DNA from: Bacteroidota bacterium
Lineage (GTDB): Bacteria; Bacteroidota; Bacteroidia; Chitinophagales; Chitinophagaceae
Assembly: GCA_013289175.1 (NCBI GenBank)
Contig: JABDAN010000019.1
Span: 1 to 43,166, forward strand
DNA: 43,166 nt
Direction: 5' to 3'
The notes under the pieces: model-generated
The model's database searches: none
Seen by the model: only the letters and a program-made list of their open reading frames with translations
Told to the model about the DNA's origin: nothing
Shown: piece by piece, positions 1 through 43,166 of the stretch
Layout of the letters: each line of letters starts with the position of its first letter
Numbering within the stretch: position 1 is the stretch's first letter
Program-made: the position numbers and the translations under genes

Positions 1-598
1 AGGCAATGGTGATAACATGGGGGTAGCCGGTGGTTTGAATGACAACGCTGTCTACACGGCCGATGTCACTTCCTTTTATCCCAATGGTTTCGGATTGTAT
101 AATATGTCAGGTAACGTGAGCGAGTGGGTGGAAGATGTGTATCGTCCCCTTTCTTCTGTGGATGTTGACGGAACCGCTCCTTTCCGTGGTAACAAATTTG
201 AAACCATGGACCTGGGTAAAGAAGGAAAACCTGAAAGAGATAGCCTGGGTAGAATTAAATATCGCGCTGTAACAGATAAGGAAAGTGAAACCAGAAGGAA
301 CTATCAGAAGGGTGATGTAATCAACTACCTGGATGGTGACTCCCTGATTGCCGGTATCAGTTACGGATATGGCAAGACTACCCTGATCAGTGATAAGAGC
401 CGTGTGATCAAAGGGGGAAGCTGGGATGACCGCGCTTACTGGCTCGGACCCGGAACCCGCCGTTACATGGAAGAAGATCAGGCCAGTTCTACTGTTGGTT
501 TCCGTTGCGCCATGGACCGGGTCGGTAGTCCGGCAGGTAATGGCAGACAAACCGGGATCAGCTATAAGACAAGAAAACAAAACGCCCGCAAACAATAA
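1..598 (+). CDS. gldJ: Gliding motility lipoprotein GldJ, C-terminal part (5' end outside window)
   Basis: The frame is open from base 2 and ends at TAA 596-598, so the gene begins left of the window. The visible part is the end of a formylglycine-generating-enzyme/SUMF1-type fold: GLYNMSGNVSEWVEDVY near the start, KGGSWDD about 50 residues before the end, and GFRCAMDRVGSP close to the C-terminus. Such folds occur in GldJ and GldK, outer-membrane lipoproteins tied to gliding motility and type IX secretion in Bacteroidota. The ending resembles GldJ more than GldK, judged from memory of the family. These domains are thought to be structural rather than catalytic. A strong terminator follows 22 bases after the stop. 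The family is clear; the GldJ/GldK choice is less so. Confidence 0.75.
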   Translation, partial: GNGDNMGVAGGLNDNAVYTADVTSFYPNGFGLYNMSGNVSEWVEDVYRPLSSVDVDGTAPFRGNKFETMDLGKEGKPERDSLGRIKYRAVTDKESETRRNYQKGDVINYLDGDSLIAGISYGYGKTTLISDKSRVIKGGSWDDRAYWLGPGTRRYMEEDQASSTVGFRCAMDRVGSPAGNGRQTGISYKTRKQNARKQ

Positions 599-620
599 GG
601 AACTTTCCTCATAAATTTAT

Positions 621-660
621 AAAAGCCATTCGTCCCCGACGGATGGCTTTTTTGTTTGTT
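621..660 (+). terminator. Rho-independent terminator after gldJ
   Basis: Bases 621-634 pair with 638-651 around a CCC loop: a 14-bp stem with a single G-U pair. A T-rich run with two G interruptions follows to base 660. It lies between the gldJ stop and murF, so the two genes are probably separate transcripts. Confidence 0.9.
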
Positions 661-667
661 AGATTTG
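660..667 (+). promoter_or_regulatory. Possible -7 box for murF
   Basis: TAGATTTG matches the Bacteroidota -7 consensus TAnnTTTG and lies directly after the gldJ terminator, 67 bases before the murF ATG. No TTG is found about 20 bases upstream, where the terminator stem lies, so support is weak. Confidence 0.3.
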
Positions 668-734
668 CGATGAAATCACCACCGTCCCGACCAGATTTTT
701 TGACATCGAAAGAAAAAAAATAATTTTTTGGCAT

Positions 735-2078
735 ATGGATATAGCTGCTTCAGGAGAAAAAACTTTTCCCCCCGCCAGTATCGAACAACTCTATCAGCTC
801 TACCTCAAACACCCTTCGGTTTGTACCGACACCCGACAGGTTCAACCCGGGGATATATTTTTTGCATTAAAAGGAGAAAATTTTAATGGCAACCTCTTTG
901 CGTTATCTGCCCTGGAAAAGGGTGTTGCTTACGCCGTGATCGATGAAGAGATCCCGGATGCCGCCAGATGGAAGGACCGCCTGATTCGGGTGGAAGATGT
1001 GCTGACCACTTTACAAATGCTGGCGGGCCGGCACCGAAATCAGTTTTCCATTCCCTTTATCGCCATCACCGGCAGCAATGGTAAAACGACCACCAAGGAA
1101 CTGGTCCATGCCGTTCTTTCTGAAAAATATAAAACCTATACCACCCAAGGCAATCTGAACAACCATATCGGAATCCCGCTCACACTCTTGAAAATAAAAA
1201 AAGATGCCGAGATCGCCATTATTGAAATGGGCGCCAACCACTTGGAAGAGATCGCCGGCTATTGCTTATATACCCGCCCGACGCATGGGTTGATTACCAA
1301 CAGCGGCAAGGCACACCTGGAAGGATTTGGAGGAATAGAGGGTGTTAGAAAAGGAAAGGGTGAACTCTTCGATTACCTGCGTGCCTTTGGGGGAACAGCT
1401 TTTGTGATGTGGGATTATGCCTACTTGCAAGACATGAGCAAAGGCATCGGAGAGATTTTTTCTTACGGCACGCAGCATGCCGATATCACCGGCATCGTGG
1501 ACAGTTCGGCGCCCTTTTTGAAAGTCCGCATGACCAAAGGACATTCCAAAGGTGTCATCGAGACCCATCTCACGGGCGATTATAATCTACCCAATGTTTT
1601 GGCTGCTGTATGCATCGGAACTTATTTTAAAGTGGGTGCCGACGAAATCAAAAAAGGCATAGAAGCGTACAGACCCTCTAACAGCCGCTCTCAATTGATG
1701 AAAGCAGGATCCAATACCATTCTGCTGGATGCCTACAATGCCAACCCTTCCAGTATGAAACTGGCACTTGAAAATTTCATGCATTTTCCTGGAGATAAAA
1801 AAGTACTGCTGCTGGGTGCCATGGCCGAGCTCGGGTCAGAAAGCCTTTCCGAGCATCGGCTGATCATCGACCAAATCGGCCAGTACCCTTGGAAAGAAGT
1901 TGCCTTGGTAGGCGGGGATTTTCTCAAGATCCACCATCCCTATAAAAGTTTTGCGGATTCGAGGGAACTGGGAAAATGGCTGGAATCCCAATCTTTTCAG
2001 GATACCAGTTTTCTTGTAAAAGGTTCGCGCAGTATGCGGATGGAAAAGGCCATAGAAAGCCTATCAGAAACCACTTAG
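735..2078 (+). CDS. murF: UDP-N-acetylmuramoyl-tripeptide--D-alanyl-D-alanine ligase MurF
   Basis: This cytoplasmic Mur ligase adds D-Ala-D-Ala to UDP-MurNAc-tripeptide, the last soluble step of peptidoglycan precursor synthesis. The 447 residues are normal for MurF. The N-terminal substrate domain contains CTDTRQVQPGDIFFALKG, typical of MurF/MurE. The ATP-binding loop GSNGKTT lies at residues 113-119. The central domain follows with IEMGANHLEEI and TNSGKAHLEGFG, and the C-terminal domain has LLDAYNANPSSMK, a MurF hallmark. The ATG at 735 leaves a complete N-terminal domain. The gene follows a terminator and converges on the cytochrome gene. Besides MurF, the peptidoglycan genes in this window are mrdA and rodA of the mre cluster near 35.9-41.9 kb. 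Confidence 0.96.
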   Translation: MDIAASGEKTFPPASIEQLYQLYLKHPSVCTDTRQVQPGDIFFALKGENFNGNLFALSALEKGVAYAVIDEEIPDAARWKDRLIRVEDVLTTLQMLAGRHRNQFSIPFIAITGSNGKTTTKELVHAVLSEKYKTYTTQGNLNNHIGIPLTLLKIKKDAEIAIIEMGANHLEEIAGYCLYTRPTHGLITNSGKAHLEGFGGIEGVRKGKGELFDYLRAFGGTAFVMWDYAYLQDMSKGIGEIFSYGTQHADITGIVDSSAPFLKVRMTKGHSKGVIETHLTGDYNLPNVLAAVCIGTYFKVGADEIKKGIEAYRPSNSRSQLMKAGSNTILLDAYNANPSSMKLALENFMHFPGDKKVLLLGAMAELGSESLSEHRLIIDQIGQYPWKEVALVGGDFLKIHHPYKSFADSRELGKWLESQSFQDTSFLVKGSRSMRMEKAIESLSETT

Positions 2079-2166
2079 TACATCTCTCCTTTTAGGTGGC
2101 TGCGCGAAATGATGCCGGGCCAACCATAAAAATTTCTGAATACTGGACCGTTTTTCAACCGCGGAA

Positions 2167-3141
2167 CTATTGAGCTTTCCATTTCGTGACCGCATGGTCA
2201 ATCGGCGGGATCGTTTGAAGATAGGCGTAAATATTGGCCAGATCCTGGTCCCGCATGGTGCCGTATAATGTCCAGGGCATGATGGTTTGCAATGCACCCG
2301 GCGTCATCACCCGGTGCGCGGTTGCGCTGTCCCGATACATCGAAAAATGTCCCATAAAAAATGCACGGGTCCAAGTTCCGATGCCTGTTTTTTTGTCCGG
2401 GGTAATATTTGCAGAACTGACCCAACCTCCGGGTTCCGGGAAAACCCGGCCGCCGGCCAACGAAAGGGTCTCATCAAATTTTCCATTGGCAAACGGTGTA
2501 TGGCAATCATGACAGGCCCCGATGGTCAATAGATACCGGCCGTTGGCTACACTGTCCCCAGGGGGTGGAATGGTCATCGGCGTGGCTTTCTCCGGAATCG
2601 TATTGAGCAGGATATTCATCGGAAAATCCGCTGAGGAAGCCGGTATGACTTTCCCAATAGGCTTGAGAGATCGCAGGTATACGATCATGGATTTGACATC
2701 TTCTGAATCGGCAAATCCATAGGAGTGATAGGGCATGACCGGGAATATGGGTTTGCCATTTTTTCGAACTCCGGTCGTAATGGCCCGGTAGATCTCTCCA
2801 TCTGTCCAGTTGCCGATGCCTGCCGGCGTGATGTTGGCGGCATAAAAAATTCCAGGGAAACCCATGGTCTGATCAAAACGTTCCCCACCGCTTCCAATGG
2901 AAGAAGCTATCATGGGCATGGTAAATAAGTTGGGGTCGCGTTCACTGTGGCAATCCATACAGGCCATGACACTTTTGGCCAGGTAGTTGCCCCTTTGAAT
3001 TCTCTCTGGCGTTTTTTCAATTGTCATTTGGGGTGCAGGCCCTACATTGGGCAAGGCTACTTTGACATAGGTGATGAGAATAGCGATCAATACGATCACA
3101 GACAGCACCAGGATGCCCAATACTTTTAGGACTTTTTTCAT
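2167..3141 (-). CDS. Membrane-anchored diheme cytochrome c
   Basis: A 324-residue protein with an N-terminal membrane segment (about residues 5-28), then two class I cytochrome c domains. Heme attachment motifs are CMDCH at residues 61-65 and CHDCH at 210-214. Likely distal Met ligands sit in PVMPYHSYG (M136) and in IMPWTLYG near the C-terminus, each followed by an acidic stretch and a YLR/YLQ helix as in cytochrome c domains. It should be exported and held at the periplasmic side of the inner membrane, passing electrons between redox partners that cannot be named from this window. It resembles the c-type subunits of alcohol or gluconate dehydrogenases, but no dehydrogenase is nearby. It is the last gene of a leftward group and converges on murF. 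Confidence 0.88.
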   Translation of the reverse strand: MKKVLKVLGILVLSVIVLIAILITYVKVALPNVGPAPQMTIEKTPERIQRGNYLAKSVMACMDCHSERDPNLFTMPMIASSIGSGGERFDQTMGFPGIFYAANITPAGIGNWTDGEIYRAITTGVRKNGKPIFPVMPYHSYGFADSEDVKSMIVYLRSLKPIGKVIPASSADFPMNILLNTIPEKATPMTIPPPGDSVANGRYLLTIGACHDCHTPFANGKFDETLSLAGGRVFPEPGGWVSSANITPDKKTGIGTWTRAFFMGHFSMYRDSATAHRVMTPGALQTIMPWTLYGTMRDQDLANIYAYLQTIPPIDHAVTKWKAQ

Positions 3142-3172
3142 GCCGGAAGGGTTTATCGGGGCGTTAAAAATT

Positions 3173-3970
3173 CTAGCGTCGGGCAGTCATTGAAGTGAGT
3201 GGCCAGCGAAGGGTATGAAAATCCATCATATCCACAATGATACTGCCTACACTGATGGGACTTTCCACCCGCAACGCAATATGGTTGGGATCATCTCCTA
3301 TCCAGACACTCATTTTCTCACCCCCTTCGAATATGGTTCCTTTGATCAGCAGGGGTTTGATCTTAATGGCGTGAAAATTTCCGTAACGGGTTTTTACAAC
3401 TTCTTTTCCAATGTAGCGAATATAGATGGAATAAACCTGGTTATCCAAAAACATGGAAAATGGAATTTTATCTCCCGGTTTGTATTTATCATAATTAATA
3501 TTGCGGGCATAATACATCGTACTCAATACATCCTGAATGCATTCGGGCGTTTTAAACACGCCTGAATTGGTGATCGCAGTATTGGCGGTTTTATTAAAAC
3601 TTACATTTTCATATTTCTTAAAAGACCCTTCATTTACATTGCGGATAAATTTCATGGGCTGCAGATTGCTGGTATCGATAAAGGTTTCATATTTATCGCG
3701 CACCCGAAAAAAATTATCGTAGAAAGAATAAGTTTTCCCTTCTCCGGTAACATGGTACACCGGTTTGTTGTTGAGGTTTTCCAAGTCAACACTGAATACC
3801 GCTTCGCCGGCAGCCAGGTAAACCCCGACTACTTTATAATACACCCGGTAGGTAATGCTTTCACCGGGCAGAAATGCATGATTTTGGAGACCACAAAAAT
3901 CTTCGCCTGCTTTCAAAGGCAAAGAAATACCCATCCACAACACGCATAACATTCCGATTATTGATTTCAT
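3173..3970 (-). CDS. DUF3108 domain secreted protein
   Basis: From the ATG at 3970 the protein is 265 residues, starting with a signal peptide (MKSIIGMLCVLWMGISLPLKA). Longer upstream extensions would only read through the neighbouring gene. After the signal come PGESITYRVYYKVVGVYLAAGEAVFSV and a beta-rich body with KIKPLLIKGTIFEGGEKMSVW and a closing IALRVESPISVGSI, the pattern of the DUF3108 family of periplasmic or outer-membrane-facing beta proteins of unknown function. Its start overlaps the end of the upstream flippase gene by four bases, so the two are probably translationally coupled. No enzymatic residues are evident. Confidence 0.8.
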   Translation of the reverse strand: MKSIIGMLCVLWMGISLPLKAGEDFCGLQNHAFLPGESITYRVYYKVVGVYLAAGEAVFSVDLENLNNKPVYHVTGEGKTYSFYDNFFRVRDKYETFIDTSNLQPMKFIRNVNEGSFKKYENVSFNKTANTAITNSGVFKTPECIQDVLSTMYYARNINYDKYKPGDKIPFSMFLDNQVYSIYIRYIGKEVVKTRYGNFHAIKIKPLLIKGTIFEGGEKMSVWIGDDPNHIALRVESPISVGSIIVDMMDFHTLRWPLTSMTARR

Positions 3971-4962
3971 CTGCTCCCGAATAGTTTGGTCCTTAAAATT
4001 AACAAACTCCCTATTAACGCAGGGATTATTAAATTGATGAGCCATATTCCCAGGGATACCGCTAGAATACCGGTCGTGCTCTGGGTGAATACGGTGAAGA
4101 TATAAATTCCTGCTGTCCATCGAAAACCCAGATCTGTTAAAAATGTTAAGGTTGGGACAATGGCCATCAATACAAACATAACACTAACGCCTGTGAATAC
4201 CTGCAGCGTGGTAAGGGGGATACCAACCAGAGAAAAAAGTAAAAAATATTGAGCGATGAAAATTCCATAGCGGAGGAATGAAAGGACCAAAATGCGCGAC
4301 AGGCTAGACATTTTGAAATCCTCCGGCAGGGTGATTTTTTTTTGTTTTTTTTTAAGCCATCGGTTCACCCAATTGACCAGCGGATCAAAACGGAAATACA
4401 CCAGACCGAGCAGGACAGCACCGAGGGCGGTCAAAATAATAGCCGGCGGGAAATATGCAGCCTTGAGCCCGATCCCGTCGGGGTCCAAACCCAGGGGCAA
4501 GCGGGCGTAGAAGGAAAGACCCAGGGTTCCCAGGACAAGGGTCACCAGTGTCTGGGACATGCTGCAAAGAATGGTAGGGGCAATGGATCGCAATTTATTT
4601 CCCGGATCAACAAAAAGCATTCTTCCCATATACTCTCCTACCCGATTGGGAGTAAAGGATGCGATGCAGGTTCCGGCCAGAATTGCTTTGAAGGCCCTCC
4701 ACCATCCGAGGCGCTGAATGTTTTGCAGGGAAATCTTCCATTTGAGCGCTTCGATGCCCCAGTTAAATCCCATCAATAAAAACACGGCATAGAGTTTCCA
4801 CTGCTCTTTTCCGGTAGCAGCCTGCAAAATCTGAAGGAGGGAATCTTTCCAGTGGGGTTGTTTATGTAGTTGACGGAATACGAAATAGAAAAGAAACCCC
4901 ATAATCAGGGGACCGGCCACATAGTTGCCTATTAATTTGATATTTTTGTTTAACGTCACCAT
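3967..4962 (-). CDS. Flippase-like / lysylphosphatidylglycerol synthase TM-family integral membrane protein
   Basis: A 331-residue polytopic membrane protein of the LPG synthase TM region family (UPF0104, PF03706-type). The track includes FNWGIEALKWKISLQNI, the SFTPNRVGEYMGR segment typical of the family, and about eight hydrophobic helices. The synthetase domain of MprF is absent, so lipid aminoacylation is not implied; such stand-alone proteins are thought to translocate or organise lipids. The ATG at 4962 is preferred over the in-frame TTG one codon earlier. It is the first gene of a leftward unit with the DUF3108 protein (4-base overlap) and the diheme cytochrome. Its start lies only about 17 bases from the inferred start of divergent ruvC. 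Confidence 0.82.
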   Translation of the reverse strand: MVTLNKNIKLIGNYVAGPLIMGFLFYFVFRQLHKQPHWKDSLLQILQAATGKEQWKLYAVFLLMGFNWGIEALKWKISLQNIQRLGWWRAFKAILAGTCIASFTPNRVGEYMGRMLFVDPGNKLRSIAPTILCSMSQTLVTLVLGTLGLSFYARLPLGLDPDGIGLKAAYFPPAIILTALGAVLLGLVYFRFDPLVNWVNRWLKKKQKKITLPEDFKMSSLSRILVLSFLRYGIFIAQYFLLFSLVGIPLTTLQVFTGVSVMFVLMAIVPTLTFLTDLGFRWTAGIYIFTVFTQSTTGILAVSLGIWLINLIIPALIGSLLILRTKLFGSR

Positions 4963-4979
4963 CAAAAATAGCGTTCCCT

Positions 4980-5537
4980 CTGCAAAAGAACTCCAAAATA
5001 ATCCTGGGCATTGATCCCGGCACCCTGATGATGGGATATGGATTGATCTGTGTAGAAACGCAGCAGGTTCGTTTTATAGAAATGGATGTACTCAAGGTAC
5101 CTGCCAACCTGGATACCTATCAGCGACTCGAACTGATCTATTTTACCGTTCATCAACTCATTGAGAAATTCAAACCGGATGATTTTGCGATCGAGGCCCC
5201 GTTTTTTGGTAAGAATGTGCAAAGCATGCTCAAGCTTGGCCGTGCGCAGGGCGTAGCCATTGCCGCTGCGATGCAATCGGGAATTCCGGTCACCGAGTAT
5301 GCACCCAGAAAAATAAAACAATCCATTACCGGCAACGGCAATGCCGGTAAGGAACAGGTTTGGAAAATGCTTCAGCAGATACTGGGAATCCGCCAGGAAA
5401 TTATCCGCTTCGATGCCTCCGATGCGCTGGCCGTGGCACTCTGCCATCACTATCAATTTCGCTCGCCGCTCACGCGGGGAAAAAAACTCAGTGGCTGGAG
5501 AGAATTTGTTTCGAAAAATCCGGGCAGGGTGCTTTGA
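4980..5537 (+). CDS. ruvC: Crossover junction endodeoxyribonuclease RuvC (apparent non-ATG start)
   Basis: RuvC resolves Holliday junctions with RuvAB. Family acidic residues are visible: the Asp of ILGIDPGT, the Glu of FAIEAPFFGKN, and the two Asp of RFDASDALAVAL, matching E. coli D7, E66, D138 and D141. The first in-frame ATG (5028) lies after the IDPGT motif, so starting there would delete a catalytic Asp. The frame is open back to 4941 without any ATG, GTG or TTG. CTG at 4980 gives a normal N-terminus (LQKNSKIILGIDPGT) and 185 residues, close to the family length. I infer CTG as start; CTG at 5004 or a sequence error are alternatives. The flippase gene diverges about 17 bases away. Confidence 0.88.
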   Translation: MQKNSKIILGIDPGTLMMGYGLICVETQQVRFIEMDVLKVPANLDTYQRLELIYFTVHQLIEKFKPDDFAIEAPFFGKNVQSMLKLGRAQGVAIAAAMQSGIPVTEYAPRKIKQSITGNGNAGKEQVWKMLQQILGIRQEIIRFDASDALAVALCHHYQFRSPLTRGKKLSGWREFVSKNPGRVL

Positions 5538-5594
5538 TAAATCCGGACTGGTTGCCAAGGTGGTTGAAGGATATAAGGATGGAACCATTGAATG

Positions 5595-5632
5595 AAAACG
5601 ACGGGCATCCATGGATCCATCCGGGTCGTTTT
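5595..5632 (+). terminator. Weak hairpin after ruvC
   Basis: AAAACGAC (5595-5602) is complementary to GTCGTTTT (5625-5632). The enclosed region contains the palindrome ATGGATCCAT (5611-5620). It lies between ruvC and the HIT gene. There is no proper T-tract beyond the TTTT of the stem, so termination is uncertain. Confidence 0.35.
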
Positions 5633-5695
5633 CCCGGTTTCGCTCAATGGAAATTAGAAAAACCGTCCTTGATTACCCAAGCTCAAATTTATACC

Positions 5696-6091
5696 ATGAC
5701 CATATTTACCAGAATTATACAGGGAGAAATTCCCGCATACCGTATTAAGGAGGATGATTTTTTTCTGGCCTTTCTCGATATCCATCCGCTGAGAGAAGGA
5801 CATACCTTGGTTATTCCCAAAACAGAGACGGATCATTTTTTTGATCTGGATGAAAAATTTCTTAGCCGGATCCTGATTTTTGCCCAACCCATCGCGCGGG
5901 CGATTGAAAAATCATTTCGTTGTGACCGTTGCGGAATATCTGTCGTCGGCCTGGAAGTGCCCCATGCGCATATGCATCTCATTCCCATCGACCAGATCAG
6001 CGATATGGATTTCAAAAAACCAAAACTGAAATTAAGTCCGGAAGCCTTTCGGGAGGTTCAGGAAAAAATCCTGGCGAATTTGAAACGCTGA
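5696..6091 (+). CDS. HIT family protein
   Basis: A 131-residue histidine triad protein. The triad is HAHMH at residues 90-94 followed by LIP. The N-terminus (TIFTRIIQGEIPAYRI) and the REGHTLVIPK segment are typical of the Hint/Fhit-like branch, which hydrolyses nucleoside phosphoramidates or dinucleotides in the cytoplasm. The Cys pair of the usual CxFC zinc site in the N-terminal segment is absent; C76 and C79 (FRCDRC) occur in the helix before the triad instead. The ATG at 5696 was chosen because it directly begins the conserved domain; longer starts only read across ruvC. It converges on greA with 27 bases between the stops. Confidence 0.92.
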   Translation: MTIFTRIIQGEIPAYRIKEDDFFLAFLDIHPLREGHTLVIPKTETDHFFDLDEKFLSRILIFAQPIARAIEKSFRCDRCGISVVGLEVPHAHMHLIPIDQISDMDFKKPKLKLSPEAFREVQEKILANLKR

Positions 6092-6118
6092 GGATTTGAT
6101 CTCACCTGTATGGTCTGC

Positions 6119-6592
6119 TTAGATGGTAATACTTTCCACTTTGAATTGCAGTTTGCCTGCCGGAACAATGACATCGGCGACTTCACCAACCTGTTTTCCC
6201 AGGAGACCTTTTCCAATGGGTGAGGATACAGAGATTTTTCCCAGTTTGAGATCGGCTTCTTTTTCCGAAACCAGGTGATAGGTCGATTGCTTTTTATTTA
6301 AAAGATTGGTAACCGTTACTTTGGTGAGGATCGATACTTTGCTGGTATCGATATTTCCCTCTTCCAGTATGCGCACATTGGATAAATCAGCTTCCAGCCG
6401 CTGTATTTTAGCTTCCAGATGTCCTTGCGCTTCCTTGGCCGCATCGTATTCTGCGTTCTCTTTCAAATCTCCCTTCTCCCGCGCTTCAGCAATGGCTCTG
6501 GACGCCGCCGGCCGGTCAACACTTTTCATTTTCTGCAGCTCTGTTTTTAATTTTTCGAGTGCCTCCTTCGTCAGATATGTGATTCCACTCAT
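6119..6592 (-). CDS. greA: Transcription elongation factor GreA
   Basis: GreA rescues backtracked RNA polymerase by stimulating cleavage of the nascent transcript. The 157 residues are standard. The N-terminal coiled coil contains YLTKEALEKLKTELQKMK and the loop segment GDLKENAEYDAAKE, whose acidic residues act at the polymerase active site. The C-terminal FKBP-like domain contains SPIGKGLLGKQVGE. Unusually for this phylum, a Shine-Dalgarno-like AGGAGG (complement of 6597-6602) lies four bases before the ATG. Upstream is a hairpin with T-run, which may end transcription from the dehydrogenase gene; greA would then need its own promoter, which is not clearly visible. Confidence 0.96.
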   Translation of the reverse strand: MSGITYLTKEALEKLKTELQKMKSVDRPAASRAIAEAREKGDLKENAEYDAAKEAQGHLEAKIQRLEADLSNVRILEEGNIDTSKVSILTKVTVTNLLNKKQSTYHLVSEKEADLKLGKISVSSPIGKGLLGKQVGEVADVIVPAGKLQFKVESITI

Positions 6593-6612
6593 AAATCCTC
6601 CTCTTGTTTATT

Positions 6613-6650
6613 ATAAAAGAAAAAAAATACAACGCCCTCGGGAGGCGTTG
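6613..6650 (-). terminator. Terminator-like hairpin upstream of greA
   Basis: On the minus strand CAACGCCTC and GAGGGCGTTG (6650 down to 6630) pair over about 9 bp with one bulged base and a tiny loop, then an almost unbroken T-run (6628-6621, continuing to 6615). It lies 100 bases after the 2-hydroxyacid dehydrogenase stop and 38 before greA. It is probably the terminator of the dehydrogenase unit. Confidence 0.75.
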
Positions 6651-6658
6651 CATTTCCA

Positions 6659-6666
6659 CAAAGATA
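6659..6666 (-). promoter_or_regulatory. Possible -7 box upstream of greA hairpin
   Basis: The minus strand reads TATCTTTG, an exact TAnnTTTG match. No TTG occurs at the usual 19-20 base spacing, and a terminator-like hairpin separates it from greA. It may be chance. Confidence 0.25.
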
Positions 6667-6750
6667 AGGAATACATTTAAAAAGGTATTTTTCGTGCGGT
6701 CCCCAGCCCCGGGAAAGGGCCGTCCTTTTCCACCTTTTTTGTTAAATCCT

Positions 6751-7674
6751 TTAGATACCCAGTTTGTCCAGGATGACTTTAGCCATGAGATAAAATGCCT
6801 CCTGGCTATAACCCGCGATATGGGGGGTCAGAAGAACGTTGTCGAAGGTCAGCAGTCGGTCAAGCTGCTGTTTTTCCAGCGGTGAATAGCTGTCAAGTTT
6901 TTCATTTTCAAGTACATCCAACGCTGCCCCTGAAATCTTACCCGTTTCCAGGGCCCGGATCAGGGCTGCGGTATCCTGGGTTTTCCCCCGGCTGCTGTTG
7001 ATAAAAAAAGGTTTGGCTTTTAAGGAAGAAAAGAATTCCTCATTTGCCAAATGAAAAGTTTCATCCGTCAGGGGGACATGCAGACTGATGACGTCGGCGT
7101 ATCTTCCCAGTTGTTCCATATTGGCTTCCTTGATTTTCCCCGCCCCAAAATTGAATTTGTATTTGTCATAAGCCAGTACCGTCACATCAAAGGGCGCCAG
7201 CAACCGGGCAAATGCTGATCCGGTGTTTCCATACCCGATGATTCCCACCGTTTTTCCGGTCAGCTCCCTGCCCCGGTTGGCCTCCCGGATCCATTTGCCC
7301 TGACCGATTTCCCGGTAGGCCCGGGGAATATGATTCATCACGGAAAGCAACATGCCCAGAATATGTTCTCCCACCGCATTGCGATTTCCTTCCGGACTGC
7401 TCACGCAGACAATGCCCATTTTATTTGCCTGTTCGACATCGATCAGCTCCATGCCGCTTCCCAGTCTTCCGATCCATTTTAAGCCGACAGCCCTTTCCAA
7501 AATGGGTTTGTCGATTTTCAGCCGGGTGGTGATGATCAAACCCTCCACGGTTGGTATGATCTCCCTTAGGGCATCGTAACTGAGTTCGGGGAAATAGAGT
7601 GCCTCATAGCCACTCTTTTCCAATCTCTCCAGTAGGTATGGGTGCACCTTTGCCGTTACGAGTACTTTTCTCAT
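6751..7674 (-). CDS. D-isomer-specific 2-hydroxyacid dehydrogenase (phosphoglycerate dehydrogenase-like)
   Basis: A 307-residue NAD(P)-dependent dehydrogenase that interconverts a 2-oxoacid and a D-2-hydroxyacid. The Rossmann motif GYGNTG is at residues 147-152, followed by an Asp at 170 (LAYDKY) suggesting NAD preference. The catalytic triad can be read as Arg229 (INSSRGK), Glu256 (LDVLENE) and His285 (TPHIAG). It lacks the C-terminal ACT/regulatory region of long SerA enzymes, so it could be a short-form phosphoglycerate dehydrogenase for serine synthesis or an enzyme for another 2-hydroxyacid. No serC or serB is adjacent. It lies 66 bases downstream of rsmA on the same strand and is followed by a terminator-like hairpin. 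Confidence 0.88.
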
Positions 7675-7740
7675 CTGTTTTTCTTTGATCTTGTTAAATG
7701 GTCTGCATCCAATTTTATAAAGCTGTTCTTGTCTTTCATG

Positions 7741-8514
7741 TCATTGACCCATTCTCCAGGTCAGCGCAGCAAATTCTGCCAGGGTCAGTTGCTCCGCGCG
7801 CCGGTCAAACAAGGAATCTTTCAGTACTTCGGGGGTGAACAAACCCTTTACGGCATTTCGCAAGGTTTTCCGGCGTTGATTAAAGGCTGTTTTTACCAGG
7901 AGAAAAAACTTTTTCTCAGACTCAATATTCGGCCCTTGGGTACGGGGTGTCAGGCGGATCACGGCGCTTTTCACTTTAGGGGGTGGATTGAACGCCTGTT
8001 CACTGACTTCAAAAAGCCATTCCACTTCAAAAAAAGCCTGCAAGAGTACACTGGTGACACCATAAATCTTATTGCCCGCTGGGGCGGCGATGCGCTGGGC
8101 TACTTCTTTTTGAAACATGCCGGTTACGTGCTCCACCTGCTCGCGCCACTCAAGTACTTTAAAAAGGATTTCGGTTGAGATATTGTACGGGAAATTTCCA
8201 ACAATGGTAAATCTTCCTTCAAAGGGTCTTTCCATCTGAAGAAAATCCATTTCCAGCAGATGGCCATTGAGTGCCGGGAAATTTTTTTTCAGGAATGCTA
8301 CTTTTTCCCGGTCGATCTCGACTGCTTTGAAATCGATGTCCTGCCAGGTTAGGAAGTATTTGGTTATCGCCCCCCCTCCTGGTCCGATCTCTAACAACTG
8401 TTTGACGGGAAATTGCCGGACGGAATCCACAATCTGGCGACAAACGGACTCGTCTTTGAGAAAATGCTGACCGAGGGATTTTTTCAGATTGTACGGCCTT
8501 TTGGGAGACATCAT
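7741..8514 (-). CDS. rsmA: 16S rRNA (adenine1518/1519-N6)-dimethyltransferase RsmA/KsgA
   Basis: This enzyme dimethylates two adjacent adenosines at the 3' end of 16S rRNA during small-subunit maturation, using S-adenosylmethionine. From the ATG at 8514 it has 257 residues. The start KKSLGQHFL is the family N-terminal motif. The SAM loop is LEIGPGGGAIT (residues 41-51), with acidic Glu67 and Asp90, and the catalytic NFPY at 107-110. The C-terminal domain contains the expected FNPPPKVKSAVIRL and FNQRRKTLRNA. An upstream ATG at 8532 would add six residues lacking family similarity. pdxA is transcribed divergently 62 bases away. Confidence 0.96.
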   Translation of the reverse strand: MMSPKRPYNLKKSLGQHFLKDESVCRQIVDSVRQFPVKQLLEIGPGGGAITKYFLTWQDIDFKAVEIDREKVAFLKKNFPALNGHLLEMDFLQMERPFEGRFTIVGNFPYNISTEILFKVLEWREQVEHVTGMFQKEVAQRIAAPAGNKIYGVTSVLLQAFFEVEWLFEVSEQAFNPPPKVKSAVIRLTPRTQGPNIESEKKFFLLVKTAFNQRRKTLRNAVKGLFTPEVLKDSLFDRRAEQLTLAEFAALTWRMGQ

Positions 8515-8576
8515 CCCGCAAAAATAAACCATCCTTCAGGCTATTAATCGTATTTTTATCCATCGAAAAATAATAC

Positions 8577-9665
8577 ATGAGCACTCCCCTGCAAAGACCT
8601 GTTATCGGCATTTCCATCGGCGACCTGAACGGTATTGGTCCCGAACTGGCCATCAAGACCTTTTCTGATAACCGGCTGCTGGAAATCTGCACCCCCATCC
8701 TTTTTGCGTCCAATAAACTGATCAATTTTTATCGCAAATCCATTCCGGAATCGACCTTTAACTATCAGCACATCAAGGATCTCTCCAGGCCCTTCCACAA
8801 ACAGGTCAATCTTTTCAATTGCTGGGAAGAGGAAGTCGCCATCAATCCCGGGCAGCTGACCGATACGGGAGGATTCTATGCGGTTAAATCCCTGGTAGCC
8901 TCGGTGGAAGCATTAAAAGCCAAAAAAATTGACGCCCTCGTTACCGCACCCATTCATAAGAAAAATATTCAATCCGCTGATTTTTCCTTCACCGGCCATA
9001 CCCCATATTTGAAACATGCTTTCGGTGTCAAAGACGTACTGATGCTGCTCAGCTCTGAAAATTTTCGGGTAGGACTGGTAACCGAACACCTTCCCATCAG
9101 TGAAGTATCTAAAAACATCACCCGGGAAACGATCCTTTCCAAATTGAATATCCTGAAAGATTCGCTGATTCGGGACTTCGGTATCGATAAACCACGGATC
9201 GCCGTACTCGGACTCAATCCCCATGCAGGCGACGAAGGGTTGATCGGAAGTGAGGAAGAGGAAATCATCAAACCAGCCATCAAGGATGCCAAACACCATA
9301 TGATGGTTTATGGTCCCTATAGTGCGGACGCTTTTTTTGCCCGCAATCAGCAACAAAAATTTGATGCTGTTCTGGCCATGTACCACGACCAGGGCCTGAT
9401 CCCTTTCAAAGCCCTGGCTTATGGGGAGGGCATCAACTTTACGGCGGGGCTTCCAGCTGTGCGCACTTCACCCGATCATGGTACAGCCTTTGACATCGCT
9501 GGTAAAAACAAAGCGGACACGGGTTCTTTCCTCGCTTCGGTATACGGATGCCTGGATATCGTACAGAAAAAAAGAGATTTCGCCGACAACCATAAAAATC
9601 CCCTGAAAAAGATGGGTTCCGTGGTACTGGCCGGAGCGCAGGATGAAACCATTGAGGAGGAATAA
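8577..9665 (+). CDS. pdxA: 4-hydroxythreonine-4-phosphate dehydrogenase PdxA
   Basis: PdxA oxidises 4-phosphohydroxy-L-threonine in the DXP-dependent route to pyridoxal phosphate, in the cytoplasm as a dimer. The 362 residues are slightly longer than E. coli PdxA (about 330), partly from a spacer around residues 55-95. The start is RPVIGISIGDLNGIGPE. Metal-binding histidines match the family: His171 (TEHLP), His216 (LNPHAGDEG) and His270 (MYHDQG). The TGHT motif is at 140 and SPDHGTAFDIAG near 298-309. The ATG at 8577 fits the conserved N-terminus. It is divergent from rsmA and followed by a 354-base intergenic stretch; no pdxJ is seen. Confidence 0.95.
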   Translation: MSTPLQRPVIGISIGDLNGIGPELAIKTFSDNRLLEICTPILFASNKLINFYRKSIPESTFNYQHIKDLSRPFHKQVNLFNCWEEEVAINPGQLTDTGGFYAVKSLVASVEALKAKKIDALVTAPIHKKNIQSADFSFTGHTPYLKHAFGVKDVLMLLSSENFRVGLVTEHLPISEVSKNITRETILSKLNILKDSLIRDFGIDKPRIAVLGLNPHAGDEGLIGSEEEEIIKPAIKDAKHHMMVYGPYSADAFFARNQQQKFDAVLAMYHDQGLIPFKALAYGEGINFTAGLPAVRTSPDHGTAFDIAGKNKADTGSFLASVYGCLDIVQKKRDFADNHKNPLKKMGSVVLAGAQDETIEEE

Positions 9666-10019
9666 ATTCACTGGGTGCCACGACCTGGTTTCCAGATCCG
9701 GCGTATGATTGATCCGGTTCTAATCCCTTGATTTTTTATCGATTAGCGATCCATTCGGAAAAAGCCTTTGGTTTAATACGTTTAATATGGAAAGTGGCGG
9801 TTTGGTTTTCACATTATTTTCCTTGGCCCCCTTGCATTATCCGAAACCGCAAACTATCTTTGAAATCTACCCCTACCTGATCGTTACCCATCTAAACATC
9901 CTGCGTACCATCCCAATAAGCTATGTAACGACGGCATTTCCGATCCCTTTCTTTTGAATGACCTGCTGTTTTCCCTTTAAGCTGAGCATCAAAATTGTTC
10001 ACTTTCTAAGATTTACACC
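9666..10019. other. 354-base intergenic region between pdxA and a secreted-protein gene
   Basis: No convincing coding frame or RNA gene is seen. It holds an imperfect tandem of a 9-mer, GTTTAATAC then GTTTAATAT (9771-9788), and a well-formed promoter candidate at 9832-9862. No terminator hairpin for pdxA is evident. Confidence 0.6.
9832..9862 (+). promoter_or_regulatory. Promoter for the 234-residue secreted protein
   Basis: TTG at 9832-9834, a 20-base spacer and TATCTTTG at 9855-9862 match the Bacteroidota consensus TTG-N19/20-TAnnTTTG exactly. The transcript would have a leader of about 150 bases before the ATG at 10020. Confidence 0.6.
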
Positions 10020-10724
10020 ATGAAAAGGATCATTCCATTTAGTCTTTACCTATTGCTGGTATGGCCAGCCGGTTTATTGGCAGGCAGCCATCATGCCACT
10101 ACCAAGGATAAATCAGATACCAGTTCCACGAGTTCCGTTGACAAAAGACTGGTTCTTCGCGGAAGCCTGTCGACATTCAATGCCGCTTATGGCAGAAATT
10201 ATTTCGAACTCAACTGGAATACGGTGGCCGGCAGTTTCGATCATTTTGACATTGAACGGAGCCTGGATGGCGAAAAATACGAACGCATCGGTTCGGTGGA
10301 TGGCAAAGAAAATGCTTCTACAGAAGGTCAGTTTGCATTCCGCGATCATTTTCACAACGCGGTTGCAGTAAAAAATGATTTCTATTACCGGATCAAAGAA
10401 GTGGAATCCAACGGAAATGTCATTTATTCAAAAATACTGATCGCCAGAATGTTTAATACCAAGAGCCTGGCTTCCCTCAGTGTTACTCCCGATCCGCTCG
10501 CCAACGATATTTTGGTCAACGTTCAGCTCAACGAAGATTCCTATGTGATGATGAAAGTAATGGATGAACAGGGCAATATGCTTTTAAAAGAAGGCAAGAA
10601 AGCCGGAAACGGGGCAAACGTTTATACCCTCGAAGGCACTCACCAATTGCATCCGGGTATGTACACCCTGGAAGTAACCGTAAACAGCCGGGAAAAAATG
10701 ATCATGAAATTGGCCAAGGGTTAA
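10020..10724 (+). CDS. Secreted protein with fibronectin-like region and T9SS-type C-terminal domain
   Basis: A 234-residue exported protein. A signal peptide occupies about residues 1-22. Residues 50-140 read as a beta-sandwich: FELNWNTVAGSFDHFDIERS, then GEKYERIGSV and NDFYYRIKEVESNGNVIYS, the form often found in Bacteroidota surface proteins before the sorting domain. The last 80 residues (SVTPDPLANDILVNV, then YVMMKVMDEQGNML, ending GMYTLEVTVNSREKMIMKLAKG without the final Gly-rich tail of some families) resemble the type A C-terminal domain recognised by the type IX secretion system. No catalytic domain fits in the remaining sequence, so it may be a small surface or matrix protein. It has its own promoter and terminator and so seems monocistronic. 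Confidence 0.75.
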   Translation: MKRIIPFSLYLLLVWPAGLLAGSHHATTKDKSDTSSTSSVDKRLVLRGSLSTFNAAYGRNYFELNWNTVAGSFDHFDIERSLDGEKYERIGSVDGKENASTEGQFAFRDHFHNAVAVKNDFYYRIKEVESNGNVIYSKILIARMFNTKSLASLSVTPDPLANDILVNVQLNEDSYVMMKVMDEQGNMLLKEGKKAGNGANVYTLEGTHQLHPGMYTLEVTVNSREKMIMKLAKG

Positions 10725-10772
10725 AAACCGCGTGGCCCACGGTTATATCCGGTTGCCGAAAACCGGAAATGT

Positions 10773-10812
10773 AAAGCCCTCCCGTTTTGCAACGCGGAGG
10801 GCTTTTTTTTTA
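10773..10812 (+). terminator. Rho-independent terminator after the secreted-protein gene
   Basis: AAAGCCCTCC (10773-10782) pairs with GGAGGGCTTT (10796-10805). CGTT and AACG inside the loop can extend the stem after an interior break. A run of T continues to 10810. Confidence 0.9.
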
Positions 10813-10838
10813 ATCAATTGCACGCTCAAACTTATGGC

Positions 10839-11138
10839 TCATCGTTGTTTGACAGTCAGATAAGACTGTAAGCTTTTTACGTATTCATCAAAGGCGCGAC
10901 CACCGGCCGGGGTAATCCGGCAAATCGTATGGGGATAGTTGTCCTTGAAATTTTTGGTTACTTCAATATATCCCGCTTCCCTTAATTTATTGATCTGCAC
11001 GCTGAGGTTACCCGCCGTTGCTTTTGTTTTTTCTTTGAGCACCGCAAAATCCGATTCTTTTTCCCGCATGAGCAGGGAAACAATGGCCAGACGCAACTGT
11101 GAATGAAGTACCGGATCCAGGTCCTTGAATGGATTCAT
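10839..11138 (-). CDS. Winged-helix transcriptional regulator
   Basis: From the ATG at 11138 the protein is 99 residues (an upstream in-frame TTG at 11168 would overlap the preceding gene). It is a single winged-helix domain: LHSQLRLAIVSLLMREKESDF, then the recognition helix ATAGNLSVQINKLREAGYIEV, and a wing ending in CRITPAGGRAFDEY. This is the small ArsR/MarR-like winged-helix family (PF13601-type) common in Bacteroidota. It has no ligand domain and no metal-binding Cys/His cluster. It is the last gene of the TonB receptor / TPR protein unit, 13 bases after the TPR gene stop, so it may regulate that unit. Confidence 0.85.
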   Translation of the reverse strand: MNPFKDLDPVLHSQLRLAIVSLLMREKESDFAVLKEKTKATAGNLSVQINKLREAGYIEVTKNFKDNYPHTICRITPAGGRAFDEYVKSLQSYLTVKQR

Positions 11139-11151
11139 ATGGACGGTTTGT

Positions 11152-11781
11152 TTATTGACATTTGGCAAGTTGTTCTTCTGTTCTTTCTTTCCCCCAGTTG
11201 GGCCACATGGGTTTTGGTTTTTCTACTTTATACAGGGCCAAGGCTTTTTCGAACAAAGGTTTGGCTTTGTCTTTTCCACCACCGAAGGCAGCTGGCGTTC
11301 CAAACATACTCTCTCCCTGGAGATAGTAGATGCGTGGATTGTCTGGATTGAGTTTGATGGCAATATTGAGGTATTCACTGGCCTTTACGCCATAGGTCAT
11401 ATATCTTGTTTGCGGATCCACCAGCATCTGCTGGGTAGCCGACATATTTCTCAGCACATAGATCTCTGAGTTTTTATCCAGCGCTTCGGCCTTATCGCAA
11501 AAGGTGTTGATGCGGGTGGAATTGGCATCCTTATCCAGTTTCTGATCAGCCCATCCCGCATTGGCCAGGGCCAAGCCCGCATAATAATAGGGAAGCCACT
11601 GGGTTTTTTCCGCATCGCCGATCCTTTCAAAATTATTGGCCAGCATTTGATAATCTGCAGTTGTTTTTGCGGCCGTGTCAAATGCATGCAGATTTTTCTC
11701 CATGGCCGCCAGATATTTTTCGCTTTGGGCGGAACTGCCAAGTGCTACCAGGAGCAAACAGGAAAAAAGAATGGATTTCAT
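11152..11781 (-). CDS. Secreted TPR-like protein
   Basis: From the ATG at 11781 the product is 209 residues with a signal peptide (MKSILFSCLLLVALGSSAQ). The mature part is helical with tetratricopeptide-like helix pairs: WLPYYYAGLALANAG, then ASEYLNIAIKLNPDNPRIYYLQGESMF split around residues 145-175, and AKPLFEKALALYKVEKP near the end. TPR units form protein-binding superhelices; no catalytic site is visible. Similar small periplasmic TPR proteins occur beside TonB receptors in Bacteroidota. It starts 22 bases after the TonB receptor stop and is followed by the winged-helix gene, so the three are probably one operon. Its partner and role are unknown. Confidence 0.82.
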   Translation of the reverse strand: MKSILFSCLLLVALGSSAQSEKYLAAMEKNLHAFDTAAKTTADYQMLANNFERIGDAEKTQWLPYYYAGLALANAGWADQKLDKDANSTRINTFCDKAEALDKNSEIYVLRNMSATQQMLVDPQTRYMTYGVKASEYLNIAIKLNPDNPRIYYLQGESMFGTPAAFGGGKDKAKPLFEKALALYKVEKPKPMWPNWGKERTEEQLAKCQ

Positions 11782-11803
11782 ATCAGGTTTTTTTTGTGAG
11801 TAA

Positions 11804-14083
11804 TTAAAGATTGTTGTTAATGGCATCCTGCGTCCTGTCTACTCCCCAGCTTAAGAAACAGCCGACGAAATAGAATCTGGCAGCCGGAGGCGTTATGGGT
11901 TGTTTTATGTTTCCATCATAAGAAAAATGATAGCCGTAAATCGCATTGTATCCCAGTACATTGCTCATGGAGGCAAACAACACGATGAAGGTTTTGGGTT
12001 TTACCTTACCCAGGCTCGGAATATATTCGCAGCTGAAACTCAGGTTCTGATAATCCTTTGTGTACCCTTGTTCTGCCGTATAAAAATTACCCGTATTGTT
12101 CACCATGAAATTATAATAGGGGCGGCCGGTTGCAAAGGTATAGGTCAGGTTGAAGCCGGCTTTCCAGTTGGTAATAAATCTTTTCATTACCAGAGAAGCC
12201 GTATTGCTGGCAGCAAAATCGGGAGTGAGTTTAATGGGATAATTCAGGAACTGGCGTTTGGTATTTAAATAGGTATAGCTGATCCAGTAATCGAAGTCCT
12301 TGAATGTTTTCTTATCCCGCCAGAACAATTCTATCCCGTCGGCAAATCCACTGCCATTGTTGTTGTATCCGAAATAATTGTAACTGATGGGCACCGTTTT
12401 GACCAGATTAAAATAGGATTTGTAGTAGGCTTCCACCCGAAACAATCGCTCCTTTGTTATTTTCTGATAGTTGAGAATATAGTGGGTCGCTTCGGTCATT
12501 TTCAAACCGGGTGAAAAAAATATCTGCTGGTTATCCGGCTTCTCATAAAAAATTCCATAGGCTGCCGATATCTGGGCGTCCTTGCCGGTTTTATAGGCCA
12601 CCGATATCCGCGGCGCGATATCAGACTGAGAAAGAAGGGTTGAATATTCATATCGTACCCCCAGCTTGGCAGCCAGGTCGTTGGTAATATAGATATCCGT
12701 CTCCGCAAATGCCGAGGTCAAGTGATCGGTGATCGTGCGTGGGGTGTCGTTGTAGATGAGCGGATTGTAACTATACCAGTATTCGGCGCCAAATCGAAAA
12801 GCACTCAGGCCGGAAATTCTTTTCTCAAATACGGCTTTGCCCTGGGCAAGATTTTGTTTATTGGAAAGGTTAAAACTTTTGGATTGCATCCAGAAAACAG
12901 AATCCGGAAAAATATGCGGCCGGTTGGCAGAATCTTGTGTGAGCTGTTGAATATTGTCCAGGTTGGTGCTGTAACTGGCGCTCAGTACCATTTTCCAGCC
13001 ATTGTGTAAATTCTCGCGCCAGCTGAGGTTGTTATACCAGTTGTGATTGGCCAGATTGAAAGCATTTTTCAGGTAAGCACTGTCGATATCGGCCGTTCTG
13101 AGACCCAGCTGATTGTAAGCGAACGTGGTGTAGTACTTGATGATACCGTTTTTTGTTTTGATCCGGAAATTTCCATCCGCATTGTGATAAGCTGGCAATT
13201 TAAAATAGTCCGGTTTCTGACTGACGAGCCCAAAATATAAAAGCACATTGACGTAACTGTAACTCAGGCCCCAGGAAAAATTTTTATTCTTCGCCAGTTG
13301 TTGGGTACCCATACCCACCACCAGCGGCGAAATGGTGGCATCAATTTCAGATCGATCCGGAAGGTCGATGGATTCCAGCAGCACCACCGAAGAAAGGGCC
13401 TGTCCATATTGGGCGGAATAACCACCGGTACTGAATACGGTTCCCTTAAAAAGAAAAGGAGAGAAACGTCCTCGGGTGGCAATATCCGGTACGCTGGTAT
13501 AATAGGGATTGTTGACCAGGCTTCCATCTATAAATTGTTTGGTTTCCTGCCCGGTTCCCCCACGCACAAAAAGGCCTTCCTGTTCGCCCACCTGTTGGGG
13601 ACCCGGAAGGGTTTTCAGGGCCGCCGTTATATCGGCATTGGAACCGGCCGTGGTGGCAATATCCAGGGAACTCATTACGGCTCCCCGTTTGGAATCGCCG
13701 GCGGCGAAAGAGCCGGCGGAGATGGTGACGGCCTTCAGTTCATTGGGTTCCTCCTTAAGCTGGAGGTTCATTTGGATAGCCTTGCCCGTTATAACCAGGG
13801 TTACTTCGATCGGCCGGTAACCCACCGAACTGACGGTGAGGGTTTGTAGTCCCGTATCGGAGCTGATAAAATTATAATTTCCGGAAGAATCGGAAGTCGC
13901 TCCGTCAAAACTGTTTTTAACCGTAATGCTGGCTCCGGGAACCGGGTGACCCCTCCCGTCTTTTATCTGACCGGAAATCTGGGTCTGGGCTACGGCCAGG
14001 GTCTCCAATCCAAATACCAGGAGCCAACCCAGGAACAGGTGTCTTTTCCCTTTGAAAATGAAGTGGAATTCTGACAAAGACAT
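11804..14083 (-). CDS. TonB-dependent outer-membrane receptor
   Basis: A 759-residue receptor. It has an N-terminal hydrophobic export segment (residues 13-32), a carboxypeptidase regulatory-like domain (QISGQIKDGRGHPVPGASITV, about residues 36-115), a plug (about 120-235, with LKTLPGPQQVGEQEGLFVRGG) and a C-terminal beta-barrel rich in alternating Tyr/Phe strands. It is shorter than SusC-type receptors (about 1000 residues), has no SusD partner and lacks the SusC signature, so the substrate is more likely a metal chelate, cofactor or peptide than a glycan. It should draw energy from TonB-ExbBD encoded elsewhere. A promoter lies only 21 bases before the ATG. TPR and winged-helix genes follow downstream. 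Confidence 0.92.
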   Translation of the reverse strand: MSLSEFHFIFKGKRHLFLGWLLVFGLETLAVAQTQISGQIKDGRGHPVPGASITVKNSFDGATSDSSGNYNFISSDTGLQTLTVSSVGYRPIEVTLVITGKAIQMNLQLKEEPNELKAVTISAGSFAAGDSKRGAVMSSLDIATTAGSNADITAALKTLPGPQQVGEQEGLFVRGGTGQETKQFIDGSLVNNPYYTSVPDIATRGRFSPFLFKGTVFSTGGYSAQYGQALSSVVLLESIDLPDRSEIDATISPLVVGMGTQQLAKNKNFSWGLSYSYVNVLLYFGLVSQKPDYFKLPAYHNADGNFRIKTKNGIIKYYTTFAYNQLGLRTADIDSAYLKNAFNLANHNWYNNLSWRENLHNGWKMVLSASYSTNLDNIQQLTQDSANRPHIFPDSVFWMQSKSFNLSNKQNLAQGKAVFEKRISGLSAFRFGAEYWYSYNPLIYNDTPRTITDHLTSAFAETDIYITNDLAAKLGVRYEYSTLLSQSDIAPRISVAYKTGKDAQISAAYGIFYEKPDNQQIFFSPGLKMTEATHYILNYQKITKERLFRVEAYYKSYFNLVKTVPISYNYFGYNNNGSGFADGIELFWRDKKTFKDFDYWISYTYLNTKRQFLNYPIKLTPDFAASNTASLVMKRFITNWKAGFNLTYTFATGRPYYNFMVNNTGNFYTAEQGYTKDYQNLSFSCEYIPSLGKVKPKTFIVLFASMSNVLGYNAIYGYHFSYDGNIKQPITPPAARFYFVGCFLSWGVDRTQDAINNNL

Positions 14084-14104
14084 GGGAGATCGATTTCAAT
14101 AAAA

Positions 14105-14135
14105 CAAATATAAATTAGTTTATAACATAAACCAA
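14105..14135 (-). promoter_or_regulatory. Promoter of the TonB receptor operon
   Basis: On the minus strand TTG (complement of 14133-14135), 20 bases, then TATATTTG (complement of 14105-14112), an exact consensus match. The predicted leader before the ATG at 14083 is about 15 bases. Confidence 0.75.
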
Positions 14136-14138
14136 ATA

Positions 14139-14173
14139 AAAAGAAAAAAGGCCAGACTTAGACAAGTCCGGCC
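14139..14173 (-). terminator. Terminator after the 282-residue secreted protein gene
   Basis: On the minus strand GGCCGGACTT (14173-14164) pairs with AAGTCTGGCC (14159-14150), one mismatch, loop of four. A T-rich run (complement of 14149-14139) follows. Confidence 0.85.
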
Positions 14174-14236
14174 GTTGTTGATCGTACCCTTTAAAACTAA
14201 AACTTCAAATATGTTGATGCCTTTAAGGCTTGGTTG

Positions 14237-15085
14237 TCAATGATTTTCATTGGCGGCGACCCAGTTGGCAGGGGATTGTTTCCCTACCGGTACATCAAAA
14301 GCCAGGGATTTAAATAAAAGTCCGTACATCCGGTCTGTTTGGATAGATCCACTCGTGCCGGTCTGCGCACCCAGCCGTACAATCATCGACGGGGTATTGG
14401 TATAAAAATTACTGACCTGGGCATCGGAAGCGGTCGTTGAAATACCCGGATAATGGGTAGTCGGACCATCGAAACGCTTGCCGCGCACCAGGGGGTCTGT
14501 TTCAGAACCCTGCACCGAAGACGCGAAAATGGCGGTCTGCGGCTCCAGCGAAAAAAAATGCATGTTGTAAAAGGACTGAAATTCGTGCAGCTGATTGCCG
14601 TCTCCGTCGATATCCAAGCCTGAAACAAAGAACTGGTTGACCGCCAGGGGTGATTTTCGGTCAAAATGCTTAACAAACATCACCTGAAATTCCATCCACC
14701 AGACCTGATTGGCCGGCGCTTGGCCATTGGCATATTTAATCCGGGGTTGCCAGGCATTGTCGTCTCCGGTTCCCCGGATGCTATCCTGTTCGGGACCCTG
14801 CAAATCCATGGCAGACAAGCTCACCTGCTCACTGCTGCGACCCAGGATGGTCACCAGGGCGTCTACATTCCAACCTACATTTTCAAAAATATAAACAGCT
14901 CCATCCAGGCCATCCCCCATGCATCCCTTCCCGGTTTTTAAGACGGGGTTTCTAAAAGAGAGCGTAGGTATCAGCGATTGTGCCTGAGTGGTAGCTGCTA
15001 TAAAAGATATAATAAGAACTGAAGTAATTCTGCGTGTAAAAAAACCCGTAAACCTTCCAAAAACTATCAGATGACCTTGCTTCAT
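14237..15085 (-). CDS. Secreted protein of unknown function
   Basis: A 282-residue product with a signal segment that ends near FIAATTQAQS (about residue 36). The mature protein is beta-rich. It contains AVYIFENVGWNVDALVTILG, then FQVMFVK, LDIDGDGNQLHEFQSF and, near the end, STTASDAQVSNFYTNTPSMIV. The sequence order 'vDALVTI ... DIDGdg ... E' resembles, from memory, a domain at the N-terminus of large Bacteroidota surface adhesins. Here it stands alone, without a T9SS or PEP-type sorting tail. DIDGDGNQLHE is an EF-loop-like acidic cluster that may bind calcium; this is inference. A separate promoter with paired repeats and a terminator indicate a monocistronic gene. No function can be assigned. 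Confidence 0.7.
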   Translation of the reverse strand: MKQGHLIVFGRFTGFFTRRITSVLIISFIAATTQAQSLIPTLSFRNPVLKTGKGCMGDGLDGAVYIFENVGWNVDALVTILGRSSEQVSLSAMDLQGPEQDSIRGTGDDNAWQPRIKYANGQAPANQVWWMEFQVMFVKHFDRKSPLAVNQFFVSGLDIDGDGNQLHEFQSFYNMHFFSLEPQTAIFASSVQGSETDPLVRGKRFDGPTTHYPGISTTASDAQVSNFYTNTPSMIVRLGAQTGTSGSIQTDRMYGLLFKSLAFDVPVGKQSPANWVAANENH

Positions 15086-15241
15086 AACCTGTTTTAATCC
15101 GGATTCTCCGGTAACCCATAGGATGGTAAGGGTACAATTCTTCTGAAGGATTGGAACCAGTATCTAAAAAAAAGAATAATTAAAGTCAGCAGGAAAATTG
15201 GAGGGGAGTTAATCAGGAGATTGGTACGGCGTGTAACAAGA

Positions 15242-15272
15242 CAAAGATTGCAAGCGTTTTTGAATAATGCAA
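15242..15272 (-). promoter_or_regulatory. Promoter candidate for the 282-residue secreted protein
   Basis: On the minus strand TTG (complement of 15270-15272), 20 bases, then AATCTTTG (complement of 15242-15249), one mismatch to TAnnTTTG. The leader to the ATG at 15085 would be about 150 bases. Two copies of an 11-mer overlap its two elements. Confidence 0.45.
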
Positions 15273-15278
15273 GCGTTT
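15249..15278 (-). repeat. Paired 11-bp direct repeats over a promoter
   Basis: TGCAAGCGTTT occurs at 15249-15259 and 15268-15278 on the plus strand (AAACGCTTGCA on the minus strand), 19 bp apart start to start. One copy covers the -33 TTG and the other abuts the -7 box, as expected for a repressor site. Confidence 0.7.
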
Positions 15279-15319
15279 GAGAAAATAATTGTCTGGCAGC
15301 TGGATTTCGAAAGGGGTCG

Positions 15320-15359
15320 GCAAGAAAAAAGGTCATCTCCCCTCGGGGAGATGACCTTT
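15320..15359 (-). terminator. Rho-independent terminator of the ATP synthase operon
   Basis: A perfect 15-bp stem: 15345-15359 with 15328-15342 around a two-base loop. On the minus strand it is followed by a T-run (complement of 15330-15324). It begins 24 bases after the atpA stop. Confidence 0.93.
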
Positions 15360-15383
15360 CAAAAAAGTCCCGGAAAATGAAAT

Positions 15384-16961
15384 CTATTTATACTGAGGAA
15401 TCAGCTCATTGGCCAGATGAACCGTCTTACGAATCGACTCATCGGTGAGGTTCCCTTTTTTAAATTCAGCCAGCACCTCCGGCAGTTTATTATCCATTTC
15501 CATCAGGAAATGTTCTTCGAATGCTTTGACCTTGTTTACGCGGACTTCACGCAGCAGACCTTGCGTTCCCAAATAGATGATCGCCACCTGTTTTTCAACG
15601 GCCACCGGCGCATATTGGGGCTGTTTGAGGATTTCCACATTTCTGGCTCCCTTATCCAGTACGAGCTTGGTGGTGGCATCCAGGTCCCCGCCGAATTTGG
15701 AAAACGCTTCCATTTCCCGGTACAGGGCTTGATCCAGTTTGAGGGTACCCGCCACTTTTTTCATGGATTTGATCTGCGCATTGCCACCGACGCGGCTTAC
15801 AGAAATTCCCACATTGATGGCCGGACGAATACCGGCATTGAATAAATTTCCTTCCAGAAATATCTGACCGTCCGTAATGGAAATCACATTGGTTGGAATA
15901 TAAGCCGATACGTCCCCCGCCTGGGTTTCAATGATGGGAAGGGCTGTAAGAGAACCGCCTCCCTTTACTTTGTTTTTCAAACATTCCGGCAGATCGTTCA
16001 TATCTTTTGCGACATGATCATCTGATATCACTTTGGCTGCGCGTTCCAGCAAGCGGCTATGCAGATAGAACACGTCGCCCGGATAGGCTTCTCTTCCCGG
16101 AGGACGGCGGAGCAGCAGGGAGACTTCCCGGTATGCTACGGCTTGTTTGGAAAGATCGTCGTAGATGATAAGCGCCGGACGACCCGTATCGCGGAAATAC
16201 TCTCCGATCGCCGCCCCTGCAAAAGGCGCATAAAACTGAAGCGGAGCCGGATCAGAAGCTGAAGCAGCTACGATCACGGTATATTCCATCGCACCGTTCT
16301 CGGTCAGGGTCTGCATGATACCGGCAATGGTAGATGCTTTCTGTCCAATCGCTACATAAATACAATAAACCGGTTTACCGGCTTTGAAAAATTCTTTCTG
16401 GTTGATAATCGTATCCACAGCAATGGCCGTTTTACCGGTTTGCCGATCACCAATGATCAATTCGCGTTGTCCGCGTCCGATGGGGATCATCGCATCAATG
16501 GCTTTGATACCTGTTTGAAGGGGTTCTTTCACCGGTTCACGAAAGATGACACCTGGTGCTTTGCGCTCCAGGGGCATTTCATAACTTTCTCCCACGAGGG
16601 GTCCCTTTCCGTCAATGGGTTGACCCAGTGTATTGACAACCCTGCCCACCATGCTCTCATATACTTTGATGGAGGCAATTTTTCCGGTACGACGGACCTT
16701 GGCTCCTTCTTTGATTTCGCCGGAATCTCCCATGAGTACCACACCCACATTGTCTTCTTCCAGGTTCAAGGCAATGGCGCGGGTCCCGTTTTCAAATTCA
16801 ACCAGCTCTCCGCTGCTTACATTGTTCAGACCATATACACGGGCGATTCCATCACCCACCTGTAGTACCGTTCCTACCTCTTCCATATCAGCGGCTACAT
16901 TGAAGTTGCCCAGCTGCTGTCGGAGGATCGCTGAAATTTCATCTGGTTTAATATCTGCCAT
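15384..16961 (-). CDS. atpA: ATP synthase F1 subunit alpha AtpA
   Basis: The non-catalytic nucleotide-binding subunit of the F1 hexamer, at the cytoplasmic face of the membrane. The 525 residues are normal length. The N-terminal beta-barrel has [16 protein letters not shown], the Walker A loop GDRQTGKT is at residues 171-178, and the alpha signature [14 protein letters not shown] follows around residue 380. The ATG at 16961 gives the usual N-terminal helix (ISAILRQQL). It is the last gene of atpB-E-F-H-A; a terminator follows at once, so atpG, expected next in many operons, is absent here. The spacing from atpH is 35 bases. Confidence 0.98.
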
Positions 16962-16996
16962 AAGATCTGTTTATAAAAAATGGATGAGGGATCCTT

Positions 16997-17560
16997 TTAC
17001 CGGATCCGGTATATGAAATCGTTGTTGGAAAATTGTTTCTTAATATTGGCTAGGTCGTAAGCGATACTGACGTCTACTCTTTTGCCGTCGGCTTCCAGGA
17101 TAAATCCGCCGATAATTTTTTCGTCCACCAGGCTTTCCAGCTCCACTTCTTTCATTGCACTGGCTGCTTTGATCTTGCTAATGATGGAATTTTTCACGTC
17201 TTCTCCGATGGCTACTGCCGTAGTCAGCGTAACGTGATGGATGCCTTTAAACTCTTTATACTGTTCGATGAATGCCCATACGATATCCGGCAGAAATCTT
17301 TCCCTGCCCTTTTGAATCAATAAGCGGTTAAAGGCGCCCGATATGGGGTCCGTATGAGCGGCGGTCACTGCATCCAGCACTTTGAGTTTTTTATCCCCGG
17401 GAATGACCGGGCTTTTCAGAACGGTAACCAGTTCGGAACTGGACCGCATCAGGTCCTGCAAATACAACATGTTTTTATAGACCGTTTCCAGCTGATCTTT
17501 TTCTCTACTGAGATCGATCAAAGATTTTGCATAACGGGCGGCCAACCTGGGATTCATCAT
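16997..17560 (-). CDS. atpH: ATP synthase F1 subunit delta AtpH
   Basis: Delta joins the top of the F1 hexamer to the b stalk. The 187-residue length is normal. The N-terminal helical domain opens with NPRLAARYAKSLIDLSREK, and the C-terminal signature is the segment VDEKIIGGFILEADGKRVDV (positions about 145-164), typical of OSCP/delta. Two adjacent ATG codons (17560 and 17557) are possible starts. It lies between atpF (47 bases) and atpA (35 bases) on the same strand. Confidence 0.95.
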   Translation of the reverse strand: MMNPRLAARYAKSLIDLSREKDQLETVYKNMLYLQDLMRSSSELVTVLKSPVIPGDKKLKVLDAVTAAHTDPISGAFNRLLIQKGRERFLPDIVWAFIEQYKEFKGIHHVTLTTAVAIGEDVKNSIISKIKAASAMKEVELESLVDEKIIGGFILEADGKRVDVSIAYDLANIKKQFSNNDFIYRIR

Positions 17561-17607
17561 ATCGCGCGCATTGGGGGATTAGGAAGTGAACGCATTCAAT
17601 TTCCCAA

Positions 17608-18102
17608 TCAGTTTAATTTAACCTCTTCGGCTAGTTGTTTAATATAGGTTTCCTGCTGTGATTTATTTTCCAGCTGACGCCGAAGGATTTTCTCAGATAC
17701 CTCCACCACCAGTACACCGATCTGATTTTTTACTTCTGTTATGGCTGCCATTTTTTGTTGTTCAATGGCTGTCCGGGCATCCTGGATGATCTTTCCGGCT
17801 TCTGCTTTCGCGTGGTCCTTGGCTTCATTGATGATTTTATCCTTTGTGTCGCGGGCTTCCTTGAGCATCGTCGCTCTTTCTTCACGGGCTTGGGCCAGCA
17901 ACGCCTCGTTTTCGCTTTTCAGCTGTGCCATTTCTGCCTTCACCCGCTCGGCCGTGGCCAGGGCATCGGTGATACCGGCCTCTCTTTCTCTTAACCCCTT
18001 TACAATGGCCGGCCAGGCGAACTTTCCAAGCAGGAAAAAGACCACCAGAAAAGCCAGCAGGGTCCATATCAATAAACCAAATTCGGGGAGAAGTAACTTC
18101 AT
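17608..18102 (-). CDS. atpF: ATP synthase Fo subunit b AtpF
   Basis: Peripheral stalk subunit: one N-terminal membrane helix (about residues 5-27, FGLLIWTLLAFLVVFFLLGKFAWP) written here only as its range and type, followed by a long charged coiled coil to residue 164. The Ala/Glu/Lys-rich heptad pattern (ATAERVKAEMAQLKSENEAL) fits the b dimer that holds F1 against rotation. It is preceded by a 104-base spacer containing a perfect hairpin, which separates it from atpE. Confidence 0.95.
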   Translation of the reverse strand: MKLLLPEFGLLIWTLLAFLVVFFLLGKFAWPAIVKGLREREAGITDALATAERVKAEMAQLKSENEALLAQAREERATMLKEARDTKDKIINEAKDHAKAEAGKIIQDARTAIEQQKMAAITEVKNQIGVLVVEVSEKILRRQLENKSQQETYIKQLAEEVKLN

Positions 18103-18152
18103 AACCGATACATATTTTAGAATCTTACGAAAAGAAAACCATTCATTTAAAA

Positions 18153-18189
18153 TAACTGCATCCGCCGCCCTTTGCTTTGGATGCAGTTA
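18153..18189 (-). other. Intercistronic hairpin between atpE and atpF
   Basis: TAACTGCATCC (18153-18163) and GGATGCAGTTA (18179-18189) form a perfect 11-bp stem with a 15-base loop, 18 bases downstream of the atpE stop. After the stem the minus strand reads TTTTAAATG, a weak T-tract. It could act as an mRNA stabiliser or partial terminator. Confidence 0.8.
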
Positions 18190-18206
18190 AACTGCCTGCA
18201 ATGAGA

Positions 18207-18467
<261 letters not shown>

Positions 18468-18485
18468 TTAAGTGAAAAAAAACTA

Positions 18486-19652
18486 TTAAGCCAACATGGC
18501 ATCGTGGTCTTGCCCGTCGTGTTTGTGTTCCTTCCCTTCAATCGCCTGGCCAATAAATACAGCGGTCAGCATGGTAAAAATAAAAGCCTGTAAAAACGCC
18601 ACCAGCACTTCGATCAGATAGATAAAAATGGTAAAGGCGATGGAAAAAGGTGCCGTACCCCATCCGGCATATTTGTTCATGTTCCCAAAAATAAATATCA
18701 GGGAAATCAGACAAATGATAATGATATGACCCGCGACCATATTGGCAAACAACCGGATGATGAGGGCAAAAGGTTTGATGAACACACTGATAAATTCGAC
18801 CGGAACCAGGATGAATTTTACGCCCAGGGGAACCCCCGGCGGATTGAAAATATGTCCCCAGTAATGTCCGTCAGTACTGAAAAGGATGACTACAAAGGCG
18901 ATAATACCGAGCACGGCCGTAAAGGCAATATTTCCAGTTACGTTGGCTGAACCCGGAATCAATCCAATAATATTATTAATCAGGATGAAAAAAAAGATCG
19001 TTAGCAAAAAGGGCAGGTACCGGGCATACCGGCTTCCCAGATTCGGTTTGGCAACTTCATCTCTTACAAAGGTGATGACCGGTTCGATCAAACTCTGCGA
19101 TCCCTTTGGTGCCGAAACGACTCCCTGTCCTTGCTTATACTTTTTTGCAATCGCCAGCATGACCCACAGAAAAAGAATCAGGGCGATGAGCATCTGCACC
19201 ACATTGCGGGTCATGGAAACATCGTAGATTTTTACGGCGGGATCAATGGCTCCGTTTTCACCGACGGCCACGATGTCTTGGGCAAAATATTTGGTCGGAT
19301 CCAGTTTAAGCTCCGCAATTTTTTCGTTGGTGAGCATCATGTAACCATCGTAGCTTTCCTGCCCATGGTGAAACCGGGAAGACATGAATGCACTCCAGCC
19401 TCTTTGTTTGGAATATAAGATAACCGGCAGGGGAATCGAGATGGGGTGTAGCTGGCCGTTCTCCTTCACGATATCGATGATGTGAAAATCGTGGCTGTTC
19501 AATACATGGCCGAAGATGATTTCTTTTGCGTCAAAGGTCTTTTTTACGCCGCTGCGGGTACTGTCTTCCTGGGCGAACACTCCATTGAAAAAAGACAGCA
19601 AAAAAACGCTGAAAACCGCTACCAATAAAGATTTGAACCTTCCTGAAACCAT
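18486..19652 (-). CDS. atpB: ATP synthase Fo subunit a AtpB with N-terminal extension
   Basis: Subunit a forms the ion half-channels against the c ring. The product is 388 residues, about 120 longer than E. coli subunit a. The extra N-terminus begins with a signal-like segment (residues 8-28, ending NGVFAQ) and a predicted soluble region to about residue 150; the core follows with GLIPGSANVTGN and the essential Arg in ALIIRLFANMVAGH. A C-terminal His-rich tail (KEHKHDGQDHD) closes it. Extended AtpB is common in Bacteroidota; the extension's role is not known to me. It is the first gene of the operon, with an exact promoter 20 bases upstream. Confidence 0.96.
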   Translation of the reverse strand: MVSGRFKSLLVAVFSVFLLSFFNGVFAQEDSTRSGVKKTFDAKEIIFGHVLNSHDFHIIDIVKENGQLHPISIPLPVILYSKQRGWSAFMSSRFHHGQESYDGYMMLTNEKIAELKLDPTKYFAQDIVAVGENGAIDPAVKIYDVSMTRNVVQMLIALILFLWVMLAIAKKYKQGQGVVSAPKGSQSLIEPVITFVRDEVAKPNLGSRYARYLPFLLTIFFFILINNIIGLIPGSANVTGNIAFTAVLGIIAFVVILFSTDGHYWGHIFNPPGVPLGVKFILVPVEFISVFIKPFALIIRLFANMVAGHIIIICLISLIFIFGNMNKYAGWGTAPFSIAFTIFIYLIEVLVAFLQAFIFTMLTAVFIGQAIEGKEHKHDGQDHDAMLA

Positions 19653-19671
19653 GCGGTATCTAATTTTGGCG

Positions 19672-19702
19672 CAAAGATAAGGGTCGGGGGGGTGATTTTC
19701 AA
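19672..19702 (-). promoter_or_regulatory. Promoter of the ATP synthase operon
   Basis: On the minus strand TTG (complement of 19700-19702), 20 bases, TATCTTTG (complement of 19672-19679): exact consensus and spacing. The leader to the atpB ATG at 19652 is about 13 bases. Confidence 0.8.
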
Positions 19703-19860
19703 ACGATTTTTAAGCCCCGGAAAATACCCGAATCGATGGAGCCAACTCCAAGAAACCGCTTGATCCCCCGAGGGCAAAGGATAAAAAAATTGCTGATTTT
19801 ATTGCTTAGTTATGAAGCAGTTAAGGGAAAATAATCTGATAACGAGGGATGGATCAGTGA

Positions 19861-21663
19861 TCAAATTTTTTCGAATTGCATCTGATGCAGCCGGAAGTAA
19901 AATCCTTCCTTTTCCATCAGCTCATCATGGGTGCCGATTTCCCTGATTTCACCCTTGTCCAGGACCATGATCTTGCTGGCCCGACGGATGGTGCTCAGGC
20001 GGTGGGCGATGACGATCGAGGTCCGCCCGGAGATCAGCTTACCGATGGCTTCCTGGATAAGTTTTTCCGACTCCGTATCCACCGAGGAAGTGGCTTCGTC
20101 CAAAATCAAAATGGAAGGGTCAAAGAGCAGGGCCCGGATAAAAGAAAGCAACTGACGCTGACCCAGGGACAATGTATTTCCGCGCTCCATCACATCGTAG
20201 TCGTAACCACCCGGGAGCCGGAGAATAAATTCATGCATGCCGATGAGTTTGGCAGCCTGTTCGACCCGTTCAAAAGAGATGTCCTTGTTGCGCAGGGTAA
20301 TATTGTCCAGGATAGAGCCGGAAAAAAGATATACATCCTGTAATACGACCCCGATCGAAGAACGAAGGGCATCGAGTTTATAGGATTCAACCAGCCGGTC
20401 ATCGATCCATATCCTGCCTTTCTGGACCGGATAAAGCCGGTTGAGCAGACTGATGATAGATGTTTTACCGCTGCCCGTGTGTCCCACAATGGCCAGGGTT
20501 TCTCCGGGTTCAATGAGAAAGGAAATATTCCTGAGCACCCATCGTTCGTCGTTGTAGGCGAAAAAAACCTGGTCGAAAGCCACTTTGCCTTTCAGCTTCC
20601 CGGGAGCGAGGGTTCCTTCATCGGGCATCTGATCGGGGTTATCAAGCACCCTGAAAATCCGTTCGCTGGCCACCATGCCCATTTGCAGGGTATTGAATTT
20701 ATCGGCAATCAGCCGCAGGGGCCTGAAAAGCAAATTGAGCCACAGGGTGAAGCTTACGATGAGGGCCGGCACGCCCGAAATCTGTTTTCCGGGAATGTGT
20801 AAAACATGACTGGCTGCATACCAGACAAAAAGTCCCGTAGAAAAAGCCAGCACGATTTCGACGATGGGGAAAAATACGGAATAGGCGAAGATGGCTTTGA
20901 TGTTGGCATTGCGGTGTTCGCGATTGATTTTTCTAAAACTTTTATATTCCCGGTCTTCGGCTGCGAAAGCCTGGACTACTTGCATGCCGGTAATGTGTTC
21001 CTGTACAAACGCATTGAGGGCAGCCACGGCATTGCGTACCCGGATAAAGGACCGGTTGACGGCTTCTTTAAAGAAATAAGTAGCCAGAATCAAGATCGGA
21101 AACGGAATGAGGCAGATCAAGGTCAGCTGCCAGTTGATCCAAAACATCACACCCAAAACCGAAATAATCGAAAGCAGGTCAGAAACAATGGGGATCAGGC
21201 CCTCTGAAAAGATATCGTTGATGGCTTCAATATCGTTGATGGTCCGGGTTGTAAGGGTGCCAATGGGTGTCTTATCGAACTGCGCCAGATTGAGCGAAAG
21301 CACTTTTCTGTAAACAGTAATCCGCAGGTCTTTTACCACGGTTTGTCCAAGCCAGGCGGTGATATAGGAAAAATAAAAACGCAAGGCTGTTTCAATCAGC
21401 AAAAGTCCGATTTGAAGCATCGTAACATAAAAGATCATCTGAACCATGCGGTCCTGTACCCCGAGGTTTCCGTTCAATCCACCCTGGATATAAGAATTAA
21501 CGGTATACTGGATCAGCAAAGGTCGAATGGGTGTGATGATCGCCAGCAGAAAGGATAAACTGATGGATTGATTGAAAGATTTTTTGTAGGGTCTTGTATA
21601 TTGTAAAACCCTGCGCAGCTGAGTGAAATCGAAAATTTTTTTCCTTAGGGACTGTTCAGACAT
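19861..21663 (-). CDS. ABC exporter, fused membrane and ATPase domains (MsbA/MdlB type)
   Basis: A 600-residue half-transporter that would work as a dimer in the inner membrane. Residues 30-340 form a six-helix type I exporter domain. The ATPase domain has Walker A GHTGSGKT (394-401), Q-loop Gln442, signature LSLGQ (498-502), Walker B ILILDE (518-523) and H-loop His554, all intact. There is no N-terminal C39 peptidase domain, so it is not a classic bacteriocin processor. The substrate could be a lipid, peptide or drug; the sequence does not decide. It starts 24 bases after the stop of the 739-residue protein gene, which makes co-transcription likely. The ATP synthase operon downstream has its own promoter. 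Confidence 0.93.
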   Translation of the reverse strand: MSEQSLRKKIFDFTQLRRVLQYTRPYKKSFNQSISLSFLLAIITPIRPLLIQYTVNSYIQGGLNGNLGVQDRMVQMIFYVTMLQIGLLLIETALRFYFSYITAWLGQTVVKDLRITVYRKVLSLNLAQFDKTPIGTLTTRTINDIEAINDIFSEGLIPIVSDLLSIISVLGVMFWINWQLTLICLIPFPILILATYFFKEAVNRSFIRVRNAVAALNAFVQEHITGMQVVQAFAAEDREYKSFRKINREHRNANIKAIFAYSVFFPIVEIVLAFSTGLFVWYAASHVLHIPGKQISGVPALIVSFTLWLNLLFRPLRLIADKFNTLQMGMVASERIFRVLDNPDQMPDEGTLAPGKLKGKVAFDQVFFAYNDERWVLRNISFLIEPGETLAIVGHTGSGKTSIISLLNRLYPVQKGRIWIDDRLVESYKLDALRSSIGVVLQDVYLFSGSILDNITLRNKDISFERVEQAAKLIGMHEFILRLPGGYDYDVMERGNTLSLGQRQLLSFIRALLFDPSILILDEATSSVDTESEKLIQEAIGKLISGRTSIVIAHRLSTIRRASKIMVLDKGEIREIGTHDELMEKEGFYFRLHQMQFEKI

Positions 21664-21687
21664 CTGAGCAAAGTTGCGAAGATTTAT

Positions 21688-23907
21688 TTAATCTTCTTCG
21701 CCCATGGCATTGCGGTAGGCCTTGATAAAAATTACACCCAGGTTTTTATAAGGTGGAATATAATCTTCAAAGCGATCCCGGGCCACCGGATCGCGGCTGA
21801 ATCGTTCGGTCAGTGACTTCCACATCGGCAACCAGTCTACATTGGTCCCTGCCAGCAGATCGTTGTTGATTGCCTGCAGAATGGGTTCATTGACGGATTT
21901 GGTTCCCACCTGCTTGGAAGAAATAATGTGGGCGTCGGGACTAATGCTCAACACTTCACTTAAATTATTGTAACCGCCGCAGGAACCCAGGATGACAATT
22001 TTTGCCGAAGGCTGGATTTGTTTGAGGCTATAACGAACATGATAGCTGTGACCACGGTGGATATATATGGTGGGCTGTAGTTTATTGTCGTATAGATAAT
22101 CGGCCAGGTGATGCTGGGCTTTGTCGTCGGGATCGTCTTCTCCGTATAAAGGCCGGTTGGCAAAAATCCATACCGGTTTTCCCTTGAGGGACTGGATCAT
22201 CACCCATTCATTGGTCGGATTCACGGTAATTTTCCATTCCGGTCTTTTCAGAAACAAACGCAGAAAATCCTGATAGGAATTCTGCCCGTCCTTGTCTTCG
22301 TCGCCATAGAAAAAAACCTGTTGTATGACCCGGCCGCTGTCATCTTTCAGGGAATCATAACTCACCGTATAAACCGGCGGTATGCCCAGCTTGGCCGAAA
22401 GGTCAATCTGGTTGGTGGTATCGGCCGATTCAAAAAGGGCTTCCATCAAATGATAAATTACCGTACCCCTTTTGTCGCTGTTGAGCATATTTCTTTTGTA
22501 ATTCCATTTGACCTCATTCAATACAAAGGCAGCCAGGGAAGGATTTTTGTCAAAAATGCTGCTATAGGAATCGGCCACGTCCACAGCGTCTTCTTCGTTG
22601 GCTCTTTCCAGTCCGATGATAAAGGCTTTCATGATCGTAGCGGCGTTGTCCTTATCCATGGTACCCAGAAAATTATCGAGCTTGTTGTAAGCGGCAGCCA
22701 TCTTGATGAACTTCCTGAAATAATCGCCGTGCATTTCCATGATCAGGCTGTCACCCCGCGGCACCGTCATGCGCTGGAAAATACGATCGTATACCCCCAG
22801 ATAACTGGACGTATAAATTTCATCCTCACTGAGTACAACCAGGTAATAAAGTTCAGCCGGACTCAAGGGATCGAGGATTTTAAATCGGATGGAAGCCGGC
22901 TTATCATGCAGGGCGTTGATCTCGCGCACAAATACATCTTTTCCTTTGCTGGTAAGCATGCTGGTAAGCGCTTCCATTTCCAGGGCCGTATCAAACAAGG
23001 GCGGCAGCATGCGCGCAGCATAGTCTAGCCGTGTCTGCACCAGCAATTTGTAATAAAGCAGGTTGTCCTCCTTCACTTTGTTGATGTCCTCCAGGGTGAT
23101 CCGGTGATTGATCAGGTTATCTAGAAAAGGCAAATAAAGCTGGCCGCTTTTGCTGGAGGCAATCCTACCCACCATACTGACCAGAGAATCTGAACTGATG
23201 CGGATCCTGGTCGCCAGCACCGTATTGCCGGAAGCATAGTCATACAATTTGCGGATATTTTTTCTGCCCCCGGTGATGATCAGACTGTCTGCAAATGGCA
23301 GGTCGGGATTGGCCGTGAGAATCGTGAAAATATCTTCGGGATGCAATTCCGCATACTTACGAATCAGCAGGATGCGTGAATTTTTTACACCAGGGTTCTC
23401 TACCGGTAATAAGAAACATTCCACCAGGATCTTACCCACCCCGTAAGAGTTGACAGCGATCACCGGTTCAATGCTACGATTGTGCTGGTCCAGCTCCATG
23501 GCTTTGACAAAAGCATCAAAAAGTGCCGGGGCCATCGAAGGCGGGTAGTCTTTTTTCCTGAAATTATTGTTGTAGCCCCGGATCATGGTCTCCAAAGACC
23601 GCAGGTTCTTGATTTTCATCTGACCGGAGAGTGTGGAATCGGTTTCAATCTGTTCCTGCAACAAATCCACCTGTCTGATCATGACATCTGCGATCTGCAG
23701 GTTGATGTTGTCGTCTTTGGAAACCTGGATGATGTCGTCGGGTTTACCGTCCAGAGCCAGGAGCCGTTTTTGCTCTTTATCGATGTTATCGTGCCATAGT
23801 TTTCGTTCCTGCTGGATCTTAAAAGGGGGATTGGCTGTTTGCGCTATCAGGGGGCCGGCAAACAAAAACAAAAAAGGTATAAGGAGAAAACGGATAAATT
23901 TGTTCAT
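21688..23907 (-). CDS. Large secreted protein of unknown function with possible clan CD-like His/Cys motif
   Basis: The 739-residue product has a signal peptide (residues 1-22, ending PLIAQ). Residues 25-500 look helical and match no family I recognise. The C-terminal third changes to alternating beta/alpha: VFFYGDEDKDG (about 530), EWVMIQSLKGKPVWIFANRP (566-585), PTIYIHRGHSYH (612-623) and AKIVILGSCGGYNN (634-647). A hydrophobic strand ending in His-x-Gly/Gly-His (H617, H620) followed by a strand ending in Ser-Cys-Gly (C643) resembles the catalytic layout of clan CD peptidases (caspase, gingipain, CHAT). This is pattern reading only, and the His-Cys spacing of 23-26 residues is short for the clan. 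A conserved-looking SKQVGTKSVNEP follows. It is the first gene before the ABC exporter. Confidence 0.75.
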   Translation of the reverse strand: MNKFIRFLLIPFLFLFAGPLIAQTANPPFKIQQERKLWHDNIDKEQKRLLALDGKPDDIIQVSKDDNINLQIADVMIRQVDLLQEQIETDSTLSGQMKIKNLRSLETMIRGYNNNFRKKDYPPSMAPALFDAFVKAMELDQHNRSIEPVIAVNSYGVGKILVECFLLPVENPGVKNSRILLIRKYAELHPEDIFTILTANPDLPFADSLIITGGRKNIRKLYDYASGNTVLATRIRISSDSLVSMVGRIASSKSGQLYLPFLDNLINHRITLEDINKVKEDNLLYYKLLVQTRLDYAARMLPPLFDTALEMEALTSMLTSKGKDVFVREINALHDKPASIRFKILDPLSPAELYYLVVLSEDEIYTSSYLGVYDRIFQRMTVPRGDSLIMEMHGDYFRKFIKMAAAYNKLDNFLGTMDKDNAATIMKAFIIGLERANEEDAVDVADSYSSIFDKNPSLAAFVLNEVKWNYKRNMLNSDKRGTVIYHLMEALFESADTTNQIDLSAKLGIPPVYTVSYDSLKDDSGRVIQQVFFYGDEDKDGQNSYQDFLRLFLKRPEWKITVNPTNEWVMIQSLKGKPVWIFANRPLYGEDDPDDKAQHHLADYLYDNKLQPTIYIHRGHSYHVRYSLKQIQPSAKIVILGSCGGYNNLSEVLSISPDAHIISSKQVGTKSVNEPILQAINNDLLAGTNVDWLPMWKSLTERFSRDPVARDRFEDYIPPYKNLGVIFIKAYRNAMGEED

Positions 23908-23932
23908 AGATTAGGAGTCCACCCCCATTAAA

Positions 23933-23962
23933 CAAAAATACAGCCAAATATGGGATACACAA
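23933..23962 (-). promoter_or_regulatory. Promoter of the 739-residue protein / ABC exporter operon
   Basis: On the minus strand TTG (complement of 23960-23962), 19 bases, TATTTTTG (complement of 23933-23940): exact consensus. The start codon is 25 bases further at 23907. Confidence 0.7.
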
Positions 23963-23963
23963 C

Positions 23964-23994
23964 AGGGTTGACCATCGTCCTGGAAGGGTTGACC
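23964..23994. repeat. Two identical 10-bp direct repeats upstream of a promoter
   Basis: AGGGTTGACC occurs at 23964-23973 and 23985-23994, exactly 21 bp apart, two helical turns. The near copy ends one base upstream of the -33 TTG of the leftward promoter (23960-23962). The arrangement fits an activator dimer binding next to polymerase. Confidence 0.75.
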
Positions 23995-24096
23995 CCGTAA
24001 GGTTTACCGGGTGATCGGACAGGTGCTAAAAGGGAAATACCATATTAAAAAATTGTAAACTCAAGCATTTCTACCCTCCTGACGCCATATTTCGAT

Positions 24097-24104
24097 TAGG
24101 TTTG
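24097..24104 (+). promoter_or_regulatory. Possible -7 box for the response regulator gene
   Basis: TAGGTTTG matches TAnnTTTG and lies 16 bases before the ATG at 24121, similar to short leaders elsewhere in this window. No TTG is present at the normal upstream spacing, so it might need an activator. Confidence 0.4.
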
Positions 24105-24120
24105 CGTAAATTTTTTATTA

Positions 24121-24801
24121 ATGGATGCCAAAGGCAAGAAAATTCTGATCGCGGATGACGAGCCGGACATCCTGGAAGTGCTTCAATACAACCTCGTTCG
24201 GGAAGGATACGAAGTAACGACCGCCAAGGACGGGGATGATGCCCTGGTTAAAGCCAAATCCACCCATCCTGACCTCATTATCCTGGACATCATGATGCCC
24301 AAAAAAAGTGGTGTGGAAGTCTGTGAAATCCTCCGAACCCAGCCGATTTTCCATGATACCCTGATCCTGATGCTGACCGCCCTCAACGACGAGGGATTTC
24401 ATATCAAGGGCCTGGAAAGCGGAGCGGATGATTATGTAAACAAGCCCGTAAGTCCCCGGGTGATTGTAAGCCGGGTTGGCGCCCTGCTGAGAAGATCCAA
24501 CAAGGAATCGGCGGAAAAAGTGCTGAGCCGGGGCAACCTCCATATTGATCCAACCAAATTTGAAGTATTGGTTGACGGCCAGCCGGTAACACTGGCAAAA
24601 AAGGAATTTGAACTATTATATCTGCTGGCTTCCCGTCCTGGAAGAGTATTTTTGCGGAATGAAATCCTGAACCAGGTATGGGGGAACGATGTCATTGTGG
24701 GTGACCGCACGATCGACGTGCATATCCGCAAAATCAGGCAAAAACTCGGGCTTGATTGCATCACCACCGTCAAAGGGGTGGGATATAAGTTTGTGAACTA
24801 A
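24121..24801 (+). CDS. OmpR/PhoB-type response regulator
   Basis: A 226-residue two-domain regulator. The receiver domain has acidic residues Asp12 and Asp13 (ADDEPD), phosphoacceptor Asp56 (LIILDIMMP), Thr86 and Lys108 (NKPV), all intact. The C-terminal winged helix (about residues 130-226) ends in HIRKIRQKLG and TVKGVGYKF, the OmpR/PhoB pattern. Its TAA is immediately followed by the kinase ATG, so the pair is one unit. PhoB is a possible identity because phosphate transport genes lie 2-3 kb downstream, but this pattern is shared by many OmpR-family regulators. The upstream region is shared with the divergent 739-residue protein gene. Confidence 0.93.
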   Translation: MDAKGKKILIADDEPDILEVLQYNLVREGYEVTTAKDGDDALVKAKSTHPDLIILDIMMPKKSGVEVCEILRTQPIFHDTLILMLTALNDEGFHIKGLESGADDYVNKPVSPRVIVSRVGALLRRSNKESAEKVLSRGNLHIDPTKFEVLVDGQPVTLAKKEFELLYLLASRPGRVFLRNEILNQVWGNDVIVGDRTIDVHIRKIRQKLGLDCITTVKGVGYKFVN

Positions 24802-25851
24802 ATGCTCAATACCCAGAATCTTACTCCCAAACAATTATCCGCTTTCACGGCCCTGGTGATCGCTTTGTCGATCGCGCTGGGCATTTTTTTTATAACCTCC
24901 AGCTGGAAATATGGCATCGGCTCCCTGGTTCTTGTTTTTTCAGGGTCCTATTTTCTCATCCAGTTTACGCTGGAAAAATTCATCTACCGGAAAATAAAAC
25001 TGATCTACAAATTCATCCATCAGACCAAGACCACCAGAAAAGAAGAGGTTTATTTCAAATACATTCTGCCTAAAAAAAGCATTGATGAAGTACGCGAGGA
25101 CGTGGAACGCTGGGGCAACCGTCAGACCGAAGAAATAGAATTGCTTCGCAAAAACGAAGAATTCCGCAAGGAGTTTCTTCAAAATCTTTCCCACGAATTC
25201 AAGACGCCGATTTTTGCGATCCAGGGTTATGTAGATACCCTGCTCAACGGTGCGATGGATGATACAAAAGTGAGCAAGCGGTTCCTGGAAAACACGGAAC
25301 GCAATGTGGAAAGGCTGGTCAATCTCGTCAACGACCTGGATGAAATTTCTAAACTGGAGCGCGGAGAACAATTGTTGCTCAAACAGAATTTTGTCATTCA
25401 GGAACTGATCCGGGAGGTATTCGAATCCCTTTCCATCAATATGCAGGATAAGAATATGCGAACGACGATTAAAAAAGGCTGTGAATATCCTGCCGTCGTT
25501 TTTGCCGATAAGGAGAAAATCAGGATGGTACTTTTGAACCTGGTTGAAAATGCCTCCAAATATGGAAAGCAGAATGGCACGATTACGGCCAGCGTTTATT
25601 CGACCGACGGCCGCCATGTACTGGTGGAGATTACCGATGATGGCATCGGCATCGAAGAAGAGCACCTGCAAAGAATTTTCGAAAGATTTTATCGCACCGA
25701 TTCCGCCAGAAGCAGGGACAAGGGTGGTACCGGACTGGGACTGGCCATTTGTAAACACATCATCGAAGCCCATGAGCAGGCCATCCATGTTCGCAGTACG
25801 CCGGATGTGGGGACTTCAATCGGCTTCACCCTGGAAGCCCGCAAAGACTAG
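24802..25851 (+). CDS. Sensor histidine kinase (PhoR-like)
   Basis: A 349-residue membrane kinase and partner of the preceding regulator. Two membrane helices (about residues 13-32 and 37-57) are close together with almost no periplasmic loop, so it probably senses through the membrane or a partner. A linker helix (60-120) leads to the HisKA domain with phosphoacceptor His131 in NLSHEFKTP. The ATPase domain has the N box (NLVENASKYG), G1 (ITDDGIGIEEE), F box (FERFYRTD) and G2 (GGTGLGLAICKHII). No PAS or HAMP domain is evident. The TCS type matches PhoR-like kinases; the signal cannot be read from the sequence. Confidence 0.92.
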   Translation: MLNTQNLTPKQLSAFTALVIALSIALGIFFITSSWKYGIGSLVLVFSGSYFLIQFTLEKFIYRKIKLIYKFIHQTKTTRKEEVYFKYILPKKSIDEVREDVERWGNRQTEEIELLRKNEEFRKEFLQNLSHEFKTPIFAIQGYVDTLLNGAMDDTKVSKRFLENTERNVERLVNLVNDLDEISKLERGEQLLLKQNFVIQELIREVFESLSINMQDKNMRTTIKKGCEYPAVVFADKEKIRMVLLNLVENASKYGKQNGTITASVYSTDGRHVLVEITDDGIGIEEEHLQRIFERFYRTDSARSRDKGGTGLGLAICKHIIEAHEQAIHVRSTPDVGTSIGFTLEARKD

Positions 25852-26066
25852 GGTTAGGGGGCTTCATCCAGGAGGAGTTGGAAGATGGACCGCGACAAAA
25901 AAAAGCCTGGGTACCGCAGTTCAGATCTTATTTCACCGACTGAATTTGCGGACCATCCTTATCCCGATGGGCATCGGAGCGAAAATCTCTTCAAATCATC
26001 ACGGATCATTCACAATTGCTTCATGATTTGGTAATACCCTTTGCGGATCTTTGAAAAACCGCTTTC

Positions 26067-26915
26067 ATGGAACGTCGCAGTATCGATATCGTGGTCTTGT
26101 CAGATCTACATTTGGGAACTTACGGATGCAGGGCAAAAGAGTTGCTCAATTACCTTCGCAGTATTCAGCCGGGCATGCTGATTTTAAACGGAGACATCAT
26201 CGATGGCTGGCAATTTTCCAAAAGTTATTTTCCTTCCCTGCACATTCAGGCAATCCGGGAGTTGATGCAGTTTATTACCCAGGGCACCCGGGTTGTTTAT
26301 ATTACCGGTAACCACGATGAAATGATGCGCAAGTATGCAGATCTTCAAATCGGCCAGTTTTCCCTGACCGATAAACTGGTACTGGAAATTGATCAGAAAA
26401 TGACCTGGATCTTTCACGGGGATGTATTTGACAATACTACCCAGGGTAGCGCCCGGCTCATCGCCAAACTCGGCAGCAACGGTTACGGCATGCTCATCCT
26501 GTTTAACCGTTTTGTCAATACCCTGCTGGGATTCATCGGCAAAGAAAAAATTTCCATTTCAAAAAAAATAATGGCGGGCGTCAACAAAGCCGTTGCCAAA
26601 ATAAACGACCTGGAACAAATCGCCTCTACCCTGGCTATTGAGAAAAAATATGACTATGTCATCTGCGGACATGTTCATCAACCCGTCATCAAAGCCATGG
26701 AAACACCGGAAGGAAAGGTAGTATACCTCAATTCCGGTGACTGGGTAGAACACATGACGGCGCTGGAATACGAAAACAGGGCCTGGCGATTGTTCCGTTA
26801 TGATGCCAAAGACTTTCCTCCCATCCATACAGTAGGGTCCTTCCCTTCACTGAATGTCATGACCGATGACATTGCCGTTCATTTTTCCAGTCTGATTGCC
26901 AACCCCGAAGGCTAA
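26067..26915 (+). CDS. Calcineurin-like metallophosphoesterase, UDP-2,3-diacylglucosamine diphosphatase-like
   Basis: A 282-residue soluble phosphoesterase. The two-metal motifs are complete: SDLHLG (residues 12-17), NGDIIDGW, GNHDEMM, FHGDVFD and CGHVHQP, followed by NSGDWVEH. These, with the W/H residues after the last motif, resemble LpxH-type enzymes that hydrolyse UDP-2,3-diacylglucosamine to lipid X in lipid A synthesis. The chain is longer than LpxH (about 240) by an insertion around residues 140-185 (LFNRFVNTLLGFIGKEK), which may be a membrane-associating cap. The true substrate might differ. It lies 215 bases after the kinase gene on the same strand. Confidence 0.85.
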   Translation: MERRSIDIVVLSDLHLGTYGCRAKELLNYLRSIQPGMLILNGDIIDGWQFSKSYFPSLHIQAIRELMQFITQGTRVVYITGNHDEMMRKYADLQIGQFSLTDKLVLEIDQKMTWIFHGDVFDNTTQGSARLIAKLGSNGYGMLILFNRFVNTLLGFIGKEKISISKKIMAGVNKAVAKINDLEQIASTLAIEKKYDYVICGHVHQPVIKAMETPEGKVVYLNSGDWVEHMTALEYENRAWRLFRYDAKDFPPIHTVGSFPSLNVMTDDIAVHFSSLIANPEG

Positions 26916-27062
26916 GGGAGCCACCCGCAGTCCGATTTAAAGCCCATTCCTTTTTTAATGTATTGAGTTATAGCGGGATACGGTCTATGTTAAGAAATCA
27001 TTACCAAAACACTTCTTCCTTATCCCATCCCGAATAGCTATATTTTTACCCAAATTATTGCT

Positions 27063-27710
27063 ATGGCCCTGAATAATATCATGAAAATCTTCATGCCGAA
27101 AGACAGGATTTTCTATTCCCTTTTTGAAGAAGTGGCTGACGGGGTAAACAAAATGGGCCGTTTGTTGAAAAATGTAGTCAGTGAGCCCGATGTGGATAAA
27201 AGAGCAGCCCTGGTTTCCCAGGTGGAAGAACAAGAACACGTCAACGACGATCTGACCCACAAAGTTTTTACAGAACTGGGACGCAATTTCATTACCCCCT
27301 TTGACCGGGAGGACATTCATTATTTGGCTAGCGCCCTGGACGATATATGCGATTACATTTATTCAACGGCTAAGAAAATAAATTTTTATAAGGTGAATCC
27401 CAATGATACCGGGATTCAAAAACTGGCAGACTTGATTGTCGAAGGAACCATCCAAATCGGACTGGCCGTTCGCGAGCTGCGCAATATGCGCGATATGCGC
27501 AAAATTACCGACGCCCTGGTGAAAATCAACAGCATTGAAAACCAGGCCGACGATGTATTTGACATGAGTATCGACCGTCTCTTCGAAACAGAACCCGATG
27601 CCAAAGAAGTCATTAAAAAAAGAGAGATCTATCAGGTGATGGAAACGGTTACGGATAAATGTGAAGATGCCGCCAATGTCATTGAATCCATTATTATAAA
27701 ATACGCCTAA
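27063..27710 (+). CDS. DUF47 / PhoU-like phosphate transport regulator
   Basis: A 215-residue all-helical protein of the DUF47 family (PhoU-related, formerly Pit accessory protein). It begins IMKIFMPKDRIFYSLFEE and contains EEQEHVNDDLTHKVFTELG and TPFDREDIHYLASALDDICD, the charged helix motifs that may bind metals in PhoU-like bundles. The adjacent downstream gene is the PiT permease, the standard arrangement, with DUF47 thought to control the permease. A 53-base spacer with a short 6-bp inverted repeat (27715-27732) separates them. A weak -7-like TATATTTT lies at 27039-27046, without a proper TTG. Confidence 0.93.
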   Translation: MALNNIMKIFMPKDRIFYSLFEEVADGVNKMGRLLKNVVSEPDVDKRAALVSQVEEQEHVNDDLTHKVFTELGRNFITPFDREDIHYLASALDDICDYIYSTAKKINFYKVNPNDTGIQKLADLIVEGTIQIGLAVRELRNMRDMRKITDALVKINSIENQADDVFDMSIDRLFETEPDAKEVIKKREIYQVMETVTDKCEDAANVIESIIIKYA

Positions 27711-27772
27711 ACCCAAAGGCTCTCCGGCCTTTGATCTGAAACCCATTTCCCATTTCAAATGCGATGCACTCC

Positions 27773-28813
27773 ATGTCCTTTCTGGTAATCATTATCATAC
27801 TGGCCCTCATTTTTGATTTCATCAATGGGTTTCACGATGCGGCCAATTCCATAGCCACCATCGTTTCTACCAAGGTCCTCACGCCTTTTCAGGCAGTGCT
27901 CTGGGCGGCCCTGTTCAATTTCGCGGCCTTTTTTATCTCTAAATACCTCATCGGCGAATTCAAAATTGGAAATACGATTGCCAATTCGGTCAACAAGGAC
28001 TTTATCACACTCGAAGTGATTTTCTCCGGACTGATTGGCGCCATCGCCTGGAATCTGCTGACCTGGTGGTTCGGTATCCCTTCAAGTTCTTCGCATACCC
28101 TGCTGGGAGGATTCATGGGTGCCGCTATCGCCCATGCGGGCGCCCTGTCCCGCCATGGACATTCGGTGATCAATTATGCCAAAGTGATTCCTACTTTTCT
28201 GTTCATTTTTCTGGCTCCCATTATCGGAATGATCATCGGGTTTATCATCACCATATCGATCGTCAATATTTGTCGAAAAGCCAATCCCTACCGGGCGGAC
28301 AAGTGGTTTAGAAAATTGCAGCTTGTTTCTTCGGCGCTTTTCAGTCTCGGCCACGGTGGTAACGATGCACAGAAAGTGATGGGAATCATCGGCGCGGCCA
28401 TGATTTATTACCAGCATACCCTCGGTCATTCCCTGGACTTTAAACATTTTGTAAATCAGAACATGTGGGTCCCCCTAGCCAGTTTCACCTGCATCGCACT
28501 GGGAACACTCAGCGGCGGTTGGAAAATTGTAAAGACCATGGGCACCCGCATTACCAAAGTGACCCCTTTGGAAGGGGTGAGTGCGGAAACCGCGGGGGCG
28601 ATCACCTTATTTATCAGCGAAAAACTGGGCATACCCGTTAGTACCACCCATACCATCGCCGGCTCCATTATGGGGGTCGGAGCCACCAAACGACTTTCGG
28701 CCGTTCGCTGGGGGGTAACCATCAACCTGCTCTGGGCCTGGATTCTCACCATTCCGGTCAGTGCGGTTTTCTCAGCCATCGTGTATGGAGTATTGACTTT
28801 ATTCCGCCACTAA
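27773..28813 (+). CDS. Inorganic phosphate transporter, PiT family
   Basis: A 346-residue (from the ATG at 27773; 349 from the ATG at 27764) permease of about ten membrane helices. It carries the duplicated PiT signature: GFHDAANSIATIVSTKV near the N-terminus (His in place of the usual Asn) and GHGGNDAQKVMGII in the second half, plus PVSTTHTIAGSIMG near the end. PiT proteins import phosphate as a neutral metal complex with protons or sodium. It follows the DUF47 gene on the same strand and probably shares its transcript. The two-component system and phosphoesterase upstream suggest, but do not show, a phosphate-related block. Confidence 0.95.
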   Translation: MSFLVIIIILALIFDFINGFHDAANSIATIVSTKVLTPFQAVLWAALFNFAAFFISKYLIGEFKIGNTIANSVNKDFITLEVIFSGLIGAIAWNLLTWWFGIPSSSSHTLLGGFMGAAIAHAGALSRHGHSVINYAKVIPTFLFIFLAPIIGMIIGFIITISIVNICRKANPYRADKWFRKLQLVSSALFSLGHGGNDAQKVMGIIGAAMIYYQHTLGHSLDFKHFVNQNMWVPLASFTCIALGTLSGGWKIVKTMGTRITKVTPLEGVSAETAGAITLFISEKLGIPVSTTHTIAGSIMGVGATKRLSAVRWGVTINLLWAWILTIPVSAVFSAIVYGVLTLFRH

Positions 28814-28908
28814 AGCCTGAAAAATGCCCGCGGCCTCAAGTGGGATATCCCCCAGGTCCGACAACCACTTATTTCGGGGATTCTCTCCATAGCTTTGACC
28901 CGAAGGCC

Positions 28909-28938
28909 TTGGGCTTTAAGAGTAAAAGGGCTACTTTG
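28909..28938 (+). promoter_or_regulatory. Promoter candidate for rfbA
   Basis: TTG at 28909-28911, 19 bases, CTACTTTG at 28931-28938: correct spacing with the TTTG core but a poor TA start. The ATG at 28961 is 22 bases away. Confidence 0.4.
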
Positions 28939-28960
28939 CGCCCGGTAAAATAATCGGTCC

Positions 28961-29827
28961 ATGAAAGGAATCATTCTGGCAGGAGGGTCTGGTACCCGGT
29001 TGCATCCCATCACTTTTGCGATCAGCAAACAAATCATGCCAGTCTATGACAAACCGATGATTTATTATCCCCTGTCCACCCTGATGATGGCCGGGATCCG
29101 GGAAATTCTGATCATCTCCACCCCCCACGATCTGCCCTTGTTTAAAAAACTTTTTGGGGACGGTTCTTCCATCGGCCTGACCATTGCTTATGCAGAACAG
29201 GCGGTACCCAATGGACTAGCCCAGGCTTTTGTAATTGGTGCCGACTTTATCGGGACCGAGGATGTGGCCCTGGTCCTGGGCGACAATATTTTTTATGGAT
29301 CCGGGCTCGGTGACCAGCTTGCGGCCAACTGCAACCCCGATGGAGGCATTGTCTATGCTTACCATGTCAGTGATCCGGAGCGATACGGGGTGGTTGAATT
29401 CGACCAAAACAATACGGTGGTTTCCATCGAGGAGAAACCTTTGAAACCAAAGAGCAATTTTGCTGTTCCCGGTCTTTATTTTTATAACAACGAAGTGGTT
29501 TCGATTGCAAGAAATTTAAAGCCGAGCCCGAGGGGAGAATATGAAATTACCGATGTCAATAAAGAGTACCTGAGAAGGGGGAAACTCAAAGTTTCCATCA
29601 TGGACCGAGGAACCGCCTGGCTGGATACGGGAACCTTTGACTCTCTGATGCAGGCCACTCAGTTCGTACAAGTGATAGAACAAAGGCAGGGCATCAAGAT
29701 TGCCTGCATCGAGGAAATCGCTTACCGAAAAAAATTTATTACCAAAGAACAAGTGCGGACCATTGCCCAGTCGCTGCTCAAAAGCGGTTATGGACAATAC
29801 CTGCTGGATGTGATCAGCCATCCATAA
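28961..29827 (+). CDS. rfbA: Glucose-1-phosphate thymidylyltransferase RfbA
   Basis: This enzyme makes dTDP-glucose from dTTP and glucose-1-phosphate, the first step of dTDP-rhamnose synthesis. The 288 residues are normal. The nucleotide loop [11 protein letters not shown] starts at residue 8, followed by [20 protein letters not shown] (residues about 26-45). [31 protein letters not shown] and [14 protein letters not shown] are all characteristic. rfbB, rfbC and rfbD are not in the window. It starts a rightward run with galE (12 bases after) and a transketolase half, which together suggest nucleotide-sugar and pentose-phosphate supply for envelope polysaccharides. Confidence 0.95.
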
Positions 29828-29839
29828 CCTTAGACATTT

Positions 29840-30895
29840 ATGAAAAAAATTCTTGTTACCGGCGGTTGTGGTTATATCGGCTCCCATACCCTGATCGACC
29901 TGGTCGAAAATGGTTTCGATGTAATTTCCGTAGACAACAATTCCCGCTCCAATCCACGCATCCTGGAAGGGGTGGAAAAAATCACGGGCAAAAAAATCAA
30001 GAACTATAAAGTGGATCTCTGCAACCTGGATGATAGTTTCGCCATTTTCCACGAGAATCCAGACATCGTCGGCATCATTCATTTCGCCGCCTATAAATCC
30101 GTGGGAGAATCGGTCGAAAATCCCCTGATGTATTTTGAAAACAACCTGATGTCGCTGATCAACCTGCTCAAATGTGTACAGGAGTTTACGATCCCTTATT
30201 TTGTTTTTTCTTCCTCCTGCACGGTGTATGGAAATCCATCTGAAATACCCGTTACGGAAACCACACCTCCCCGTCCCGCGGAATCACCCTATGGTTATAC
30301 CAAACAAATGGGGGAGCAGATCATCAACGAATTTTCAAAATCCTCGGAATCGACCAGTATTTTGCTCCGGTATTTTAATCCGGTCGGCGCCCATCCGACG
30401 GGATTGATCGGTGAACTGCCCGTTGGACATCCCTCAAACCTGGTCCCGGCCATTACGCAGACGGCCGTCGGCAAACTGCCCCAGATGCAGGTTTTCGGAG
30501 ACGATTATCCAACCCGCGACGGTTCCTGTATCCGCGATTATATTCATGTATGTGATATTGCCCATGCCCATACCCTGGCCATTCAATATATGATCGCCGG
30601 AAAGGACACGAAGAAATGTGAAGTGTTTAATCTGGGGAGCGGCACGGGCGTGACCGTACTGGAAGCGATCAAAGCATTTGAAAAAATCAGCGGGGTTGCC
30701 CTGAACTATACCATCGGACCTCGCCGGCCGGGGGATGTGATCGCCATCTATGCCAACAACGACCTGGCCCGAAAACAACTGGGCTGGAAACCCAAATATT
30801 CACTCCAGGAGATGATGTCCACGGCCTGGAGATGGGAACAAAAAATTAAAATGGACGAGTCTTTTTATAATAGTAAATTTTCAGAACTGAATTGA
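29840..30895 (+). CDS. galE: UDP-glucose 4-epimerase GalE
   Basis: GalE interconverts UDP-glucose and UDP-galactose using bound NAD. The 351 residues are close to the usual 338. The Rossmann loop GGCGYIGSH lies at residues 8-16, VDNNSRSNP follows at 34-42, and the catalytic pair is Tyr151-xxx-Lys155 (YGYTK) with FSSSCTVYG before it. The tail has RPGDVIAIYANN and LGWKPKYSLQEMM, typical of GalE rather than of dTDP-glucose dehydratases. It sits between rfbA and the transketolase half, with gaps of 12 and 26 bases. Confidence 0.94.
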   Translation: MKKILVTGGCGYIGSHTLIDLVENGFDVISVDNNSRSNPRILEGVEKITGKKIKNYKVDLCNLDDSFAIFHENPDIVGIIHFAAYKSVGESVENPLMYFENNLMSLINLLKCVQEFTIPYFVFSSSCTVYGNPSEIPVTETTPPRPAESPYGYTKQMGEQIINEFSKSSESTSILLRYFNPVGAHPTGLIGELPVGHPSNLVPAITQTAVGKLPQMQVFGDDYPTRDGSCIRDYIHVCDIAHAHTLAIQYMIAGKDTKKCEVFNLGSGTGVTVLEAIKAFEKISGVALNYTIGPRRPGDVIAIYANNDLARKQLGWKPKYSLQEMMSTAWRWEQKIKMDESFYNSKFSELN

Positions 30896-30921
30896 TCCAT
30901 CACGCTTTCAAATAACATGAT

Positions 30922-31872
30922 ATGATAACAGTTACAGGACAAAAAGATACCCGGAGTGGTTTTGGAGATGGAATCGTAGAAATTGCCAGAAAAAATCCGG
31001 ATGTGGTGACGCTCACAGCAGATTTGGCGGGATCTCTGAAACTCAACCAGTTTATCAAGGAATTTCCGGAAAGATTTTTCCAATGCGGGATCGCCGAAGC
31101 CAATATGATCGGGCTGGCTGCCGGAATGACCATCGGCGGAAAGATCCCCTATACAACCAGCTTTGCGAATTTTTCTACCGGCCGGGTGTATGATCAGATC
31201 CGACAATCGGTCGCCTATTCGGGAAAAAATGTCAAAATATGTGCGTCCCATGCCGGCCTCACCCTGGGTGAAGACGGAGCTACCCACCAGATCCTGGAAG
31301 ACATCGGCTTGATGAAAATGCTTCCCGGTATGACGGTGATCGTGCCTTGCGATTATGCCCAGACCAAGGCAGCGACCATTGCCATCGCCGATTACAAAGG
31401 ACCGGTTTATCTGCGATTTGGTCGTCCCGTATGGCCCATTTTTACAACAGAAATGGAATTCAAGATCGGGAAGGCGCAAATATTTTCTGAAGGAAAAGAC
31501 GTCTCCATTTTCGCTTGCGGACACCTGGTATGGATAGCCCTGGAAGCCGATAAAATATTGAAGGAAAAAGGAATTTCTGCCGAGATCATCAACATCCACA
31601 CCATTAAGCCAATCGATACCCAGTCGATCCTCCAATCAATCTCCAAAACAGGTTGCGCGGTGACGGCTGAAGAACACAATATTTTTGGTGGCCTCGGGGA
31701 CTCCATCGCCCATGCTGCGTCGATCGGTCATCCCATTCCCATTGAATTCGTAGGTACCAACGATACTTTTGGCGAAAGCGGAACCCCTGCGCAGCTTTTG
31801 GAAAAATATGGCCTCAGCGCGGCCCATATTGTAGCAGCGGCTGAAAAAGTGATCGCCAGAAAAAATAAATAG
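30922..31872 (+). CDS. Transketolase C-terminal subunit (split transketolase)
   Basis: A 316-residue protein equal to the pyrimidine-binding and C-terminal domains of transketolase, as in organisms that encode the enzyme in two chains. It carries the catalytic Glu in CGIAEANMIGLAAGM, the PYTTSFANF and SHAGLTLGEDGATHQ segments, and the C-terminal TIKPID and TAEEHNIFGGLG motifs. It needs a separate N-terminal subunit holding the diphosphate site of thiamine diphosphate; none is adjacent, so it must be encoded elsewhere. Confusion with 1-deoxyxylulose-5-phosphate synthase or pyruvate dehydrogenase E1 beta is unlikely given this segment order. The gene lies 26 bases after galE. Confidence 0.9.
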   Translation: MITVTGQKDTRSGFGDGIVEIARKNPDVVTLTADLAGSLKLNQFIKEFPERFFQCGIAEANMIGLAAGMTIGGKIPYTTSFANFSTGRVYDQIRQSVAYSGKNVKICASHAGLTLGEDGATHQILEDIGLMKMLPGMTVIVPCDYAQTKAATIAIADYKGPVYLRFGRPVWPIFTTEMEFKIGKAQIFSEGKDVSIFACGHLVWIALEADKILKEKGISAEIINIHTIKPIDTQSILQSISKTGCAVTAEEHNIFGGLGDSIAHAASIGHPIPIEFVGTNDTFGESGTPAQLLEKYGLSAAHIVAAAEKVIARKNK

Positions 31873-31908
31873 TCCATTATCCAGTTTAAAACTAAATCCA
31901 GCGCTTGA

Positions 31909-32460
31909 ATGGCCGAACAGACTACGGATACAGATTTACTGGCTTTATTTCGGGAACCGGCTACCAAGGAGAAGGCCTTTACGCAAATCGTAAAAAAATA
32001 CCAGGAAAGGCTCTATTGGCATATCCGGCGTATGCTGGTGGACCATGAAGACTCCAACGATACCCTGCAAAATGTCTTTATCCGCGTCTGGAACGCACTG
32101 GCGGGCTTCCGGGAAGACGCCCAGCTATATACCTGGCTCTACCGAATAGCGACCAATGAATGCCTCACCTTTCTGGAACAAAAAAAGAAAAAAGCCGTCG
32201 TTTCCTTGAGCGAAGTGGAGACAGGACTCAGCAATAAAATTCGGGCAGATAAGGACTTTGACGCCAATAAATTAGAATGGAAACTGCAGCTGGCCATTCA
32301 GCAACTGCCTGAAAAACAGCGAGTTGTGTTTATGCTCCGGTACTACGATGAAATGCCGTATGAACAGATGAGTTTGGTGCTGGAAACATCAGCCGGTGCC
32401 CTGAAAGCCTCCTATCACCATGCCGCTAAAAAAATAGAAGATTTTATAGTCAATCATTAA
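31909..32460 (+). CDS. ECF-type RNA polymerase sigma factor
   Basis: A 183-residue sigma-70 family protein with only regions 2 and 4. Region 2 (about residues 20-90) contains WHIRRMLVDHEDSNDTLQNVF and NALAGFREDAQLYTWLYRIA, and region 4 (about 120-175) contains LPEKQRVVFMLRYYDEMPYEQM followed by the helix-turn-helix ETSAGALKASYHHA. Such factors redirect polymerase to a small regulon and are usually held by a membrane anti-sigma. The following two genes fit this role (candidate anti-sigma and periplasmic sensor-like protein). The gene starts 36 bases after the transketolase half. No autoregulatory promoter could be identified. Confidence 0.93.
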   Translation: MAEQTTDTDLLALFREPATKEKAFTQIVKKYQERLYWHIRRMLVDHEDSNDTLQNVFIRVWNALAGFREDAQLYTWLYRIATNECLTFLEQKKKKAVVSLSEVETGLSNKIRADKDFDANKLEWKLQLAIQQLPEKQRVVFMLRYYDEMPYEQMSLVLETSAGALKASYHHAAKKIEDFIVNH

Positions 32461-32494
32461 ACTTTTATAACCAGAGAAGGTCTTATTGACGCGA

Positions 32495-33154
32495 ATGGAA
32501 TCGAGAAAGCAAATATTAACAGAATTACAGGAAATCGCTCCTTTTTTGGGAGAAAATGATTGTCCCCAGCTTCCCTACCGGGTACCCGCTGGATATTTTT
32601 CGGACTTTACGGAAATCCTGATGATCCGTTTAAATCTCGAGGAGCAAAGAAATCATCCAACCGCTTCTGAAGAAATCAACGCGCTCTCTCCTTTGCTGGC
32701 GGGTTTGCCACGCACCAATCCTTACCGGGTTCCCCAAGGTTTTTTTGAATCCTTAAAGACCGAGATTCCGGCAAAGGTCCTGGCGCCAGCCGCTGTTCAT
32801 GTAATCCATTCTCCATCCAGTCATCGGCGGGTGCTTTCGATGCCCATGCGATTGGTTCGTTATGCAGCAGCTGCCTGTATCGTTGCCATGATTGGTATCA
32901 CTACTTTTAATATTACCCATACCTATCGTATAGCCGATCCGATTCTTGGATTGACAACGGTGAGTGATCAGGATATGGCCGATTATCTGGATGTACACGA
33001 TGTTCATTGGACCCCTGGCGTTTCCGACAATACTTCTACGGCTGGTGTTGATTTTAACGACGATGATATCCACGATCTTCTCAGAGGCGTACCGGATATC
33101 GAGCTGGAACAATACTCTGCTTCTTTGCCGGAACAAAAAGGAACCGTAAATTGA
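32495..33154 (+). CDS. Single-span membrane protein, candidate anti-sigma factor
   Basis: Not assignable to a named family, but the context and layout suggest anti-sigma function. From the ATG at 32495 it has 219 residues (a TTG at 32486 would add three). The cytoplasmic part contains a duplicated motif: PYRVPAGYF (27-35) and PYRVPQGFF (76-84), each followed by an amphipathic helix. A membrane helix spans about 120-140. The rest is an acidic external tail with DFNDDDIHDLL. Proteins with YxVPxGYF repeats often sit beside ECF sigma genes in Bacteroidota, from memory. It lies 34 bases after the sigma gene and 6 before the CpxP-like gene, so the three are surely co-transcribed. Confidence 0.7.
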   Translation: MESRKQILTELQEIAPFLGENDCPQLPYRVPAGYFSDFTEILMIRLNLEEQRNHPTASEEINALSPLLAGLPRTNPYRVPQGFFESLKTEIPAKVLAPAAVHVIHSPSSHRRVLSMPMRLVRYAAAACIVAMIGITTFNITHTYRIADPILGLTTVSDQDMADYLDVHDVHWTPGVSDNTSTAGVDFNDDDIHDLLRGVPDIELEQYSASLPEQKGTVN

Positions 33155-33160
33155 TCTTTC

Positions 33161-33559
33161 ATGAAGAGACTTCTACTACTGATTGTTTTTGCACTGAGTT
33201 TCATATGGAGTGTTGCACAAAACGGGGAAAGGCTTCAAGCCCTGAAAATTGCTTATATCACCAAGCGGCTCGACCTGAGCCCGGAAGAGGCCCAGAAATT
33301 CTGGCCGATTTACAATCAGTACGCCGAAGAATTAAAAATGACAAGAAAGGATGCCATCCGCAACAACAAGAGTGAAATCGAATTAGACGAGTCTCTGCTC
33401 AATGTCCGCAAAAAATACAGTGAGCTTTTCAAACAAGCGCTGTCCCCTCAAAAAATTGATGTCTTCTTTAAGTCGGAAAAAGAATTCGGCAACTTCGTTC
33501 AAAAGGAAATGGAGCGAAGGCAATTGAAGAATCAGCGGAAATTGCAGGAAAATCCTTAA
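33161..33559 (+). CDS. Periplasmic CpxP/Spy-like protein
   Basis: A 132-residue secreted protein with a signal peptide (residues 1-20, ending SVAQ). The mature part is entirely helical. ITKRLDLSPEEAQKFWPIYNQY recalls the LTxxQ-containing helix of CpxP/Spy family chaperones and the Bacteroidota proteins coded beside sigma factors. LDESLLNVRKKYSELFKQALSPQKI resembles the second repeat of such proteins. The C-terminus is Lys/Arg/Gln-rich. Family members bind misfolded proteins or sense envelope stress. It is coded six bases after the candidate anti-sigma gene. Confidence 0.75.
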   Translation: MKRLLLLIVFALSFIWSVAQNGERLQALKIAYITKRLDLSPEEAQKFWPIYNQYAEELKMTRKDAIRNNKSEIELDESLLNVRKKYSELFKQALSPQKIDVFFKSEKEFGNFVQKEMERRQLKNQRKLQENP

Positions 33560-33666
33560 AAAAATTTGCAAAGCATGCGGTTCCTGCCTCCACCTTTGTG
33601 GGGTAGTTTCCCTAATTTTAGACAGGCCTCCTGCCCTATTGTTCACGCAATATCTTTTGCCGTTTT

Positions 33667-34944
33667 ATGTCTTCAGCATTTAAAAGAAAACCGCCGTTCC
33701 TCTTTATCCTGCTTTTATTTTCCTTTGGATGTCTTCGCTCTCAGGATACTACCCAACACGTAATGCCCGGCAGGGTCAACCGGTCCGATCAACAATCCAA
33801 ACCTTATGTTATCCTGATCTCGGCCGATGGATTTCGCTATGATCTGGCCGATAAATTTCACGCCGAAAACCTGATCCGGTTAAGAAATTCCGGTGTAGAG
33901 GCAGATTATCTTCAGTCCGTTTTCCCTTCCCTTACTTTTCCCAATCACTACAGCATCGCTACGGGTGAATATGCGGCCCACAACGGGATCATCGACAATA
34001 ATTTCTATGATCCCCGCAGCATGCGGACTTACAATATGGGTAATAAAAAAGAAGTAGAAGACAGTTCCTGGTATCACGGTACGCCGCTTTGGGTCCTGGC
34101 GGAAAAACAGGGCATGTTGTCCGCTTGTTTTTACTGGGTGGGTGCAGAATCTGCCATCGCGGGCTGGCGCCCGACCTACTACTATACTTTCAATACCCGG
34201 ATTTCAATGGAAGATCGCATTCAAGACACGCGCAACTGGCTTTTGTTGCCCAAGGAAAAAAGACCCCACCTGATTACATTTTATATTTCCGATGTGGATC
34301 ACCAGGAACATCTTCACGGAATCAATTCCAAGGAAACCAGGGATGCCGTTGCTTTTGTGGACCGTAGCGTGGCCTTGCTGGTGAAAACCATTGATTCCCT
34401 GCACCTGGACGTCAACTATATTTTTGTATCCGATCACGGCATGGTGGATATCGACAGCGTCCATACGCTCTCGCTGCCAAAATCCCTCGACACGAGTCAT
34501 TTTGTAATCCTCAATTCCCTGGCCCTGGTACATCTGTATGCCAGGGATTCAGCAGCCATTATGCCTGCCTACCAAATCCTGAAAGATTCCGCAAAAGGTT
34601 ATGATGCATACCTGCCCGACAATTTGCCCACCTCCTGGCACGATGGAAAGAAAGACGATCGTTACCGGCTCAATGGAGATATCCTACTGGTCGCCCGGCC
34701 ACCCCAGGTATTTAAGCTCGGCAATCGATCCTTACCGGTAGCCACGCACGGTTTTGATCCATCCACTGAGGTCATGCATGCCAGTTTTTATGCCTGGGGA
34801 CCTGCCTTCAAAAAAAACTTGAAAATTCGAGGATTTGAAAATGTTCATATTTATCCACTCATTGCCGACATACTCTCCCTTTCCATCACCGAACCCATCG
34901 ATGGAAGATTGGAAGTACTGCAACCCATACGAACGGGTCCCTGA
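33667..34944 (+). CDS. Nucleotide pyrophosphatase/phosphodiesterase-like enzyme (alkaline phosphatase superfamily)
   Basis: A 425-residue exported enzyme. The N-terminus is hydrophobic and ends in FSFGCLRSQ, which may be a lipoprotein site. The metal and nucleophile residues are Asp54 (ISADGFRYD), the nucleophile Thr90 in PSLTFPNHYSIATG, and Asn93. Later motifs are ISDVDHQEHLHG and VSDHGM, then TTHGF-like ATHGFDP near the C-terminus, all features of the NPP family. It should hydrolyse phosphodiester or pyrophosphate bonds in nucleotides at the cell surface. It begins 107 bases after the CpxP-like gene and is probably a separate transcript; it converges on the MBL-fold gene. Confidence 0.92.
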   Translation: MSSAFKRKPPFLFILLLFSFGCLRSQDTTQHVMPGRVNRSDQQSKPYVILISADGFRYDLADKFHAENLIRLRNSGVEADYLQSVFPSLTFPNHYSIATGEYAAHNGIIDNNFYDPRSMRTYNMGNKKEVEDSSWYHGTPLWVLAEKQGMLSACFYWVGAESAIAGWRPTYYYTFNTRISMEDRIQDTRNWLLLPKEKRPHLITFYISDVDHQEHLHGINSKETRDAVAFVDRSVALLVKTIDSLHLDVNYIFVSDHGMVDIDSVHTLSLPKSLDTSHFVILNSLALVHLYARDSAAIMPAYQILKDSAKGYDAYLPDNLPTSWHDGKKDDRYRLNGDILLVARPPQVFKLGNRSLPVATHGFDPSTEVMHASFYAWGPAFKKNLKIRGFENVHIYPLIADILSLSITEPIDGRLEVLQPIRTGP

Positions 34945-35075
34945 CCGGTCGCCTGAAAGTTCATCTGGAAGTATGCTCCTGTTTTTTTGAGTCGGAAGGT
35001 CGCGGGCAATAAATAGGACCTTGCCCTCCCCCAGCGTTTCCTCACTAATTTCTCCGGGGAAAAACATACTCCATC

Positions 35076-35819
35076 TTATTTTTCCCATTCCCAAACCGGA
35101 TGGCCGATATCATGATAAAAAAGGAATTTCCAACCTTCCTTCTCCCCCTGCGTCCACCATTTCTGGCGAAGCTCCATGCATTTTTTTCCATCATAATCGT
35201 ACTTGGCAACAAAACGGTTTTTCATCTGGCTTAATTGAGGGGCCACATCGCCACCGAAAAAAACATGTTGTTCATCGGTCTGAATATGAAATACCTGATG
35301 GAAGGGACAGTGGCCACCGGTGAGTTCATAATGAATGTATCCATCTATCCAGCCGCTGCCTTCCAATTTGATGAGGTTAGAAAAATGTTCCAGGAAGGAA
35401 AAAGAATCGGGGTCATAGCTGGGAAAGCCTTTCTCCAAAGCATATTCCAGTTCCCTTTGCTGTACATAATATACAGCCTGCGGAAAGGAAGCAACCCGGG
35501 GGCCCCCAGCCGATTTTCGTCCAGCCCCGCTGACATGGTCTTTATGGAGGTGACTCAACAAAACTTTGGTAACAGAGCCGGGATCGATCCCTGCTTGTTG
35601 CATAAGCCGATGGATCTGCATTGTACCGTTTTCTTCAAAACCCAACCCCGTATCCAACAACAACACGTCTTTGGAAGTGATGACCAAGAAAGGTTGAATT
35701 TCGACCAGCAGACTGCCCTTGGCCCTTTTTTGCAGATCATCTTTGGAAGGATCGAAAGCAATGAACTCTTTGGTTTTATCAATGGTGAATGCACCTTCTG
35801 ACAAAGGGATGATCTGCAT
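35076..35819 (-). CDS. MBL-fold metallo-hydrolase
   Basis: A 247-residue metallo-beta-lactamase fold protein. The metal motif HLHKDH (His90, His92, Asp94, His95 within LLSHLHKDHVSG) is intact. ELTGGHCPFH supplies the third metal His, and FFGGDVAP the bridging Asp. No signal peptide is present, so it acts in the cytoplasm. Family members hydrolyse lactones, thioesters or phosphodiesters; the substrate is unknown. It lies 45 bases downstream of rodA on the same strand and may be read through from the elongasome operon, but a functional link is not evident. Confidence 0.9.
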   Translation of the reverse strand: MQIIPLSEGAFTIDKTKEFIAFDPSKDDLQKRAKGSLLVEIQPFLVITSKDVLLLDTGLGFEENGTMQIHRLMQQAGIDPGSVTKVLLSHLHKDHVSGAGRKSAGGPRVASFPQAVYYVQQRELEYALEKGFPSYDPDSFSFLEHFSNLIKLEGSGWIDGYIHYELTGGHCPFHQVFHIQTDEQHVFFGGDVAPQLSQMKNRFVAKYDYDGKKCMELRQKWWTQGEKEGWKFLFYHDIGHPVWEWEK

Positions 35820-35864
35820 GAGACAAAGATAATACCAGACAGGGAGAGTGGCGGTAATTCCAGG

Positions 35865-37211
35865 CTATCGCAGCACCATCTGTCTGTCGGCATCCAGCCG
35901 GGCGAGAATAAACAACATGACACTAAAAGTCAACAGGGAAGTTCCCCCATAACTAACGAAGGGAAGGGGAATGCCGATGACAGGGGCCAGGCCGATGGTC
36001 ATACAGACATTGATGGAAATATGAAAGAAGAAAACCGAGGCTACTCCATAGGCATAAGCCCGGCTGAATACGGAACGTTGTCGCTCAGCCAGCGTGACAA
36101 TCCGCATAAGCAAGATTACATAGATGCTTAAAAAAATGACAGATCCCAGAAAACCAAATCCCTCCCCGATCGTGCAGAATATAAAATCCGTTCTTTGTTC
36201 GGGAACAAAATCATAACGGGTCTGGGTTCCTTTTAAAAGTCCCCGGCCGATGAAGCCGCCGTTGCTGATGGCGATCTTACTTTGTTTGACATTGTAGTTG
36301 CCGTTGTCTTTCTTCTTTCCAGCGGATTTTTCTTCTATTTCTTTCGCGGCCGCTGCATTTTTGGGGACATAGTCTTTGCCGATCGCATCATAGATCCGTT
36401 TTACCTGATAGGGTTGAAAGACATGATCGAAAACAAAAGGCACCACAAATCGCTGTACTCCCACACAAACAAACCAGATGCTGACAATGAGGAACAGGAC
36501 CGCTCTTTGCCTTTTTATCTGTCTTCTGAGAATATAAATCGCCCCAACGGCAATGCCCGTCAGGATAAGAGCCAGAATATTGGGATCCATCAACAGCGTC
36601 GCTACGACCAATACGGCAAAAGAAAATCCGATAATCAGCACCAGCGCGGGTAATCCTTCGCGAAACATCACCAAAAAGAAGGAAAAATATACCAGCGCCA
36701 GTCCGGTTTCTTTTTGCATAATGGACATACCGGCGGGTACCAGTGCGATGACGGCGGCAATGAGCTGGGATCTCGGTTTTGCAAAATCTGTTTCCACCCG
36801 GGACAGATATTTTGCCAACGCCAGGTTCACAAAAATTTTACAGATATCTGCCGGTTGGATCTGAACGGAGCTTCCCAACCTTATGATGGAAGAAGTTCCT
36901 TTAATATTGGAATGAAAAGGAAATACCAGTAGCATGAGCAGGATTCCGAAGGCATACCAGAGATTGGCTGTTGCCGTAAAAAACTTACTGTCCGTGAGCA
37001 GTATGAATATGCCGGCAATCCCGCTGATGACAAAAAAAAGAGACTGGCGGCTATAATCGGTTTTTAGGGAAAGAAATCCCTGCAGGATATTGTCGCCATC
37101 CCGGTAGGTAGCAGAAAAAATACTGATCACTCCAATGAAGGAAAGGATGAACCAGAGCCAGATCAGGGACCGGTCCGCACCTTTTGCTAGATAGGAGTTT
37201 CTTTGATTCAT
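35865..37211 (-). CDS. rodA: Rod shape-determining protein RodA
   Basis: RodA is the SEDS-family glycosyltransferase that polymerises peptidoglycan for lateral wall growth, paired with PBP2. The 448 residues give about ten membrane helices. Family features include GSSVQIQPADICKI, GLALVYFSFFLVM and, near the end, GLAPVIGIPLPFVSYGGTS. A longer charged loop than usual, rich in Lys, Glu and Ala (KNAAAAKEIEEKSAGKKKD), precedes the conserved KQSKIAISNGGFIGRGLLKGTQ. Its ATG overlaps the end of mrdA by four bases, so the two are translationally coupled. Confidence 0.95.
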   Translation of the reverse strand: MNQRNSYLAKGADRSLIWLWFILSFIGVISIFSATYRDGDNILQGFLSLKTDYSRQSLFFVISGIAGIFILLTDSKFFTATANLWYAFGILLMLLVFPFHSNIKGTSSIIRLGSSVQIQPADICKIFVNLALAKYLSRVETDFAKPRSQLIAAVIALVPAGMSIMQKETGLALVYFSFFLVMFREGLPALVLIIGFSFAVLVVATLLMDPNILALILTGIAVGAIYILRRQIKRQRAVLFLIVSIWFVCVGVQRFVVPFVFDHVFQPYQVKRIYDAIGKDYVPKNAAAAKEIEEKSAGKKKDNGNYNVKQSKIAISNGGFIGRGLLKGTQTRYDFVPEQRTDFIFCTIGEGFGFLGSVIFLSIYVILLMRIVTLAERQRSVFSRAYAYGVASVFFFHISINVCMTIGLAPVIGIPLPFVSYGGTSLLTFSVMLFILARLDADRQMVLR

Positions 37212-39430
37212 GGGGCCTGGTTTGTGCTGCTGTCTTTTTGCAATACCGGTTTTTCCTTTGGTTTCAAGGCGGCGCTGTCACTGGCTTTTTTTATAAAGGA
37301 CTTTGCTGGGTGGCCTGTCGTATCGGTTTTTTTCTTCGCCACAGAATCGGTTCTTCTTCCCCTGGAGCTGTCCGGGGTTACCGCAGCCTGTGGTCTCGAT
37401 CCGAAGGGGATAACCACGTGGGTCGTTGTTTTGTGCAAGGTATCGAGCATCTGTCTACGGGTAGAAGGATCCATGAAATTTTTCCATCGGGTGCTGTCAC
37501 CACTTTGTTTTGCCCAGAGCGCCGCCCTCGCAGAATCGGTGATGAACTGCAGCCGCACCAGGTAACCCGGCATCAGATTCGTATTCGCAATTTCAGTTGC
37601 CAGTTTTACTCGCTCACTTGTCAGGGTGTCGCGCAAATATTTTTCCACCACCAGGCTCCCGATTCTCCCGGCCCAGGTAGCACCAAACCCTGCGTTCTGG
37701 ATCACGACGGCAACAGCAATTTGCGGGTTCTCCCGCGGTGCAAAACACACAAACATGGAGTTGTTGTTCAGTTTGGTCCGCTTGCCTTCGAGGTTCAAAT
37801 AGTTTTCTGCGGTACCTGTTTTCGCACACATGTTGATGCCATCAATTCTTGCCACGCGGGCGGTTCCGACTTCCGTCACATCCTGCATTCCACTGATGAC
37901 CGTTTCATAGTCGCCATCTGAAATATGGGTCAGCACTTCGTGTTTCACTACATATTTATCTAGTATACTGTCTTCGGCAGCATGTCCTTCCACGGATTGC
38001 ACAAAGTGCGGTGTATAGAAATAACCTTTGTTGGCCACGATGCACATGGCGTTGGCCATTTGCAAGGGCGTCACCAGCATCTTATCCTGACCAATGCCCA
38101 GTGTGGTCATGGTACAGGAATTCCAGGACCCGTGATATTCTTTGTCATAGGATGCCGTATCCGGGATGTTTCCGCCGTCTTCACTGGGCAGGTCTACGCC
38201 GATGCGGTGACCCAGTCCGAATTTATTCATGTAGTTTTTCCAGGTCTCTAACCCTTCGCGCACATCGCCGATTTTGCGATTGTCTACCGTCAAACGAAAA
38301 GTATTGCAGAAAAATGAATTGCAGGAATGGGCAATGGCCAGCCGAAGGTTGGCCGCATGACCGGGCCAGTTCTCCAGACATTTTACCGGATGGCTGCATG
38401 CCAGGTAAACCCCCAGGCAGGGATAACCGCTGGCCTGGGTAATAACGCCCTCATCGAGGCCCACCAGCGCGCCGAGTGGTTTATAGGTAGACCCGGGCGG
38501 GTACAATCCTTTGATCGCCCGGTTTAGCAGGGGTGATCTGACGTCGAGTACCAGGCTCCCATAATTTTTTTGTTTGTCCGGTCCGGTAAGGGAATTGGGA
38601 TCATAGTCCGGGCTGGAGGCCATGGCCAGGATGCCACCGGTTTTCGGTTCGATGGCCACCACCGAACCAATCTTACTGCTCAGGAGTTTTTCGGCCAGTT
38701 GTTGCAGTTCGATATCCAGTGAGGTATGCAGGTTTCTTCCTGCGATGGCAGGGGTGTCCAGTCCCCGGTCGGCATAGTGTCCAACCAGGCGGTTTTTATT
38801 GTCTTTAATCCAGAATTCTATACCCCGCTGGCCCATGAGCTGTTTCTCATAAAATTGTTCCAGGCCACTTCTTCCGACATAGTCTCCCAGCTGGTAGTAG
38901 AAATTTGAGCGGCGCAAAATATTGGAATCCACTTCTCCCACATAACCCATGATATGTGCTGCTGCATTATAGGGATAAACCCGAACGGGTCGCTCCTGGA
39001 GGTTAAAACCTGGAAAACGCCAAATGTTTTCTTCGAGTTTGGCATAGAGATCGGGTTCCAGGAGGTCTTCAAAAATAGAGGGCCGGAAGGTTCCGTTTTT
39101 TATTTTGGCATCCAGAATACGGGACCGGAATTCAGCGGAATCAATTTCCAGCAGCTGGCAGAAATAGGCCGTATCCATGTTTTTCACCTGAGACGGGGTC
39201 ACCATCAGGTCGTACAAAATGGTATTGTTCAAAATGGCCCGCTGGCGGTGGTCGTAAATAATGCCGCGGGTTGGATATACCCGTTTGGGAAACAGGGCAT
39301 TTTCAGCGGCCATTTTTTTATAGCGGTCTGAAAAAACCTGAAGATTGAAGAGCTGCGCAAAAATCACCAGGAACATCCCACCGAAGATGAGACGTATGAT
39401 ATTGCTGCGGGACTGGTTAAAAACAGGCAT
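37208..39430 (-). CDS. mrdA: Penicillin-binding protein 2 MrdA
   Basis: The class B transpeptidase of the elongasome, cross-linking glycan strands made by RodA. The 740 residues are longer than E. coli PBP2 (633). A single N-terminal membrane helix (about 10-32) is followed by the dimerisation domain and a transpeptidase domain with Ser314-x-x-Lys317 (STYK), Ser369-Cys-Asn371 and Lys537-Thr-Gly539. The extra 140 residues after about position 600 are rich in Thr, Ser, Lys and Asp and look disordered. The gene lies between mreD (20 bases) and rodA (4-base overlap). Confidence 0.96.
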   Translation of the reverse strand: MPVFNQSRSNIIRLIFGGMFLVIFAQLFNLQVFSDRYKKMAAENALFPKRVYPTRGIIYDHRQRAILNNTILYDLMVTPSQVKNMDTAYFCQLLEIDSAEFRSRILDAKIKNGTFRPSIFEDLLEPDLYAKLEENIWRFPGFNLQERPVRVYPYNAAAHIMGYVGEVDSNILRRSNFYYQLGDYVGRSGLEQFYEKQLMGQRGIEFWIKDNKNRLVGHYADRGLDTPAIAGRNLHTSLDIELQQLAEKLLSSKIGSVVAIEPKTGGILAMASSPDYDPNSLTGPDKQKNYGSLVLDVRSPLLNRAIKGLYPPGSTYKPLGALVGLDEGVITQASGYPCLGVYLACSHPVKCLENWPGHAANLRLAIAHSCNSFFCNTFRLTVDNRKIGDVREGLETWKNYMNKFGLGHRIGVDLPSEDGGNIPDTASYDKEYHGSWNSCTMTTLGIGQDKMLVTPLQMANAMCIVANKGYFYTPHFVQSVEGHAAEDSILDKYVVKHEVLTHISDGDYETVISGMQDVTEVGTARVARIDGINMCAKTGTAENYLNLEGKRTKLNNNSMFVCFAPRENPQIAVAVVIQNAGFGATWAGRIGSLVVEKYLRDTLTSERVKLATEIANTNLMPGYLVRLQFITDSARAALWAKQSGDSTRWKNFMDPSTRRQMLDTLHKTTTHVVIPFGSRPQAAVTPDSSRGRRTDSVAKKKTDTTGHPAKSFIKKASDSAALKPKEKPVLQKDSSTNQAP

Positions 39431-39450
39431 CTCCGGATATTGGCTTTAAA

Positions 39451-39984
39451 TTAAACCGTATTAGTTCTGAACTTTTCTTTCCTGAAAAATAAAAGTTCTG
39501 TCAACAGGACCAACAACATACTAATCCCCGTGGTCGCGATGACTTTGCCTATAAAATACAAAAAAGATCCGAAACTCATCCATTCCAGAAAAACGAGATA
39601 TCCATGATGAAACAGCGTAAGGACGAAAACGTAGGTGAAGTAGGGAGCCCAGCCCATGCTGGTAATGGAGGGAGACAAATAATTTTTGTCGGCCCCTTCC
39701 TGTGAGATAAGCATATTGACCACAAAGGGTCGCAGATAAGCGATCAGAACGCAGGCCGCCGCATGCAGTCCTGGGGTATGCATGAAATAATCCAGGCTGA
39801 GACCAAATAAAAAGGCTACGCTCATCAGAGAAGCCCGGGACATACTGAAGGGCAACCAGAGAATATAGAGATAATACAAATAAGGCGTGATGAACCGGTG
39901 CAGGGGCGGCATCTTAAAAAGAATAAATACCTGCACGAAAATAAACAGGGCAAACCGGATAATATTTTTCAGCAGTTCACTCAT
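39451..39984 (-). CDS. mreD: Rod shape-determining protein MreD
   Basis: A 177-residue membrane protein of about five helices. MreD sequences are poorly conserved, so the call rests on length, membrane pattern (for example MSVAFLFGLSLDYF and TPGLHAAACVLIAYLRPF) and its place between mreC and mrdA. It links the MreBC filaments to the wall synthases. Its ATG overlaps the mreC stop (ATGA). Confidence 0.88.
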   Translation of the reverse strand: MSELLKNIIRFALFIFVQVFILFKMPPLHRFITPYLYYLYILWLPFSMSRASLMSVAFLFGLSLDYFMHTPGLHAAACVLIAYLRPFVVNMLISQEGADKNYLSPSITSMGWAPYFTYVFVLTLFHHGYLVFLEWMSFGSFLYFIGKVIATTGISMLLVLLTELLFFRKEKFRTNTV

Positions 39985-40838
39985 TGGAATTTTTTTCTGG
40001 TCGAATCTTCCAAATGCTTTTGTTCCGATAACTGTGTATTTTCAATGACATACACATATTCGATATTGAAAAAATTGGTTGAAGGTTTCACTTTAAGGGT
40101 ATAGAAATTACTGCTCTTGTCATCAACGATCTCTTCAATAGTTCCAACCATCAGCGGGAAGCCGGAAAACATAGAAGAAGTCGGGCTGGCCACCACGGAA
40201 TCTCCTTTTTTCACCTGGGCGCTTTTGGGAATGTCCTTTAAGGTTACAAACGCAGGACTCATGCCGTCCCACTCCACCGTGCCGCGTTCACCGCCGTTTT
40301 TTAATTTGGCGACCACTTTGAACTGGCGGTTCAAGAGGGTCCAGACACTGGCGTAGTTATCGCTCACGTTCAAAACCTGACCTACGATGCCCTGGGGACC
40401 TGCTACGCCCATATTGGGCCGTACGCCCTGAAGTGCCCCGCGATGGATGGTCAAGAAATTTACTTGTGAATTGACTGTACTTCCGACTACCTGTGCACCC
40501 ATCCACACATATTTTCTGATCAGACGCAAAGAATCGGTCTGAACGGTATCGGAAACGATTTTATTGGGGCCCCCGGCCATTTCATAGTTTTCTTTCATCA
40601 TCTGATTGAGCCGCAGATTTTCCTGGGCCAGTTGTTCGTTGATTTTTCTGAGCTGGAAATAGGATTCCATCTTGCTGAACCGCTGGTTGATGCTGCCAGT
40701 GAATTCACCTGCCACATTCATAAAGGCTGCTTCATGATATTTGTTGTACCGGAAAAGAAAGCTGAGTGCCGTTATCTGCAACAGCAAGAAGAATAGAAAA
40801 TTCGAATACTTTCTGATGAAGAGAAAAACATTACGCAC
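39981..40838 (-). CDS. mreC: Rod shape-determining protein MreC (GTG start)
   Basis: A 285-residue periplasmic scaffold with one N-terminal membrane helix (about residues 8-27), a coiled coil (55-90) and the beta-rich C-terminal core with GVAGPQGIVGQVLNVSDNYA and WDGMSPAFVTLKDIP. The only reasonable start is GTG at 40838; no ATG exists before the membrane helix in this frame. It lies 39 bases after mreB and its stop overlaps mreD. Confidence 0.94.
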   Translation of the reverse strand: MRNVFLFIRKYSNFLFFLLLQITALSFLFRYNKYHEAAFMNVAGEFTGSINQRFSKMESYFQLRKINEQLAQENLRLNQMMKENYEMAGGPNKIVSDTVQTDSLRLIRKYVWMGAQVVGSTVNSQVNFLTIHRGALQGVRPNMGVAGPQGIVGQVLNVSDNYASVWTLLNRQFKVVAKLKNGGERGTVEWDGMSPAFVTLKDIPKSAQVKKGDSVVASPTSSMFSGFPLMVGTIEEIVDDKSSNFYTLKVKPSTNFFNIEYVYVIENTQLSEQKHLEDSTRKKFQ

Positions 40839-40877
40839 GAGTGGTTTATATTAACTTTTACAGCTTCAGGCTGACAT

Positions 40878-41903
40878 TTAACGCATAACAAAAGGGTATC
40901 TATCGTAATTTTTCAACGAAATGCCCGTCCCGCGCACAACACTCTTTAATGGATCGTCGGCAATATGAACGGGAAGTTTTATTTTTTGACTAAGCCGCTT
41001 GTCCAGGCCCCTGAGCAGGGCGCCACCGCCAGTCAGGTACAGTCCCCGGCGGTAAATATCTCCGGCCAGTTCGGGAGGCGTGGTTTCCAGCGCTTTCAGA
41101 ATGGCTTCTTCGATTTTGAAAATGCTTTTATCCAGGGCTTCTGCAATCTCCTGGTAGCTCACCAGGATCTGTTTGGGTATGCCCGTAACCAGGTCACGAC
41201 CATTGACGGGAATATCATCGGGTGGATTGTCCAGGTCCTTGAGTGCGGCTCCAATTTGTATTTTGATCTGTTCGGCGGTTCTTTCCCCGATCAGCAGACT
41301 GTGGTAGCGGCGCAGCGCTTCCATGATATCTGCCGTGAATTCATCTCCGGCGATCCGGATGGACTGATCGCAGACAATACCGGCCAGCGCGATCACGGTA
41401 ATACCGGTCGTGCCACCGCCAATGTCGATAATCATATTACCCACCGGTTCTTCCACATCAATACCGATACCCAGGGCAGCAGCCATGGGCTCATGGATCA
41501 GGTACACTTCTTTGGCGCCCGCTTGTTCAGCAGAGTCACGAACGGCCCTTTTTTCCACTTCTGTTATACTGGAAGGAATGCAGATCATCATGCGCCAGCT
41601 GGGAGGAAACAGCGGCTTTTTGGGATAGATCATCTTGATCATTTCCCGTATCATGAGTTCGGCAGCGTTAAAGTCGGCAATGACCCCGTCTTTTAGGGGT
41701 CGAACGGTTCGGATGCTCTCATGCGTTTTTTCGTGCATCATGAGCGCCCGTTTTCCAACAGCCAGGACGGTTTTTGGATTATTTCGGTCTAGTGCGACAA
41801 TACTGGGTTCGTTAACTACGATTTCGTCATTATGTATGATCAGGGTATTGGCTGTCCCCAGATCCATAGCAATCTCTTGCGTCAGGAAATTGAATAATCC
41901 CAT
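40878..41903 (-). CDS. mreB: Rod shape-determining protein MreB
   Basis: The bacterial actin that guides lateral wall synthesis. The 341 residues are normal. Actin-fold nucleotide motifs are MDLGTANTLI (phosphate 1, about residues 13-22), NMIIDIGGGTTGITV (phosphate 2) and LTGGGALLRGLDKRL (adenosine). The N-terminus MGLFNFLTQE is typical of MreB. It is the first gene of the mreB-mreC-mreD-mrdA-rodA operon, and a promoter candidate lies 38 bases upstream. Confidence 0.98.
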   Translation of the reverse strand: MGLFNFLTQEIAMDLGTANTLIIHNDEIVVNEPSIVALDRNNPKTVLAVGKRALMMHEKTHESIRTVRPLKDGVIADFNAAELMIREMIKMIYPKKPLFPPSWRMMICIPSSITEVEKRAVRDSAEQAGAKEVYLIHEPMAAALGIGIDVEEPVGNMIIDIGGGTTGITVIALAGIVCDQSIRIAGDEFTADIMEALRRYHSLLIGERTAEQIKIQIGAALKDLDNPPDDIPVNGRDLVTGIPKQILVSYQEIAEALDKSIFKIEEAILKALETTPPELAGDIYRRGLYLTGGGALLRGLDKRLSQKIKLPVHIADDPLKSVVRGTGISLKNYDRYPFVMR

Positions 41904-42207
41904 TTTAAAAGGTCAGATTTAAATTCTGTTACGATGCCTGCAAAATTGACGGAAATAATCGGAATTAACAAAGTGAACATTAATCTCCGCTATCCTGCAC
42001 TGAACGCTATTTTCAGCAGTATATTTTTCAATATGAGGAGTTTATTCCAAAGCAATTTGCAATCAAATTTTCACTCGCTGCCCCACTTTGAACCCAAACG
42101 GATGAGTTTGCGGATTCTCCCGATACCCAAACCTCGGAAAATACGGTTTCCTTTGATCAGGTTTTTAGATCCTATCCTGCCTTGCGCGATCCAGGCGCGG
42201 GTTTTAA
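41904..42207. other. 304-base intergenic region between purD and mreB
   Basis: AT-rich and without a convincing coding frame or RNA gene. It holds the mreB promoter candidate at 41941-41971. No clear terminator for purD is visible. Confidence 0.55.
41941..41971 (-). promoter_or_regulatory. Promoter candidate for the mreB operon
   Basis: On the minus strand TTG (complement of 41969-41971), 20 bases, CAATTTTG (complement of 41941-41948): correct spacing and one mismatch to TAnnTTTG. The ATG at 41903 lies about 30 bases after the expected transcript start. Confidence 0.5.
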
Positions 42208-43166
42208 TTACAGGAACTCATAACCGATATCCCTTCGGAAATACATTCCATCAAAATCAATCTTGGTCAGAACCACCATCGATCTGCGAATGGCTTCCTG
42301 GAGGTTACCAGCATAAGATGTCACACAAAGCACCCTTCCCCCATTGGTCAATACCTGATTGTCTTCAGTGCGGGTACCGGCGTGAAAAATCAGGCTGTCT
42401 TCATGCACCGAATCCAGGCCGGTTATCGGATAACCCTTCTCATAACTACCCGGATATCCCCGGCTTACCGCCACCATGGTTGCAGCCGCACGGGAATCTA
42501 TTTCTATGGTTTTTTCTTTCAGCTTTTTATCGGCAACGGCCTGGAAAAGTTCCACCAGATCATTTTTCAAGCGGGGGACGACCACTTCTGTTTCGGGATC
42601 TCCCATCCGGCAGTTATACTCAATGACCATCGGTTCGTCTTGCACCTTAATGAGTCCGATGAAAATAAAACCCCGATAGTCAATGCCATCTGCTTTCAAG
42701 CCCCGGATGGTCGGATCGACGATCCTTTCTTTTACTTTGGCCATGAACGCGTGATCGGCGAAGGGAACCGGACTTACCGCACCCATTCCACCGGTATTGG
42801 GTCCCTTATCCCCCTCTCCAATTTTCTTATAGTCTTTGGCTTCAGGTAAAAGCACATAGTCGTCCCCGTCAGTAAGTACAAAAACCGACAGTTCGATACC
42901 ATCAAGAAATTCTTCCACGACCACCCGGCGTCCTGCTTCTCCGAATTTATCCTGTTGCAACATGAGTTCAAATTCCGCCATGGCTTCAATCGGGCTTTGA
43001 CAAATGATCACGCCCTTTCCGGCCGCCAGGCCGTCGGCTTTCAAAACAACGGGCAAGGAATGCGATTTTAAATATTCGGAACCCTCAGAAAAATGATCTG
43101 CATCAAATTCTTTGTATCCAGCCGTGGGAATACCGTGTCTGAGCATGAACTGTTTTGAAAACGCCT
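42208..43166 (-). CDS. purD: Phosphoribosylamine--glycine ligase PurD, partial
   Basis: PurD joins glycine to phosphoribosylamine in de novo purine synthesis. The gene runs leftward and its 5' end is beyond base 43166: the frame stays open to the edge, reading AFSKQFMLRHGIPTAGY, which is internal PurD sequence. The visible 319 residues cover the ATP-grasp domain (VLKADGLAAGKGVIIC, EFLDGIELSVFVLTDG, TGGMGAVSPVPF), the metal-binding EYNCRMGDPETEVV, and the C-terminal domain (GYPGSYEKGYPITG, FHAGT). The Met at 43146 is an internal residue, not the start. Confidence 0.96.
   Translation of the reverse strand, partial: AFSKQFMLRHGIPTAGYKEFDADHFSEGSEYLKSHSLPVVLKADGLAAGKGVIICQSPIEAMAEFELMLQQDKFGEAGRRVVVEEFLDGIELSVFVLTDGDDYVLLPEAKDYKKIGEGDKGPNTGGMGAVSPVPFADHAFMAKVKERIVDPTIRGLKADGIDYRGFIFIGLIKVQDEPMVIEYNCRMGDPETEVVVPRLKNDLVELFQAVADKKLKEKTIEIDSRAAATMVAVSRGYPGSYEKGYPITGLDSVHEDSLIFHAGTRTEDNQVLTNGGRVLCVTSYAGNLQEAIRRSMVVLTKIDFDGMYFRRDIGYEFL

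Follow-up and report, generated by a model that had tools for sequence, protein, structure and literature searches.

A family of probably exported Bacteroidota proteins with an invariant His-Cys pair and a predicted domain likely to belong to peptidase clan CD

The gene at 21688..23907 on the minus strand of the window, the 43,166-nucleotide stretch of Bacteroidota DNA analysed here, encodes a protein of 739 amino acids that, on balance, appears to be an exported Cys-His hydrolase. It is most likely a peptidase, and its predicted build resembles that of CHAT proteins and separases, with a helical solenoid followed by a caspase-like domain. Membership of peptidase clan CD is likely. By sequence the protein fits none of CHAT, C14, C25, C11 and C50, and it is most suitably classed as a family of its own whose members would work like CHAT and separase proteins. 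Three parts can be distinguished. A signal-peptide-like hydrophobic stretch, recognised by eye, occupies residues 1-22 (23842..23907, minus strand) and lacks the Cys of a lipobox; from this sequence the protein is probably exported, and its location is probably periplasmic. Residues about 69-495 (22423..23703, minus) form a helical solenoid in the AlphaFold2 secondary structure, with TPR/HEAT-type proteins among the Foldseek matches, and residues about 520-739 (21691..22350, minus) form the C-terminal alpha/beta Cys-His domain, also predicted by AlphaFold2, with strands at 527-534, 558-562, 568-573, 579-584, 614-618, 637-640 and 660-664. A sequence-only reading had placed a possible clan CD-like domain at 21688-22340, which corresponds to residues 523-739 and the stop codon. 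The segments on which it relied (HRGHSYH, SCGG, VFFYGDEDKDG and PVWIFANRP) are present at those places, and the switch from helical to beta/alpha structure that it described falls at about residue 525 in the full-length AlphaFold2 model.

Conservation was analysed in an alignment of 85 rows, comprising 81 distinct Bacteroidota proteins and four Azospirillum plasmid proteins, with identical sequences merged. The 81 Bacteroidota rows leave aside gene fragments in G016, G018, G029 and G032, as well as a copy at the end of a contig in G048; row L003 is N-terminally cut and row L041 holds unknown residues. Thirteen positions are invariant in 85/85 rows: H617, R618, G619, S621, G641, S642, C643, G644, N673, W692, W696, Y716 and P719. 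Eight of them fall within two motif stretches, 617-623 and 641-646, that together cover 13 positions (hypergeometric p 7.6e-13, calculated over rows that are not independent). The first stretch contains the proposed catalytic histidine motif, H617-R-G-H620-S-Y-H623 (22039..22059, minus), and the second the proposed nucleophile motif, G641-S-C643-G-G (21973..21987, minus), while W692, W696, Y716 and P719 (21751..21834, minus) lie further along the C-terminal domain. After the first strand, D538-K-D540-G541 (22285..22296, minus) keeps each of D, D and G in 84/85 rows. H617 and C643 each end a hydrophobic strand, as read from the sequence and in the model (strands 614-618 and 637-640), which is the clan CD arrangement of an invariant His and then an invariant Cys after hydrophobic strands. 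The two residues are 26 positions apart in all 85 rows, and any other Cys column reaches at most 38/85.

The expectation that one His and Cys643 would prove invariant among homologues is thus confirmed, with H617 as the histidine. The His-rich turn as a whole fared unevenly: beside the invariant H617, H620 is kept in 83/85, being Leu or Tyr in two long paralogues (L070 and L071) that both retain H617 and C643, and H623 is kept in 61/85, with Tyr in 21. H623 was rejected as the catalytic His because only these 61 rows keep it. Thirteen further loci from the class and phylum draws (L080-L092), standing outside the alignment, were checked for the motif only. Twelve carry HR...GSC with the same spacing of 26, and L092 has GGC instead of GSC at unchanged spacing (counted on the sequence), so S642 is not strictly invariant. 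The branch that leads to the Azospirillum clade in the tree has a length of 4 changes per column (branches are long and the placement of the clade is unsure), which indicates that the site residues were held through very large change elsewhere. The suggestion of a degenerate site is unsupported, as the site is strictly kept in 85/85. Three outcomes had been named as contrary to the proposal, namely a structure without the caspase-like sheet, a His and Cys far apart, and poor conservation of Cys643; none was found.

AlphaFold2 models were made for the full-length protein and for the isolated domain (242 aa), the latter with 7 of the 85 homologue rows. H617 and C643 follow consecutive strands in both models, and in both the Cys loop has pLDDT below 50. 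When the full-length model was compared with the PDB by Foldseek, the top two rows were the CHAT protein DdvA (8rot; prob 0.95 and 0.94), with E-values for CHAT rows that are marginal, 2e-3 at best. Csx29/TPR-CHAT and separase are among the 50 structure-aligner matches listed for this model, beside GTPases. Helical proteins also occur in its Foldseek list, including O-GlcNAc transferase (0.87), karyopherins, and clostridial toxin B and TcsL (0.06-0.20), and these rows are taken as resemblance to the predicted solenoid. The isolated-domain model (pLDDT 61.5, pTM 0.60, with values below 50 in the Cys loop and in places within the final third) matched other proteins instead. All 50 of the VIA matches listed for it carry small-GTPase-type domains, some as fusions. 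Its top Foldseek row was CD98hc, with GTPases behind it (E from 1.2e-3 upward, probability as high as 1.00) and PurE as well; these GTPase rows surpass the CHAT rows of the full-length model in probability. Clan CD rows are absent both from the best 50 of 1362 Foldseek matches of the isolated-domain model and from its 50 listed VIA matches.

These matches bear on an unlikely alternative, in which the domain is Rossmann-like but belongs to a different superfamily, its invariant Cys and His serving acyl transfer, amidase or ester hydrolysis rather than proteolysis. Against it stand the first and second places of a CHAT protein in the full-model Foldseek search and the P-loop GxxxxGK[ST], found in 0/85 sequences; with the P-loop missing from all 85, the domain is not a GTPase. 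Strands are ordered (2)-3-1-4-5-6 in the core of GTPases and 2-1-3-4-5 in caspases, and the two orders agree when the edge strand is left aside. A GTPase-like match would therefore still set the strands of H617 and C643 side by side, and the predicted fold, although its matches are divided, is compatible with clan CD.

Sequence searches place the protein far from described families. No meaningful match to the 739-aa protein was found in Pfam, NCBIfam or PDB sequences; a profile of the domain found nothing below E 1.3 among PDB sequences, and separase is absent from its PDB matches up to E 10. Among 44 diverse homologues, Pfam matches of the C-terminal domain are weak and scattered. CHAT is absent from the Pfam matches of these 44 (domain, E up to 1; full-length, E up to 0.1), and so are C50 (separase), C25, C14 and C11, for the domain and the full-length proteins alike. 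PF25540 (DUF7923) was found in 5/44 full-length homologues (best E 1.1e-4); it is missing from the domain-only list, and its match therefore lies outside the C-terminal domain. In 2 to 3 of the 44, EF-hand models weakly match the DxDG that follows the first strand, with a best E of 0.0066, and a calcium site there (22285-22296) is possible. Among the papers listed by literature searches, none was recognised as dealing with this protein family.

Profile comparison with hhalign used C25, CHAT, C14 and C11 domains taken from the same phylum as references, the C11 alignment having only 10 rows, some of them partial, and the strand of rows L156 and L178 being undecided in these alignments. The family scored 0.6% with C25, 2.0% with CHAT, 1.4% with C14 and 1.1% with C11, values at noise; a reversed control reached 7.4%. 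With CHAT, C14 and C11, the highest-scoring local alignment places C643 on the family-motif Cys, which is suggestive only, as any conserved Cys tends to be aligned with another. When the known families were scored against each other in both directions, C14-CHAT reached 92-94%, C14-C25 9-23%, C11-CHAT 5-17%, C11-C14 5-13%, C25-CHAT 0.9-1.7% and C25-C11 0.2-0.3%. At the level of sequence profiles, mutual blindness is common among clan CD families, and the family described here, at 2% or below, is more remote than each of them from its nearest partner.

The likeness to each known family is accordingly partial. CHAT proteins (Pfam PF12770; DdvA 8rot, TPR-CHAT/Csx29) share the helical-repeat N-terminus joined to a C-terminal alpha/beta domain and a hydrophobic strand that ends in small-small-Cys, and they supply the best structural rows of the full-length model. 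They differ in that a profile match is absent, in that HRGHS and GSCGG motifs are found here at a spacing of 26 rather than 43 or 42, and in the signal-peptide-like N-terminus of the present protein. The CHAT motif, HxATH with Leu-Ser-Ala-Cys, has H154, H158, L201, S202 and C204 invariant in 25 CHAT rows, whereas this family has HRGH and GSC; the C14 motif, Ser-Gly-His-Gly and Asp-Ala-Cys, is likewise not seen. Clostripain (C11) and metacaspase (C14) also have His and then Cys at the ends of consecutive strands but remain at noise in hhalign. Gingipains (C25) are found in Bacteroidota too, and in them, as here, P1 binding is assigned tentatively to an acidic residue that follows strand 1, but they differ in their 0.6% hhalign score and in the helical N-terminus of the protein described here. 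Separase (MEROPS C50) has the same His-Cys spacing, but no sequence match links it to this family, the His-Gly pair is absent, and the present protein is bacterial with a signal-peptide-like N-terminus. The genome that contains the window, which is 80% complete, encodes three proteins of these families at other loci (G000:C89:3601-4443, G000:C45:26018-26776 and G000:C33:6552-7673), two of them CHAT and one C25, and C11 and C14 were not found in it. For the proposed clan CD fold, then, the invariant His and Cys on consecutive strands and the top CHAT rows are in favour, while the GTPase and PurE matches and the profiles at noise count against it.

The spacing between His and Cys had been described as shorter than usual. 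This is true when the comparison is with the dyads of caspase, clostripain, MARTX and CHAT (42-49) but not when it is with separase. In excerpts of published work, the dyads are His133/Cys179 in PmC11, His91/Cys140 in MARTX-CPD, His144/Cys186 in a caspase (caspase-7 by context; PMC4357240), H615/C658 in Csx29, a spacing of 43 (PMC10028731), and H585/C627 in TPR-CHAT, a spacing of 42 (PMC9729208). The same kind of source gives H2003/C2029 for human separase (PMC9729208) and H1014/C1040 for C. elegans separase (PMC4626109), both at 26, the value of 85/85 rows here. This spacing favours H617 as the base and resembles separase.

The sequence, the invariance and spacing of the His-Cys pair and the gene neighbours are observed, and the fold is predicted; from these we infer peptidase activity, its specificity, its control by the solenoid and export of the protein. 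In the proposed mechanism, C643 would act as the attacking nucleophile, and the general base would be H617, at the separase-like distance of 26 residues, or else H620, which might also act as a helper; R618-G619 and G641/G644 may shape the loops and the oxyanion site. D538 and D540 would hold a basic P1 residue. Asp163 of gingipain R and Glu917 of the separase model are described, in an excerpt of PMC4626109, as acidic P1-binding residues just after strand 1; as D538/D540 lie at the place where clan CD enzymes hold P1, cleavage following Arg or Lys is the best guess. The solenoid may bind or sense a partner and gate the active site, by analogy with Csx29, whose site is gated by its TPR part according to excerpts of PMC10028731 and PMC9729208.

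Two further explanations concern the invariant residues themselves. H617, H620 and C643, together with D538/D540, might bind a metal for structural or catalytic purposes rather than make up a dyad, as HxxH with an invariant Cys could hold zinc and DxDG weakly resembles an EF-hand loop; this is improbable, since H620 is replaced by Leu or Tyr in 2/85 while H617 and C643 stay, and since the EF-hand matches are confined to the few weak ones given above. The domain might also be a clan CD relative that has lost catalysis and serves in binding or sensing, comparable to the pseudo-caspase CHAT1 domain of Csx29 (excerpt of PMC10028731) and in keeping with the non-canonical His motif; this too is improbable, given that His, Cys and loops are kept in 85/85 over a tree that includes the long Azospirillum branch.

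Named records among the relatives and their position in the tree point to Chitinophagaceae as the taxonomic family of the source organism. Relatives are found in 68/98 genomes from the genus, family and order of this organism, 57/59 within the family (own genome counted), in 15/295 genomes drawn from the class and, at strong E-values, in 8/198 genomes drawn from the phylum, the draws overlapping. Ten weak matches from the phylum draw (E 0.0018 to 0.55, 34-71 positions) were attributed to chance; six weak-match places, two of which are L093 and L094, were scanned and show short motif-like stretches in some frames. No relative was found in a viral-contig scan and phage records. Four homologues on Azospirillum plasmids (L218-L221, found by tblastn) have 25-30% identity over the matched parts and represent either an old transfer or a wider family. 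These megaplasmid genes are annotated as hypothetical, and three of the four lie beside ethanolamine ammonia-lyase, LysE and GGDEF genes. In other families of the order, seven of the 11 genomes with a match hold two paralogues in tandem, one of about 700 aa and the other of 931-1155 aa (L061, L062, L064, L065, L068, L070 and L071), and three more hold a long copy elsewhere. Nine of ten long copies form one group in the tree (93/96, drawn open), and the placement of the tenth is not resolved.

In the window, an ABC exporter gene (ABC_membrane and ABC_tran; 19861..21663, minus) lies 24 bases downstream on the same strand and is a probable operon partner. A divergent response regulator (Response_reg and Trans_reg_C; 24121..24801, plus) is followed by an adjoining histidine kinase (HisKA and HATPase_c; 24802..25851, plus). 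Among 54 same-family loci, which have short flanks so that misses may be cut off, the divergent regulator is adjacent in 46, the exporter follows the gene on its own strand in 37, at distances that range from -121 to 203 bases, and both neighbours (the block 19861-25851 of the window) are present in 36. The regulator accompanies 28/28 loci of the same genus and 18/26 elsewhere in the family, and the exporter 26/28 and 11/26, respectively. Two tandem copies in G067, a genome from a different family within the order, are also preceded by a regulator and a kinase (by eye). The divergent two-component pair and the downstream exporter suggest that the protein takes part in envelope homeostasis. Other genes around it in the window are of F-ATPase, RodA and PBP type. 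In two other families (f74 and f81), the gene adjoins a SpoU-type RNA methylase in 4/5 loci (L210-L213, not L209), with MutS nearby in L210 and L213, both observed by eye.

A more far-reaching interpretation, offered tentatively, is that these proteins are an unnamed exported bacterial peptidase family of two phyla, with separase-type dyad spacing and a solenoid-plus-catalytic plan, that performs separase-like proteolysis outside the cytoplasm beside an envelope-type two-component system. C643, H617 and H620 offer a clear mutational test. If the peptidase reading is true, clan CD would gain a family without a match in the Pfam and NCBIfam copies used, and a gene carried by 57/59 of the family genomes searched and by four Azospirillum plasmids would gain its first function. 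The protein would then be a separase/CHAT-like protease that is exported and has an active-site motif not described before, and this would bear on the origin of the separase spacing.
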